Positions 1-49,641 are shown, counted from the first letter of the stretch. The stretch is 49,641 bases of DNA from a virus (IMGVR_UViG_3300050191_000028:1-49641); one strand, 5' to 3'. The notes: generated by a model from the sequence alone, not told the origin. A program made the numbers and translations.

Positions 1-83
1 TTGACCACAGTCTCCAACTCAGTCACGAGCGCTTCACGCTCGGTACGGAGTGCGGCAAGAGCCGCCTTCGATTCCTTACTCAT
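1..83 (-). CDS. Partial coiled-coil protein, open at left end
   Basis: Only the first 27 codons are inside the window. The ATG is at 83 and has a GGAGGG ribosome binding site six bases upstream. The visible protein starts MSKESKAALAALRTEREAL and is rich in Ala, Glu, Arg and Leu, as in a coiled coil. It follows the protease, a small structural gene and the HAD gene on the same strand. In HK97-type phages a scaffold-like or head protein is common here, but too little is seen to name it. Confidence 0.55.
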   Translation of the reverse strand, partial: MSKESKAALAALRTEREALVTELETVV

Positions 84-230
84 AGTGTGCCCTCCAATAG
101 GCTTGTTGGGATATTCCGACATTGTGTCATGTGGACATATTGTCGGGATTTTCTTACAACAAGTGGTTCCCATCAGTCCGGCTCTCAGGGCATGAGAGTG
201 GTGCTTCGGTCCCGGCTTGCAGGTAAAGGA
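84..230. other. Intergenic region with inverted repeat
   Basis: These 147 bases separate the HAD gene from the next leftward gene. An imperfect inverted repeat spans about 116-154, with arms CCGACA and TGTCGG around inner arms GTC and GAC. A second small hairpin (CTCTCA/TGAGAG type) lies near 181-197. There is no T-run typical of a terminator. An operator or an mRNA leader structure is equally possible. Confidence 0.35.
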
Positions 231-584
231 CTAGCCCTCTTTAGTGTTCCAGAGTAGCCAGCAAGGACAGAGGGTCTTAGCCGCCTTTACGTTGTCCTTG
301 TTATTGTCGAAAAGCATAGCGATGTCGTTGTCCGCAATCGCTTTTGCCTTCTCGGTGTCGTGGGGCTTAGGCAGTACGATCAGCTTAAAATAGCTGCCTT
401 TGCCGAAGCCCAGTCCAATGAGATAAGCCTCTTTACTAGCGACATCTGCTTTGGTTACTGTATCTTCCTCAACCCCAGTGATGATATACACGTGGTTCGC
501 ACCCGCCTGTAAGGACGAGCACAACGCTAACATCTCGGCTGGGAATGCGTCGAGTACCCCGTCAATGTCGAATCCAAAATTCAT
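231..584 (-). CDS. HAD-like nucleotidase/phosphatase
   Basis: A 117-residue protein that begins MNFGFDIDGVLDAFP. The DxDxV motif near residues 6-10 is the nucleophile motif I of haloacid dehalogenase phosphatases, and a later IITG (about residue 34) fits motif II. FDNNKDNV near residue 92 could be motif IV. Phage members of this size are often 5'(3')-deoxyribonucleotidase-like or polynucleotide-phosphatase-like. The substrate cannot be read from the sequence. It sits four bases after the preceding structural gene, so it belongs to the same leftward operon. A second HAD domain is encoded at 20664-21827. Confidence 0.7.
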   Translation of the reverse strand: MNFGFDIDGVLDAFPAEMLALCSSLQAGANHVYIITGVEEDTVTKADVASKEAYLIGLGFGKGSYFKLIVLPKPHDTEKAKAIADNDIAMLFDNNKDNVKAAKTLCPCWLLWNTKEG

Positions 585-587
585 GGC

Positions 588-1010
588 TTAGACGATGTAC
601 CACTGACCGCCAATGGCGACAAAGCTTACGGCGCCAGAGTCAGCGACAGAAACAGCACCAGTAGCGCCATTAACCTTAACGCCGGCAGTCTTCTCAGCCG
701 CAGCCAAAAGCACGGTGACAGCACCACTAGCGCCGGCCACGGACACGTCCGAAACCTTAACGAATGGCCCAGCAGCATTAGGCGCCGTGGGGTAATAGGG
801 AGGCCCAGAGGCAATCGCAGCCTGCGAAGGCTGAACGGCGACCTTAGGGAAAATCCCTGTAATGACAGGTAGGGTGACGGTGACGGGCTCCACGTCAGGC
901 TGGCAAAGCACTACATCGCCGGCTACAGCGTTGTAGTTCACGGTGCCAGAGGCGCCAGTCGAGCCGACGAAAGTCGCCTCACCGAGATACGGTTCTCCAT
1001 AGCTAGGCAT
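588..1010 (-). CDS. Small virion protein, beta-rich (putative)
   Basis: 140 residues, very rich in Ala, Gly, Val, Ser and Thr, with alternating hydrophobic stretches (VTVTLPVITGIFP, GAVTVLLAAAEKTAG) and short GASG/GATG motifs. It ends in GGQWYIV, a common closing beta strand of phage head-fibre and tail-decoration proteins. It lies directly downstream of the prohead protease, where decoration or head-stabilising proteins are often found. No family is recognised, so the structural role is inferred from position and composition. Confidence 0.5.
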   Translation of the reverse strand: MPSYGEPYLGEATFVGSTGASGTVNYNAVAGDVVLCQPDVEPVTVTLPVITGIFPKVAVQPSQAAIASGPPYYPTAPNAAGPFVKVSDVSVAGASGAVTVLLAAAEKTAGVKVNGATGAVSVADSGAVSFVAIGGQWYIV

Positions 1011-1069
1011 ATTATCTTTCCTTTATGTTTGAGGCCGAGAATCTCTCAGCAGTTCTTATTGGTAAGGCA

Positions 1070-2497
1070 CTATCGCCTAGAGCGAAGTCTCAATAGCTCG
1101 ACTTGCGCCCTAGCTACATGGACTGCTCCCTCGGCACTTCTAGTCCCGGCGCCATCGTTGGGCAAAACGGGGTTGCCATCATTCAGACTGCCAGTATCAA
1201 GTCCACCATTATTACTCGCCAGGTTCTTACCCTTTGCGGGTTCTGTGTCTCCGAGCGTAGCCCGGATAGCAGTCTCGGCTTCAGCGATTCCGGTGCTCAC
1301 GGCCTTGACGCCATTAGCGCCTTGCCCAAGAGCATCGAGAGCATCCTTAAGCAGTTGCTCATTGGCGCTCGATATAGTCTTGCCGGCACGGATACTCTCG
1401 ATGGCATTCACCACTGCGAAGGTACGGGCTCGGCTGCAATACATAAACTGGGGCTGGGATACCATTCGCTCGTCCATATACTTCAAGGCTCGGATAGAAT
1501 CTTCAAGGATAGGCTCGCCCTCTTGTCCTAGTTGGCGCGTATTCACGTATTCCGTGAACATCTCCCCAGCAGATCTAAAGGTAGCCATGCCCTCACGCCC
1601 AACAATGTCGAGCATAGAGGAGCGGATACCGACAGAGGTCAACTTATTGGCAGGAGACTTGACAACAGATGCGTCAAATAGCTGAAGCTCTAGGACACTA
1701 CGCTTGCTGTATTCCTCATTCCAAGCATCCTTAGTCGCCCTGAATGAGAAGGACATCTTGGAGTAGTCGCCACGCTTAACACCGGACACGAGGTTCCGGC
1801 TAGAGGTATTGTCTAAAATATCTAGGCGAGCCTCACTACGAAGCCCCCTAGCGTCCTCGGCCAGATCCATAGTGCGGCCGGAGTCAGGGTGCCACGAGGC
1901 CAATACATCGCCCTTATGGTCTACGAGGTAAGGCACATACTCAGACTCTTTGAGAGTTTTACCGAACGCTCCGGGCTCGATTGTTTCGTCGTACTCACCC
2001 ATCCAGTCACGACACGCATAGGCGTTACCCGTAGTTGAGGGCCAGCCAACTAGGCTAGCCTCTGCGGGGTTCTCTCCCTCGGTACGCACCTGGAAGTCAG
2101 CGACCGTAGGCGGCTCAATCTCTCGCAGTGACCAGTGTTTCTTCGGCACTGCCGGCACCTTGTCCGGCTCGGCCGACTTAGTTTCAATCGGCACGTAGGT
2201 AGTGACGGTCTTCACGGTAACCGCCTTACCTACGTCAACCTCGCTCCCATTGAGCGTGTATGGGGCTGAAAACTTCTCGCCGTCCTGACTGAAGATAACG
2301 GAGTCATCGTCAAAGTCTTGGACATAGATCCACGAGTCGCTATCGTCCTTACCCTTCTTGTTGAACTTGGCCGTTACGGCAGTGCTCAAAGCGTCCATCA
2401 GGTCGCCATAGGACTTGCCATCTCGCCACTCGGCTTCAGCATAGTGCTCCCGCATTGTGACAGATTGAGCCTCGGCCTGCTCCTGAGTTACTTCCAT
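1070..2497 (-). CDS. HK97-family prohead protease with N-terminal extension
   Basis: 475 residues. The core, about residues 125-290, matches the U35/HK97 prohead protease family: a PGAFGKTL segment near 176, VDHKGDVLAS with the candidate catalytic His194, and KMSFSFRA with the candidate Ser249 or Ser251. The first 120 residues form a separate beta-rich module of the kind fused to actinophage proteases. The last ~170 residues are Ala/Glu-rich and may act as a scaffold released at maturation. The gene has its own phage promoter (2522-2551) and an AGGAGG site, so head genes from here leftward can be expressed apart from terminase and portal. Confidence 0.88.
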   Translation of the reverse strand: MEVTQEQAEAQSVTMREHYAEAEWRDGKSYGDLMDALSTAVTAKFNKKGKDDSDSWIYVQDFDDDSVIFSQDGEKFSAPYTLNGSEVDVGKAVTVKTVTTYVPIETKSAEPDKVPAVPKKHWSLREIEPPTVADFQVRTEGENPAEASLVGWPSTTGNAYACRDWMGEYDETIEPGAFGKTLKESEYVPYLVDHKGDVLASWHPDSGRTMDLAEDARGLRSEARLDILDNTSSRNLVSGVKRGDYSKMSFSFRATKDAWNEEYSKRSVLELQLFDASVVKSPANKLTSVGIRSSMLDIVGREGMATFRSAGEMFTEYVNTRQLGQEGEPILEDSIRALKYMDERMVSQPQFMYCSRARTFAVVNAIESIRAGKTISSANEQLLKDALDALGQGANGVKAVSTGIAEAETAIRATLGDTEPAKGKNLASNNGGLDTGSLNDGNPVLPNDGAGTRSAEGAVHVARAQVELLRLRSRR

Positions 2498-2521
2498 AAC
2501 GACATACCTCCTACATACAAC

Positions 2522-2551
2522 AGGGTATCATATGCATACCCTCTACGTCCA
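2522..2551 (-). promoter_or_regulatory. Phage promoter upstream of protease gene
   Basis: Read on the minus strand: -35 TGGACG, an 18-base spacer, -10 TACCCT, then GTTGT and an AGGAGG ribosome site close to the ATG. It is one of six near-identical elements (also 14376-14405, 14768-14796, 15853-15881, 37715-37743 and 48961-48989). Confidence 0.75.
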
Positions 2552-2560
2552 GTAGTTTGA

Positions 2561-2815
2561 TTAGCCAACATTATTGCCTCCTGGTAGAGGGATCATTGTC
2601 CCCTGAGAGTCATCATACTTGAGGCCGAGCTTGGCGGCTATTGGATTCATTTCGTCCCCATAGTCCCAGCTCACCTTTATTCCATTCTCCTCTAGCATCC
2701 TATTCTGCGCTGCTAGAGCTTCCAAAATCTCGACGCTCTCAATGTCATACTCGGTAGGATCGTCCCACCCTAGTACATAGAGATCAGCCTCTATCTGAAT
2801 AGGATTAATGGGCAT
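2561..2815 (-). CDS. Hypothetical acidic protein
   Basis: 84 residues, acidic, starting MPINPIQIEADLYVLG, with a likely helix (VEILEALAAQNRMLEENG) in the middle. It overlaps the end of the upstream gene by 11 bases and ends just before the protease promoter, so it is the last gene of the packaging transcript. No family is recognised. Confidence 0.6.
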   Translation of the reverse strand: MPINPIQIEADLYVLGWDDPTEYDIESVEILEALAAQNRMLEENGIKVSWDYGDEMNPIAAKLGLKYDDSQGTMIPLPGGNNVG

Positions 2816-3035
2816 TAGGGTTGTACTCCTTCAGATATTCTTCGGCATTTGCCTTAAGGCTAGCGGGCGCTGCTTTCCAGCAAGGTAGCTGTGTCCAACC
2901 TAAAATAACAACTCGGTTAAGCATCCCGCCAGGGCACAATCCTTCGAGAGTAGTCACAGGTTCATGAGTGTATGGATCCCGAACGTCCCAAACCCTAGTT
3001 TTGATCCAATCCTCGTCATAGTTATTAGGCGCCAT
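2805..3035 (-). CDS. Hypothetical protein in head operon
   Basis: 76 residues from the ATG at 3035 (MAPNNYDEDWIKTRVWDVRD). It overlaps the stop of the 1017-residue gene by 11 bases and has a GAGGA site upstream. A longer reading from 3077 is possible but would overlap the upstream gene by over 50 bases. It has two Cys and a Trp-rich middle. No family is recognised. Confidence 0.6.
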   Translation of the reverse strand: MAPNNYDEDWIKTRVWDVRDPYTHEPVTTLEGLCPGGMLNRVVILGWTQLPCWKAAPASLKANAEEYLKEYNPNAH

Positions 3036-6000
3036 AGTCAGCCGCATCCTCTCGATAGACCTTTGATACATTACCAATAACAGTCATTTCGTGCTCATTG
3101 AGACACCCAACACCAGTACGGGCCGTAGACATAATCTGTGAGGCGGGTATCTGCGCCGTTAGCAAGGAACCATACGGACTTCCGAAAGAACCTATTGCCA
3201 CATCGAGAGAGGTAGACCACGAGGATATAGGGCGCATCTGTGCGGTCTGTATTATGTCGTGCGCCTGCGTAGTTATGCCTTTATCATTAGGTCCGGTAGG
3301 GACATTCTGTGTCGTCCCGAGATCCGCAGGATCGTCGCCTTGCGCCCTGTATAGGAGAACAGTAGCCACTCCCTGATCCTTAAGCATTTGCTGGGTATCA
3401 GTGTATTGGGCTCGAACAAACTCTTGCGCCACTGCCTGATTGTTACCTTGAGAAAGCAAGCCAGCCTTATCTGCCAAATAGCTACTAAGTGCTGAGTTCA
3501 AGTCTGGTGATACAACTGAGCCCCAACGCATAGAGTCCTGAAGTCCAAACTCTTTCTCAGCAGCGCTCTGAATAGCAAGAGACAGCGCGTTCGAGTCATT
3601 AGAGGTACCGGCCCAAGCGCTAACAAGTGTAGCTACTGCGGCCTCTCGCTCTTTACCCGCCGACCATAGAGTAGCTGCGGGTGAATCAGGCTGCATTGAA
3701 AACGGTGTAGCAAGACCTGGATGCTCCGCAAGACCAGCCAGTGCAACTATGTCCTTAGTCGAGGCCGTCATACTGGCAGACAGCCTGTCGGTAACATCGG
3801 CTTTGCACGCCTTCTCCGTATCAAGACTGTACTTGAACGTCTCATTAGCTGCGCCGTATTGTCCAGCCACCAGCGGGCTATTGACTCTGTCCAAGCCCGC
3901 CGTAGTAATAGTGCCCAGCGCCGAACCGGCTGGACCTTGCTGAATGATTGCTACAGCGGCCCTAAGAGTAGTGACATCTACCGGTGCTGGCGGAGGCGTT
4001 ACCGATGCCGGCGCCGGTGCATATAGAGTCCCAACATTCGTGATATCGAGGTCAGACATATCGCTCAACGGTACATCGGTAATTGTTGGGTTAACCTCGT
4101 GAGATCCGCCCTGCCCAGACTTCGAGGCGATACCCTGTGCCGAGCCAGATGCTACATACCCTTCCGTTTGATCTCCCTCATGCCCCCACAGCATTGCCTG
4201 AGCCTCGGGCATAATGATCTTAAAGCCGAGCATTGCCGAGACTATAGGAGTCGCCTCTTTAAGGGCGTCAACCTCACACGGATAGCACCCGCCCTTCCAG
4301 GTAACTCCATTCTCGGTTACGGCCGGAGTCTCATTTAATTTACCGAATGCGCCGGGGCTCTGTCCGCCAGTGACTACCCGAGTCATGATGGCGTCCATAG
4401 TGGCGAAGTTAGGGTCGTTCGGGTCATTGATGTTGTTGGCGAAGTTCGGCTGCTTCATAGCACCGGACTTAAGCCCGAGAATAGCATTCGTTACAGGAGT
4501 AGTTGGGTCCCCAAACACATGGCCCATAGCAATCTCAATGGCGTTACCCGTACCTAACTGATAGAAGGATGGCGTTAAGGTAAGCGCGTCACCATCCTTC
4601 GTAGTGCCCCACTGCTCATCAGTAGACTTTCCCTCAATCACCATCTGCTTCATAAGGGCCTGCGCTGCGCTGGTCAGGTTCGGCTGTTGTGACAGCGCCA
4701 CACCATTTTGTATGTTGCAATCATTGACCGAAGATATTGGCGCCCCACCGCCATAACCAGGTACTACCGTACCCCCAGTAGCATCCTTACCTTTACCCAC
4801 TACGGGCGTACCGGTCAACTCATTGGTGGCGTACAGAACAGGTATCGGCAAGTTAATGACTTGATCGGTAGCTACAGCACGAGCTATATAGTGAGCCGCC
4901 GCCATCGAGATACCCAACTGAGTGCGGGCCGAGGTGGCCGAGATAAGACCAGCGGCCTGCAACGGAGTAATCGGGTTTGCGGTATTGGCAGTGTCTTTGA
5001 CAATTTCTGGGCACTCATTATGATACCTCGGATATGCTGTCAGTCCGAATGCCACTTGTTGAGCATTCAACCCCTGAGCCGCTGCAACTATTTGATCCCG
5101 CATACCAGAGGTACTACCTGCGCCAGGGATCTTTGCTAGAGCGCCCTGCTGCCTATCCTGTATAGTCTGCGTTAGACCTAAGTCCTCGGTAGACGATCCT
5201 TCGGTACTAGAGAAAGTCCCATCAGGGTCGCCAACGTGAGCGTACGAAGGTGACATAGGACCGAATGCCGTAGACTCGTGGTTAGGGTCATAGTTCGGGT
5301 TAGGTAGCCCATAGTCCCCAGTACCGCCTGTCAGGATAAGTGGACTAGGTAGCTTGTCAGACGCTGGATTAAATGGCGTGCCATCGGGGAACTGCCCAGC
5401 CATTCTGACCTGATTATTAAAGGCGGCTTGTGCATTGTTCCAGATGCTGTACTGATTGCGCATCACGCCTAATAGAGCGGCCTGTCCTGGGTTCTGTACC
5501 GTCTGGCTCGGTTCAACGGCCCATGCAACAGGAGCGCCAGATACTGGATCTTTCTTCAGGTATAGGCCGACGCTCATGTCAGATCGAGCGTACAGTGCGG
5601 CGCTGGCAGGGTCATTAACGTGAGCGTCTATGGTCGCCGCCATGGTGGCGTTGTCAGCGCTATAGGGTAGCTCGGTCTGAACGCCGGCAACCTGAAAGCC
5701 AGTATCAGGCACAGTACCGTCATGAGGATTGATTGTAGCGCCAACCTCACCATTCTCGTCCGGCTTCATTTGTGAGAGGCACTGCTCCCACGAGGTTGGG
5801 TTCATTTCCTGCCCCGAGGTAGACCAACTTGTGTCAGTCAGATCGACAGGAGGTGGACCAGCATCAGCTCCACCGGCACCGCCGCCGCCTCCGCCTCCGC
5901 TACCATCCTCGAAGTAACCATGCCAACCATGGCCCTGTTCCTTCTGGGACTCCTCCTCGACATTGAGGCGCTCCTGAATAGGCCACGGTGGTTGTATTAC

Positions 6001-6078
6001 CCGCTCCTCGTTGCTTACCGGAGCAACGTATGGGATGAAATCTCCTCGTTTGCTTACCTTCCAAGGCAGGGAGGACAT
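3025..6078 (-). CDS. Large virion protein with C-terminal ADP-ribosyltransferase domain
   Basis: 1017 residues, directly downstream of portal with a one-base start/stop overlap. Residues 900-1017 carry the three marks of R-S-E class ADP-ribosyltransferases: Arg911 in LLYRAQ, the STS triplet at 955-957 (SWSTSLDVA), and the E-x-E pair 995-997 (NEHEMTV). The middle is long, Ala/Pro/Gly-rich and largely featureless. A run of seven glycines near residue 60 looks like a flexible linker. In related phages the gene after portal encodes a MuF-like minor head protein, and MuF proteins often carry toxin domains. I infer an internal head protein ejected with the DNA that modifies host proteins, as T4 Alt does. 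The MuF fold itself is not evident by eye. Confidence 0.7.
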   Translation of the reverse strand: MSSLPWKVSKRGDFIPYVAPVSNEERVIQPPWPIQERLNVEEESQKEQGHGWHGYFEDGSGGGGGGGAGGADAGPPPVDLTDTSWSTSGQEMNPTSWEQCLSQMKPDENGEVGATINPHDGTVPDTGFQVAGVQTELPYSADNATMAATIDAHVNDPASAALYARSDMSVGLYLKKDPVSGAPVAWAVEPSQTVQNPGQAALLGVMRNQYSIWNNAQAAFNNQVRMAGQFPDGTPFNPASDKLPSPLILTGGTGDYGLPNPNYDPNHESTAFGPMSPSYAHVGDPDGTFSSTEGSSTEDLGLTQTIQDRQQGALAKIPGAGSTSGMRDQIVAAAQGLNAQQVAFGLTAYPRYHNECPEIVKDTANTANPITPLQAAGLISATSARTQLGISMAAAHYIARAVATDQVINLPIPVLYATNELTGTPVVGKGKDATGGTVVPGYGGGAPISSVNDCNIQNGVALSQQPNLTSAAQALMKQMVIEGKSTDEQWGTTKDGDALTLTPSFYQLGTGNAIEIAMGHVFGDPTTPVTNAILGLKSGAMKQPNFANNINDPNDPNFATMDAIMTRVVTGGQSPGAFGKLNETPAVTENGVTWKGGCYPCEVDALKEATPIVSAMLGFKIIMPEAQAMLWGHEGDQTEGYVASGSAQGIASKSGQGGSHEVNPTITDVPLSDMSDLDITNVGTLYAPAPASVTPPPAPVDVTTLRAAVAIIQQGPAGSALGTITTAGLDRVNSPLVAGQYGAANETFKYSLDTEKACKADVTDRLSASMTASTKDIVALAGLAEHPGLATPFSMQPDSPAATLWSAGKEREAAVATLVSAWAGTSNDSNALSLAIQSAAEKEFGLQDSMRWGSVVSPDLNSALSSYLADKAGLLSQGNNQAVAQEFVRAQYTDTQQMLKDQGVATVLLYRAQGDDPADLGTTQNVPTGPNDKGITTQAHDIIQTAQMRPISSWSTSLDVAIGSFGSPYGSLLTAQIPASQIMSTARTGVGCLNEHEMTVIGNVSKVYREDAADYGA

Positions 6079-7490
6079 TAGCGGCCTAGTTTAGAAGGAG
6101 GCTTTTTACCGCCTGTGTTACCGGTCGGGCCTGCCGATGAGACAGGAGGCGGCGGTGGGGCCGCACCCTCGGTGCCGGGCGGAGTATTGCCTGGCGTCTT
6201 TGGCGCATTCTGTGCCGCCCCTGTGTCCGCTGCGGATTGTGTCGCTGCGAGAGCGCCGCCACCCATAACCATGAAGTCCGAGTGAGCCGAGTTGATCGGT
6301 CCCCATAGACTATCTGCGCCAGATTCCTTAGACACCGGCAGGCGCAAGTACTCACGACACTCATTAGGCGTAGCCACCGCTGCCATACGTAGAGCGTTAA
6401 TGAAGGCCCCGAGCATCTCATCGTTAGTCTTAAATAGGTCAGACACGTTTCGACGGACATAGTATCCCGCTGGAAGCAGGGCGGTATACATCCGGTCAAT
6501 CCTACGGGTGTATCCAGAGAGTGAAAATATCGCAAACCCCATAATCATTTCCTGAAGTCCTTTGCCGTAGACCTCACTCCCTCCGGCGCTAGCATCTCCT
6601 ACGAGGTGTCCAGGCACCCCGTAGAAACCACAAAGGTCTGCCCGGCTAAACGCTCTCGCCTCTAACAGTTGAGCCGTCTGCGGGTTCACACTGATCTGCT
6701 GCCACTTAGCATTTGAGTCAAGGATCATGGGCGTATGACTCTGTCCAAGCCCGCCGTGTCGGGTCATGATCTCTCTGACGAGGCGCTCTTTGTCCTTCTG
6801 TTGCATAGGCTTATCGGTCGAGTACATTCCGCTCGGGGACATCCCCTGCGCAAAGTAGCGTGAGCCGTACTCCTGCATGGCAATAGGTAGGCCGAAGCCC
6901 ATAGCACCTATCTCAATAGGATTAAGCCCTACTAGGCCTTGCGGAAGAGACATCCACGGTACGTGAATAATGTCTCGTGTTGGAATGATAGGTCCAATAT
7001 CAGACCCAATACGGTACTGCCTAAAGCCCTTTTCGATGTTCACCCGCATCTGTGCGGGGTTGAGAATCTCTACTTGCTGCGCCAAGTCGAGCGGACCGCC
7101 TCGGTCCACTACATGGAAGTAGGCGTTACCGTTAAGACCGAGGGACATGATGAGATTGAAGTCTGCCTGCTCCCGGTCAATGTCAGCGCAGGGATCTGCC
7201 ACTACGTCGGGCGGGTCAACCTCGGGATCCTTATAGCTACGCTTGTTCCCCTGCTGCCTATGGACATGGACCTGTAGCCCTCCTACGGCGTCCCCGAGTA
7301 CCCGCAGACAAGAGGCTACAGTCATGATCCCTAACACGGAACGCTCATTGACAATGACGCCAGCTACCGCCTGGTTGTATACGGACGGGGGTGGAATCGC
7401 CGCAGGATCCGACATCCAGCCCCCCCACCCTCCTGCTGAAAGGGGCATTCCTCGCTGCTGTATTTGTTCCCTGCGCTGAGTTATTGTCAT
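6078..7490 (-). CDS. Portal protein (HK97 family)
   Basis: 470 residues, the usual length. The protein builds the dodecameric ring at the head vertex through which DNA is packed. Recognisable parts are VASCLRVLGDAVGGLQVHV near residue 60, a DIIHVPWMS strand near 170, GMSPSGMYSTDKPMQQKDK near 225, and the helical region KGLQEMIMGFAIFSLSGYTRRID near 310. The last ~80 residues are a disordered Pro/Gly/Ala tail. It lies between large terminase and the ADP-ribosyltransferase gene and overlaps both neighbours by a few bases, as expected for a head operon. Confidence 0.9.
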   Translation of the reverse strand: MTITQRREQIQQRGMPLSAGGWGGWMSDPAAIPPPSVYNQAVAGVIVNERSVLGIMTVASCLRVLGDAVGGLQVHVHRQQGNKRSYKDPEVDPPDVVADPCADIDREQADFNLIMSLGLNGNAYFHVVDRGGPLDLAQQVEILNPAQMRVNIEKGFRQYRIGSDIGPIIPTRDIIHVPWMSLPQGLVGLNPIEIGAMGFGLPIAMQEYGSRYFAQGMSPSGMYSTDKPMQQKDKERLVREIMTRHGGLGQSHTPMILDSNAKWQQISVNPQTAQLLEARAFSRADLCGFYGVPGHLVGDASAGGSEVYGKGLQEMIMGFAIFSLSGYTRRIDRMYTALLPAGYYVRRNVSDLFKTNDEMLGAFINALRMAAVATPNECREYLRLPVSKESGADSLWGPINSAHSDFMVMGGGALAATQSAADTGAAQNAPKTPGNTPPGTEGAAPPPPPVSSAGPTGNTGGKKPPSKLGR

Positions 7491-7681
7491 GCTGACTGCC
7501 TCAAATACTCGATAAGTTTTCCAAGTCGGGCAATGGCGACGATAAGAGCAGTGGCACCAAGGTTGTGTAGCTCAGCTCGGGCCTCGGCGACCTGTCCCGC
7601 AAAGGTCTTCGAGAATGCGTCGGCTGTTCTTTGTTCGTGCATGCGTGAACAGAGAACGCTGTCGCTCTGCGTTATTGTCAT
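7487..7681 (-). CDS. Hypothetical small helical protein
   Basis: 64 residues, overlapping the preceding stop (ATGA) and the portal start by four bases, so translation is coupled. It begins MTITQ, the same five residues as portal, which suggests a short local duplication of the start region. The rest is a predicted Ala-rich helix ending in ARLGKLIEYLRQSA. No family is recognised. Confidence 0.55.
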   Translation of the reverse strand: MTITQSDSVLCSRMHEQRTADAFSKTFAGQVAEARAELHNLGATALIVAIARLGKLIEYLRQSA

Positions 7682-7950
7682 TTCTTATGCAACTTCTTCC
7701 TCAGGCGTGCTATAGGCTTCGGGATCCGGGGCGCTTTCACCATGAGGGGATCCCCGTATATGAACTCTGCCGCAACGATGAGAGCAGTGGCCCCGACGAT
7801 CAAGGCCACGCCCAAGCCTGCTATGAGATATACGCCGGTGACGCACATAGCGGCGCCGGCTATCTCAAGGTACTGTCCGACATTGATAGGTAGCTTGTTC
7901 GCCGGCCGAGCATACTCGGGCAGCTTCAACCATTCTTTGAAAGTTAACAT
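7678..7950 (-). CDS. Small membrane protein with two transmembrane segments
   Basis: 90 residues from the ATG at 7950 (GGGAGAGAGG upstream). Two hydrophobic stretches, about residues 28-46 and 48-68 (VGQYLEIAGAAMCVTGVYLI, then GLGVALIVGATALIVAAEF), are followed by a strongly basic tail (PKPIARLRKKLHKK). It lies between large terminase and portal, an unusual place for a membrane protein. A holin-like or superinfection role is possible, but none is shown. Confidence 0.65.
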   Translation of the reverse strand: MLTFKEWLKLPEYARPANKLPINVGQYLEIAGAAMCVTGVYLIAGLGVALIVGATALIVAAEFIYGDPLMVKAPRIPKPIARLRKKLHKK

Positions 7951-7966
7951 ACGGGCCTCTCTCCCT

Positions 7967-9610
7967 TTATTTAAACTGGTCTTTCGTGAGGTAGTCGGCT
8001 TCAGTAATGATCTTCGGCTCCCGAGTCCATGACATACCGGGTGGCAAATCTTCGTCATTCTCGCTCGGCTCGTCATCGAGATAGTCACTGGTGAAAGTAA
8101 CGTCCACGTATTGATGAGATTCCAAGCCTAACTCCTTAGCCCGCTGTAGTGCCATGACGACACACACTGCGGCGTCCACGTACCCGGTAGACTTCTGATT
8201 GATCTTTTGGATCCTGGGCTCTAGCGGATCCTTCACCCAGGCGTTCGCCATATGGCGAGCGAGGCGCTCGTCCCCATCATGCTCCAATAATGAGCGCTGT
8301 ATGTCCTCATAAAGGCGCTGTGTAGCCTCGATAATGAACCGGCCACGCTGAGGGAACTCGACTATGGGTAGACCTTCCTCCTGAAGTACCTCAAGGTCCG
8401 ACACCCAGAGCTTAGGGTCAGCCGCAACCTCAACCACTTGGTACATACCGGCCAGTTCTCGCAGGCGATTCATGACTGCCACTCGTGGTACTCGCCAGTT
8501 GTTGTCCTTGTATGGCTTTTCCCATAGTCCACACAATTGAACGAATGGAACCGGGCGGTCTAGCGTCACTGCAACAAGTGCTGTAGCGTCGCCATCGAAG
8601 GATCCATCGAACCCGATAACGATGCGTTCATGCGGCTCAAGATGCCCACCATCTTTAGTCGCTAACGTGGACCATACGCCTCTCGGTAGCCAGCGCTCGA
8701 TGTCCACGAGGACAACCTGATTGAAGTAGAAGCGCTTGGCTACATACTCGGGAGTCTCGGGGTCTTGGATCTCCTGGTATAGACGCTCGGGATCTACCCA
8801 GTAGGAGTCGCCTCGGGCTATTTTTATAGCCTTAGTGACCTCCTCGTGGTCTGTTAGGTCTTTAACTTCGGGCGCTTCGAGCGAGTCATACCAAACGCCG
8901 AGAACGTCCCCCTCTTGCACTGCGGTATATGTAGCCTCGGCTACCGACCCCTCACCTGGCTTATGAGCATTAGTGATCTCAAGGCTTCGTCCCGCACCGT
9001 CTCGGGCTTTACCAAGATTACGCCGGATGACTCGTGCCATCTCGATGCCCTCGTTGTTTTGGAGCCAGTGATGCGTTTCGTTGAGGACGCAGAAGCTCGG
9101 ACGGGGACCTTCAAGCGCTCTCGGGCTACTTGTGACGGCCTTGATGACACCTTTCCCACCCCTCACATATATGATCGTCTTACCCGGATCTACCTTAAAC
9201 TCTTTCTTGAACGCTGGGCTTATCATGCCAGGGAACAAGGACGTAGTGTTGCCGGTCTGTTCCTCGGACACTGCTGCTAACTGTACGAGGGGCATGGGGT
9301 GCATTGCCCCTATAGGGTTCCCCGACTCATCCCAGCCGCCAAAGCGACAAGGACCGCACGCCTCTACTAGAGAGAGTGCCGCCAACATCGGGTCCTTACC
9401 CCAGCCCTTCATACGCCTGATGACTCCACGACGGTATAGGAACCTACCGTCATCGTCTATCTCGTACCAGACGAGAACCATCTTGGCCTGTTCCTCGGTA
9501 TAGCGCCAAGGTTGGCCGGCCTCTGGCCCGTCAGGTTGCAAAATCCAGCGTGTGGACCAATCGAGGATCCCCCAACCTAGTGTTCTGTTATCAGCGGGCA
9601 ACTGATACAT
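7967..9610 (-). CDS. Terminase large subunit
   Basis: 547 residues. This is the ATP-driven packaging motor and genome nuclease. A variant Walker A lies in RRMKGWGKDP (about 65-74), and the Walker B/coupling region is SFCVLNETHHW (about 170). The C-terminal RNase H-like nuclease starts at VIGFDGSFDGDATALVAV (about 315) and has a further acidic residue in the DPKLWVSD region. The odd Walker A is shared by many actinophage terminases. Gene order is small terminase, two adhesin-like genes, then this gene. The two inserts between terminase subunits are unusual. Confidence 0.92.
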   Translation of the reverse strand: MYQLPADNRTLGWGILDWSTRWILQPDGPEAGQPWRYTEEQAKMVLVWYEIDDDGRFLYRRGVIRRMKGWGKDPMLAALSLVEACGPCRFGGWDESGNPIGAMHPMPLVQLAAVSEEQTGNTTSLFPGMISPAFKKEFKVDPGKTIIYVRGGKGVIKAVTSSPRALEGPRPSFCVLNETHHWLQNNEGIEMARVIRRNLGKARDGAGRSLEITNAHKPGEGSVAEATYTAVQEGDVLGVWYDSLEAPEVKDLTDHEEVTKAIKIARGDSYWVDPERLYQEIQDPETPEYVAKRFYFNQVVLVDIERWLPRGVWSTLATKDGGHLEPHERIVIGFDGSFDGDATALVAVTLDRPVPFVQLCGLWEKPYKDNNWRVPRVAVMNRLRELAGMYQVVEVAADPKLWVSDLEVLQEEGLPIVEFPQRGRFIIEATQRLYEDIQRSLLEHDGDERLARHMANAWVKDPLEPRIQKINQKSTGYVDAAVCVVMALQRAKELGLESHQYVDVTFTSDYLDDEPSENDEDLPPGMSWTREPKIITEADYLTKDQFK

Positions 9611-9612
9611 AG

Positions 9613-10353
9613 TTAAATCCTTACGAAGAATCCGGGTGCGCTACCAGTAGGAGGCGGGGGACCAGAGCCAAACCACTTATCATTTAGGTACGCTTCGGTG
9701 GCTTCGATTTGATCGGAAGTCAGAGTCACGTCTTGGTAGACGAGCACCTCGCCAATATATCCAATCATTGGAGAGCTAGCAGCACCCTCATATACATTAC
9801 CACCCACGTAGAAGGTTGAGGAGGCTTCGGGAGATGCGTCGCCGGTAAACTCAGTACCGTCAACACGGAGAAATGATGCGCCAGCGCCATTCACACAACC
9901 ACAAGAGAAGATGTGAGGAAGCTCATCCTGGCTATTGCCACCACTTGGATAGTCCTCACCATACTCATATAGCTGCCAATCCCCACTACCATAGCCAGTA
10001 AGTAGACCAGTAGCTTCGACCAAAGGTTGTAGCCATATCCATGTCTCTCCACCAGCAGCACTCTGAGCCACTAAGAACACATAGAAGTTACCAGCATCGC
10101 CACTTCCAAAAGCAAGATTTACTAGTGCTCCGCCACCAGTAAACTGTACCGTAGGCAACCCGCTAGCAAAGTAACCAGGGTCATTATATGAAGCGTCGCC
10201 ATTTCCAGCATGAAGAATGTTACCTTGGCCGGAGATGTCAGGCCAGTATGGTAAAGCCTGACCATCTGTAAGGGTAGGATAGTATGCATCGCCGGCAAGC
10301 TGGCTAGCGTCATACCAAGCTGCGAGGCCGGAACTAACGGGAGGCGAGGCCAT
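9613..10353 (-). CDS. LamG/concanavalin-like domain protein
   Basis: 246 residues from the ATG at 10353, which overlaps the upstream stop (TAATG). The pattern SSGLAAWYDASQL, then PDISGQGN, FYVFLVAQS and a final strand GYIGEVLVYQDVTL followed by SDQIEATEAYLNDKW is typical of LamG-type jelly-roll domains found in phage and bacterial surface proteins. It likely binds sugars or decorates the virion. It is paired with the collagen-like protein upstream, and together they look like a head or tail appendage inserted between the terminase genes. Confidence 0.72.
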   Translation of the reverse strand: MASPPVSSGLAAWYDASQLAGDAYYPTLTDGQALPYWPDISGQGNILHAGNGDASYNDPGYFASGLPTVQFTGGGALVNLAFGSGDAGNFYVFLVAQSAAGGETWIWLQPLVEATGLLTGYGSGDWQLYEYGEDYPSGGNSQDELPHIFSCGCVNGAGASFLRVDGTEFTGDASPEASSTFYVGGNVYEGAASSPMIGYIGEVLVYQDVTLTSDQIEATEAYLNDKWFGSGPPPPTGSAPGFFVRI

Positions 10354-10916
10354 TATGCGACGCCCAAACAACGCCACTTAGAGGTAGCGGCATTCCATAG
10401 GAAGGTCACATCGAGGCGTGCCGTAGTTACCGTAGTACTTGGTAGTGCTTGTGTCGAAGACTCAAATGAGGATCCCCACGTAATAGCGACAGCCGCGGTG
10501 CCGGTGATGGATACCTCTAGAGTGTCACCCTTTGCCGGAGTACCAGTGACGGTAAACCCAGTAATGGTAGCGCTCTGGCCGGTAATCTCGACCACGTTAT
10601 AGGTGTCGGTATCAACTGCTGGCGTAGCCGAGTTAGCCGATAGGGATAGAACGGCAGGAGTAAACCCGGCGCCTGAGGCACCAGTTGCGCCAGCGCCCGT
10701 AGCGCCGGTTGCACCAGTGGCGCCAACACTACCGCCGCCGCCGCCACCCGGAGTAGCTACCCATGCTGAGCCGTTCCACCGGTACGTATTGCCATCCGCC
10801 GTAACAGCATAGGCCGGTAGGTCGGAGGGAAACTCCAAGCCGGCCTGTGTTGCGGCGGTGTACTGATAGAGTATATCGTTTCCATTCTTACCTGAGATTA
10901 CAGCAGAACCTGCCAT
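10353..10916 (-). CDS. Collagen-like virion appendage protein
   Basis: 187 residues. The N-terminal ~60 residues form a small beta domain ending in the TYRWNGSAWV motif common in phage fibres. A poly-Gly stretch and about eight Gly-x-y triplets ([18 protein letters not shown]) follow at 78-102. The C-terminal beta-rich head ends in FLWNAATSKWRCLGVA. Such proteins trimerise as short fibres. Start and stop overlap both neighbours by one base. Confidence 0.68.
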   Translation of the reverse strand: MAGSAVISGKNGNDILYQYTAATQAGLEFPSDLPAYAVTADGNTYRWNGSAWVATPGGGGGGSVGATGATGATGAGATGASGAGFTPAVLSLSANSATPAVDTDTYNVVEITGQSATITGFTVTGTPAKGDTLEVSITGTAAVAITWGSSFESSTQALPSTTVTTARLDVTFLWNAATSKWRCLGVA

Positions 10917-11353
10917 TAACTGGCCTCCTTGATCCTTCGATAGTCGTCCATAATAGCGATCTTTGTACCCTGCTCAGTGTCAGCCGCAGCCAACTCTATG
11001 CGAAGCCGGCGCCTGTCTCCTTCGGTAACGCCCAGCCTCGCCAACTCGTCCAAGCACTTATTGACTGCGCTGAAAGATATCAGACCAGTCATATGGTTTT
11101 CACTGAGGAGCGCCGTGTTCAGTGTGTCGAGAATAATGAAACCGAACGCCCAGTCAGACGCCTTGTAATATTGGGCCATTCCCGAGTCTGCGAGAGCCTC
11201 CCATAGCCGAATGACAGCGGCCGTCCACCCTACCTTTGCCGGGTAGGGCAGTGCGACCTTAACGTCTTCCGTTTGCTCGATCTCGGCCTTATGATTCCTG
11301 CGCCGTGTAGTGTCTGACCTACCGGGTATAGGCCCTCTCGTGGCTACTGTCAT
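10916..11353 (-). CDS. Terminase small subunit
   Basis: 145 residues. The N-terminus TRGPIPGRSDTTRRRNHK is the GPIPKRS-RRR-N signature of actinophage small terminases (P27-like). It is followed by a helical body with RRRLRIELAAA near residue 115. The protein recognises phage DNA and hands it to the large subunit. It follows the Pup gene with a one-base ATG/stop overlap and precedes the fibre genes and large terminase. Confidence 0.82.
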   Translation of the reverse strand: MTVATRGPIPGRSDTTRRRNHKAEIEQTEDVKVALPYPAKVGWTAAVIRLWEALADSGMAQYYKASDWAFGFIILDTLNTALLSENHMTGLISFSAVNKCLDELARLGVTEGDRRRLRIELAAADTEQGTKIAIMDDYRRIKEAS

Positions 11354-11550
11354 TACTCTCCACCCACCTGTCTGTACTCCATTGCTAATACCTCAGACCC
11401 CTCAAGTACCGTGTCGATCTCATCGAGGAGATCATCCGTAAACTGCAGCAGTGCCGAGGCATCTGGTGCCCGTTCTGATATTGCAAGTGCAGCAGTATCC
11501 ACGTCGTGAGTGTTACCGGACTCCTGTTGTTCCTTTGATACTTGCTCCAT
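11353..11550 (-). CDS. pup: Pup-like protein (prokaryotic ubiquitin-like modifier)
   Basis: From the ATG at 11550 the product is 65 residues, the length of bacterial Pup. The C-terminal half, TDDLLDEIDTVLEGSEVL followed by AMEYRQVGGE, aligns closely with the mycobacterial Pup end (TDDLLDEIDDVLEENAED... GGQ). It ends in Gly-Gly-Glu, the form that the ligase PafA attaches directly to lysines. The N-terminal half is polar and disordered, as in Pup. In the host, Pup marks proteins for the Mpa/ARC-proteasome; the helix here is the part that binds the ATPase coiled coil. The gene is translationally linked to small terminase. A longer reading from 11637 is possible but would overlap the zinc ribbon gene almost entirely. 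Confidence 0.85.
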   Translation of the reverse strand: MEQVSKEQQESGNTHDVDTAALAISERAPDASALLQFTDDLLDEIDTVLEGSEVLAMEYRQVGGE

Positions 11551-11659
11551 TTGCTGGTGCCCCCTCACAACACGATTCCTTGAGCCCACACTCGGGACAG
11601 CGCCAGTGACTTTTGATGGCGTCGTATACATGGTCACACAAGTCGCACGCCCGGATCAT
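11513..11659 (-). CDS. Zinc ribbon microprotein
   Basis: 48 residues from an ATG at 11659 with AGGAGAGG five bases upstream. Two Cys pairs (CDLC near residue 5 and CPEC near 21) plus a CC pair near 29 form a likely zinc ribbon. It overlaps the Pup start by 38 bases in another frame, and its strong ribosome site may supply ribosomes to Pup by coupling. It is the first gene of the terminase operon. No specific function is recognised. Confidence 0.6.
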   Translation of the reverse strand: MIRACDLCDHVYDAIKSHWRCPECGLKESCCEGAPANGASIKGTTGVR

Positions 11660-11830
11660 TGGCCTCTCCTATCTGAGTGTCAAACAAAGCTCTATGGTAT
11701 CCAAACTAGATACAAACAATACCTTCTATGGTCTGTCCCCGGCCAGGCCCGCCAGGAGAGGACTGGCAGCGGCTTGACCAGGGGGAACTGCATAAGTACG
11801 CAGGTCGTCGCACGAAACCCTCCCAAATAT

Positions 11831-11851
11831 GGCCTCTGACCAGGACTTATG
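11831..11851 (-). promoter_or_regulatory. Repeated 17-base operator-like site
   Basis: On the minus strand this reads CATAAGTCCTGGTCAGAGG. The same string occurs with one or two changes at 37594-37611 and 37691-37710 upstream of the ncRNA promoter. The spread between two control regions suggests a protein-binding site, with unknown partner. Confidence 0.4.
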
Positions 11852-12047
11852 CTACTCGTAACCTATATGATTATAGGACCCCTATATCACGTACAAGTTT
11901 GCTGCAGCAGCGGGCGTTAGAATCGCAACGGCGCCATAGGGGGTCGCATGGCCCCCCATCAGTATTCTATACAGATATATAGCACACATAGATATAGGTT
12001 AATCGAGGTACTATCTATAGAACATAATGGTATTCTATAGATGGTAT

Positions 12048-12265
12048 CATGGTGACCATCCATAGGGTGGTAGCATGGTGACCATCTAGAATCTATACAG
12101 AACATCACAGAATATCATGCGAGAAAGGCCTTATATAATAAGGGTTATCTCATGTTGTGTCACAACACTACACAATATATAGTGTGTATGAATGTACAAG
12201 TCTTATATAATAAGGTGTTTGTGTAGGGTGGTAGCATGGTGACCAATCTACTAGATGGTGACCAT
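12048..12265. repeat. Four iterons ATGGTGACCAT
   Basis: The 11-base string ATGGTGACCA(T) occurs at about 12049, 12075, 12236 and 12255. Three copies are preceded by a TAGC or ATC string, and two by GGGTGGTAGC. Spacing is irregular. Iterons in an AT-rich non-coding stretch are typical of phage origins, but no initiator is identified. Confidence 0.45.
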
Positions 12266-12310
12266 GCACTATAGTTACCATGGCTGTATGACTATATGTA
12301 TTGGCAATAT

Positions 12311-12457
<147 letters not shown>

Positions 12458-12484
12458 CGTTTGTTGACATTCAATATGTCAATA

Positions 12485-12503
12485 TGTGTGTGTGTGTGTG
12501 TGT
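12485..12503. repeat. TG microsatellite, inverted partner of CA tract
   Basis: About nine TG units, 30 bases after the end of the CA tract, in inverted relation to it. The intervening bases include TTGACATTCAATATGTCAA, itself a near-perfect inverted repeat (TTGACAT/ATGTCAA). Confidence 0.75.
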
Positions 12504-12601
12504 ACACAATGACCATATATCATATGATCATTCTCATAACCAGGTGGATCATCCACCGCTAGACTATACAGGTAGATTTGCTCACCGCTAGAAACACCGT
12601 A

Positions 12602-13480
12602 TTATATAAGGCCTTTCTGTGCCCGTAAGGTCGCTCTAGCATTACCGATGTTTTTAAGGTCGTCTAGCATGGCAGATTTATTGAGATTTGCTACGGCGTC
12701 GTGACCGCACTCAATAAACCATTGTGGAATGACGACGATTGCCTGCACACCGTAGGTTTTCCAAAAGTCCAAATCTAGCTCGGTTTCGTCGGCCCAAGTG
12801 ACAATATCTAGCAGATTTGTCGTAGGACTGACTTTTGCCTTCAAAACATTGATATTTCCGTTCGCAGCGATGCAATGTCCGCCAATAGAAGGACCGGAAA
12901 TGTCGCCCCAAACTTGGTGATTTGCAAACTCGGTTTCGGCAGATTGTGGAAGTGCAACTGCCAAATAAAGCGCTCCGAAGTTGTAAAGGACAGTCTTCAT
13001 AAGCTCAAAGTCGGAAATATCGACCGAAGCTGCGCCGGCGATTTGGAAGTTTAGCGCATTTGGGCTAGAACAGTACTCGATGACTTGCGAGAGCTGCAAT
13101 CCAGTGTCAGGTCCGCCAGTGAGGCCACGATAGACAGAATGTGTCACCGAATCGCCAACATACTGATAATCGACCTTGGCAAGCTGTGCCTGGATCTGTG
13201 CGACGTGAATAATGCCGGCAATCGTGCAATCGCCCTCGTCTTGATTGCAAGCCATCGGATAATCGATATTATCGCCATAACCAAAGGGCTTTGTAGGTGC
13301 TGACAGTCCTTTGACACTATCTACAAAGTAAGATTCTATAGGTTTAAACAGGTCAAACTCTTCAAAGAGAAGACCTCGTTTGCCAGTAGGACGTAGGAAC
13401 CTCTCGACATTCTCCACCGCATGCTCTATATCTAAGCCAACACTCTTGGCCCATGCTAAGTTGTCTGATGCTTTAACCAT
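12602..13480 (-). CDS. Papain-like cysteine peptidase
   Basis: 292 residues. EGDCTIAGIIHVAQ near residues 83-95 carries the candidate nucleophile Cys85 in a C1/C39-like context. IGGHCIAANG near 199-208 gives His202, and a VTWADE segment near 228-232 fits the third-residue/Trp region. A central GGPDTGLQLSQVI loop is typical of papain-like folds. The gene has visibly lower GC and different codon choice (many AAA, TTT, GAT, TTG) from its neighbours, which suggests a recent arrival. It overlaps the HNH gene by one base and borders the AT-rich repeat region. It may process virion proteins or attack the host; this is not decided. Confidence 0.65.
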   Translation of the reverse strand: MVKASDNLAWAKSVGLDIEHAVENVERFLRPTGKRGLLFEEFDLFKPIESYFVDSVKGLSAPTKPFGYGDNIDYPMACNQDEGDCTIAGIIHVAQIQAQLAKVDYQYVGDSVTHSVYRGLTGGPDTGLQLSQVIEYCSSPNALNFQIAGAASVDISDFELMKTVLYNFGALYLAVALPQSAETEFANHQVWGDISGPSIGGHCIAANGNINVLKAKVSPTTNLLDIVTWADETELDLDFWKTYGVQAIVVIPQWFIECGHDAVANLNKSAMLDDLKNIGNARATLRAQKGLI

Positions 13481-13746
13481 TAGCTAATGCCCTTTCGACT
13501 GTTACACAAACTGTGCGCTGCTGCTAAGTTACTGTCATCGTTACTGCCACCGTTGTATCTAGCTATAACATGATCGACACTCATGGCGCCAGGTCCACCG
13601 CAAAGGTAGCAAGTGTAGTTATCTCGGATGAGTATGCGTAATCTAGTCTCTCGCCACTCTCTTGTATCTAGGTTAGGTTGCGATGGGCACCTATCGCCAT
13701 AATGATGTATTGTGCCACACCTACAACTACGAGGTAATCTAGACAC
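13480..13746 (-). CDS. HNH endonuclease
   Basis: 88 residues. Two zinc-binding Cys pairs (CYLCG near 45; the second Cys of the HNH unit in HSLCNSRKG near 80) frame the core SVDHVIARYNGGSNDDSNL, with His and Asn residues at expected positions. Phages with HK97-type packaging often carry such an HNH protein next to the terminase, where it supports DNA cleavage. Here the packaging link is supported by the same strand and proximity, though the repeat region and peptidase gene intervene. Confidence 0.85.
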   Translation of the reverse strand: MSRLPRSCRCGTIHHYGDRCPSQPNLDTREWRETRLRILIRDNYTCYLCGGPGAMSVDHVIARYNGGSNDDSNLAAAHSLCNSRKGIS

Positions 13747-13939
13747 TAAGCGCTACCGCTAACCTTCTATTACGACTATACTCGCAAGACTCGCATCGTA
13801 TGGTTCCCAAAACAGCCACAATGTCTACACAATCAAAGCATAAACGTCTAGCCTTTGAATCATACGCTAAAGCATCACGTTCTATTTGTATTGGCAGTCT
13901 AGCGTTGTCATCCCATTTTGCATCGAGTGGCCTAAACAC
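13739..13939 (-). CDS. Four-cysteine zinc-binding protein
   Basis: 66 residues with CFDC near 34 and CESC near 49, a likely zinc ribbon. It overlaps both neighbours by eight bases within the three-gene leftward operon that leads into the HNH gene. No further function can be read. Confidence 0.6.
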   Translation of the reverse strand: MFRPLDAKWDDNARLPIQIERDALAYDSKARRLCFDCVDIVAVLGTIRCESCEYSRNRRLAVALSV

Positions 13940-14351
13940 TTTGTTTACGCTTCTGTGCTAGGAAATCGCCGTGTGACTGCCATCTGCATTTGCCATTATC
14001 TGACTTATACTCCTTCAAACACTCAGCGCATAGTCCTTTGATAGGCCGAGGTAATGCCGGTTCTCCGCACGCCATACAATCCTCTATTGTACTGCTGCGG
14101 CCCTTAGCAGGAGTTGTGTCAAGTAAATGGGCACAAACGTTAACGGCGTTTAACAGGGCGTGCGCTGCTTTATCTAGCTGTTCGCACACTCCTACCTGTA
14201 CTGAATGGTGGTAAGGATCCGGGTCACGAGTGTTGTTGGGCTCGATGTCACGAGCTAGAATCTCCAATAAATCATTATCCTGTATGCGCACTGCCAGCCG
14301 GCGCACCTTGCGCAGGTTGTCTAGTGCTGCCTGCCTCTCGTATGGTTTCAT
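13932..14351 (-). CDS. Helical protein with zinc-binding tail
   Basis: 139 residues. The first 85 are helical (QAALDNLRKVRRLAVRIQDN, then QLDKAAHALLNAVNVCAHLL). The tail has CMACG near 96 and CAEC near 110, a likely zinc finger. It is the first gene behind the leftward promoter at 14376-14405, with AGGAGG spaced nine bases from the ATG. A DNA-binding role is plausible but unproven. Confidence 0.6.
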   Translation of the reverse strand: MKPYERQAALDNLRKVRRLAVRIQDNDLLEILARDIEPNNTRDPDPYHHSVQVGVCEQLDKAAHALLNAVNVCAHLLDTTPAKGRSSTIEDCMACGEPALPRPIKGLCAECLKEYKSDNGKCRWQSHGDFLAQKRKQSV

Positions 14352-14375
14352 GCGGGCATACCTCCTACATACAAC

Positions 14376-14405
14376 AGGGTATCATACTCCATACACTTTT
14401 GTCCA
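14376..14405 (-). promoter_or_regulatory. Phage promoter, leftward
   Basis: Minus strand: -35 TGGACA (preceded by T), an 18-base spacer, -10 TACCCT, then GTTGT and AGGAGG. It drives the 14351-12602 gene group. Confidence 0.75.
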
Positions 14406-14767
14406 ACAGTTTGCCACCGCTAGCATATATTCACTGTTCGTGCCATATTCACCGTCATTGTGAAGATTGAAGATGAGAACACCCTGCTCACAGAGTTATT
14501 GCCGAGTTACTGACAGTTCTTACGGCATCCGACCTGCGCAAACACCTTCCCATTAGCTACCAACTCGGTATAAATAACCCAAATCTGCCAGATTGGGCCT
14601 CTCAGTCGCCAAAAAACCCCCTTATATAAATTAGAGTATATATATATATATAAGGGTATATATATCTCTATCATTTTCTTTCGTTTAACAAAAACGCAGG
14701 CGGTGGTCCGGACAAACTGGCTCTGGAAGTGACGAGGAAGTGGCACCAAAGTGACGCCAGCCCCGAC

Positions 14768-14796
14768 TTGACAGATCGGCCCGTTGTCGATACCCT
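14768..14796 (+). promoter_or_regulatory. Phage promoter, rightward early
   Basis: A perfect -35 TTGACA, 17-base spacer, -10 TACCCT and GTTGTTT downstream. It opens the rightward early/replication block. Confidence 0.8.
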
Positions 14797-14833
14797 GTTG
14801 TTTAGAGAGCACCACCGACCCGAGAGGATCCAG

Positions 14834-15073
14834 ATGGCAAACATTAGGTGGGCGAGAGGTCGCCGAGGTCACGGTCCGTACCGCTGCTTCAGCTGTTTGT
14901 TTGCACCAGTACCTAAGAACAAACCATGTTTAAACTGTGGATCACTTAAACGTGAGCCCTATATAAAAGCTGACCGCTATGCTAATGCTAAAACTGTCGA
15001 TAGAGGTGACAACAAACGCAGGTGCCGTGCAGGACCAGGATGCCCAATATGTAAGGAGTTAGATGATGCTTAA
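14834..15073 (+). CDS. Zinc-ribbon protein, first early gene
   Basis: 79 residues from the ATG at 14834 (GAGAGGA upstream). Cys pairs CFSC near 19 and CLNC near 33 and a distal CPIC near 72 indicate one or two zinc sites. The N-terminus is basic (MANIRWARGRRGHG). Position directly behind the early promoter suggests a regulator or RNA-binding helper. It overlaps the RNA ligase start by 11 bases. Confidence 0.65.
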   Translation: MANIRWARGRRGHGPYRCFSCLFAPVPKNKPCLNCGSLKREPYIKADRYANAKTVDRGDNKRRCRAGPGCPICKELDDA

Positions 15074-15890
15074 TTTCCCCGAGTACCATAAGATACAAGG
15101 CTTGTATAAGCGTGACGATAAAGGTAACTTCATACTCGGTGACTATAGCTTAGATTGCTTTAGATACCTAGAAAATAGTGTATGGCAGTGGACCGAGAAG
15201 GTAGACGGCACTAACATACGCATATACATAGACCCTAAGGTAGAGGCACAAGAGCTAAGCGATAACATTAGTCCACCCTTTATAGTTGAGCCAGAGATAA
15301 CTATTGGCGGTCATCATAACAATAGTCAGATACCACCAATACTTAAGTTCAACCTAGACGTTATATTCGGGCCTGATAACTTCGACCGCATGCAAGATAC
15401 ACTAGAAGGTCCTGTCGTTCTATACGGTGAGGGGTTTGGTGGTAAGATACAGAGCGGCCATGGCATTTATGGTTATCCTCTTGAGCCTAGCTTCATACTG
15501 TTTGATGTATGGGTGCCAGACTCACGCAATCGTATCGGCGGATACTGGCTCGACTATGACAGCGTAAGCGAGATTGCCATTGGGCTTAATATACCTCAAG
15601 TCCCCACCGCTACCGTTAATGGTAGTGTCATTGGACTGGCAACACTTAAGCAGGCCGTGTATGACGTTAGATACCATGGTATTCCTAGCTTGTGCGGTCG
15701 TGCTGGTGCTCAGGCTGAAGGTATAGTAGGTACACCTAAGGTGCCACTATTCGATAGGAGAGGTCGCCGCATTATCACCAAGCTAAAGGCTAAGGACTTC
15801 GATTTTCTTAAGGGAGATACTACATACACCGTAGATACAAACGGCCCGCCATTTGACAAAAGAGCCGAGGTACGATACCCTGTTGTTTAG
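15063..15890 (+). CDS. RNA ligase (Rnl2-like nucleotidyltransferase)
   Basis: 275 residues. Nucleotidyltransferase motifs run in order: I, EKVDGTNIRIY with the adenylated Lys46; III, LYGEGFGG near 122; IIIa, FILFDVW near 145; IV, AEGIVG near 222; V, IITKLKAKDF near 239. This is the set of ATP-dependent RNA ligases that seal 3'-OH/5'-phosphate nicks and, in T4, repair cleaved tRNA. No kinase-phosphatase partner is seen in the window. This matters because the hammerheads downstream would leave 5'-OH and cyclic-phosphate ends that such a ligase cannot join alone. Confidence 0.85.
   Translation: MMLNFPEYHKIQGLYKRDDKGNFILGDYSLDCFRYLENSVWQWTEKVDGTNIRIYIDPKVEAQELSDNISPPFIVEPEITIGGHHNNSQIPPILKFNLDVIFGPDNFDRMQDTLEGPVVLYGEGFGGKIQSGHGIYGYPLEPSFILFDVWVPDSRNRIGGYWLDYDSVSEIAIGLNIPQVPTATVNGSVIGLATLKQAVYDVRYHGIPSLCGRAGAQAEGIVGTPKVPLFDRRGRRIITKLKAKDFDFLKGDTTYTVDTNGPPFDKRAEVRYPVV
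15853..15881 (+). promoter_or_regulatory. Phage promoter inside RNA ligase 3' end
   Basis: TTGACA, 17-base spacer, TACCCT and GTTGTTT, followed by GAGGAGG and the ATG at 15904. It overlaps the last codons and stop of the ligase gene. Confidence 0.78.
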
Positions 15891-15903
15891 AGGAGGAAAC
15901 AGC

Positions 15904-16242
15904 ATGTCGAACGCCCTACCGCACTACGATTCAGCCATTGACGCCATTTGGTCACGAGACCCGGGGCCCACACAAGACGACCGGCTCACGTCACCGAAGC
16001 AGCTGGCAGCTGCTAACGCTGCACTGACACAATACCCTGACGATATACATAGGTTGGGTGCTGTCGTGAAAGCCTTATTCTACGGGTCAAACATAATGGT
16101 AGAGCATGACGCAAGCGTAACCGCTAAGGATTACTATCAGGGATGCATACTTGTATTGGTAGCTGAAGGTGTAGATAAGGACAAACTCATTCAGGCTGCC
16201 GAGATGTTGTACGCAATCGATATCGCCATTAGGGAGGCATAA
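15904..16242 (+). CDS. Hypothetical helical protein
   Basis: 112 residues from the ATG at 15904, chosen because the GAGGAGG site lies nine bases upstream and the phage promoter just before that. It is mostly helical (SPKQLAAANAALTQYP; KDKLIQAAEMLYAIDIAIREA), acidic, and has a single Cys. No family is recognised. Being first behind a strong promoter, it is probably abundant early in infection. Confidence 0.7.
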   Translation: MSNALPHYDSAIDAIWSRDPGPTQDDRLTSPKQLAAANAALTQYPDDIHRLGAVVKALFYGSNIMVEHDASVTAKDYYQGCILVLVAEGVDKDKLIQAAEMLYAIDIAIREA

Positions 16243-16244
16243 GA

Positions 16245-16526
16245 ATGACATTCGCAGAATCTTTTACCGCTACAATCCAGGCAGTACTGGACGAGGCCGA
16301 AACGGCTCATCCTGAAACTGTCGCCCTGTTGGACAGCTACTCGGACGTGGTACAGGCCGCTGCCAGTCTCCTTATCGTTCTCAAACGCCAAGCCACGAGA
16401 GAGTATGGTTCGCCGGCCGATGTGCTGGTAGTTACGTCTTACATCGAGGCGCTTAGGCTGATAGGTGTTCCGCAGTCCACACTCTTAGAAGCTCTTGACC
16501 TCCTAGTGAAACTGAATACGAAATGA
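16245..16526 (+). CDS. Hypothetical helical protein
   Basis: 93 residues, nearly all predicted helix (ESFTATIQAVLDEAETAHPE; VVQAAASLLIVLKRQATREYG; TLLEALDLLVKLN). It starts two bases after the preceding stop with GGGAGG upstream. The size and helix pattern resemble the preceding product, so an old duplication or a complex of the two is possible. Confidence 0.65.
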   Translation: MTFAESFTATIQAVLDEAETAHPETVALLDSYSDVVQAAASLLIVLKRQATREYGSPADVLVVTSYIEALRLIGVPQSTLLEALDLLVKLNTK

Positions 16527-16598
16527 CCGCTATTAACTGCAATACGCGGCCAATCTTGCAACCATTGCTTTAGCGCTATTCAAACGCTGGGAGGATTA

Positions 16599-16784
16599 AT
16601 GTTAGAGGAACTACGTAGTGAAGCATTGGACATGAGCCGGCGCTTAGCTAAGGCCGGTATAGGGCCGCAATCAGGTAAGGCGGCGACAGGATTAGAAACT
16701 ACATACGGCATTGCATGGCGTAAGTATGGTGAGTACCGCCGTTTGAATGGAGATCCTGGATACATGAATGGGGTTAAGCGCTAA
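16599..16784 (+). CDS. Hypothetical basic protein
   Basis: 61 residues with GGGAGGA before the ATG. A basic N-terminal helix is followed by ATGLETTYGIAWRKYGEYRR. The DNA for ETTYGI is repeated almost exactly at the start of the next gene, pointing to local duplication. No function is recognised. Confidence 0.6.
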   Translation: MLEELRSEALDMSRRLAKAGIGPQSGKAATGLETTYGIAWRKYGEYRRLNGDPGYMNGVKR

Positions 16785-16820
16785 TGCCCTTTATTTATAA
16801 GGCCAACCCGGGGAGAGGAA

Positions 16821-17048
16821 ATGACAGAAACTACATACGGCATATGGAGTCAAGCAATGAAGGCCCGTAAACAACACAAGCATGTAACACTGCGACTGAC
16901 AAAGGATGAGGCTCGATGTCTCATAGTTCTCGCCGGTCAACTCGTAGACGTATCGAGAGGTTTAGATCCTTTCCTACCTTATATGGCCGATCAGTATCGT
17001 ATCTGGTTCAATAGCCTTGAAGACAAAGACGATGAAACCACTAGCTAA
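16821..17048 (+). CDS. Hypothetical protein
   Basis: 75 residues starting MTETTYGIWSQAMKARKQHK, with GGGGAGAGGAA upstream. The basic N-terminus and LRLTKDEARCLIVLAGQLVD helix could form a small nucleic-acid-binding unit. It shares the ETTYGI start with the end region of the gene before it. No family is recognised. Confidence 0.6.
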   Translation: MTETTYGIWSQAMKARKQHKHVTLRLTKDEARCLIVLAGQLVDVSRGLDPFLPYMADQYRIWFNSLEDKDDETTS

Positions 17049-17433
17049 TCTCCTGCGCAAGGCAGCAGCGTCCTTAGAGCCGGCTACGCCCACCGCTACG
17101 CCTGCGCCCGAGCCCGAGCCGCTCATACTAGAGCGAACTAACATGCCTATTGGCAAGCAATCGGCAGATGATCCTCGCCAAGAGATGAACCGAGACATCG
17201 TTACGCACTGGTCTATAGCACTATGCAAGAGGATGGACGAATCGATAGGTGTATTGGCCGATATGTACATCTGCGAACCCGGCCATTTGCTTGCACTGTA
17301 CGCTAACGTTGGCATGTATTGTATGGGCATGGCAGAGACAATACATAACAAGATGGATCATGAGCCCGAGCCCGAGGAGCAGGCACACCCCGTATCCATC
17401 CGTTATGCAGATCCTAACCGGGGGTACCTGTAA
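17032..17433 (+). CDS. Hypothetical protein with EPEPEP linker
   Basis: 133 residues from the ATG at 17032, overlapping the previous gene by 17 bases. A short basic helix is followed by a disordered TPTATPAPEPEPL stretch and then a helical domain with several Cys and Met (CKRMDESIGVLADMYICEPG). A second EPEPEE stretch lies near the end. The product at 37069-37518 carries a similar EPEPEPG linker. No function is known. Confidence 0.55.
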   Translation: MKPLANLLRKAAASLEPATPTATPAPEPEPLILERTNMPIGKQSADDPRQEMNRDIVTHWSIALCKRMDESIGVLADMYICEPGHLLALYANVGMYCMGMAETIHNKMDHEPEPEEQAHPVSIRYADPNRGYL

Positions 17434-17470
17434 TGCAGGACAAAGAGTCATGGACGGCTAGGAGGCGGTA

Positions 17471-17653
17471 ATGATTAATCCCTTTATAGATGCCACTAAG
17501 TACGCTGAACGTAAGCGTGCTCACATACAAACCAGCATCGTGAATGATCAGCTAGTCCGCCTTATTGAGGAGGCATATGTCGCCGGCTACAGCGCCCATA
17601 TACAGGACATAGCCTGGGGACGTGACGAGCGATACGAGAGGGTGGACCTATGA
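17471..17653 (+). CDS. Hypothetical MINPF protein
   Basis: 60 residues with AGGAGG six bases upstream. It starts MINPFIDATKYAERKRAHIQ. The same MINPF-D start occurs in the gene at 44520-44693, so the two may be distant relatives. A 12-codon frame (17433-17471) lies between this and the previous gene and may be only a translational bridge. Confidence 0.6.
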   Translation: MINPFIDATKYAERKRAHIQTSIVNDQLVRLIEEAYVAGYSAHIQDIAWGRDERYERVDL

Positions 17654-17811
17654 TGCGACCAGAGGCGATAGCCCAAGAGATCCTAGCTAGTGAGGACTTT
17701 ATGTGGCTCATGGTAGGTGGCGATGATGCCTGGACTAACTCGCATATTGATGCGCTGCGCCCGGCATGGGACGCATACGTAGAGGCAGGAGGTAAGACGT
17801 ATGGACACTGA
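17650..17811 (+). CDS. Small acidic hypothetical protein
   Basis: 53 residues (MMRPEAIAQEILASEDFMWL...), overlapping both neighbours (ATGA at the start, 11 bases at the end). Trp-rich and acidic. No family is recognised; the tight packing and coding character support a real gene. Confidence 0.5.
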   Translation: MMRPEAIAQEILASEDFMWLMVGGDDAWTNSHIDALRPAWDAYVEAGGKTYGH

Positions 17812-18064
17812 CACGGTAGAGATACCACTCGAACCATTCGACATAGACTGGTATGATCCCGGCGAGAACTGCAACCCAAAGGGTAGTGGCTACCAGGTAC
17901 GCCAGGAGTGGTACTGTCAGCCGCCTGCCATGACCGAGCCTTACTACTGTGTGCGGGACGACTGGGTAGAGTACCCCGATATCAATACGCACGTTCGCAG
18001 GATCTATGAGATAGAGATACCTACACGAGAGGAAGACGAAGATGGCAACATTCAAAGTACTTGA
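17801..18064 (+). CDS. Hypothetical acidic protein with Cys residues
   Basis: 87 residues, strongly acidic, with Cys residues (GENCNPKG, WYCQPP, YYCVRDD) and many Trp/Tyr. An AGGAGG site lies in the end of the upstream gene. It overlaps the next gene by 23 bases. A small beta-rich or zinc-bound fold is possible. No family is recognised. Confidence 0.55.
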   Translation: MDTDTVEIPLEPFDIDWYDPGENCNPKGSGYQVRQEWYCQPPAMTEPYYCVRDDWVEYPDINTHVRRIYEIEIPTREEDEDGNIQST

Positions 18065-18224
18065 AGGCAAGCAGTACAAGTATCGTGATAGTGGCAGAGT
18101 TACTGTCGCTACTATCCTGGGAGAGAAGGCTTTCGTGGCGTTCCCCAAGACGGACGGCAAGGTCCGCTACGTATGGGCCGGCCTGTCTGACCTGTCCCCG
18201 CTTAGAGGGCGCCCGAGCAAATGA
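18042..18224 (+). CDS. Small SH3/Tudor-like hypothetical protein
   Basis: 60 residues with alternating beta strands (TFKVLEGKQYKYRDSGRVTV; KVRYVWAGLSDLSPL), compatible with a small SH3-like barrel. It overlaps the genes on both sides (ATGA at the 3' end). The fold is only inferred from strand spacing. Confidence 0.5.
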   Translation: MATFKVLEGKQYKYRDSGRVTVATILGEKAFVAFPKTDGKVRYVWAGLSDLSPLRGRPSK

Positions 18225-18574
18225 CCTACGCTGTAGGCGATAAGGTTATATACGCCGGTGCCCATACTGCTGCTGTTACAAGTGGCACGGTACTGACAGT
18301 AGATGCCACTGTCCATTACTCGATACAATGGGATAACGGCTATGGTAAATCTACCGAGCCGGAGACTAGCCTAGAGCCGGTGCCCGCTACTGCCATAGAG
18401 GTACTGCAAGATGAGGTAGCCTACCTGCATGACACCGTGTCGGTGCTGATCGGCCTCGCATTCGGTGCCGGTCATCTGTCCGCCAATGGAGCACGAGAAC
18501 TACTCGGGCTTCGCATTAATCCAAAGGGTTGTGCCTGCGATCCTGACCAAGAGCACGACCACCCAGGAGGCTAG
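18221..18574 (+). CDS. Hypothetical protein with SH3-like start
   Basis: 117 residues. The start MTYAVGDKVIYAGAHTAAVT resembles KOW/SH3-like modules (VGDxV-Y). A helix (VLQDEVAYLHDTVSVLIGLA) follows, then a C-terminal GCACDPDQEHDHPGG, which could bind metal through Cys, Asp and His. It overlaps the previous stop. Confidence 0.55.
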   Translation: MTYAVGDKVIYAGAHTAAVTSGTVLTVDATVHYSIQWDNGYGKSTEPETSLEPVPATAIEVLQDEVAYLHDTVSVLIGLAFGAGHLSANGARELLGLRINPKGCACDPDQEHDHPGG

Positions 18575-18575
18575 T

Positions 18576-19361
18576 GTGCCTAAGATACTACATATTGATA
18601 TAGAGACTTCTCCAAACCTATGCTGGGTTTGGAACCTATGGCAAGAGACAGTGCAACTTGAGCGATTGATAGAAGTACAAAGGACTCTATCATTCGCCGC
18701 TAAATGGGACGGCGAGCCAGCTAAGGACATGCAGTTCTATAGCATTCATGACTTTGATAAGGGCCGGAATACAGTCAAGGCACAAGACCGTATGATAGAG
18801 GCCGCTAAGAGCCTGCTCGATGAGGCTGACATAGTGGTGCATTACAATGGCACCCGGTTCGATATGCCATACCTTAACAGGGAGTTTTATCTTACGAAGC
18901 GCACACCACCCAGCCCATACAAACAAGTGGACCTATACCTCACCGCTAGAAAGGTATTCAAGTTTCCCTCCAATAAGTTACAGCACGTATCCGAGGCGTC
19001 TGGTCTAGGTGGTAAGATTAGTAAAGCCGATGGCGTTGTCTTTGACCTATGGGCTAGGTGTATGGATGGCGACACTGACGCATGGAAGCTAATGCGTAAG
19101 TATAACAAACGTGACGTTGTACTGACAGAAGGTGTATATCATCGCATGTTGCCTTGGATCGTATCTCACCCGAACCTTGGAGCATTCACGGGCGAGCGCT
19201 GCTGCCCAGCTTGTGGCAGCACACACTTACAAGTGCGAGGCTATGCGGTCCTCAATACAGGACGATACCCTAGGTACCAGTGTCAGAATCCATTGTGCGG
19301 TAAGTACTCACGAGGTACCAAGAGCGACCAGCGTACGGCACTAGTGAACATCACTACATAG
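18576..19361 (+). CDS. DnaQ-like 3'-5' exonuclease with zinc ribbon
   Basis: 261 residues from the GTG at 18576, chosen because AGGAGG lies seven bases upstream. The RNase H-fold exonuclease motifs are ExoI ILHIDIETSPNLCWVW (D-x-E), ExoII VHYNGTRFDMPYLN (N...D) and ExoIII YNKRDVVLTEGVY (Y-x3-D). A C-terminal zinc ribbon has CCPACG and a C-x4-C in CQNPLCGKYSRG. It could proofread or degrade DNA or RNA. The polymerase at 22564 has its own exonuclease domain, so this one probably has another role. Longer upstream readings would overlap the previous gene by 110 bases. Confidence 0.82.
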   Translation: MPKILHIDIETSPNLCWVWNLWQETVQLERLIEVQRTLSFAAKWDGEPAKDMQFYSIHDFDKGRNTVKAQDRMIEAAKSLLDEADIVVHYNGTRFDMPYLNREFYLTKRTPPSPYKQVDLYLTARKVFKFPSNKLQHVSEASGLGGKISKADGVVFDLWARCMDGDTDAWKLMRKYNKRDVVLTEGVYHRMLPWIVSHPNLGAFTGERCCPACGSTHLQVRGYAVLNTGRYPRYQCQNPLCGKYSRGTKSDQRTALVNITT

Positions 19362-19370
19362 GAGGCATTC

Positions 19371-19604
19371 ATGACAGCTAAGAAGCCAGATGCACTAAAG
19401 AGACTGGACCTACGGTCTAAGCTAGCTGATGCCGAGACCGAGCGGGAAGATGCATTGGCGGAGCTTGAGGCTATTAATTTCGAAAAGCTGTCCAATGCAT
19501 ATACCAAGGCCAGCATGCTGGTCATGTCATTACGTGATCAGCTAGAGGACCTTTACCCAGATGGGTTTGACTTGATTAGAGGAGAGGATACATATCATGG
19601 TTAA
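19371..19604 (+). CDS. Coiled-coil hypothetical protein
   Basis: 77 residues with AGGAGG upstream. Residues 8-60 are heptad-rich (LDLRSKLADAETEREDALAE), so it is a coiled coil. It overlaps the membrane protein gene by eight bases. No family is recognised. Confidence 0.6.
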   Translation: MTAKKPDALKRLDLRSKLADAETEREDALAELEAINFEKLSNAYTKASMLVMSLRDQLEDLYPDGFDLIRGEDTYHG

Positions 19605-19788
19605 AGTATTGTCAGTAGTGGTTTTACTTCTCGCCTGGCTATGTGTGGCGTTTGCCGTCTATGCAGTGTCCGATTGTTTCTGGTCATTTTGGCTAATGCA
19701 CGCTACGCACTGGGCCGGCGCCGAGAACTGGACCTTCGGTTACACTATCACTCACTGGGGCGCTCTATGTCCGTTCGTACTTGGATAG
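19597..19788 (+). CDS. Small membrane protein
   Basis: 63 residues. The first segment (VLSVVVLLLAWLCVAFAVYA) is a clear transmembrane helix or signal anchor. The rest is Trp-rich (FWSFWLMHATHWAGAENW) with a second hydrophobic end. It probably sits in the host membrane. The function is unknown. Confidence 0.6.
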   Translation: MVKVLSVVVLLLAWLCVAFAVYAVSDCFWSFWLMHATHWAGAENWTFGYTITHWGALCPFVLG

Positions 19789-19795
19789 GAGACAC

Positions 19796-20467
19796 ATGAC
19801 TGAATCTTCCAAGCTATCAATTAAGAGTACCGAGGCGCTAGCACAGGCCCAAATAAAGGCTTCTCTTGAAGCTGCTCGTTCCAGTAAGTTGACAGCCGAT
19901 AAGACAGCATTCGAGATACGCACACTGAAGCGTACTGAGGAGTACGCACTGGCGCAGGATGAGTACCACTATCGGTACGCTTTCACCGAGGTTGTCGGCC
20001 CTGTATCATCACAGAAGTGCCAGAAGCAGTTAGCTACATGGCACCGCCTTAACCCTAAGTGCGATATGGAGATTGTCTTTACATCTCCTGGTGGTTCTGT
20101 AACTGACGGCATGGCCCTGTTCGATTACATACAGGAGATCCGTCGCCTAGGCCACAAGGTCAATACACACGTCCTCGGTATCGCAGCGTCTATGGCCGGT
20201 ATCTTGTTGCAGGCTGGTGACACTCGCAGTATGGCGGCTGAGTCTTGGCTCCTGATACACGAAGCTAGTTTTGGGGCAGGAGGTAAAGTAGGCGATGTAG
20301 AGGATACTGTCGAATGGGTTAAGAAAGTGTGCGAACGTATCCTCAATATCTTCGCCGCTAGGTCTACCGTTAGTAAGGCGTTTATTAAGAGTCACTGGCG
20401 CCGCACTGACTGGTGGATTGGCGCCGAGGATGCACTCAAGTATGGCTTCATAGATGAGATCCGATAA
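19796..20467 (+). CDS. ClpP-like serine protease
   Basis: 223 residues from the ATG at 19796 (AGGAGA upstream). The ClpP/crotonase-like features are FTSPGGSVTDGMALFD (oxyanion region, about 95-110), GIAASMAG with nucleophile Ser132, and LLIHEAS with His155. The end, WIGAEDALKYGFIDEI, is a standard ClpP closing motif. An N-terminal ~45-residue helical extension is unusual. In phages ClpP-like proteases are normally head-maturation enzymes, but this gene is in the early block and the phage has a separate HK97-type protease. A regulatory or host-directed role is therefore more likely. Confidence 0.85.
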   Translation: MTESSKLSIKSTEALAQAQIKASLEAARSSKLTADKTAFEIRTLKRTEEYALAQDEYHYRYAFTEVVGPVSSQKCQKQLATWHRLNPKCDMEIVFTSPGGSVTDGMALFDYIQEIRRLGHKVNTHVLGIAASMAGILLQAGDTRSMAAESWLLIHEASFGAGGKVGDVEDTVEWVKKVCERILNIFAARSTVSKAFIKSHWRRTDWWIGAEDALKYGFIDEIR

Positions 20468-20667
20468 TGGGCACCCTTAGTTATACCATGGTAGACCACC
20501 ACGGTCGCATATGGATAGGTTGGGATGACCCTGAGGATGCCATAGAGGTATCCTATGTCATACAGAATGCCGGTATGAAGGATGGCAAGATAACAGACCG
20601 TGGATTCTATGATGATGGAGTCTCCCTATTCGAGATAGCTTGCAAGGAACAGGAGAATAGAGCATGA
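20467..20667 (+). CDS. Hypothetical small acidic protein
   Basis: 66 residues, acidic, beta-rich start (TLSYTMVDHHGRIWIGWDDP). It overlaps the ClpP-like gene by one base and the HAD fusion gene by four. No family is recognised. Confidence 0.55.
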   Translation: MGTLSYTMVDHHGRIWIGWDDPEDAIEVSYVIQNAGMKDGKITDRGFYDDGVSLFEIACKEQENRA

Positions 20668-21827
20668 GGATAGGTGTAGACCTAGATGGTGTGCTATACA
20701 ACTTCACCGCTAGCCTTTCTGACTACATAGGGCATGCTGCCGGGCAGTGGTACCCATACCGGCCTAGTTGTTGGGAGTTTTACGAGACAGACTGGGGTAT
20801 GTCCCTGACCGAGTATCTGGCATGGTTCGAGCAGGGTGTGGATGCCGGTTGGATCTTCGCCGTAGGTGCGCCGGCCAAAGGATCTATCGAAGCACTGTGC
20901 GCTCTGAAAGCTAAAGGCCACACCATACACCTAATCACTGACCGCAACGTGGGCGAGAAGGCTAAGGTTAATACGACCCTATGGCTCAGCGCTCATGGCG
21001 TGCCGTACGATACGCTCACTTTCTGCAATGGAAATAAGGCCAGTCTCGTCAATGTAGACCTCGCCGTCGATGATCGGCCTAAGCTGGTTGATGAGTATCG
21101 TGCCGCAGGTGTAGAAGCGTACTGTATGGGTTTCGATGAGCGCACGGATATGAAGGCTAATGAGTGGTATATCCCTTATGATTGGGATAACTTCCAGCTC
21201 ATTGTGGAGGAAGCGGGCAATGCCGATACTTCTAACCCATATGCACGAGAGCACTATGAGATGCATAGGGCAACGTCCGTAGATGAGGACTATGCCGATA
21301 CTCCTAACCCATATGCACGAGTAGAAAAAGCAGTTAATCAGGCAGTGTTTAATGACTTGTGTGAGCACTATGAGATACATAAGGCAACGTCCGTACGTGA
21401 GCCTCGCCCGGATCATCCCTCATACTACAATCAGGATACTGCTTCTAAGCCGGCAGTGCGCACCTTTGATACAGGTGCTACTCGTGACCTTGATGATACC
21501 AAGGACGACCCCGAGGGCTTCTATACGCCTCGTGTCATCCACCGCTTCAATCAGTACATGACCCATAATCGGCACCTTGCAGATGGTAGTGTCAGAGACT
21601 CTGATAACTGGCAGAAGGGTATCCCTCGTGAGGCATATGAGAAGTCCTTATGGCGCCATCACTTGGCCGCATGGTCGGAGCATAGAGCATGGGTAAGTGG
21701 AGACTCCACCTACGATAGGGACCAGCTAGAGGTAGATCTGTGCGGTGTTATCTTCAATGCGCAGGGCATGTTAGATACCATACTTAAGAACAAGGAAGTG
21801 GAGGCCGAACGTGACACACGACCATAA
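20664..21827 (+). CDS. HAD nucleotidase fused to DUF5664 (dATP/dGTP diphosphohydrolase-like)
   Basis: 387 residues with two enzymes in one chain. Residues 1-180 are a HAD phosphatase: MRIGVDLDGVLYNF (motif I), IHLITDRN (motif II), VDLAVDDRPKLVD (motif IV), close to 5'(3')-deoxyribonucleotidases. Residues 270-380 match DUF5664, annotated in phages as dATP/dGTP diphosphohydrolase: GFYTPRVIHRFNQYMTHNRH, DSDNWQKGIP, SLWRHHLAAW, FNAQGML. The linker (185-265) has a degenerate duplication: NPYAREHYEMHRATSV and LCEHYEIHKATSV. Together the domains would hydrolyse dNTPs to nucleosides, shaping the nucleotide pool. It fits beside the replication genes. Confidence 0.8.
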   Translation: MRIGVDLDGVLYNFTASLSDYIGHAAGQWYPYRPSCWEFYETDWGMSLTEYLAWFEQGVDAGWIFAVGAPAKGSIEALCALKAKGHTIHLITDRNVGEKAKVNTTLWLSAHGVPYDTLTFCNGNKASLVNVDLAVDDRPKLVDEYRAAGVEAYCMGFDERTDMKANEWYIPYDWDNFQLIVEEAGNADTSNPYAREHYEMHRATSVDEDYADTPNPYARVEKAVNQAVFNDLCEHYEIHKATSVREPRPDHPSYYNQDTASKPAVRTFDTGATRDLDDTKDDPEGFYTPRVIHRFNQYMTHNRHLADGSVRDSDNWQKGIPREAYEKSLWRHHLAAWSEHRAWVSGDSTYDRDQLEVDLCGVIFNAQGMLDTILKNKEVEAERDTRP

Positions 21828-22182
21828 CCTGCATGAGGCAGACTACTCGGACGAGTACGGGGATGATGCCGAGCGCGAGCAGTGGGATGACATTGAGCCC
21901 GAGTTTACCGCTGATGGTACGCTCATTCTTACCAGTGATTTATTGGGACATCTTAACCTTGACCAAGCCGAACTATTGTGCGATGCCGAGGCTGCTATCC
22001 GCTGGCTTGCCGGCGACATTGTAGCTTCGCAGATCGAGGAGGAGTACGGCATAGAGATGAGCGCCGAGGAAGGTCAGGAGATATTCAAGCAAGCACTGAC
22101 AAGTAATGCCAGCGAGTTTCCTGCACCGGCTAGCGTGCTGCGCTCCATAGCTCGTGCCTTCGAGGTAGGAGAGGATTTGTAA
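21811..22182 (+). CDS. Hypothetical acidic protein
   Basis: 123 residues from a GTG at 21811 (GGAGG upstream), overlapping the fusion gene by 17 bases. Very acidic start (DYSDEYGDDAEREQWDDIEP), then a helical domain. The acidic start could mimic DNA or bind a basic partner. No family is recognised. Confidence 0.55.
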   Translation: MTHDHNLHEADYSDEYGDDAEREQWDDIEPEFTADGTLILTSDLLGHLNLDQAELLCDAEAAIRWLAGDIVASQIEEEYGIEMSAEEGQEIFKQALTSNASEFPAPASVLRSIARAFEVGEDL

Positions 22183-22388
22183 TGCGCAAGCCTAAGTACG
22201 AAACAGTTATCAGGGGCGTCCGTGTCCGTGTCTATGCTACTCGCAATGAGTACGAGGTAATATTCAATGACGAGGATATAGCTGACGTGGCAAGTGAAGT
22301 GTACTGCTATCCAAAGATTGGTGGGCCTGAAGTGTGGGCCGACCAAGGGTACATAGAGTACGCCGAGAATAAGCGAACTGATGCGTAA
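22182..22388 (+). CDS. Hypothetical protein
   Basis: 68 residues, starts RKPKYETVIRGVRVRVYATR. Mixed charge, beta-rich. One-base overlap with the previous stop, and GGTAGGAGAGG upstream. No family is recognised. Confidence 0.55.
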   Translation: MRKPKYETVIRGVRVRVYATRNEYEVIFNDEDIADVASEVYCYPKIGGPEVWADQGYIEYAENKRTDA

Positions 22389-22506
22389 GCTTATCTGCCG
22401 CATATGGGGGCACCGGTACGAGTACTCCACAGTCTCATACCTATACGGTTGCAATCGTTGTCTGCGCTATTGGAGAAATCCATACGCACCAAAGAGTGAG
22501 AGGTAG
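22381..22506 (+). CDS. Small Cys-containing basic protein
   Basis: 41 residues (MRKLICRIWGHRYEYS...), basic and aromatic, with C-x12+ and CNRC, a possible zinc site. The start overlaps the previous stop by eight bases. It resembles short phage zinc peptides found beside polymerase genes. The function is unknown. Confidence 0.5.
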   Translation: MRKLICRIWGHRYEYSTVSYLYGCNRCLRYWRNPYAPKSER

Positions 22507-22508
22507 CA

Positions 22509-22574
22509 ATGCAAATACAACTAACGCAGGGTAAGGTAGCCAGGCTTAACTCGGAGCATTTCAGTGGAAGCTAA
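22509..22574 (+). CDS. 21-residue leader or remnant of an AP2/HNH gene
   Basis: The short frame MQIQLTQGKVARLNSEHFSG resembles the first residues of AP2/HNH homing endonucleases (x-LTQGKVA-x-VD-x-EDF). It stops at 22574, 11 bases inside the polymerase gene. It may be a translated leader coupled to the polymerase start, or what is left of a deleted homing endonuclease. Evidence is slight. Confidence 0.3.
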   Translation: MQIQLTQGKVARLNSEHFSGS

Positions 22575-24297
22575 CTTGGTAGAAACATTCGAGGAAGCTG
22601 AGCGGTTTATGTCATGGCTTAGTGAGAGGCATCCCATTCTTGCCGTAGATACGGAAACCGAGGGGCTCGATTATTGGCAGGATGCCATACGTCTTTGTCA
22701 GTTTGGCGATAGCGAAACTGGATGGGCCATCCCCTGGTCTGATTGGGGAGGGTTAGCAAAGGATGCTCTTGCTAGATACACAGGACCAATCACGTATCAC
22801 AATGCGAAATTTGATGTCTCCATGCTCACCCACAATGGGGCGCATATTGATTGGTCGAATGTGCACGACACTAGAGTAATGGCGCACCTACTTGACCCCA
22901 ACAAACCAACAAAGTTAAAACTGTTAGGCAATAGATATTTAGGAAGCAATAGCGACGACTGGGAGCAGCGTAAGAACGAAGCTTTTGCTAAGGGTAAGTG
23001 GAACTGGGCTACGGTACCAGTAACGTTGCCCGAGTATTGGACCTATAGCTGTATGGATACAATCCTCACCGCTAGGCTGCACGAGTACCTATACCCGAAG
23101 CTGACCGGGGCGCTCAAGGATATATACGAGATGGAGATTGCCATAGAGCATATCATCCTTGATATGGAGCAGCGTGGCATACGGGTGGACATCCCCTATA
23201 GCGAGGAGCAGCGGGGTATCTATCTCAAGGCGGCAGATGATATAGAGGCATGGTGCTTCGCCACCTATAACTTCTCACCGGGCAGCAACAAAGAGGTAGG
23301 CGCTCAGCTACAACGTGATGGCATCGTACTGACAAAAGCTACCGGTGGTGGTGCCTGGTCCGTGGACGAGGATGTCCTTCAAAACATAGACCATCCGCTG
23401 GCACAGAATGTACTCAAGCGCCGTAAGGCACAAAGGTGGGCCAATGCGTACTTCGGTAACTACGTCGATATGTCCTACGAGGGGAGACTGCATGCTAGTG
23501 TCAATACGCTCGGCGCTAAGACGGGCCGGATGTCTGTATCGAGGCCGGCACTCCAACAGATACCTCGTCTGGCCGTCCTGCGAAACGCATTCATACCCTC
23601 ACCCGGCAACCGACTGGTTTCAGTGGACTACGACCAAATCGAGATGCGCCTATTTGCTCACTATACACAGGATCCAGACATCATTGCGGCTTTCGCAGCC
23701 GATGGAGACTTCTTCATAAACAGCGCCAATAAGATGTACGGGCTCAACATACAGGACAAAGGGTACATACACCCCGGAGACAAAGAGCCCCTCCGTGCCA
23801 AGCTGAAGACCCTATCCTATGGGCTCATCTATGGCGAGGGTGCTGCCAAGTTTGCATCGGTAGCCAACATTCCATTGGAGAGGGCATACACAATGCGAGG
23901 CGAATACCTGTCCACCTTCAAGAGCATTCAGCCATTCATGGACGGCATCAATAATCTAGCACGCCAGCGCATAGTAGAGGCCGGCGAGCCCTACCTGTTA
24001 ACTCCACTGGGCCGGAGAGAAGTCAGTAACAATGACAAGACATACGCACTGGTCAACTACCTCGTGCAGGGCTCGGCTGCTGACGTTTATAAACAAGCAC
24101 TCATAGAGCTAGACCGACATAACTTACTTGAGCATTTCGTACTGCCCATCCACGACGAGGTTCTGCTAGACGTGCCGATAGCGGAGGCTGAAGAGATAGG
24201 CCAAGAGGTAGCTAAGGTTATGTATCGTGATGACTGGACCGTACCGCTAACCGGCGGGATGGAAGTGCTAGAGCGATGGGGAGCTAAGTATGTTTAA
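22564..24297 (+). CDS. Family A DNA polymerase
   Basis: 577 residues from a GTG. The N-terminal 3'-5' exonuclease has AVDTETEGLDYW (about 27), YHNAKFDVSML (about 80) and YSCMDTILT (about 160). The polymerase domain has motif A VSVDYDQIEMRLFA (about 353), the O-helix RAKLKTLSYGLIYGEGA (about 410-426) and motif C LPIHDEVLLDV (about 527). There is no 5'-3' exonuclease domain. The residue equivalent to E. coli Phe762 is Tyr, as in T7 polymerase. This is the replicative polymerase. Confidence 0.93.
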   Translation: MEANLVETFEEAERFMSWLSERHPILAVDTETEGLDYWQDAIRLCQFGDSETGWAIPWSDWGGLAKDALARYTGPITYHNAKFDVSMLTHNGAHIDWSNVHDTRVMAHLLDPNKPTKLKLLGNRYLGSNSDDWEQRKNEAFAKGKWNWATVPVTLPEYWTYSCMDTILTARLHEYLYPKLTGALKDIYEMEIAIEHIILDMEQRGIRVDIPYSEEQRGIYLKAADDIEAWCFATYNFSPGSNKEVGAQLQRDGIVLTKATGGGAWSVDEDVLQNIDHPLAQNVLKRRKAQRWANAYFGNYVDMSYEGRLHASVNTLGAKTGRMSVSRPALQQIPRLAVLRNAFIPSPGNRLVSVDYDQIEMRLFAHYTQDPDIIAAFAADGDFFINSANKMYGLNIQDKGYIHPGDKEPLRAKLKTLSYGLIYGEGAAKFASVANIPLERAYTMRGEYLSTFKSIQPFMDGINNLARQRIVEAGEPYLLTPLGRREVSNNDKTYALVNYLVQGSAADVYKQALIELDRHNLLEHFVLPIHDEVLLDVPIAEAEEIGQEVAKVMYRDDWTVPLTGGMEVLERWGAKYV

Positions 24298-24430
24298 ACT
24301 TAAGTACAGCGAAGCAGAGAAACTGCAAGCAGTGTCCGATGATCTCTATTGGGAGTATCGTCAGGCGAAAGCCAACTACGAGAGAGCGCAAGAGGAAACT
24401 AACGAGGCCTGGGAGCAAGTCAATGAGTAA
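24290..24430 (+). CDS. Small coiled-coil protein
   Basis: 46 residues (MFKLKYSEAEKLQAVSDDLY...EAWEQVNE), overlapping the polymerase stop. The whole chain is a charged helix. The next gene encodes a similar helix ending EEAWDL, so the two may be paralogues or partners. Confidence 0.5.
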   Translation: MFKLKYSEAEKLQAVSDDLYWEYRQAKANYERAQEETNEAWEQVNE

Positions 24431-24548
24431 GACCTTACGATTACAGGAACTAGAGGACGAGGCTATGCGCCTGGAAAGCATAGCAGACAGAACGCAAATG
24501 GCAGCGGACGAGTATAGGACCCAAGCCGAGGAAGCGTGGGACCTATGA
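24423..24548 (+). CDS. Small coiled-coil protein
   Basis: 41 residues (MSKTLRLQELEDEAMRLESI...EEAWDL). The ATG at 24423 overlaps the previous stop, and the chain is one amphipathic helix. It resembles the preceding product. Confidence 0.5.
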   Translation: MSKTLRLQELEDEAMRLESIADRTQMAADEYRTQAEEAWDL

Positions 24549-24676
24549 GTGACTGCGAAGACAGAATAGAGAATACAGAGATAACCAAGCACAGACGCAT
24601 TTCACATAAGCAGACTCGTGCGCTTATCAAAGTCATAGACAGACTTATGGATTATGTCGATGAACTCACACCCTGA
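24545..24676 (+). CDS. Small helical protein
   Basis: 43 residues (MSDCEDRIENTEITKHRRIS...), ATGA overlap with the previous stop and 17-base overlap with the next gene. Basic central part. No family is recognised. Confidence 0.45.
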   Translation: MSDCEDRIENTEITKHRRISHKQTRALIKVIDRLMDYVDELTP

Positions 24677-24941
24677 GTTGCCTCTAGAGATGGGCACTAT
24701 ACGGCCACACCAAGCACCCGTTAACTTGGTCATAGGCATATGCCATGACTGTGGCCGCCGTGGGCTGCTCAACCGTTTCAATCGTAGGTGTACCGGGTAC
24801 CGGGCAGTTACTGTACCGGGCGGCCTCGTACAGGTGCCTGAGGCACGCTCTATTCGCTGTAACCTTGTGGCACTGCGACGGCACTCCAAGGCGAACCGCA
24901 AGATTGCAGATGTTCGCAAGCCCGAGTTGAGGTTGTCATGA
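24660..24941 (+). CDS. CxxC zinc-motif protein, copy 1
   Basis: 93 residues from MNSHPELPLEMGTI. CHDCGRRGLLNRFNRRCTGYRAV carries a CxxC and a third Cys, likely zinc-bound. The tail is basic. The gene at 26591-26905 encodes a clear paralogue (PELPLEMG, CVHCGRHGLLGKWSKRC, GYRAVT, VQVPE, RSVRCDLLALR). Both precede a RuvC-like gene, showing a duplicated module. Confidence 0.65.
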   Translation: MNSHPELPLEMGTIRPHQAPVNLVIGICHDCGRRGLLNRFNRRCTGYRAVTVPGGLVQVPEARSIRCNLVALRRHSKANRKIADVRKPELRLS

Positions 24942-25519
24942 ATAAAGAGAGACGTGGCTTACTGGAGATCCCTCTTACTATCCTAGCCTGTGATCCAGGA
25001 CTAACTTCAGGGTTAGCGTCATTGCAAAGTGGGGGAAACCTGTCGGCTCAGCAGCAGCGGTATGTCATCCCTACCTTCAGGTCATGGGAATGTGACTTTG
25101 AACGCCTATGTGAAGATCTGTATCGTGAGCGTGATACCAATGTGGAGTTAGTCATAGAGAAGTTTACCATTACCAATGAGACCGCAAAGAAATCAAGACA
25201 ATACGATGCACTTAATATCATTGGGGTATTTCGGCACTACAGCTACATGTCTGACTGGCCGCTCACTCTTCAGTCGCCGGGCAGCGCAAAGAAACTCGGA
25301 ACAGATGACCGTTTGAAAGACCTCGGATGGTATACTCCTGGGAAGGGCCACGCAAACGATGCGGCCCGGCACCTACTCCTGTATTGTGTCAATAATGAGA
25401 TCATAACATTTGTGGATGATAGGCCGGTTTTCATATGGCGGCGCTTCTTTGCATCGGGTTTGTGTAACGCCAGCGCCTTGTCCCGTAAGAATCCTCCGGG
25501 GAAGTACGAGACGTGGTGA
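24938..25519 (+). CDS. RuvC-like resolvase, copy 1
   Basis: 193 residues. The RNase H-fold motifs are ILACDPGLTSGLASL (first Asp near 19), LVIEKFTITNETAKK (Glu near 69) and GKGHANDAARHLLLYC (catalytic Asp/His near 140-150). These are the signs of phage RuvC-like Holliday junction resolvases. The final ~30 residues diverge from the second copy at 27053-27568. Both may act in recombination or in resolving branches before packaging. Confidence 0.75.
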   Translation: MNKERRGLLEIPLTILACDPGLTSGLASLQSGGNLSAQQQRYVIPTFRSWECDFERLCEDLYRERDTNVELVIEKFTITNETAKKSRQYDALNIIGVFRHYSYMSDWPLTLQSPGSAKKLGTDDRLKDLGWYTPGKGHANDAARHLLLYCVNNEIITFVDDRPVFIWRRFFASGLCNASALSRKNPPGKYETW

Positions 25520-25614
25520 TCTTGCTAGCTAATATACTATGAGACAATGAGGATAGCCCCGTGGTGATAGGGACTTGTGTTAACCGAAGTTCTATATAGG
25601 AGAGAGGTAGGACC

Positions 25615-25788
25615 ATGGCTAGATACACCGTAGAGTTTACGAGGATCCTGTTCTTCGAGGATACCTTTGAGGCCGAGTCCGAGGATGAGGCTCGGGAGCA
25701 AGCTACCGCACAGGCCGACGACTATATGGTCAAGTCGTCCTCTGAGTGGGATAGCTTCAATGACAGCATTAGGGCCTGGACTTCATGA
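25615..25788 (+). CDS. Small acidic hypothetical protein
   Basis: 57 residues (MARYTVEFTRILFFEDTFEA...), with GGAGAGAGGTAGG upstream and ATGA overlap with the next start. The pattern of two beta strands then an acidic helix (AESEDEAREQATAQADDY) resembles small phage DpnD/PcfM-like proteins. It is translationally coupled to the proteasome-like gene. Confidence 0.55.
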   Translation: MARYTVEFTRILFFEDTFEAESEDEAREQATAQADDYMVKSSSEWDSFNDSIRAWTS

Positions 25789-26414
25789 CTACTATATGCG
25801 GGGTTGAGACAAAGGAAGGTTGTGTCATTGGCGGTGACTCAATGGTAGCTTACTCTGATGACCTGTCCTTCGTATTCCGTAGCGATGTCGAGAAGGTGTG
25901 GCGTACCGCTACAGCAGTTATAGGCGTGGCCGGCTCGTGCAGGATTAGTCAGGTCTTCCGCCACTATCTTACGGTGCCAGACCTCGGAGAGGATGAGGAG
26001 ATAATACAGGACTACATGGTTAGAGACTTCACCAATGCACTACGGCACGCTTTGAATGACGCCGGCAATACCAATGGTGAGGATCCATGGACTATGCTTG
26101 TCGGCATTGATACGTACCTCTATATGGTAGACGCCGGCATGGGCGTACACCGGTGCCAGGACGGGCTTATGGCTATTGGATCAGGATGCCCTTACGCCAT
26201 AGCCAGTCTCTATACCACTAAGCAACTCTTGATAGCTGAGCACAACATAGCTAAGGACGTGGTTGCTAGGAACTATCCATTCAACATCACTCCCGAAGCT
26301 CGCATACACTTCGCTCTGGCTAGCGCTGAGCGCTATAGCTCTGGCACTGAGGGGCCGTTCGTGATTGACAACAACTACCCGTACATTCGACTTGTGGAGG
26401 ATGAGGATGACTGA
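25785..26414 (+). CDS. Proteasome-beta/HslV-like Ntn hydrolase
   Basis: 209 residues starting M-TTICGVETKEGCVIGGDS. After Met removal Thr1 would be the nucleophile, and Asp17 in GGDS matches the conserved Asp17 of 20S beta and HslV. Lys36 (VEKVW) sits where Lys33 is expected, allowing a small insert. AVIGVAGSCRISQVF matches the HslV segment VIAGFAGG-ADAF, and AIGSGCPYAIASL near 132 matches AIGSGGPYA. No propeptide is present. No ATPase partner (HslU/ARC) is seen, so the protein may use host ATPases, act alone, or act on the host proteasome. The same phage encodes Pup. Confidence 0.78.
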   Translation: MTTICGVETKEGCVIGGDSMVAYSDDLSFVFRSDVEKVWRTATAVIGVAGSCRISQVFRHYLTVPDLGEDEEIIQDYMVRDFTNALRHALNDAGNTNGEDPWTMLVGIDTYLYMVDAGMGVHRCQDGLMAIGSGCPYAIASLYTTKQLLIAEHNIAKDVVARNYPFNITPEARIHFALASAERYSSGTEGPFVIDNNYPYIRLVEDEDD

Positions 26415-26586
26415 GGCCCGCACACATAAGATCCAACCCGCCGATGGTTGGTGGGGCGATGAGGATGGCGGTATCTTTGTTCATGTTTGGGGCAACCCAG
26501 CACCGCAAGGTACCGTTAAGGTCTCGTATGTCGTGGCCGGCATCGAGTACTGGGAGCATGTCCCGGCCGATCAAGTTAGCTGGTAA
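26407..26586 (+). CDS. Hypothetical small protein
   Basis: 59 residues (MTEARTHKIQPADGWWGDED...), beta-rich and Trp-rich. The start overlaps the previous stop by eight bases, with GAGGATGAGG upstream. No family is recognised. Confidence 0.5.
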   Translation: MTEARTHKIQPADGWWGDEDGGIFVHVWGNPAPQGTVKVSYVVAGIEYWEHVPADQVSW

Positions 26587-26590
26587 TCAC

Positions 26591-26905
26591 ATGAGGCCCG
26601 AGCTACCGCTAGAGATGGGCAAAGTCGAACCGGGCGAGGATCCCCGAACGCTCAAGATAGGCGTCTGTGTTCACTGTGGGCGCCACGGCTTGCTTGGCAA
26701 GTGGTCTAAGCGCTGCGCCGGCTATAGAGCCGTCACGGCCGCTAACGGCATCGTACAGGTGCCCGAGCTGCGGAGCGTTCGGTGTGACTTGCTCGCCCTG
26801 CGTAAGGATCCGGCCAACCGTAAGCTGGCCGGGGCATACAAGCGTCCTAACTACGTGCCATACACGGAGGTAGAAGTCGATGCAGGAACAAACACTATAC
26901 TTTAG
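26591..26905 (+). CDS. CxxC zinc-motif protein, copy 2
   Basis: 104 residues from MRPELPLEMGKVEPGEDPRT. Paralogue of 24660-24941, with CVHCGRHGLLGKWSKRCAGY followed by RAVT and a conserved basic tail. It has a longer acidic end (YTEVEVDAG). The pairing with a following RuvC-like gene is repeated, with one small gene between. Confidence 0.65.
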   Translation: MRPELPLEMGKVEPGEDPRTLKIGVCVHCGRHGLLGKWSKRCAGYRAVTAANGIVQVPELRSVRCDLLALRKDPANRKLAGAYKRPNYVPYTEVEVDAGTNTIL

Positions 26906-27053
26906 TGAAGTACTAAATGATACGTTCGGCTACTATACGTGCTACTGGTTTTGCCCAGTGCCGGGCCGAGACGTTACATTCCGTGTCACTAGGGAGGATT
27001 GGAATGAAGAGTATACAGAGCGCTGGATCTACGAGATACAGGAGATCCGCTAA
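26880..27053 (+). CDS. Small aromatic hypothetical protein
   Basis: 57 residues (MQEQTLYFSEVLNDTFGYYT...), rich in Tyr, Trp and Phe, two Cys. It overlaps the previous gene by 26 bases and the next start by one. It lies inside the duplicated zinc-protein/RuvC module and is absent from copy 1. Confidence 0.5.
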   Translation: MQEQTLYFSEVLNDTFGYYTCYWFCPVPGRDVTFRVTREDWNEEYTERWIYEIQEIR

Positions 27054-27568
27054 TGTTAGTGGTTGCGTTTGACCCTGGTAATACTACTGGCATAGCTACT
27101 GTTAATACAGACCGCATGGGGTCCCTAGTGACTCATGAGTTTCAGTGGGAAGACATATGCAGATTCCTCGATGGGCTACAGGCTTACGATATGCCAGACG
27201 TAATCGTGTACGAGAGGTTCACTATCACCGAGGGCACCGCTAAGCTATCCCCGCAGACTGGGCCGATGGATGTGATTGGTGCGCTTAAGTACGTTGCCAA
27301 TCGGCAGCTTATAGAGATCGTAGCTCAGACTCCGTACGATGCAAAGCACTTTGGTACCGATGCTCGACTCAAAGAGTATGGCTGGTACACCAAAGGTAAA
27401 GGCCATGCCAATGACGCCGCACGTCATCTAATGCTGTACTGCGTAAAGCACAACTACGTCCAGTTTGACTCGAATGGAGCATTGATATGCCCAGAAGTAA
27501 AAGAACTACCTTACGGCAAGAGCCAACTACTATGCCCGGAGTATAAACATATCCAGAGGGAGCATTGA
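27053..27568 (+). CDS. RuvC-like resolvase, copy 2
   Basis: 171 residues. LVVAFDPGNTTGIATV (Asp near 7), VIVYERFTITEGTAKLS (Glu near 60) and YTKGKGHANDAARHLMLYCV align with copy 1 almost motif for motif. The tail YGKSQLLCPEYKH reappears at the end of the product of 31776-32018. The presence of two resolvases implies divided tasks or recent duplication. Confidence 0.76.
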   Translation: MLVVAFDPGNTTGIATVNTDRMGSLVTHEFQWEDICRFLDGLQAYDMPDVIVYERFTITEGTAKLSPQTGPMDVIGALKYVANRQLIEIVAQTPYDAKHFGTDARLKEYGWYTKGKGHANDAARHLMLYCVKHNYVQFDSNGALICPEVKELPYGKSQLLCPEYKHIQREH

Positions 27569-27569
27569 T

Positions 27570-27773
27570 ATGTCCGATCCCATAATACTATTGGTAGAGC
27601 TACGCATTCGCCCGGATAAGTTTGATACGGAGTTGCGAGAGTTATTAGCTAATGAAGCAGTCGAATCTGGGTTTCCAGCATCCGATGAAAACATCGCCTG
27701 GTACTACGCCGAGAGCGTAGCTAATGTTGCAACATTTGGATATGGTGCTTGCACAGCAGAAGTGGTAGCTTAA
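27570..27773 (+). CDS. Hypothetical small protein
   Basis: 67 residues (MSDPIILLVELRIRPDKFDT...), a beta strand followed by acidic helices. GAGGGAG lies before the ATG and the gene abuts the helicase start. No family is recognised. Confidence 0.55.
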   Translation: MSDPIILLVELRIRPDKFDTELRELLANEAVESGFPASDENIAWYYAESVANVATFGYGACTAEVVA

Positions 27774-29477
27774 ATGCCCGTAGTTCATGCAGATGCCAAA
27801 GGATTGCTAGTCATTACCGGCACTGAGTACCGTGACCGTGACGCCTGCCATAGGATACCCGGTAGCCGATACCAGGACGGAGTGTGGCACTGCAAGCCAA
27901 CATGGACCGCTATCAAAATCATACGATCATTGTGGCCTGATGTAGTACTTACCGAGCCCGTCTTAGAATGGATATGGAATGAGTACAACAATAGGATTGC
28001 GCCGACCTTGGCTGTTCGTGCCTACGCACTCGACCCTGAACACGAGATGCCTGTACCTATTGGAGGGCTCTATCCCTATCAAACTACCGGTAGCCACTTC
28101 CTTTCTCTTGCTAATGGTGGGACTCTTGCCGATGACATGGGTACTGGGAAGTGTTTACAGACCATATGCGCACTACAAATCGGGGATCTATACCCAGCCC
28201 TCATCGTCTGTCCTAATGCAGCTAAACAGACTTGGGCAGGAGAGTTTGCGAAATGGAATCCGAATGTTACCGTACAGGTTGTGGGAGGTACAGCAGGACA
28301 ACGAAGAAAACAACTGGCCTGCGAGGCCGATGTATATATCATTAACTACGAGTCCCTACGCACCCACACGAGGATTGCAGGATATGGCAGCATTGCTTTA
28401 TCAGATGATGATAAACGACCCAAAGAGCTTAACGATATAGACTGGGAGGCGGTAATAGCTGATGAAGCGCATAGGTGTGTGGATCCTAACGCCAAACAAA
28501 CTCGTGCCCTTTGGGGTGTTTCCTCCGGCAGCTCTGTGCGTATTGCTCTCACCGGGACGCCGCTGGTCAATAGTCCTGATGATCTATGGGCAATCCTTCA
28601 TTTTGAGTGTCCCGACGAGTGGCCCTCCAAAACAAAGTTCATTGACCGCTACTGTCTCAAAGAGTACAACTCCTGGGGAGGCATGTCCGTCATCGGCCTC
28701 AACCCAAGTACTAGACAAGAGTTCTATGACCTCATCACGCCTAGATTCCTTCGACGCACTAAGGCATTGGTCAATCCGTGGCTCCCTGAGAAAGTCTACG
28801 AACGACTTGATGTAGAGATGAGCCCCAAGCAAAGGAAGGCATACAATGGATACCGGAACGATAGTCTTGCTGTGCTCGGTAGTGGTGTGTCTATCGCAAC
28901 TGATCCTCTTAGTATCCTTACTCGGCTTACTCAGCTCGCATCGGCAACGGTAGATGTCGATGAGGCTGGCGCTGTACGCCTATGCGCACCATCCTCTAAG
29001 GTGGATGCGCTCGTGGATCTGTTACAGGACATGCCACAATCTGAGCCACTCGTGGTGTTCGCACAGTCAAGGCAGCTGCTCGTACTGGCCCATGAACGAC
29101 TTGAGAAGGAAGGTATAAGTCATGGGATGGTTTGGGGTGAACAGGGTTACTATGAGAGACAGGGTTACATTGATAGTTTTCAGAGTGGGGAGATTAGAGT
29201 TATTCTATGCACCCTGGGTGCCGGTTCTGAGGCCATTACCCTTACGGCAGCCTCGACGGTATGTTTCCTTCAGAGGTCATGGTCGATGGTTACTAACCGG
29301 CAAGCGGAGGATAGGGTACACCGTATTGGTCAAGGGGCTGCATCAGTAACGATCATAGACATGGTTGCGCCCGGCACGGTAGACGAGAATATCCTCGCCG
29401 CTATCGAGGCCAAGGGCGACATGATGGAAGAGATAGTCCGTGATAAGGAATCAATCAGGAGGCTATTGTGCGCATAA
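27774..29477 (+). CDS. SNF2-family DNA helicase/translocase
   Basis: 567 residues. The N-terminal ~95 residues precede the ATPase core, which starts at GLYPYQTTGSHFL. Motif I is LADDMGTGKCLQT (about 118), motif II DEAHR (about 229), motif III ALTGTPLVNSPDDLW (about 262), and motif VI RQAEDRVHRIGQ (about 512). This is the SNF2/DEAD-like translocase found in many phage replication blocks, where it remodels forks or displaces proteins from DNA. It lies upstream of the Cas4-like nuclease with a 10-base overlap. Confidence 0.9.
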   Translation: MPVVHADAKGLLVITGTEYRDRDACHRIPGSRYQDGVWHCKPTWTAIKIIRSLWPDVVLTEPVLEWIWNEYNNRIAPTLAVRAYALDPEHEMPVPIGGLYPYQTTGSHFLSLANGGTLADDMGTGKCLQTICALQIGDLYPALIVCPNAAKQTWAGEFAKWNPNVTVQVVGGTAGQRRKQLACEADVYIINYESLRTHTRIAGYGSIALSDDDKRPKELNDIDWEAVIADEAHRCVDPNAKQTRALWGVSSGSSVRIALTGTPLVNSPDDLWAILHFECPDEWPSKTKFIDRYCLKEYNSWGGMSVIGLNPSTRQEFYDLITPRFLRRTKALVNPWLPEKVYERLDVEMSPKQRKAYNGYRNDSLAVLGSGVSIATDPLSILTRLTQLASATVDVDEAGAVRLCAPSSKVDALVDLLQDMPQSEPLVVFAQSRQLLVLAHERLEKEGISHGMVWGEQGYYERQGYIDSFQSGEIRVILCTLGAGSEAITLTAASTVCFLQRSWSMVTNRQAEDRVHRIGQGAASVTIIDMVAPGTVDENILAAIEAKGDMMEEIVRDKESIRRLLCA

Positions 29478-30412
29478 GCAACAGCGAAATACAAACATTC
29501 AAGCGCTGTAAGCGCAAGTGGTACTTCAACTACTACCTCTGTCTTCAGCGTAACGTCGAGTCGGCTGCCGGCGCTGCCCCTATAGGCACACGGCTACACT
29601 CCTGCCTCGATAGGTACTACACCTGTAAACTGGGCGGTATCACTGATATGGACGCTCAGGATGCGGCCATGGTGCAGCACGAGTACTTGGCGTATATGGA
29701 TGTCGAGCAAGGTCGTGTCGCTGCGGATGACAAGAAATATCTCGGAGAGGTAGACCTCACCCGCATCATGCTTAACGGCTACTTTGAATGGCTGGCCGAG
29801 TCAGGCGCTGATGAAGGGCTGAAAGTAGTTGCTGCCGAGAAGGCCATAGAAGTACCTCTATACATAGAGGGAACATACGTCACTGTTATGGGCAAGCTAG
29901 ACCTCTTGCTGTATAGAGAACTGGACGGCGCTCACCTGTTCATTGACCATAAGTCCGTAATGGAACTGAGTACGCCGGCCAAATGGTTACACCTTAATGA
30001 GCAGTTTAAGATGTATGATTGGCTACTCGCTGAGGCTACAGGAGTACACACAGATGGGGGTATGTTCAATTTACTGCGCAAGGTAAAGCGAACCGCTAGA
30101 GCTAATCCCCCATTCTATGGACGGCTAGAGGTACGGCATAGCGAGGCCGAACTAGAGTCCTTCGGTCATACACTAGAGGGCGAGATACGGGAGATCTTGA
30201 GATTGAGGGAGGAGTTAGATGCCACCTTTGACAATGGAGAGTTACTAGAGAATATCTACCCTACGCCCACGTCGGATTGCTCGTGGCAGTGTCCATATTT
30301 CCAGGTGTGTCCTATGGTAGACAGGGCTGACGGCTCGGCCTCTAGGGTCATAGAGCTTACTATGCACAGGGGCGATCCATACGAAAGGTACGACAGTGCA
30401 GATCTTAGTTGA
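29468..30412 (+). CDS. Cas4/RecB-like PD-(D/E)XK exonuclease with Fe-S cysteines
   Basis: 314 residues from a GTG. The start ISNSEIQTFKRCKRKWYFNY is the QhxxY-like N-terminal helix with the first cluster Cys (Cys14). MGKLDLLLYRE and LFIDHKSVMEL near 140-165 form the D...(D/E)xK nuclease site. The last three cluster cysteines are in CSWQCPYFQVC near 270-280. It probably resects DNA ends for recombination together with the Sak4-like ATPase downstream. Not part of a CRISPR system; no array or other cas genes are present. Confidence 0.85.
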   Translation: MRISNSEIQTFKRCKRKWYFNYYLCLQRNVESAAGAAPIGTRLHSCLDRYYTCKLGGITDMDAQDAAMVQHEYLAYMDVEQGRVAADDKKYLGEVDLTRIMLNGYFEWLAESGADEGLKVVAAEKAIEVPLYIEGTYVTVMGKLDLLLYRELDGAHLFIDHKSVMELSTPAKWLHLNEQFKMYDWLLAEATGVHTDGGMFNLLRKVKRTARANPPFYGRLEVRHSEAELESFGHTLEGEIREILRLREELDATFDNGELLENIYPTPTSDCSWQCPYFQVCPMVDRADGSASRVIELTMHRGDPYERYDSADLS

Positions 30413-30581
30413 GACAAAGGTGCCAGGCCACGCAACAACCAACCCCGTCCTACTTGAGAACACAGAGGATGGTGGCATAGCTACTGACACTGCTTACTAC
30501 TTCGAGTCTCATCCTTTTCTCATAGAGATGACTATGGAGTTTCCAGATAGGAAGGTTACCTATAGGAGGGTAGCAGAATGA
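30396..30581 (+). CDS. Hypothetical small protein
   Basis: 61 residues from a GTG, overlapping the nuclease gene by 17 bases. Beta-rich and acidic (QILVETKVPGHATTNPVLLE). No family is recognised. Confidence 0.5.
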   Translation: MQILVETKVPGHATTNPVLLENTEDGGIATDTAYYFESHPFLIEMTMEFPDRKVTYRRVAE

Positions 30582-30649
30582 CAGCATTTATATTCGCAGT
30601 GTTTCTACTGTTCCTATTGTTCTATTGGCTGATAGCGAGGCACGCATGA
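30578..30649 (+). CDS. 23-residue single-pass membrane peptide
   Basis: MTAFIFAVFLLFLLFYWLIA then RHA. Almost all of it is one transmembrane helix with a basic end. ATGA overlaps link it to both neighbours and GGAGGG lies upstream. Confidence 0.5.
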   Translation: MTAFIFAVFLLFLLFYWLIARHA

Positions 30650-30765
30650 TACTAGCAGAGACAGTACAGCAACTAAACAGCCATATGGTGTGGGACTTTA
30701 TACTGCTCATAATATTTATTTGGGCTTGTGTTGCTGTTATCATCGTTACATGCGGGAGGCGCTAG
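30646..30765 (+). CDS. 39-residue single-pass membrane peptide
   Basis: A short polar start (MILAETVQQLNSHMVWD) is followed by one transmembrane helix (FILLIIFIWACVAVIIVTC) and a basic end GRR. The second of two adjacent membrane peptides, coupled by overlapping starts and stops. A role in host membrane or superinfection control is only a guess. Confidence 0.52.
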   Translation: MILAETVQQLNSHMVWDFILLIIFIWACVAVIIVTCGRR

Positions 30766-30953
30766 TGGCTAGGTCAACGTACATATACCTCGTAACGGTA
30801 GAAGATAAGCCAGTTGCGGCCTTTACCGTCAAGTGGGAAATGGAGAAATGGATTAACGATAACCCTGGCAAGTACAGACGCTATCGCATGGGAGACGGCC
30901 TATACATGGACAGACCATCAAAGCGACCGGTGGAAATGGACGGTAGAGAATGA
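30765..30953 (+). CDS. Hypothetical small basic protein
   Basis: 62 residues from the GTG at 30765 with GGGAGG seven bases upstream. Sequence MARSTYIYLVTVEDKPVAAF, then helix and basic tail (RPSKRPVEMDGRE). It overlaps the ATPase start. No family is recognised. Confidence 0.5.
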   Translation: MARSTYIYLVTVEDKPVAAFTVKWEMEKWINDNPGKYRRYRMGDGLYMDRPSKRPVEMDGRE

Positions 30954-31783
30954 CTACGCTAACGCAACTGATTCACGGTGAGCCTGGTGCCGGCAAGTCC
31001 TGGTTCAATCAATCCTCGCCGCCGCCTCGCCTCACCCTAGACGCAGACCTTGGGAGCATGTATCCCTGGCGATCTGTCGAGGGTGAGGGAGTGCGGCAGC
31101 GTATGGTCAAGTGGGATCCGGCCCGTAGCGAACCACCGGCTGTAGGCGAGTATAAGTGGGACGAGGCGCAAGGTATCAATGTACCATGCCCAGGAGAGGG
31201 AGAATGGGTGACCTGCAATGTCGATGTACTACGATATGATAATCTCACAACGGCATACTCCTGGCTCAATGCAGGACAGCACCCGTTCCGGTCAGTCTCT
31301 ATCGATAGTCTTACCTTTGCCCAGAAGCGCTGTAAGGATATGGTTGCTGGACTATCTACGCTCAGTGACAGAGACTGGGGAGATCTTCTACTTAAGATGG
31401 ATCACCTCGTCCGGTACTTCTGCGACCTCAGGTCCAACCCCATTAAGCGAGTGGAGTGCATTACGTTTCTCGCCCTCACGGAGCTTAAAGGCGGTATCCG
31501 CAAACCTGCGATACAGGGCGGACTCAGCGTCGGCCTGCCCGGAGTAGTGGACCTCGAAGGGTACCTATACGCTGAGACACAAAAGAACGCAGACAACACC
31601 ATAGCCCTTAACCCAGACGGTACCCCGGTAGTGGTGCGCAAGTTGCTCATCGCTCCGGTGGACCCTACGTACCAAGCTAAGGATCGTACCCATGTGATTT
31701 CTAAGCACTATGGGCCGGTCATAATTAACCCAGATATAACCGAGATGATGGCGTGGAAGGAGTACGGTGAGACCAATGGCTAA
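30950..31783 (+). CDS. Sak4-like RecA-fold ATPase
   Basis: 277 residues. Walker A IHGEPGAGKSWF is at 8-19 and the Walker B region SVSIDSLTFAQKR near 116-128. A later ECITFLALTELKGG matches the sensor strand of phage single-strand annealing ATPases (Sak4/RecA core without the N-terminal domain). It probably promotes recombination with the Cas4-like exonuclease and the DUF669 protein that flank it. Confidence 0.8.
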   Translation: MTTLTQLIHGEPGAGKSWFNQSSPPPRLTLDADLGSMYPWRSVEGEGVRQRMVKWDPARSEPPAVGEYKWDEAQGINVPCPGEGEWVTCNVDVLRYDNLTTAYSWLNAGQHPFRSVSIDSLTFAQKRCKDMVAGLSTLSDRDWGDLLLKMDHLVRYFCDLRSNPIKRVECITFLALTELKGGIRKPAIQGGLSVGLPGVVDLEGYLYAETQKNADNTIALNPDGTPVVVRKLLIAPVDPTYQAKDRTHVISKHYGPVIINPDITEMMAWKEYGETNG

Positions 31784-32018
31784 CAAAAGAATAAAGTCAT
31801 TAAGGAAAGCGCTTGCGATAACCTATGCTGATGATTACTGTGATCGGGATGAGCATGAAGTACTCTATCAGTTGGAGCAGCAAGGATACACAGTTAAAAA
31901 GATTGTGCCGTCCTACAAGGAGTACGGCAATAGCCAACTGTTATGCCCGGAGTATAAGCATAGCAACCACCCCCCTTATCATCCGCTCGACATCTTGGGA
32001 GGGGATGATAATGAGTAA
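31776..32018 (+). CDS. Hypothetical protein with repeated CPEYKH tail
   Basis: 80 residues from MANKRIKSLRKALAITYADD. The stretch EYGNSQLLCPEYKH is nearly identical to the end of the RuvC-like protein at 27053-27568, at DNA level too. It may be a shared partner-binding tail or a trace of recombination. It is acidic at the end, and overlaps neighbours by eight bases. Confidence 0.5.
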   Translation: MANKRIKSLRKALAITYADDYCDRDEHEVLYQLEQQGYTVKKIVPSYKEYGNSQLLCPEYKHSNHPPYHPLDILGGDDNE

Positions 32019-32169
32019 GATTAAAGCAGAGGAGGCATTAGCTGTCATCCTAGAGAAGTACTATCCTGAGTCATATTGGGGCGATGAGCACGTCATCATA
32101 GATGATCTGTTCTATACGTTTGGTTTCGTTATCGTCAAAGTAAACAAGAAGGGAAAGCATCATGGCTAG
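32011..32169 (+). CDS. Hypothetical small protein
   Basis: 52 residues (MSKIKAEEALAVILEKYYPE...). It starts inside the stop of the previous gene (ATGAG/TGA overlap) and overlaps the DUF669 gene by eight bases. Helix then beta strands. No family is recognised. Confidence 0.5.
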   Translation: MSKIKAEEALAVILEKYYPESYWGDEHVIIDDLFYTFGFVIVKVNKKGKHHG

Positions 32170-32773
32170 TAAAAACATCGGAGAACTTCGGGAGTTGGGT
32201 GCTAAAGGCTTTACGCCTGTGCCCGCTGGCCCATATCAGACTGAGGTTACGAACTGTACCTTCAAGGTGTCGTCCAATGGCAACCCTATGTTCAACATAG
32301 AGCACACCATTTCCGCTGGGCCATGCAAGGGCAAGAAGGTAAAGGACAACGTGACCCTCGCTCCCTCAGAGGGTAGCGCCGGTATGTTCTTTATCAAAAT
32401 GAAGAACCTCGGATTGGACGATGCATGGTGGGATGCACTGGCACAGGCCGGCGTGGTCGAGATTGATCTCGCCGCACCATACGTGGCCCAGGCCCTTATC
32501 GGTAGGGCTGAGGTCATACAGGCTACTGTCGAGGAGTACCAAGGCCGGCTAAACAATAAGGTCGGTCGGGTGCTCAATGCGCAAGAGGCACAAGTTGCAC
32601 TCAGTGCTGCGCCAGTTGCGGCAGCCGGAGTGCCAGTTGTTGCGGGAGTACCGGGTGTGCCGTCCGCAGCACCTAGCGTTACCAATGCGCCCGCAGCGCC
32701 CGTTACGGCGGCGCCCGTAGCGCCTCCGGTTATTACGGCACCAGGTGTGCCTGTCCTCCCACCGGGCCTGTAA
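32162..32773 (+). CDS. DUF669-like single-strand DNA-binding candidate
   Basis: 203 residues. The core (1-140) has the DUF669 layout: an early strand AGPYQTEVTNCTFKVSSNGN, MFNIEHTISAGPCKGKKVKD, a Trp-containing turn (LGLDDAWWDAL), and a final strand GRAEVIQATVEEYQGRLNNK. DUF669 proteins sit beside recombination genes and are thought to replace SSB. The tail (145-203) is an Ala/Pro/Val repeat (APVAAAGVPVVAGVPGVP), unlike the acidic SSB tail. Confidence 0.68.
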   Translation: MASKNIGELRELGAKGFTPVPAGPYQTEVTNCTFKVSSNGNPMFNIEHTISAGPCKGKKVKDNVTLAPSEGSAGMFFIKMKNLGLDDAWWDALAQAGVVEIDLAAPYVAQALIGRAEVIQATVEEYQGRLNNKVGRVLNAQEAQVALSAAPVAAAGVPVVAGVPGVPSAAPSVTNAPAAPVTAAPVAPPVITAPGVPVLPPGL

Positions 32774-32777
32774 TCTA

Positions 32778-32942
32778 ATGCTGCTCTGTCACTGCGGCCA
32801 TCCTTATGTAGATCATGATATGTACGGCTATATGTGCAATCATGATAATGGGAATCCGGACAGCAGACAGTGCAAGTGCGCTAAGTACGGGGCCTCACCA
32901 TTAGCCGGTGAGGACCCTGCCGATGCGTACTATCCTGCTTGA
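32778..32942 (+). CDS. Cys/His-rich zinc microprotein
   Basis: 54 residues from MLLCHCGHPYVDHDMYGYMC. CHCGH, HDMYGYMC, and QCKCAKYG give four or more Cys plus His, a compact zinc site. Similar CHCG-x2-H small proteins are common in actinophages. The function is unknown. Confidence 0.6.
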   Translation: MLLCHCGHPYVDHDMYGYMCNHDNGNPDSRQCKCAKYGASPLAGEDPADAYYPA

Positions 32943-32951
32943 AAGGAACCA

Positions 32952-33311
32952 ATGAAGATAACGGATCTCTACTGGCTTGCCGGTATCATTGAAGGCGAAG
33001 GGTGCTTCAGCACCGGAGTGCCTAAAGGTAAGCGCTCCGCTCGAATACGAGTACGTGTATCTATGGCCGATAAGGATGTAGTAATGCGCTGCATGGAGAT
33101 AACTAGTCTAGGGCATGTAGCTGTGCGAGCACAGCACGGCATAGGAACCAAGGATTTATGGGGCTGGACGGTTACTACACAAAAGGATACCGCTGCACTT
33201 ATGATGACCTTATATCCGCTAATGGGCGTGCGCCGTCAAGCTAAGATACGAGAATGCTTAGCGGACTGGAAGGCAGTAAATAAGGTAGGACGGCCGAGGG
33301 CATCAAAGTGA
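32952..33311 (+). CDS. LAGLIDADG homing endonuclease
   Basis: 119 residues. WLAGIIEGEGCFS near 8-20 is the LAGLIDADG helix with its catalytic acidic residue, followed by RIRVRVSMADKDVVMRCMEI. A single motif means it should act as a homodimer. It is free-standing between the DUF669/zinc genes and primase, not inside an obvious intron, so it is probably a selfish element that targets this region in related phages. Confidence 0.85.
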   Translation: MKITDLYWLAGIIEGEGCFSTGVPKGKRSARIRVRVSMADKDVVMRCMEITSLGHVAVRAQHGIGTKDLWGWTVTTQKDTAALMMTLYPLMGVRRQAKIRECLADWKAVNKVGRPRASK

Positions 33312-35752
33312 AAATCCCAAAATCCGCAAACTATGCTCCGAAAGCGATAAAGGATAGCGTTCCTCTAGCGGGCATCATTATGAAAATGGGCACAGCTTTG
33401 TCTCTTGAGATGAGCGGAACTTACAGCGGACTCTGCCCGTTCCATACAGACACTAACCCCAGTCTCACGGTGTACCGTGGAGAGAGTGGAGAGAAGTGGA
33501 CCTGCTGGGCGTGCTCCTCTTATGGAGATGTCTTCGATTTCATACAGCGTAAAACTGGGTGTAGTTTTACTGAGGCTAAATCAATAGCTATTGCCTATAG
33601 AGATAGCGGTGAGTTGCCTGATTTGCCCGCTTTAACGACTACACGGCGAGCAGACTCTGATGAGCTAGAGGCACTTTTAGAAAGAGCACGAGGACTCAAT
33701 GGTGTACTGCCGGAGTTAATAGTGGATCGTGGCATTGACGTACCACTCGCCTGGATTCGTAATGAGTGGCGGGTAACGGATGATAACTCAATGGTGTATA
33801 TACCGCACTATGACTCTAATGATAGAGTCGTTGGATTAAAAAGGAGATGGCATCTTGACTTCAGCCCCCCTATTGCTGAACCTGGATCAGACCTATCGCA
33901 CCTATACGGCTGCTGGAAAGATAAAGGTAGGCAAAACGTTATTCTTTGTGAGGGTGAATCAGATACGTGGCTTGTCTCGTACCTTCTCCGTGAATCCGAT
34001 TATGAAGTATTCGGATTGCCTCATGGTGTGTGCGGTCCAACACAAGAATGGGTCGCCGCCCTCACCGGACGAAATATCACACTACTCTTTGATTCAGATA
34101 GTGCCGGTCGTACCGCTGTAGAAAAGTGGCTATCTGATCCGGCAGTCAATGCTTACCTCGGACTAAAGGTAGCCATATTGCCAGATGGTGCAGACTGCAA
34201 TACCGCTTTGCCCGAGGTAGTGATCGAGGCCATAGATAGTGCCACGGAGTGGAAGGGCACTGGTGACATTAAGATCGCTGTGGATAGAGATCGATACGTC
34301 TGGATGAATAAGCAAGGTGAGATCATTCCCGTCTCTGACTTTGTGTTCAAGGTACAGCGTCTTGTCACTATGAATGACACAATGCTCTACGAGGTAACAA
34401 TCCCCGGTAAGTCCGGTATTCAGTACCTAATGGCTGATGATCTCACGTCACGGACCAAGCTGCGGGTATGGACTACCAGGAGAATGTTATCCTGGTCCGG
34501 CTCTGACAATCAGATAACCGAGCTAAGCAAACTGCTCAAGGCGCAGTCTATAACTGTGCCTAGGGTACGTGGTGTCGATGTCGTCGGCTTGCATCAGGAC
34601 GTATTCGTACTGCCCGACAAATGCCTGGGCTCTAGCGGCTGGGGCTACGTGCCGCCAGAGAACGATACACACCTAATCGACTTTCTACACATCGAGGATG
34701 AGCCATGGGACCTCAATATCATACAGCATCTAGTAGAACTACACGACCCCCAGATTATGACGCCTGTCCTAGGATGGATAGCTGCCGCCCCGTTCAGATC
34801 ACTATTCGAGCAGTTTCCGATACTGAGCGTTACCGGGGGAAGTGGATGGGGGAAGACGACCATACTGCACACGATCCTAAGATCGTTCGGTTTTTGGATG
34901 AAGTCAGCCCCGACGCTAACTGGGTCAACTCCACACGCCATTTTGTCATATGCAGCATCCACGAATGCATTACCTATATGGTTTGACGAGTACAGGCCTG
35001 GCGCTCGCCTAGATGCACGCATGGCATTAGATCAGGTCATACGAGACGCGTTCGATGGCAGCTCCCGTATCTCGGGCGGTATGTACGAGAGCCGCATGAA
35101 GATCAAAGCTATGCCGGCCATGGCACCATTGATCGTATCCGGTGAAGATTCATTCACAGAGACATCACATATCGAGCGCATGGTCCTCGTGAACATGCCA
35201 AAGGAAGGGAAGAACCCAAGTGCTTGGACATCATGCAATGCAGCGAAAACTGGGGGCCTGGGTTTTGCGTATCTCAGTTGGTGCTTGGAACAGCTACGTT
35301 CCGGCCAGCTTCCGGCTTTGCCGAGAAACCCGGACCGTGCCGCTCATTCACTTGGAGTTGCGGCGTGGGGGTACACCGTCCTCAATGACTTCTGCCAGAC
35401 TGTGTGTGGATACTCTTTGCCCGAGTTTGATGGATCACGTTGTGCCACGAATCAGAAGGCGGCGAAAGATCGTCCTGTCATTCTCGAAGCCATTGACCTC
35501 ACAAGAAATATCCAAGATCCTAATGGGACAATGATTAGCTTTGTTGACCCTAATGGTGATGGGTATGTCAAGACACAATCCCTTTGCAAGTGGTGCCAGC
35601 AACACTCAGACATCAAACTACCGGGAGGGTCTAAGGCCGTACAGCGTTGGCTTGAAGAAATGTATAAGGCTACCTCTGTGCGGCACCCGTCACTCGGTCG
35701 GTGTATGCGCATCCCCAACCTACTCGCAGTGCTAGGAGAGTTAGATGCATGA
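33308..35752 (+). CDS. Primase-helicase fusion
   Basis: 814 residues from a GTG. The CHC2 zinc finger is at 43-69 (CPFHTDTNPSL, WTCWACSSYGDVFDF). The TOPRIM domain has VILCEGESDTW near 215 and LLFDSDSAGRT near 258. The helicase/ATPase half has Walker A VTGGSGWGKTTILHTI near 507 and WFDEYRPG near 560 as a Walker B-like segment. It would prime and unwind for the family A polymerase. The start overlaps the homing endonuclease stop by four bases. Confidence 0.87.
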   Translation: MKIPKSANYAPKAIKDSVPLAGIIMKMGTALSLEMSGTYSGLCPFHTDTNPSLTVYRGESGEKWTCWACSSYGDVFDFIQRKTGCSFTEAKSIAIAYRDSGELPDLPALTTTRRADSDELEALLERARGLNGVLPELIVDRGIDVPLAWIRNEWRVTDDNSMVYIPHYDSNDRVVGLKRRWHLDFSPPIAEPGSDLSHLYGCWKDKGRQNVILCEGESDTWLVSYLLRESDYEVFGLPHGVCGPTQEWVAALTGRNITLLFDSDSAGRTAVEKWLSDPAVNAYLGLKVAILPDGADCNTALPEVVIEAIDSATEWKGTGDIKIAVDRDRYVWMNKQGEIIPVSDFVFKVQRLVTMNDTMLYEVTIPGKSGIQYLMADDLTSRTKLRVWTTRRMLSWSGSDNQITELSKLLKAQSITVPRVRGVDVVGLHQDVFVLPDKCLGSSGWGYVPPENDTHLIDFLHIEDEPWDLNIIQHLVELHDPQIMTPVLGWIAAAPFRSLFEQFPILSVTGGSGWGKTTILHTILRSFGFWMKSAPTLTGSTPHAILSYAASTNALPIWFDEYRPGARLDARMALDQVIRDAFDGSSRISGGMYESRMKIKAMPAMAPLIVSGEDSFTETSHIERMVLVNMPKEGKNPSAWTSCNAAKTGGLGFAYLSWCLEQLRSGQLPALPRNPDRAAHSLGVAAWGYTVLNDFCQTVCGYSLPEFDGSRCATNQKAAKDRPVILEAIDLTRNIQDPNGTMISFVDPNGDGYVKTQSLCKWCQQHSDIKLPGGSKAVQRWLEEMYKATSVRHPSLGRCMRIPNLLAVLGELDA

Positions 35753-35906
35753 GAAAGACAGAGTGCGCAAGGCTATAGGTCAGCTACGCAAGGACTATAA
35801 GAACATGCTAGCTCGGGAGAATGGTAAGGCTCTAGCGCAGCACAAGCCTAAGACTGAGCCCGATAAGAAACGAGAAGCTAAGAAACGAGGTGACTATTAT
35901 GACTGA
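35745..35906 (+). CDS. Small highly basic protein
   Basis: 53 residues, about a third Lys/Arg (MHEKDRVRKAIGQLRKDYKN...KKREAKKRGDYYD). It overlaps the primase stop by eight bases. Likely nucleic-acid binding. No family is recognised. Confidence 0.55.
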   Translation: MHEKDRVRKAIGQLRKDYKNMLARENGKALAQHKPKTEPDKKREAKKRGDYYD

Positions 35907-36333
35907 GCCACAAGGCGGACCATTCATTACTCATACACCTATAACCGATTGGGATAGGGCGTACTATACCAATGGTGCGTGCTGGTCACTAGCCTGGCAA
36001 ATCTATAGACTTACCGAGAAGCCGCACGTTATATGCACTCTCGGGGATGAGGGTGACTGGGCCGTAAAGGATTGGTACCACGTTCTAGTCAAGGTAGGTC
36101 CAAATAAGTACCTCGATATCGAGGGACTGCACACTGCTAAGCAGTTAAAGAAACGCTGGATGCTCGGCACTACGGCCTTTGGTTTCGAGATCATAGAACA
36201 CCCAGAGTTTAAAAACGCCACACAGTTCAAGAGACATATAGGCACTGATCGATGGCACGAGTTAGTAGATACTAACTACTCCCATACGGTCATAACGGCC
36301 CAGTTCCTAATCGAAAGGTATGCCCATGACTAG
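35899..36333 (+). CDS. Hypothetical protein with Cys-His-Asp pattern
   Basis: 144 residues from the ATG at 35899 (GAGGTGA upstream). NGACWSLAWQIYRLT near 25-38, WYHVLVKVG near 63 and YLDIEGLHTAKQ near 75 give Cys, His and Asp in the order of papain/NlpC-like peptidases and acyltransferases. The overall length would be short for a peptidase. Treat as a possible cysteine hydrolase. Confidence 0.5.
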   Translation: MTEPQGGPFITHTPITDWDRAYYTNGACWSLAWQIYRLTEKPHVICTLGDEGDWAVKDWYHVLVKVGPNKYLDIEGLHTAKQLKKRWMLGTTAFGFEIIEHPEFKNATQFKRHIGTDRWHELVDTNYSHTVITAQFLIERYAHD

Positions 36334-36499
36334 AACACCTGCATGGATTACATGGGAGTGCCCTGAATGCGGCCTTCAACAACAAACATTCAAAGGCGTC
36401 AAAGAGGTAGCCCATCACTGCCCAAAACGGGATGCTCAGCCCGCACCGGCCAAAGGTAAAAGAAAGCTACCTTTGATTGTCAACTTTGTGAAGCTATGA
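36326..36499 (+). CDS. Zinc-finger microprotein
   Basis: 57 residues. CPECG near 12-16 and HHC near 32 form a C2HC-type zinc site. The end is basic (KGKRKLPLIVNF). It overlaps both neighbours. Function unknown. Confidence 0.55.
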   Translation: MTRTPAWITWECPECGLQQQTFKGVKEVAHHCPKRDAQPAPAKGKRKLPLIVNFVKL

Positions 36500-36837
36500 C
36501 TGCGAATAAAGATTACTGCATAGTTTGCCATGAGTCTATACCCATAAAGCGACATGGCTGGTTTACTTGCTCTATTATTTGTAGTAAAGAGCGGCAAAGA
36601 AAAGGATTTGATCCCGATCTCTTACGGGCCATCGCTAACTATATTGAGTGTTTCTCTACCGGCGCTCCGTATAATCTAGGTATTTCGGAGCCGAAGAGGG
36701 CCATGCAAGAAAGTCCAGATAAGACTCCTGGGGTTTTACCTCTAGAATCACTTGAGGCTGTTTTAACCGCCGAGGCTGACCAGCAGTACCTAGAAAGCCT
36801 AGACAAGCTCCTGAGCTATTCTAGGGGCCTCTCGTGA
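36496..36837 (+). CDS. Zinc-binding hypothetical protein
   Basis: 113 residues. CIVCHESIPIKRHGWFTCSI followed by ICSKERQRK is a zinc-ribbon/MYM-like finger as seen in phage and IS-related HNH-less zinc proteins. A C-terminal acidic helix follows. It overlaps the WhiB start by four bases and may belong to the same regulatory pair. Confidence 0.55.
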   Translation: MTANKDYCIVCHESIPIKRHGWFTCSIICSKERQRKGFDPDLLRAIANYIECFSTGAPYNLGISEPKRAMQESPDKTPGVLPLESLEAVLTAEADQQYLESLDKLLSYSRGLS

Positions 36838-37082
36838 GCACTAGATGGGTTAGGCGGGCAGCTTGCCGAGAGCTTGATACTGGCCTGTTCTTTGCATCTG
36901 AGCGGAGCGCAGATACCAAGCAGGCCCTGGCTGTCTGCGCCGGCTGCCCGGTACGCCGAGAGTGCCTAGATTGGATCACCGAGCTAGAACAGGACGAGAC
37001 AGATCCGGCCTGCATCGTAGGAGTATGGGGCGGACTTACCGCCAAGGACCGACAAGAGAGGAAACGAAATGACCGCACCTAA
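36834..37082 (+). CDS. whiB: WhiB-family regulator
   Basis: 82 residues from a GTG. It has the four conserved cysteines Cys11, Cys35, Cys38 and Cys44 (AACRELD; AVCAGCPVRRECLDW), which hold a 4Fe-4S cluster, and the GVWGGLT turn at 63-69, followed by a basic end (KDRQERKRNDR). WhiB proteins occur only in Actinobacteria and their phages. They bind region 4 of the host sigma factor; phage WhiB is known to act in superinfection control and host gene control. It is the penultimate gene before the ornate ncRNA promoter. Confidence 0.92.
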   Translation: MSTRWVRRAACRELDTGLFFASERSADTKQALAVCAGCPVRRECLDWITELEQDETDPACIVGVWGGLTAKDRQERKRNDRT

Positions 37083-37518
37083 GAGAGGGCGCACAACGCC
37101 TGCCAAAGCTAAGCCCGAGCCCGAGCCCGAGCCCGGCCTTCCCGAGCCACCCGAGGACTTTCAACACCCGCCGTTCTCGGATGCGAGTACAGAGACCATG
37201 ATCTCTGAGGGCGGGCCTATCGAGCCCGAGGATGAGGGCGAACTGGCGCTCGTTCCCCAACAATATACTGGTGTTCGAGTGCCAATGCCTGGGATCCCCC
37301 TGCCCCTAAACTTCTTCTTCGGGCTAGTGCCGCTCGGTAACGTGCCGGTCGTTTTGTGTACCGCCGTGAATGATGCCGGCTCGATGATCCAGGGATATTT
37401 CGCCCCCGAGCTGGCGGCGAAGATCGGACGGGATCTCATTAAGGCGGCGAGGGATGCCGAGGTCGAGGCGTCCAGACGCCTTATAACTCCTGCCAAAGGT
37501 CTGATCCTACCGGGATAA
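37069..37518 (+). CDS. Hypothetical protein with EPEPEP linker
   Basis: 149 residues. A basic start (MTAPKRGRTTPAKAK) and Glu-Pro repeats are followed by an acidic stretch and a C-terminal domain (about 65-149) with YTGVRVPMPGIPLPLNFFFG and a final helix. No family is recognised. Its linker resembles that of the 17032-17433 product. It is the last gene before the non-coding region. Confidence 0.6.
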   Translation: MTAPKRGRTTPAKAKPEPEPEPGLPEPPEDFQHPPFSDASTETMISEGGPIEPEDEGELALVPQQYTGVRVPMPGIPLPLNFFFGLVPLGNVPVVLCTAVNDAGSMIQGYFAPELAAKIGRDLIKAARDAEVEASRRLITPAKGLILPG

Positions 37519-37562
37519 CCCAGCAAAAATATGGTCTTCCTGACTGTCTCATCGGGAAACAG

Positions 37563-37611
37563 CCCCTGGCCTGGACTTTATCTCATACGAGATATAAGTC
37601 CTGGTCAGGGG
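37563..37611 (+). promoter_or_regulatory. Large imperfect palindrome containing operator-like site
   Basis: Left arm CCCCTGGCCTGGACTTTATC and right arm GATATAAGTCCTGGTCAGGGG can form a hairpin of about 20 pairs with few mismatches. GTCTTT follows, so it could end the replication transcript. The right arm also contains the 17-base site shared with 11831-11851 and 37691-37710, so protein binding is as likely as termination. Confidence 0.45.
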
Positions 37612-37690
37612 TCTTTAATCGCTCAGATCTTCACAGGAAACTCACAGGAAACTACGGTTTTGTCACCCTGACTGACAGGAAATATCGAGG

Positions 37691-37710
37691 CATAAGTCCA
37701 GGTCAGAGCC
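37691..37710 (+). promoter_or_regulatory. Repeated operator-like site next to promoter
   Basis: CATAAGTCCAGGTCAGAGCC, five bases upstream of the -35 box of the promoter at 37715-37743. It matches the sites at 37594-37611 and, inverted, 11831-11851 with one or two changes. The position suggests an activator site. Confidence 0.42.
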
Positions 37711-37714
37711 ACAT

Positions 37715-37743
37715 TTGACAGTGATACGCCAGACGTGTACCCT
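37715..37743 (+). promoter_or_regulatory. Phage promoter for ncRNA and ribozyme block
   Basis: TTGACA, 17-base spacer, TACCCT, then GTTGTTTG. No other promoter of this type appears before the terminator at 45029-45070, so it probably drives the ornate RNA and all ribozyme-separated genes. Confidence 0.78.
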
Positions 37744-38061
37744 GTTGTTTGTAGGAGGCGGTCCGGTTGGTGCGGTCCCCCAGGTTTTCAGTAACCAGGG
37801 TCCAGCCGGGGGTGCCGGTGGAGCAGGTGTCACAGCCATCCTAGCGCAGGTCGCAATGCGACGACCGGCCAGCGGGGAAGATCCGCAAGCGGAAGTTAGA
37901 GAGTCCTTCCGAAGGCGGCGAAAGCCGGGCAAAACAAGGGCAGTTGCGTTTACGGCCTTGTACCTAAGCACACGAGACTCGGCTGGGCGATCCTTGAAGC
38001 CCAGTATTTTCCAACAAACGGCTGACTTTGTGTGGAATGGCCTTACCCGTGCAAGCGGGTA

Positions 38062-38162
38062 GGGCCACTAGAGGTTAGGTGACTTGGCAAGCGGGCGTAA
38101 CCGCTGTTCGCGACAACGGGTAGCACTGTGACGATCCCAAGTCACCTAGCCTCTACTGGCCC
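38062..38162 (+). repeat. Long hairpin in ornate RNA
   Basis: Arms 38062-38087 and 38137-38162 pair over 26 positions with two exceptions, one of them G-U. Part of the left arm (CTAGAGGTTAGGT) recurs as ATTAGAGGTTAGGT at about 38170-38183, giving an alternative pairing partner for the right arm. Confidence 0.8.
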
Positions 38163-38392
38163 TAGAGCCATTAGAGGTTAGGTAGTGGTGCGGTAGCAAG
38201 TAGGGTGGAGTCAGGACCTTGATGGTCCTTGCCGACGAGTACGAAGGCCCATCCGAAGGAAACACAAGACGTGTACGCACACTGTACGGGCCGACCGAGC
38301 GACGATAAACTACTCGGGCGCCGTGATAAGAACGAGGTACTCTCCGGGCCTTCCTCCAACAGGAGGCTAGCCGGCAAGGGTGAGAAGTCTTA

Positions 38393-38593
38393 TGTTTCCT
38401 ACTGTCTGACAACAGACAACTGCTACAGGAGTGACTAGTCCGGCTGAAGTGCTGTAACGACCGGGTGATCCGAGGCACCGCTCCTGCGGACAGTAGGGAA
38501 CACAAGCGACTACAGGGCAAAAGGCGAACCGTGCGCACGGCAAGCCTACGTGTTACCGATCCCGCTTGTGTTTCCTACTGTCTGACAACAGAC
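38393..38593 (+). repeat. 25-base direct repeat in ornate RNA
   Basis: TGTTTCCTACTGTCTGACAA followed by CAGAC occurs at 38393-38417 and 38569-38593. Each copy carries its own small hairpin (GTCTG-ACAA-CAGAC) and also forms the 3' arm of a larger stem (with 38258-38270 and 38489-38508 respectively). Confidence 0.85.
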
Positions 38594-38839
38594 TAAGGAA
38601 AGTCTGAAGATTACAGTGCATGGCTATAACGTGCCTACGGGCATCTAACGCTGGACACTTCAGACAAACAAAGGGTTCTGGCCGTTTAACCACGAGCCAT
38701 GACAGCCAACGCCATCCTCTGCCCCCGATTGTACGGGGAGATGCTAGGGATGGTTCACTCGGCGCTTGCGCCGTAGCCACCGGAAGGTACGCCGGAGGGA
38801 GTGTGGGAGGCCAGAATCCCCAACAAATGAAAGGGTAAA

Positions 38840-38989
38840 GTGAAACAGTACAGCGTAGAAATACACCGGTCTTTGGGCCAGGTGTTCGCTACCGTCGTTG
38901 ACCACGATGGTCGAATAGTCAAGTCATTCCAAGGGAATGAGCGTGAGCAGGCGTCACGGCTCCGTGACAAACTCAACGAGGACGAATAA
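38840..38989 (+). CDS. Small hypothetical protein, first gene of ribozyme block
   Basis: 49 residues from a GTG (MKQYSVEIHRSLGQVFATVV...), with the AATGAAAGGG ribosome-site string typical of this block. A beta hairpin then a charged helix. It ends one base before the first hammerhead. No family is recognised. Confidence 0.6.
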   Translation: MKQYSVEIHRSLGQVFATVVDHDGRIVKSFQGNEREQASRLRDKLNEDE

Positions 38990-38990
38990 A

Positions 38991-39049
38991 GTCGAAACGC
39001 CGTGAGGCGTCTGCCAGGGCTAGCCTACTGGCACTGATGAGACAGGCTA
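38991..39049 (+). ncRNA. Hammerhead ribozyme 1 (type II)
   Basis: Order 5'-3': GUC-GAAA at 38991-38997; stem III ACGCC/GGCGU with a GTGA loop; cleavage triplet GUC ending at 39011; stem I TGCCAG/CTGGCA (39012-39017, 39028-39033); core CUGAUGA at 39034-39040; GAC at 39041-39043, pairing with the opening GUC as a 3-bp stem II. Loop I TAGCCT (39021-39026) pairs with AGGCTA (39044-39049). Confidence 0.9.
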
Positions 39050-39071
39050 CCAAACGACGAAAGGCAATGAA

Positions 39072-39251
39072 ATGTTGGACGATCTCATAACCGACATGCT
39101 CGCCTTTAAAAACAGCGAGAACGAGGCCCGGTTTACCGGCGACCTCGAAGGCGTCGATTACTGGCGCTTTGCGCATGATGCCGCTCACAACGACCTTAAC
39201 GCTCTTGTCAGTGTCACTGACAAGATCCGTTTGGCGTTTCGAGCGGCATAG
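39072..39251 (+). CDS. Hypothetical protein
   Basis: 59 residues (MLDDLITDMLAFKNSENEAR...), mostly helical with Ala/His-rich middle. The ATG at 39072 follows GAAAGG with seven bases between. Its TAG stop shares its G with hammerhead 2. No family is recognised. Confidence 0.6.
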   Translation: MLDDLITDMLAFKNSENEARFTGDLEGVDYWRFAHDAAHNDLNALVSVTDKIRLAFRAA

Positions 39252-39333
39252 TCGAAACTGCGTTACCCCTCTTATAAGGGGGGGTAATGCAGTCTGCCGG
39301 ATCCGGCCCGCCCGTCACTGATGAGACAGGGCC
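39251..39333 (+). ncRNA. Hammerhead ribozyme 2 (type II)
   Basis: GUC-GAAA at 39251-39257; long stem III ACTGCGTTACCCC/GGGGTAATGCAGT with one G-U pair; GUC ending at 39294; stem I TGCCGG/CCGTCA with one mismatch; CUGAUGA at 39318-39324; GAC 39325-39327. Loop I GGCCC (39305-39309) pairs with GGGCC (39329-39333). Confidence 0.9.
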
Positions 39334-39352
39334 ACAATGAAAGGACATGCAA

Positions 39353-39574
39353 ATGTTTACCATCAAGGCCATTCCGGTTAGCCGGGGCTTCATAGTGGTA
39401 GACGAGACTGGATCGAACGTTGCCATTGGCAACGACATGCGGCCAGCACGCACGGACGTTGCCTTGACCTTCGAGTCTGAGAGTGACGCTCTTGCTGCCG
39501 CTAACCAACTCAACGGTGTCACCCGCACTGCCAACAGTGTCCGTGACGGCCAATGGGTAGGTCGGTTCAGCTAG
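39353..39574 (+). CDS. Hypothetical protein
   Basis: 73 residues (MFTIKAIPVSRGFIVVDETG...). Alternating strands then a helix (ESESDALAAANQLNG). An ATG two codons upstream is too close to GAAAGGA. The TAG stop overlaps hammerhead 3. No family is recognised. Confidence 0.6.
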   Translation: MFTIKAIPVSRGFIVVDETGSNVAIGNDMRPARTDVALTFESESDALAAANQLNGVTRTANSVRDGQWVGRFS

Positions 39575-39681
39575 TCGAAACTTGCTAAGCAGCGGACGTT
39601 ACGTCACGTCCGGTGGGATTACTCACCCGCTGCTTAGCAAGTCTGCCGGGGCTAGCCGCCCTGCACTGATGAGACAGGCTA
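39574..39681 (+). ncRNA. Hammerhead ribozyme 3 (type II)
   Basis: GUC-GAAA at 39574-39580; stem III ACTTGCTAAGCAGC/GCTGCTTAGCAAGT, whose end is branched by an inner hairpin (GGACGT/ACGTCC); GUC ending at 39643; stem I TGCCGGG/CCCTGCA with one mismatch; CUGAUGA at 39666-39672; GAC. Loop I TAGCC (39653-39657) pairs with GGCTA (39677-39681). Confidence 0.9.
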
Positions 39682-39701
39682 CCTAGAAAGGGAAACAAAC
39701 A

Positions 39702-40001
39702 ATGGACATCTACTGCCCAAAGTGTGGCGAGCCATGGGACTTCGATAGCCTCCATGAGCAAGTTGCCATCGTGATTGACGACCGTGATGGTAGGCCATAC
39801 GATCAGCTTTTCGATGCTGTCCGTGAAGACTTCTATCGTGATGGTTGCAAAGCCTTTGGGAGTCCCTGTACGGGGATCTCTGACACGAGCGTAGACAGCA
39901 CGTTCGGCCTTACAAAAGCTGAGGCAGCCTCCGCTATGTATGATCTCCTCGGAGATGACATAGACGGCGCTGCCGCTATGCTGGACGATTTGAACTGGTA
40001 A
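39702..40001 (+). CDS. Zinc-motif hypothetical protein
   Basis: 99 residues. CPKCGEPWDF at 5-14 is half of a zinc site, with further Cys near 50 and 56 (GCKAFGSPC). The tail is an acidic helix (KAEAASAMYDLLGDDIDGAA). GAAAGGGAAAC lies before the ATG. Confidence 0.62.
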   Translation: MDIYCPKCGEPWDFDSLHEQVAIVIDDRDGRPYDQLFDAVREDFYRDGCKAFGSPCTGISDTSVDSTFGLTKAEAASAMYDLLGDDIDGAAAMLDDLNW

Positions 40002-40006
40002 CACCA

Positions 40007-40100
40007 GTCGAAACTTGCTAGAGGTAAGCAGGCCCCAACGGGCGTTCCGCCTCTAGCAAGTCTGCCGGGAATGGTCGCCCGGTACCGATGAGACAGACCA
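40007..40100 (+). ncRNA. Hammerhead ribozyme 4 (CCGAUGA variant)
   Basis: GUC-GAAA at 40007-40013; stem III ACTTGCTAGAGG/CCTCTAGCAAGT region; GUC ending at 40062; stem I TGCCGGG/CCCGGTA; core strand is CCGAUGA (40085-40091) in place of CUGAUGA; GAC. Loop I TGGTC (40072-40076) pairs with GACCA (40096-40100). Confidence 0.82.
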
Positions 40101-40120
40101 CCTTTGAAAGGGAAAAGACA

Positions 40121-40357
40121 ATGGCAAAGTGCTCAATGACCCGTATGCACTTTCAGCGTATAGCTGAGATTACCGGCGAGCAGATAGCAAACCTGGACAT
40201 AAACGACGTTTGGGCTAGGCGCCTTATCGACACTGCGGTTAGTGGCCTTCGGGGTACGAATGGCAGCTTCGATAGTCGGCGTTTCAGCGCCGAGTGCTAC
40301 AAGCAAGCCGGCCTGAATGGCTGGCTCTGCGATGCCGAGAAGGCGCTTACGGATTGA
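40121..40357 (+). CDS. Hypothetical protein
   Basis: 78 residues from MAKCSMTRMHFQRIAEITGE, with GAAAGGGAAAAG upstream. Helical with two distal Cys (AECYKQAGLNGWLCDAEK). Its 3' end encodes part of the degenerate hammerhead 5. No family is recognised. Confidence 0.62.
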   Translation: MAKCSMTRMHFQRIAEITGEQIANLDINDVWARRLIDTAVSGLRGTNGSFDSRRFSAECYKQAGLNGWLCDAEKALTD

Positions 40358-40383
40358 GATTCCGGTACCGATGAGACTCTCAA
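40335..40383 (+). ncRNA. Degenerate hammerhead 5
   Basis: CCGAUGA-GAC (40368-40377), stem I TACGG/CCGGTA with one missing base, and the pseudoknot TTGAGA (40354-40359) with TCTCAA (40378-40383) are kept. The GUC-GAAA strand, stem III and the cleavage triplet are not recognisable; they are replaced by the coding end of the upstream gene. Probably uncut, so the genes at 40121 and 40400 stay on one mRNA, but the 5' pseudoknot may still act on translation. Confidence 0.5.
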
Positions 40384-40399
40384 ATGAAAGGGAAACAAA

Positions 40400-40606
40400 A
40401 TGAGACAAGGTTTTGTCCAGGCGACTGTCGTAATCGACAAGCCGCAAACTGGCGCAGTCTCTACGAAGTCCTCGATAGCTCAGATAGTTGACGAGGCATA
40501 CTTCGGTGGCACCCCATGCACCGACAGTTACTCCGTGTCCTTTAAGGATTCGGATTGTGGCGGCTACCCTGACAACAGCCGCACGCAGTTTGGACGTTTT
40601 AGATAG
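40400..40606 (+). CDS. Hypothetical protein
   Basis: 68 residues (MRQGFVQATVVIDKPQTGAV...), beta-rich, with Cys, Ser and Asp-rich second half. GAAAGGGAAAC upstream; the TAG stop overlaps hammerhead 6. No family is recognised. Confidence 0.6.
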   Translation: MRQGFVQATVVIDKPQTGAVSTKSSIAQIVDEAYFGGTPCTDSYSVSFKDSDCGGYPDNSRTQFGRFR

Positions 40607-40689
40607 TCGAAACAACCTTACGTAAGCTCAAGCCTTACGTAAGGTTGTCCGGTAAGGTTGACTACCTTATCGCTGATGAGACAAGTCAA
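40606..40689 (+). ncRNA. Hammerhead ribozyme 6 (type II)
   Basis: GUC-GAAA at 40606-40612; stem III ACAACCTTACGTAAG/CTTACGTAAGGTTGT; GUC ending at 40649; stem I CGGTAAGG/CCTTATCG with one G-U; CUGAUGA at 40673-40679; GAC. Loop I TTGACT (40658-40663) pairs with AGTCAA (40684-40689). Confidence 0.92.
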
Positions 40690-40705
40690 ACGAAAGGGAA
40701 ACGTA

Positions 40706-41029
40706 ATGGATACAAAGAGGATGAGCGCTGCCCAGAAGTTTGAGGCATCGCATCCGTTTGACCTGATGGAGCCTGATTACCCTCTCTCCTATACGGGTGA
40801 GAGCACAGGTTGGAATAACCCCAACCTTACTGACAAGCAGTGGCGTCGGATCGTGGAGAAGTGCCAGGCATCTCCTAACCGTTGGATCACTCAGAAGACC
40901 GGCAAAGACCGGCTAGAACTGAGCATGCCAACCCCCCATAAGGCGAGTCAGATCCAGAGTCGTTATGCGAGTAACGGCCTGGAAATCATGCTCGGCAAGG
41001 GCGAGATATACGCTCGGGTGCAGCGCTAG
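40706..41029 (+). CDS. Hypothetical protein
   Basis: 107 residues from MDTKRMSAAQKFEASHPFDL. Mixed, with a Trp-rich middle (GWNNPNLTDKQWRRIVEKCQ) and a C-terminal strand-helix part. GAAAGGGAAAC upstream; TAG stop overlaps hammerhead 7. No family is recognised. Confidence 0.62.
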   Translation: MDTKRMSAAQKFEASHPFDLMEPDYPLSYTGESTGWNNPNLTDKQWRRIVEKCQASPNRWITQKTGKDRLELSMPTPHKASQIQSRYASNGLEIMLGKGEIYARVQR

Positions 41030-41093
41030 TCGAAACGGGGTCACGGCGACCCCGTATACCGGATTGGTATTCCGGTACCGATGAGACTACCAA
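41029..41093 (+). ncRNA. Hammerhead ribozyme 7 (GUA, CCGAUGA variant)
   Basis: GUC-GAAA at 41029-41035; short stem III ACGGGGTC/GACCCCGT; cleavage triplet GUA ending at 41056; stem I TACCGG/CCGGTA; CCGAUGA at 41078-41084; GAC. Loop I TTGGTA (41064-41069) pairs with TACCAA (41088-41093). Confidence 0.82.
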
Positions 41094-41110
41094 ATGAAAG
41101 GGAAACAGCA

Positions 41111-41410
41111 ATGGCTTTTGATGAGGACGGCGTAACCGTCACCACAGACACTCATGAAAGAGTAAGCCAGGATCGACTCGAATGGTTCTGGTGTGCCGCA
41201 TCTCACGGCAGTCCTCGTGGCTTGTGGCAGCTTGATGTAGGTCCTATATATAATCACGGTCGGTTCGAGCATTTGTTTCCCGAGCCGTTCGGACATGCCA
41301 ATCAGAAACTCAGCAAGATCCGGCCTCCGATCACCGTCGATTACTGTAAAACGCATAACCCAGTTACAGGCGTACCCTGGGATAAGTCGCCTCGAAAAGG
41401 AGCACACTAA
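41111..41410 (+). CDS. Hypothetical protein
   Basis: 99 residues (MAFDEDGVTVTTDTHERVSQ...). The middle has His and Trp residues, and the end is basic (PWDKSPRKGAH). It overlaps the next start by one base, so the two genes share an mRNA. No family is recognised. Confidence 0.6.
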   Translation: MAFDEDGVTVTTDTHERVSQDRLEWFWCAASHGSPRGLWQLDVGPIYNHGRFEHLFPEPFGHANQKLSKIRPPITVDYCKTHNPVTGVPWDKSPRKGAH

Positions 41411-41562
41411 TGCCTGAGCTAATAGACAGCCTTCTCGATGAGCTAGTCAGGTTGGACTGCGACGATGATCTTGTCGTGTACGATATCCGAAGGATCCTAG
41501 AGGGATACCTCGGAGAGGTTGAGGAGTATATCGACAGCATGCCGAGAAACTCCGTGCTGTAA
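41410..41562 (+). CDS. Small acidic helical protein
   Basis: 50 residues (MPELIDSLLDELVRLDCDDD...), very acidic and helical. It follows the previous gene by a TAATG overlap and ends three bases before hammerhead 8. Confidence 0.55.
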   Translation: MPELIDSLLDELVRLDCDDDLVVYDIRRILEGYLGEVEEYIDSMPRNSVL

Positions 41563-41565
41563 CAA

Positions 41566-41652
41566 GTCGAAACTAGCGGAGGTAAGTGGCCTTGATAGGC
41601 TGGCCTCCGCTAGTCTACCGGACTGGTATTCCGGTACCGATGAGACTACCAA
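41566..41652 (+). ncRNA. Hammerhead ribozyme 8 (CCGAUGA variant)
   Basis: GUC-GAAA at 41566-41572; stem III ACTAGCGGAGG/CCTCCGCTAGT; GUC ending at 41615; stem I TACCGG/CCGGTA; CCGAUGA at 41637-41643; GAC. Loop I TGGTA (41624-41628) pairs with TACCA (41647-41651). Confidence 0.83.
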
Positions 41653-41666
41653 ATGAAAGGAACACC

Positions 41667-42044
41667 ATGGATAGGCGAGACTTCGCTCATGACGATTTTT
41701 CAGAATGGGCGCAGAACTATCTAGCGGATCACCCCGACGTGCGGCGCATACCGACCATAAAGGCCATATGCCCGTCCTGCGGGGGTGAGGGTAGGTACGT
41801 AAACCCTTCCATAGATTCCAACGGTATCACTGCCGATGAGATGTATGAGTTGGGTGATGACTTCCGAGATGACTATATGTCGGGAGTTTACGATGTCGAG
41901 TGCCAGGAATGCCACGGAGCAAATGTCGTGGATTGTCTGGACGAGACAGCGCCCATAAGGATGCAGTATTCGTGGGCAGACTGGGAACGGTCGGTCTATG
42001 AGATGCGCTGCGAGCGTGACGCCGAGAGGCGGATGGGTGCTTAA
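41667..42044 (+). CDS. DnaJ-type zinc finger protein
   Basis: 125 residues from the ATG at 41667 (GAAAGGAAC upstream). CPSCGGEGRY near 36-45 and CQECHGANVVDC near 80-92 form the paired C-x2-C-x-G units of DnaJ-like zinc fingers. Acidic and Trp/Arg-rich end. It could bind unfolded protein or RNA; function unknown. Confidence 0.65.
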   Translation: MDRRDFAHDDFSEWAQNYLADHPDVRRIPTIKAICPSCGGEGRYVNPSIDSNGITADEMYELGDDFRDDYMSGVYDVECQECHGANVVDCLDETAPIRMQYSWADWERSVYEMRCERDAERRMGA

Positions 42045-42264
42045 CATTTACGAGTTTCCAAACACCATGCAGTCGCACACTAAAGCGGTTGTGTATTCTG
42101 TACCTACTGATCCCGAGATAGATGACAGTATGACCATTGCAGAGATTGCTGTAGCTCTTGGTCTACTTCGTAAAGATACTCTTAAGGCGTTACGCAAAGA
42201 GTTTGCACCAATACGGCCACCAGTAAAACGGGGGACGTGGATACCCGCTTACCTAAGGGGGTGA
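42037..42264 (+). CDS. Putative helix-turn-helix protein
   Basis: 75 residues from the GTG at 42037 (GAGAGG seven bases upstream); an ATG start at 42067 is possible. The segment MTIAEIAVALGLLRKDTLKA followed by LRKEFAPIRP resembles an excisionase/MerR-type helix-turn-helix. It overlaps the previous gene by eight bases, and shares its transcript with the next gene. Confidence 0.55.
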   Translation: MLNIYEFPNTMQSHTKAVVYSVPTDPEIDDSMTIAEIAVALGLLRKDTLKALRKEFAPIRPPVKRGTWIPAYLRG

Positions 42265-42265
42265 C

Positions 42266-42454
42266 ATGAAATACAAGTACGGCCCACCAACCGAGCCGGG
42301 CGAGGAGCGAGAAATGCTCCCAGTCCGTAAGGGCTCAAGACAGCAAAAGGACGGGCGTTTGCCCGCCGATCTTCTACGCTCCTTGCACCCTAGCATTCGG
42401 CACTACGTGCCGGCAATGCTCTTAGCTGACGCTCTTAAAAAGGCTTCGGCCTAG
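42266..42454 (+). CDS. Hypothetical basic protein
   Basis: 62 residues (MKYKYGPPTEPGEEREMLPV...), basic, with a helical end (LLADALKKASA). The TAG stop overlaps hammerhead 9. No family is recognised. Confidence 0.55.
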   Translation: MKYKYGPPTEPGEEREMLPVRKGSRQQKDGRLPADLLRSLHPSIRHYVPAMLLADALKKASA

Positions 42455-42552
42455 TCGAAACCCCGCTGCCCAATAGGGCGGTGACAGTAGTCCGAAAGGG
42501 TCACTGCGGGGTCTATCGGGACTTGACCGCCCGGTACTGATGAGACAGGTCA
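42454..42552 (+). ncRNA. Hammerhead ribozyme 9 (type II)
   Basis: GUC-GAAA at 42454-42460; stem III ACCCCGC/GCGGGGT carrying an inner hairpin domain (TGCCCaatagGGC, then GTGAC/GTCAC); GUC ending at 42513; stem I TATCGGG/CCCGGTA; CUGAUGA at 42537-42543; GAC. Loop I TGACC (42524-42528) pairs with GGTCA (42548-42552). Confidence 0.9.
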
Positions 42553-42570
42553 CAATGAAAGGATAAACCA

Positions 42571-42801
42571 ATGGCAAAAGAGCCAGTGGAGTATGGACTT
42601 ACCGATGCATTGCCAGCTAGTGTCCGTGGCGATGGCGGTAGAGTCAAGACGTTTACCGATGCGGCTGACGCCAATCCCGGCAAGTATGTCACCTTTGGTG
42701 GCTTTGCCCCGAAGACGCTCGGTCCTATCATTACTACCTTGCGCAGGCGAGGGTATGACGCTGCACAGCGCAGTGGGGTCCTGTACGTAAAGCAGGGCTA
42801 A
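42571..42801 (+). CDS. Hypothetical protein
   Basis: 76 residues (MAKEPVEYGLTDALPASVRG...). Strand-helix-strand pattern ending GYDAAQRSGVLYVKQG; small alpha/beta fold. GAAAGGATAAAC before the ATG. No family is recognised. Confidence 0.6.
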   Translation: MAKEPVEYGLTDALPASVRGDGGRVKTFTDAADANPGKYVTFGGFAPKTLGPIITTLRRRGYDAAQRSGVLYVKQG

Positions 42802-42858
42802 GTGCGCCATATGGCACGCCGGTTAGCCGACTGGTACTGGCGTCGATACACCATATAG
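42802..42858 (+). CDS. 18-residue aromatic-basic peptide (possible)
   Basis: A GTG frame directly after the previous TAA encodes MRHMARRLADWYWRRYTI and ends in a TAG that overlaps hammerhead 10, the same stop/ribozyme arrangement as six larger genes. The composition (Arg, Trp, Tyr) would suit a membrane or RNA-binding peptide. Weak ribosome site. Confidence 0.4.
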   Translation: MRHMARRLADWYWRRYTI

Positions 42859-42955
42859 TCGAAAGGTGACATAGCATTAGCGGCCGAATAACGCCACTTT
42901 CTGCTATGTCGCCTCTATCGGGACTTGACCGCCCGGTACTGATGAGACAGGTTAA
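42858..42955 (+). ncRNA. Hammerhead ribozyme 10 (CUC triplet)
   Basis: GUC-GAAA at 42858-42864; stem III AGGTGACATAGCA/TGCTATGTCGCCT with one G-U pair; cleavage triplet CUC ending at 42915; stem I TATCGGG/CCCGGTA; CUGAUGA at 42939-42945; GAC. Loop I TTGACC (42925-42930) pairs with GGTTAA (42950-42955) with one G-U; this loop equals that of copy 9, while the 3' strand differs. Confidence 0.88.
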
Positions 42956-42970
42956 CGAAAGGGAAACAAA

Positions 42971-43213
42971 ATGGATGAGTTTGATTATCTCTATATTCAA
43001 GCTCTTATTGACAACGGTAACGCCTGGATGCTAGAGGGCTCCGTTGGCCGTATGTGCATGGACGCTATCCAATCCGGGTATGCAATGCTCGGTGAGAAAA
43101 GTCACCGTGACTACTATGGCAACATCATACCTTCACGGTACGAAGTGCAACCTGGTACACCAGGATCCCCGGAGTACTACGAGAAAACGCAGGAGGATAT
43201 TGACAATGCGTGA
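42971..43213 (+). CDS. Hypothetical acidic protein
   Basis: 80 residues (MDEFDYLYIQALIDNGNAWM...), acidic and Tyr-rich. GAAAGGGAAAC upstream. It overlaps the membrane peptide gene by eight bases. No family is recognised. Confidence 0.6.
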   Translation: MDEFDYLYIQALIDNGNAWMLEGSVGRMCMDAIQSGYAMLGEKSHRDYYGNIIPSRYEVQPGTPGSPEYYEKTQEDIDNA

Positions 43214-43313
43214 GACACTGCACTGGCTCGCCATTGGCGGGGCAGCAGCGCTTCTGTTCTTTGCCTTTTGGGTATGGGATAGAATCGTCGCCCCCTTTGA
43301 TGGCGGCAAGTAA
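43206..43313 (+). CDS. 35-residue membrane peptide
   Basis: MRETLHWLAIGGAAALLFFA then FWVWDRIVAPFDGGK: a single transmembrane helix with short polar ends. Coupled to the upstream gene; hammerhead 11 begins four bases after its stop. Confidence 0.55.
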   Translation: MRETLHWLAIGGAAALLFFAFWVWDRIVAPFDGGK

Positions 43314-43316
43314 ATA

Positions 43317-43455
43317 GTCGAAACTGATCGAGCCGCTGACGGCTCTGCCCCAGATTGTACTGGGAGATGCTAGGTCGTCACGGAGTATAAACCGGTGAGG
43401 TACCGGCTCGGTCAGTCTGCGAGACTTGACCGCCTTGCACTGATGAGATAGGTCA
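43317..43455 (+). ncRNA. Hammerhead ribozyme 11 (enlarged stem III)
   Basis: GUC-GAAA at 43317-43323; stem III ACTGATCGAGCCG/CGGCTCGGTCAGT, which encloses a multi-branched domain with the ATTGTA hairpin motif also present in the ornate RNA; GUC ending at 43417; stem I TGCGAG/CTTGCA; CUGAUGA at 43440-43446; stem II strand is GAU (G-U with GUC). Loop I TGACC (43427-43431) pairs with GGTCA (43451-43455). Confidence 0.88.
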
Positions 43456-43474
43456 CAATGAAAGGGAAAACAAT

Positions 43475-44335
43475 ATGCGTAACAAACTGATAGCCATAGG
43501 ACTGGGTATCGCCCTCGTCCTCGGAAGTGCTGGGGCTGCGTTTGCAGCTAACCCCAATGCCGGCCAGAAGCCGACCACGCCATACAAGGCGTGTGCGACC
43601 CTTCAGGGCGTCATCAACGCATTCCCGAGCCGCCTGGGTGTCTGCCCTGTCAACTCCAACCTCGTGACCATCAATCCGAACGGTGGAGCGCAAGGCACTC
43701 CTGGCGTCAATGGAACTAACGGCACTAACGGTGCCAATGGTTCTGTCGGCCCAGTCGGACCTGCGGGCACTAACGGCACCGATGGTATCAATGGAAAAAA
43801 CGGCCACAGGGGTCGTACCGGCGCTACGGGTAAAACGGGAGCAGTTGGACCTGCCGAGCTGGAAAGCTGGGAATCTTGTGTTCCGTCCCTTTGTATTGAC
43901 ACTCCTCCCGCCGGTGGCGGGTCTGGTGGCTGGGGCTGGAACCCTGAGGTTGGCAATGTCACGTCACTGAATGTAGGGGATATTTACCCCTTCACTGTGA
44001 CTGCCATTCAGAACGGCCCTGAGTACTTTACGGGGACCGTTACGCTGACCTGGAACCCCAATGACTTCAACCTTATCGAAGCCGCTGGGTTCTCCTTCCA
44101 GTATCCATTGTCAGTCTCTCCGGGGTCTGACTCAGCAACATTCACCTACGGGGCATTTAGCCACGTAGATAAGAGCGTCAGCTTCTCCTTCGAGGCGCTG
44201 AACGATAACCCATCAGCTCTCGTCACTGCGACCGTCACTACTGGCGGACATTGTGTCGATGGTGGGTTTGTCGTTAACCCGGCTGCTGTTGCCTCCGAGA
44301 CATTCCCGGTGGCGATTGTTGGGTCCGCTGCATAA
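43475..44335 (+). CDS. Secreted collagen-like protein
   Basis: 286 residues. MRNKLIAIGLGIALVLGSAG followed by AAFAANPN is a clear Sec signal peptide with an Ala-x-Ala cleavage site near residue 27. A Cys-containing segment (KACATL...GVCPVN) is followed by about 20 Gly-x-y triplets (GTPGVNGTNGTNGANG..., GHRGRTGATGKTGAVG) and a C-terminal beta-sandwich-like domain (100-plus residues). A secreted phage protein made outside the structural operon is unusual. It could alter the host surface. It lies between hammerheads 11 and 12, so it has its own mRNA. Confidence 0.75.
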   Translation: MRNKLIAIGLGIALVLGSAGAAFAANPNAGQKPTTPYKACATLQGVINAFPSRLGVCPVNSNLVTINPNGGAQGTPGVNGTNGTNGANGSVGPVGPAGTNGTDGINGKNGHRGRTGATGKTGAVGPAELESWESCVPSLCIDTPPAGGGSGGWGWNPEVGNVTSLNVGDIYPFTVTAIQNGPEYFTGTVTLTWNPNDFNLIEAAGFSFQYPLSVSPGSDSATFTYGAFSHVDKSVSFSFEALNDNPSALVTATVTTGGHCVDGGFVVNPAAVASETFPVAIVGSAA

Positions 44336-44340
44336 CCAAA

Positions 44341-44434
44341 GTCGAAACTTGCTAGGGGTAAGCTACAGCTTCGGAGGCATTCCGACCCTAGCAAGTCTGA
44401 GGGACTGGCATTCCCTTACTGATGAGACTGCCAA
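44341..44434 (+). ncRNA. Hammerhead ribozyme 12 (type II)
   Basis: GUC-GAAA at 44341-44347; stem III ACTTGCTAGGG/CCCTAGCAAGT with inner hairpin; GUC ending at 44397; stem I TGAGGG/CCCTTA with one G-U; CUGAUGA at 44419-44425; GAC. Loop I TGGCA (44406-44410) pairs with TGCCA (44429-44433). Last copy before the terminator. Confidence 0.91.
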
Positions 44435-44448
44435 AGAAAGGGATAACA

Positions 44449-44523
44449 ATGGAAGTGTTTGCGTTTATATGCGTCTTTACCGCGGGCTTTTTGATTGGCG
44501 TTTGTGCAGGACCACGGCGATGA
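44449..44523 (+). CDS. 24-residue membrane peptide
   Basis: MEVFAFICVFTAGFLIGVCA then GPRR: one transmembrane helix with a basic end. GAAAGGGATAAC before the ATG; ATGA overlap with the next gene. Confidence 0.5.
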   Translation: MEVFAFICVFTAGFLIGVCAGPRR

Positions 44524-44693
44524 TAAATCCATTTGATCGTAGACAAGCGGAGCACGACGACACCATAAAGCTAGACTGGCGAGATCCACACAGCACAGGC
44601 CGCAGGGCTTATGACCTAGTGTGGGTTCCTATAGATGGTGTCGAACAGTGGACTCCCCGCTACATAGCAAGAGAGGAACCTAGTGTCACGTAA
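44520..44693 (+). CDS. Hypothetical MINPF protein
   Basis: 57 residues (MINPFDRRQAEHDDTIKLDW...). The MINPF start is shared with the 17471-17653 product. Acidic/basic mixed, Trp-rich end. No family is recognised. Confidence 0.55.
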   Translation: MINPFDRRQAEHDDTIKLDWRDPHSTGRRAYDLVWVPIDGVEQWTPRYIAREEPSVT

Positions 44694-44934
44694 GCACAAT
44701 ACCAAGCATTCCCGCTCGCCGTCGAACTACCCCGAGCGCCTGGCGGCTCGTGGCATTGGCTCAAGGTCCGTTAAGATGATTGACTTTGTACCAGTGCCCA
44801 GTCACCCGACGCCCGGCTTCGACGGCAAACGTCCAACGCAGGATCAACTAGATAGGGTCAAAGCCATAAGGGCTTTGAACTATCCTAACCCCGAGGCCGA
44901 GATCGGCATTGGGGGTAGGCCGGACGTTAGTTAA
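44683..44934 (+). CDS. Hypothetical basic protein, last rightward gene
   Basis: 83 residues from a GTG (MSRKHNTKHSRSPSNYPERL...), strongly basic start, then a Pro/Gly-rich acidic end. It overlaps the previous gene by 11 bases. It ends about 95 bases before the terminator. No family is recognised. Confidence 0.55.
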   Translation: MSRKHNTKHSRSPSNYPERLAARGIGSRSVKMIDFVPVPSHPTPGFDGKRPTQDQLDRVKAIRALNYPNPEAEIGIGGRPDVS

Positions 44935-45028
44935 TCCTGCCCACTCCGTACCGGTCGCTGTCAAAAGCGTTTTCGTCGGGCGCAGTGGGACGGGCCGGTA
45001 ACCTGGCGGGAGAGAAATCCCGCATAAC
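44935..45028 (+). other. Structured 3' leader of terminator
   Basis: The stretch contains several pairings: CCCACT with AGTGGG, TACCGG with CCGGTA, CGCT/AGCG, and a GCGGGA/TCCCGC hairpin just before the terminator. No GAAA or CUGAUGA core is present, so it is not another hammerhead. Confidence 0.4.
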
Positions 45029-45070
45029 AAAAGCCCCCTCCGAGTGTCGATCTCGGAGGGGGCTTTTTTA
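45029..45070. terminator. Bidirectional intrinsic terminator
   Basis: A perfect 16-bp stem, AAAAGCCCCCTCCGAG with CTCGGAGGGGGCTTTT, and a seven-base loop. T-runs follow on the plus strand, and a shorter one on the minus strand. It separates the rightward ribozyme block from the converging leftward lysis genes. Confidence 0.95.
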
Positions 45071-45098
45071 TTTGCCTGGTAGGTTTAGTGGTAAATGG

Positions 45099-45365
45099 CT
45101 ACACAGCTCGTGGGTACACCCCGGATGGATTAACGGACGCTGGCTTAGCCTCGACTACATCGCCTGCGGAGACGGCCTGAGAGACACCTAGCCCCTTGGC
45201 AAATGTGTATAGGACTATAACCCCGGCAGCGCCTAGCGCTACGTAGAGGTCATGGAGGTCAAACTTACCATTGACTCCCCACGCCGAGGCGAAGGTAGCT
45301 GCCCCGGCTGATACAGACGCCTCACCGAGGGTCTTGAAGAACGATAGATTCCAGACAACTGCCAT
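45099..45365 (-). CDS. Holin-like membrane protein
   Basis: 88 residues with AAAGGAG upstream. An N-terminal amphipathic/hydrophobic part (LSFFKTLGEASVSAGAATFA) and a clear helix (DLYVALGAAGVIVLYTFAKG) with a soluble C-terminal tail resemble small actinophage holins. It lies at the end of the lysis/tail-fibre operon. The holin call is by position and topology. Confidence 0.6.
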   Translation of the reverse strand: MAVVWNLSFFKTLGEASVSAGAATFASAWGVNGKFDLHDLYVALGAAGVIVLYTFAKGLGVSQAVSAGDVVEAKPASVNPSGVYPRAV

Positions 45366-45393
45366 TTATGTTACTCCTTTAGTTAGTTACGGG

Positions 45394-45849
45394 TTAGACA
45401 AATAGGTGCTCAGCATGAGCTACCGATAGAGTAGGTTCAGGTAGGATAAGACCCCTAACATACTTCTCAGCTTGGAAGTCAGAAGCAGTTGCATTGTGAA
45501 CGCCGCCAGCTCCACGGTGATGGTTTTCGCAGTAGAAGATGAGGTTCTGACCAGACTCTACCCATGCCCCTACCTTACTGGGATCAGAGATGCCGGGATA
45601 GTCCCTCTCTAGCCAGGCGAGATCAATCTCATTCTGCATGGCAAACTCAACCTCGGCGTGGTGCAGCTCATACCCGCCGCCACACTCTCCTGTGTAGGCC
45701 AGTGGGCAAGCCGCTGTTGCAATATGCGCCTTGCGATACGCAGTGAAGTCCACGTAGTTAGGATCGTCCGCACGAGGCTCGTGGTTAGGGTAATGAACGA
45801 TATAAGAATGCTTAAAAACTTGGTTATGTGCTGGCGTGATATTAGCCAT
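45394..45849 (-). CDS. HNH-like endonuclease (putative)
   Basis: 151 residues from MANITPAHNQ at 45849 (GGGGGGA upstream). ACPLAYTGECGGGYELHHAE and LIFYCENHHRGAGGVHNATA have the spacing of an HNH-like site (Cys, His-His, then Cys-x2-His-His). This pattern occurs in phage HNH genes near lysis genes. A host- or self-directed nuclease is inferred. Confidence 0.55.
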   Translation of the reverse strand: MANITPAHNQVFKHSYIVHYPNHEPRADDPNYVDFTAYRKAHIATAACPLAYTGECGGGYELHHAEVEFAMQNEIDLAWLERDYPGISDPSKVGAWVESGQNLIFYCENHHRGAGGVHNATASDFQAEKYVRGLILPEPTLSVAHAEHLFV

Positions 45850-46399
45850 CGTATACGTCCCCCCGTCCAACTTTCTTAGCGGCTACAGCTAGGGCAGTCG
45901 CAGCCTTATCGGCAGCCGTAGCCAGGACAACCGCAGCTTTATCGGCAGCCGTAGCGAGTACGTTTGCAGCGGTATCCGCAGTAGCCTTAAGGGAGCTAGC
46001 TATAGCAGCAATCTCAAGGTGTAGCTGAGCGTGGGAGGCAAGGATTTCTTTCGCATGGACCTCGAACTCGGTCTTAAATTGATCGACTGTAGACGCCTTA
46101 GTAATCATATCAGTCAGCACAACGATCTGTGCGTCCTTAGTCTGTAGCTGTGTTCTAAGGTCTGCTACGTCAGTCTCCAACTGGGATATGCGCTCTTTAA
46201 GAACATCGATAGTCTCAGCCGCTATAGCAGAAACATCGGCGCCAGGACCTCTCCACCATTTACCAAGTTGATGCCTGTTCTTGAATGCAGAAACGGCTCC
46301 CCATACGGCAACTAGTACGGCGACCCCTTCGAGGATAATAAGAGTAGCCGAGCCGGCAGTTAATGACCCTGCCGTAGACGCTGCTAGCATGGAGAGCAT
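45842..46399 (-). CDS. Membrane-anchored coiled-coil protein
   Basis: 185 residues. One transmembrane segment (TLIILEGVAVLVAVWGAVSA, about 19-38), a coiled coil (IDVLKERISQLETDVADLRT...), and an Ala-rich end with an imperfect 12-residue repeat (VLATAADKAAVV, VLATAADKAATA). Next to endolysin, so it may help lysis in the way of a spanin or second holin. No family is certain. Confidence 0.6.
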   Translation of the reverse strand: MLSMLAASTAGSLTAGSATLIILEGVAVLVAVWGAVSAFKNRHQLGKWWRGPGADVSAIAAETIDVLKERISQLETDVADLRTQLQTKDAQIVVLTDMITKASTVDQFKTEFEVHAKEILASHAQLHLEIAAIASSLKATADTAANVLATAADKAAVVLATAADKAATALAVAAKKVGRGDVYDG

Positions 46400-46410
46400 G
46401 TCATGCCTAC

Positions 46411-47271
46411 TTAGCTATAGATCCAGCTAAACAAGCTGGTATCTGGGTTGATATGAGGGATCCCGCCAGCCTGACATTCAGCAAACTCAGCGGGAGAGAT
46501 GTGCAGACAATTGGCTTTACCTTTGCCTAGGCAAAAGTAGATGTTGCCGTTAGTACTATCGGTGAATGTAAACACTGTTTTTCCTTTACCTGTAGTTGGT
46601 GAGGGCGGGGGCGGTGTGCCTATGATTCCATTGAGATTCCAGAGCTTGCCACTTACGTCGATAACATCATCAACATCGCACGAGTATCCGTGAGGGGATA
46701 CATAGAAGCTGGGGCGCTGAGCGATGATAGTACCCGGATACCAAGGCGGTCCCGAGGTACCGTCTGGGGCGTGCCACAGCCACTCGATACCGTAAGAGAG
46801 CAGTGTCTCATAGACAGAGGACTGCATGTACCCAGTAGGCTGATACCCGTTGTCTTTAATGTACTTGTCGGCCTCCGAGAAGAAAGCGATAACGTTAGCC
46901 TCGTTCGAGACTACGGCGTCATTCGAGAGACAAGCCAAAGCGCCCGGAGGAGCACCAGCGGCCTTGTTGCAAGCTACAACCGTTTTAGCCCGGGCGAGTC
47001 CACCAGGACCACCGAGAGTACTAGGGTCATCGGCACCTATTTCCAAGTTAAGAAAACAGCCCATGCCGGCTACGGTAGCTTCCTCTAGCCAGGTGCGCCC
47101 GTATGGTGTCAGCACTGGCGGGTCACCCTGCCCGCACATAGCTACCCACGAACCCCACGCATAGAGCGCCATACCAAGAACGTTATACCCGTTCTTTGGT
47201 CCCCATGACTGTAGAAAGGTAGGGCTAACAAGTACATTGGAATAACTGTCTAACAATACCGTACTAACCAT
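46411..47271 (-). CDS. Endolysin, glycoside hydrolase-like (DUF1906-like)
   Basis: 286 residues from the ATG at 47271 (GGAG nine bases upstream, overlapping the glycosyltransferase stop). The catalytic domain has the TIM-barrel pattern of DUF1906/GH25-like lysozymes: GMALYAWGSWV, GMGCFLNLEIGADDPSTLGG (acidic catalytic candidates near 85-90), LSNDAVV, GYMQSSVYETLL and IEWLWHAPDG. A Pro-rich linker (GTPPPPSPTTGKG) leads to a C-terminal ~50-residue module with two Cys, likely cell-wall binding. It should cut host peptidoglycan. Confidence 0.75.
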   Translation of the reverse strand: MVSTVLLDSYSNVLVSPTFLQSWGPKNGYNVLGMALYAWGSWVAMCGQGDPPVLTPYGRTWLEEATVAGMGCFLNLEIGADDPSTLGGPGGLARAKTVVACNKAAGAPPGALACLSNDAVVSNEANVIAFFSEADKYIKDNGYQPTGYMQSSVYETLLSYGIEWLWHAPDGTSGPPWYPGTIIAQRPSFYVSPHGYSCDVDDVIDVSGKLWNLNGIIGTPPPPSPTTGKGKTVFTFTDSTNGNIYFCLGKGKANCLHISPAEFAECQAGGIPHINPDTSLFSWIYS

Positions 47272-48313
47272 AGAAACCATCTCCATAAAGACCCTGTAGA
47301 CGCTCAAAGTAGGTGTCGTATTGTAAGGATATAACCTCAGTTGACCACTTTGATATAGCACGCTCTCTAATATATTCTCTGTCTAAACTCTTTACATCCT
47401 CGACGGCCTTAGCAAACTCAGCTATAGTATGACAGCGATACCCTGTCTTACCCTGCTCGACATTTTCTGGGAAGGCGCCCCAGTCAGTAGAGATTACGGG
47501 TGTTCCGCATATCTGTGCTTCCGCTGACACACCGCCAAACGGCTCCAAATATAAAGAAGGTACCAGTATTGCCCGAGCATTACCCATGAGCCTGGAACGT
47601 TCGTCTGGTCCCACAACACCAACGTACTCTCCATACTCCGGTGGAGTCCCCTGGCCGGCGAGCACCAATGGAAGGCCGGAACGTTTTGCTGTTTCGACTG
47701 CAATGTCTAGACCCTTCATAGGAATCATCCGGCCAACATACAATAGATAATCTCCCTCGCCAGTTCCTTTAGGAAATTGGTCAACCTCGAAGTAGTTAGG
47801 AATCACCTGGTCATAGAACACGCCCGGCGCCGACATGATCTCCTTCGGTGGCTGCTGTCCAGTCCTAAATCCGTAGATCGAGTGCATCCACGCATAGGAC
47901 TCAAATACATGGTGGCTGCGATTGAGGATACCCGAGTATCCTATGCCATACTCGCAGATCAGGTTATCGGGGAAGGAATCGGCTATAGGCGCCTGAGGAT
48001 TGCCGGTAGTCAGACAAATGATGTCCTGCGGCCCAGCTCGGTTCTTCAGTTCCTTTATGACTTTACGGTTCATAAGCTCGAAGTAATCTAGGTTCCACTT
48101 AGGCTCGGTAACTTCTGCTGTAGCTGGTCCATATACACAAGGTACTGTATTAGGGAAGATAGATTCATCTGATGCATATAGGGTAACATCATACCCTATC
48201 TTATCCATCATACGTGCTAGCTTTAAAGCTTTCATCGTATATGCGCACCAACTCCATGCCCATGTACAAGATGTATGTGGGAGTGAAATCACGTGTAATG
48301 CGGGCTTTACCAT
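47264..48313 (-). CDS. Glycosyltransferase (GT4/GT-B family)
   Basis: 349 residues from MVKPALHVISLPHTS at 48313. The C-terminal domain has LLYVGRMIPMKGLDIAVETA, the VLAGQG strand, and VPSLYLEPFGGVSAEAQICG containing the E-x7-E motif, as in GT4 enzymes that use nucleotide sugars. It overlaps the upstream GT32-like gene (TAATG) and the endolysin gene. It probably glycosylates a virion or host surface component. Confidence 0.87.
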   Translation of the reverse strand: MVKPALHVISLPHTSCTWAWSWCAYTMKALKLARMMDKIGYDVTLYASDESIFPNTVPCVYGPATAEVTEPKWNLDYFELMNRKVIKELKNRAGPQDIICLTTGNPQAPIADSFPDNLICEYGIGYSGILNRSHHVFESYAWMHSIYGFRTGQQPPKEIMSAPGVFYDQVIPNYFEVDQFPKGTGEGDYLLYVGRMIPMKGLDIAVETAKRSGLPLVLAGQGTPPEYGEYVGVVGPDERSRLMGNARAILVPSLYLEPFGGVSAEAQICGTPVISTDWGAFPENVEQGKTGYRCHTIAEFAKAVEDVKSLDREYIRERAISKWSTEVISLQYDTYFERLQGLYGDGFYG

Positions 48314-48921
48314 TACTTCCTCCAAGAGGCTGCCCAGTGGTGCGCAGCCATAGCATTTGGATGGTCCTCGTGTCTCCATACTTCGCCCCCATGATAGGGG
48401 TAGAATAGCTCAGCAGGTACTATGGTAATCTCTCCCAGGTGCCTATGCAAGATACTCTGCAAGTACGTAGGGCCGGCACGAGTAGTGGGGTGATTGTTGC
48501 GAGCAAAGGACTCTGGCATTTTCTCGATAATCTCCGCTAGTATTGGATGCCCAGCTGTAGCAGCAAAGAACCCAGCAGCGAAATGTATAGCGCCGCCCCT
48601 TATGAACTCAGGGCAAGCAATGAATCCGTGAGGACTTAAGTCAATGAGATCCCCTATAGGAAGGAAGTTCTCGAAATCGGTGTCTATGTAAACGCCACCA
48701 CACTTATAGATGACCTCGTACCGGAGTACGTCAGCCTTCTCGGAGAATGTCTCGGCTATCTCCCACTCGTGCCGGTTAACGCCCCAGCTAGGGAACTGGT
48801 CCCACACATAGGACGCCCAGCCAGGGTTAAGGTCTAGCCACGTCTGACCGTACCCAGCAAACACGTCCGGCATAGGGCCTGACTCTGCCACCCAGACTCT
48901 ATGAAACTTGTGGGGAATCAT
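48313..48921 (-). CDS. Glycosyltransferase with DXD motif (GT32-like)
   Basis: 202 residues from the ATG at 48921 (MIPHKFHRVWVAESG, GGAG six bases upstream), the standard start of the GT32/Gly_transf_sug family; an ATG at 48945 is also possible. EKADVLRYEVIYKCGGVYID followed by TDFE holds the DXD metal-sugar motif. The last residues HHWAASWRK are also typical. The gene lies directly behind the leftward promoter at 48961-48989. Confidence 0.85.
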   Translation of the reverse strand: MIPHKFHRVWVAESGPMPDVFAGYGQTWLDLNPGWASYVWDQFPSWGVNRHEWEIAETFSEKADVLRYEVIYKCGGVYIDTDFENFLPIGDLIDLSPHGFIACPEFIRGGAIHFAAGFFAATAGHPILAEIIEKMPESFARNNHPTTRAGPTYLQSILHRHLGEITIVPAELFYPYHGGEVWRHEDHPNAMAAHHWAASWRK

Positions 48922-48960
48922 TGGCATCTCCAAACGACTCGACATATCCCTACACACAAC

Positions 48961-48989
48961 AGGGTATCAGACTATGCCATTGCTGTCCA
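48961..48989 (-). promoter_or_regulatory. Phage promoter for glycosyltransferase/lysis genes
   Basis: Minus strand: -35 TGGACA, 17-base spacer, -10 TACCCT, then GTTGT. It lies between the tail fibre stop and the GT32-like gene, so glycosylation and lysis genes can be made apart from the tail operon. Confidence 0.76.
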
Positions 48990-48994
48990 GTAGT

Positions 48995-49641
48995 TTAAGA
49001 ATTGTACACGATATGATAAGAGAAAGTGTCTCCGCTAACTAACCTATACGAGGGTGACGCTCCAAAAAAGTTAGTAACGGTACCACCGGCAATGAACTGA
49101 AGATACGGACTCGCGCCGGATATTAGTACAACCGCACCCGAATAAGCACCGCCAGCGGCAGGAAAGCAAGACCACTCTCCGATGACTGTAGTTACTCCTG
49201 GGTTAGCCACGGCCGTAGGTAACTGAGCATTAGCTACAGTTATTACTGTACCGGCCAAACCTGAGCCCGGAGCAGATATAACCATATTCGCAACAACCTC
49301 AACATGAGTACCAGCCTGCCACCACCACGACCCCTCCGATGATAGCGCGCAGGCACTAGTTTGATTTACGCCAACCCAAGTAGTAGTTAACTGCGTAGCC
49401 GGAGCCGGACCAGTAGCACCGGTTGCGCCGGTTGCGCCGGTTGCGCCGGTAGCGCCGGTTGCGCCAACGGATCCTGCGCCAGAGCCGCCTATAGCGCCGG
49501 TAGCACCTTGATACCCGGTAGGCCCTGTTGCACCGCCTGGACCGGTAGGCCCTGTTGCACCGCCTGGACCGGTAGGCCCTGTTGCACCGCCTGGACCGGT
49601 AGGCCCTGTTGCACCGCCTGGACCGGTAGGCCCTGTTGCAC
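48995..49641 (-). CDS. Collagen-like tail fibre, open at right end
   Basis: The C-terminal 214 residues are visible. The frame enters at the window edge with nine-residue repeats (ATGPTGPGG), then irregular Gly-x-y triplets (GATGATGATG...), then a C-terminal beta head (about 49350-48995) ending in [14 protein letters not shown]. Such fibres form trimers and bind the host. The glycosyltransferases just downstream may decorate it. Confidence 0.8.
49513..49641 (-). repeat. 27-base tandem repeat in tail fibre gene
   Basis: Nearly perfect 27-base units (plus strand GGACCGGTAGGCCCTGTTGC then ACCGCCT) repeat at least four times up to the window edge. Each encodes one nine-residue Gly-x-y block. Copy number may vary by slippage or recombination. 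Confidence 0.9.

Follow-up and report, generated by a model that had tools for sequence, protein, structure and literature searches.

Most type II hammerhead ribozymes have a pseudoknot between loop I and the 3′ tail. The cutting of a polycistronic phage transcript between genes is familiar from T7, whose early mRNA is processed by RNase III and whose products carry 3′ ends on hairpins; T7 relies on a host protein enzyme for this step, whereas the RNA considered here would cut itself. The closest described system is that of Perreault et al. (2011; PMC3088659), who reported clustered type II hammerheads in prophages, where they flank single genes or short gene blocks, and proposed that they process transcripts into single-gene messages; three tandem sets cut in vitro, and one triple arrangement cut in E. 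coli. An engineered counterpart is the RiboJ insulator, an sTRSV hammerhead and a hairpin placed before the ribosome-binding site (PMC6206723, PMC8794103), which in E. coli increased the protein level two- to tenfold and doubled that of the transcript (PMC6206723). The openly accessible literature, preprints excepted, yielded no subsequent work on arrays of this kind.

The window analysed here is one entire IMG/VR record (IMGVR_UViG_3300050191_000028, 49,641 nt). It has in common with the prophage clusters of PMC3088659 the type II fold with the loop I/tail pseudoknot and the presence of several hammerheads (HHRs) flanking genes in one phage transcription unit; it differs in that eleven HHRs occupy one operon, one per spaced junction, with stop codons that abut or overlap them, and in that a diverged relative carries a syntenic set of nine. 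A sequence-only reading of this DNA had called a dense serial array used for operon processing unusual, which is half right: Perreault et al. had described clusters and put forward the processing idea in 2011 (PMC3088659), and arrays of 8 to 28 occur in other phages. The array in the window is large, stands in strict register with its genes and recurs in unrelated phages, and its kind has been known since 2011; no size record over the clusters of PMC3088659 is claimed. The likeness to RiboJ is one of analogy, in that a hammerhead would strip upstream sequence while a 5′ hairpin stays directly before the ribosome-binding site, and the RiboJ-like order of predicted cut, hairpin and ribosome-binding site is present in the window elements. 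RiboJ, however, is of viral satellite RNA origin and is used in one copy after a promoter, whereas the window has many type II copies between genes that would also make 3′ ends. Retrozymes and viroid-like circular RNAs are not matched, since the units between the cuts are different genes and the ribozymes vary from copy to copy.

The structural genes of the phage lie on the minus strand and its replication genes on the plus strand, from about 15 kb; the array operon, also on the plus strand, is placed between the replication genes and opposing genes. A WhiB regulator gene (36834-37082) and the similarity of the terminase to those of Streptomyces phage Shaeky (42%) and Gordonia phage GMA4 (49%) indicate that the host is probably an actinobacterium. 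An RNA ligase gene is found at 15063-15890 (PF09414, E 3.5e-17), and the isolated Thermobifida phage P318 (MK240575.1) annotates one too. The operon comprises nineteen mostly small genes (38840-44934), almost all without assigned function, among them one for a collagen-like secreted protein (43475-44335). The array had been placed between one promoter and one terminator; the terminator is clear, an intrinsic one with a 16-bp stem and a T run that closes the operon at 45029-45067, but the single promoter rests on a weak match, TTGACA-N17-TACCCT at 37717-37745 on the plus strand. This candidate, read from its sequence, is plausible; a consensus promoter scan, whose matches were no better than those in shuffles, missed it. 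The 48 nt just upstream of it are 81% identical to a related phage contig (IMGVR_UViG_3300048503_000003, hereafter L135), which shares a promoter-proximal stretch and the 20-nt CTACTGTCTGACAACAGACA with the window.

Between the candidate promoter and the first array gene lies a structured leader of about 1.1 kb (37750-38830, plus strand) that contains no convincing gene and is possibly a phage long noncoding RNA. It has 28-bp and 20-bp inverted repeats; its counterpart in L135 (15090-15570) is shorter and mostly dissimilar, and the leader motif TGCNNNNGATTGTACNNNNGAGATGCTA has zero copies in IMG/VR. The motif CTGCCCC-N-GATTGTAC-N'-GGGAGATGCTAGG is present in the leader (38718-38750) and inside stem III of HHR 10 (43338-43368), with N-N' switching from C-G to A-T between the two copies, and looks like an embedded, putative binding motif; IMG/VR yielded no copy of it. 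Directly before the operon terminator, GCGTTTTCGTCGGGCGC is kept in both phages (window 44965-44985, L135 20910-20930) and is a possible small RNA or signal.

All eleven elements lie on the plus strand, within 5.4 kb and ahead of the one terminator, and they follow the order that the sequence-only reading had given: GUC-GAAA, stem III, cleavage triplet, stem I, CYGAUGA, GAC. The triplets (GTC in nine elements, GTA at 41054-41056 and CTC at 42913-42915) are as it had stated them, and the eleven cut positions predicted from the sequence are identical to its list. HHR 1 (38990-39051), with a predicted cut after 39011, scores 36.7 bits with Rfam; HHR 2 (39250-39335; 39294) has a mismatch in stem I and a competing fold, and HHR 3 (39573-39683; 39643) has a long stem III. 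The CCGATGA core, with C at position 4 (C4), is found in HHR 4 (40006-40102; predicted cut after 40062), HHR 6 (41028-41095; 41056, the GTA triplet) and HHR 7 (41565-41654; 41615). HHR 5 (40605-40690) and HHR 11 (44340-44436) would be cut after 40649 and 44397, and HHR 8 (42453-42554) after 42513. The CTC triplet of HHR 9 (42857-42956; predicted cut after 42915) is paired with a compensating G that follows GAAA in place of C. HHR 10 (43316-43457; 43417) has a stem III of 94 nt, in which the motif shared with the leader is embedded; R1, a covariance model built from the eleven copies, aligned just 43384-43457 of this element. A half-element at 40333-40385 (plus strand, 10.2 bits) consists of a stem I hairpin, CCGATGA, GAC and the pseudoknot, and contains the stop codon of gene 40121-40357; as it has neither GAAA nor stem III, it should not cut.

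The assignment to type II, with stems I and III closed and stem II open, holds in pairing and covariation for all eleven copies. Stem pairs are kept in 96.6% of cells and double changes occur in 12 of 16 pairs, a level of covariation that none of 500 shuffles reaches and no slid register comes near. A structural descriptor matched 11 places on the plus strand of the window and none on the minus strand; 100 Markov sequences as long as the window gave no match at all. The pseudoknot between loop I and the 3′ tail (5-6 bp), which had escaped the earlier reading and is also described for type II hammerheads in PMC3088659, is present in all eleven elements and was matched by none of 10,000 permutations. 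The catalytic core (CUGANGA, GAAA, NUH triplet) is intact in eight elements; in HHR 4, 6 and 7 it reads CCGAUGA, the C in place of U at position 4 being the only departure from an otherwise invariant core. Stem III pairs in every copy, as had been claimed, but its sequence is not fully different between copies, because HHR 3, 4 and 11 (39574, 40007, 44341) have the outer arm ACTTGCTA in common; its length is 14-94 nt in the window versus about 17-25 nt in other arrays. Beyond their shared arms, HHR 4 and 11 also have the inner motif GGTAAGC...RTTCCG in common. When the pseudoknot is left out, stem I is predicted with a probability close to zero in HHR 2 and HHR 10 and with a low one in HHR 7, so that folding predictions suggest that these three may be slow.

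Two scans proposed by the sequence-only reading differ in their weight. The elements share the fold and core of the Rfam family RF02276 (Hammerhead_II), yet two of the eleven exceed its gathering cut-off of 37 bits (HHR 4 with 48.2 and HHR 8 with 41.4 bits); nine fall below it, four of them at E<0.01 (30-37 bits). This is partly due to long stems III and C4 cores, and standard annotation would consequently miss most of the array. The model R1 recovers all eleven (E 7e-16 to 5e-8), a result that is circular, since the same elements were used to build it; the independent evidence consists of Rfam, the covariation and the non-circular structural descriptor. The family RF00163 gave no match in the window, and none in its controls either. 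A chance origin of the elements is ruled out by the covariation, the pseudoknot permutations and the register statistics, and the analysis of the sequence confirms the eleven elements as real type II hammerheads.

The elements stand between consecutive genes, as had been proposed, with one at each spaced junction. Eleven of the eighteen gene junctions in the operon bear an HHR and one (gap 42 nt) bears the half-element; these are all the junctions with gaps above 22 nt. The remaining six, where the genes are tightly coupled (-8 to +22 nt), have neither. Five of the window elements begin on the G that closes a UAG stop codon. The same register was found among 212 distinct HHRs that were sampled from viral contigs with a pattern of fixed form, GTCGAAAC...GAC: in 155 of them the end of the upstream stop codon falls between -6 and +1 nt relative to the ribozyme, versus 32 of 1000 shifted positions. 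From the predicted cut to the start codon the median distance is 56 nt (interquartile range 52-61) in the 212 viral HHRs, and the range is 51-60 nt in the ten window elements that were scored; a start codon with a ribosome-binding site is present near 24% of random positions, so that the informative feature of the start is its tight spacing rather than its presence. Cores of the CCGATGA type recur in natural arrays, namely in HHR 4, 6 and 7 of the window, at 16860 in L135, and in 57 other contigs (59 pattern matches, some of which may be due to chance). One scan had been set to C4 cores, so that these counts are no measure of their frequency. C4 cores occupy the same stop register as normal cores in 31 of 43 cases, which argues that such cores are probably tolerated.

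L135, the primase of which is 65% identical to that of the window, carries nine HHRs in syntenic position; a ribosome-binding site and a start codon come after each of them, and their cores read CTGATGA, CTGACGA, CTGAAGA and CCGATGA. Three of the nineteen array genes have a match in L135. A faster turnover of array genes was considered on the grounds of this ratio (3/19 versus 16/26 for replication genes), but it is not claimed, as the difference is not significant for proteins under 130 aa (3/18 versus 5/15). Model R1 detected further arrays of 28 (IMGVR_UViG_3300033551_000003), 12 (IMGVR_UViG_3300006104_000014), 11 (IMGVR_UViG_3300040801_000321) and 8 HHRs (IMGVR_UViG_3300008255_000242). The array proteins of these four contigs have no similarity to each other or to those of the window at E<1e-4, and the DNA of the window array and of four other array regions has none to 50,697 phage records; HHRs in terminase relatives were uninformative, those contigs being fragments. 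An Acidimicrobiaceae metagenome-assembled genome, a cellular assembly, has four HHRs in the same gene register, and phage P318 has two type II HHRs around one gene, orf49, for which cuts on the minus strand are predicted after 44765 and 44057. Sixteen type II HHRs, six of them in about 2.8 kb of one contig, were observed in the assembly of a methanotrophic gill symbiont of Bathymodiolus japonicus. Stem II varies inside other arrays (GC/GC and GTC/GAC in array L318; GGTC and GTC types in L135). Lone 3′ halves were flagged in L318 and L320; to the eye, most of these resemble complete HHRs in which an extra base follows the core. Elements of one phage resemble each other more closely than they resemble those of other phages, so that arrays probably grow by duplication.

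We consider it likely, on the evidence of the sequence, that the type II HHRs cut one polycistronic phage transcript into short messages, each with a standardised leader. The eleven HHRs would divide the nascent operon RNA into twelve units that hold one, two or three genes each, every cut probably being made when the ribozyme folds in the wake of RNA polymerase; mono- and dicistronic units had been foreseen, but tricistronic units are also predicted. The 3′ end of each upstream unit would be a stem III hairpin with a 2′,3′-cyclic phosphate, at most about 100 nt past the last stop codon, and the downstream unit would begin with a 5′-OH and a stem I hairpin that the pseudoknot keeps in place, followed by the ribosome-binding site and the start codon. 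Type II identity, the predicted self-cutting into short messages and the predicted 5′-OH and stem III-hairpin ends are well supported by the sequence itself, the covariation, the register with the genes and the synteny. By analogy with RiboJ, the array may insulate each gene behind a uniform leader and protect the ends of its message, regardless of the sequence upstream.

It is unlikely, by contrast, that the HHRs cut but are selected solely for their 3′ product, whose stem I/pseudoknot structure would serve as a leader for translation or stability that cutting exposes. The half-element would fit such a function, as it retains exactly the 3′ half, the pseudoknot and the ribosome-binding site without the catalytic 5′ half; it is, however, the one convincing case in the window, and the other eleven elements retain GAAA and a covarying stem III, both superfluous for a mere leader. 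Less probable still is the circularisation or shuffling of cassettes, in which the two ends of one cassette would come together as a hybrid hammerhead and be ligated, yielding circular or spliced RNA. A hybrid of this kind could form, because stem I and stem III are each a closed hairpin and all eleven elements share a GUC/GAC stem II, and PMC3088659 had considered that products might be ligated. Perreault et al., however, report no spliced or circular products (PMC3088659), stem II is non-uniform in the other arrays L318 and L135, and an RNA ligase (PF09414) occurs in just one of 50 HHR contigs, being absent from L135 and the other large arrays; coupling to the phage ligase at 15063-15890 as a general feature was rejected on this count. 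Neutral or selfish repeats, spread between genes by duplication and mostly inactive, would account for the greater likeness of elements within a phage, but are about as improbable as circularisation in view of a core invariant except at position 4, the compensation seen in 12 of 16 stem pairs, the exact stop/start register in unrelated phages, the synteny in L135, and homologues of gene 39702 in five contigs where R1 detects no HHR.

If the self-processing reading of the operon is taken further, operon-wide ribozyme processing may be a general expression architecture in unrelated phages, with a ribozyme at each spaced junction (eleven here, up to 28 elsewhere) yielding plug-in insulated messages independent of host nucleases; we advance this wider proposal tentatively, at slightly less than an even chance. 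With most copies below the Rfam cut-off, such arrays are probably under-annotated. The role of bacterial and phage hammerheads has been a question since their discovery in 2011. What is added here beyond the 2011 work is scale, strict register and conservation: the stop/start register, together with conservation in a relative and recurrence, turns this question into a concrete hypothesis of self-processing and insulation, with exact RNA ends to be sought, and such arrays could provide natural insulator parts.
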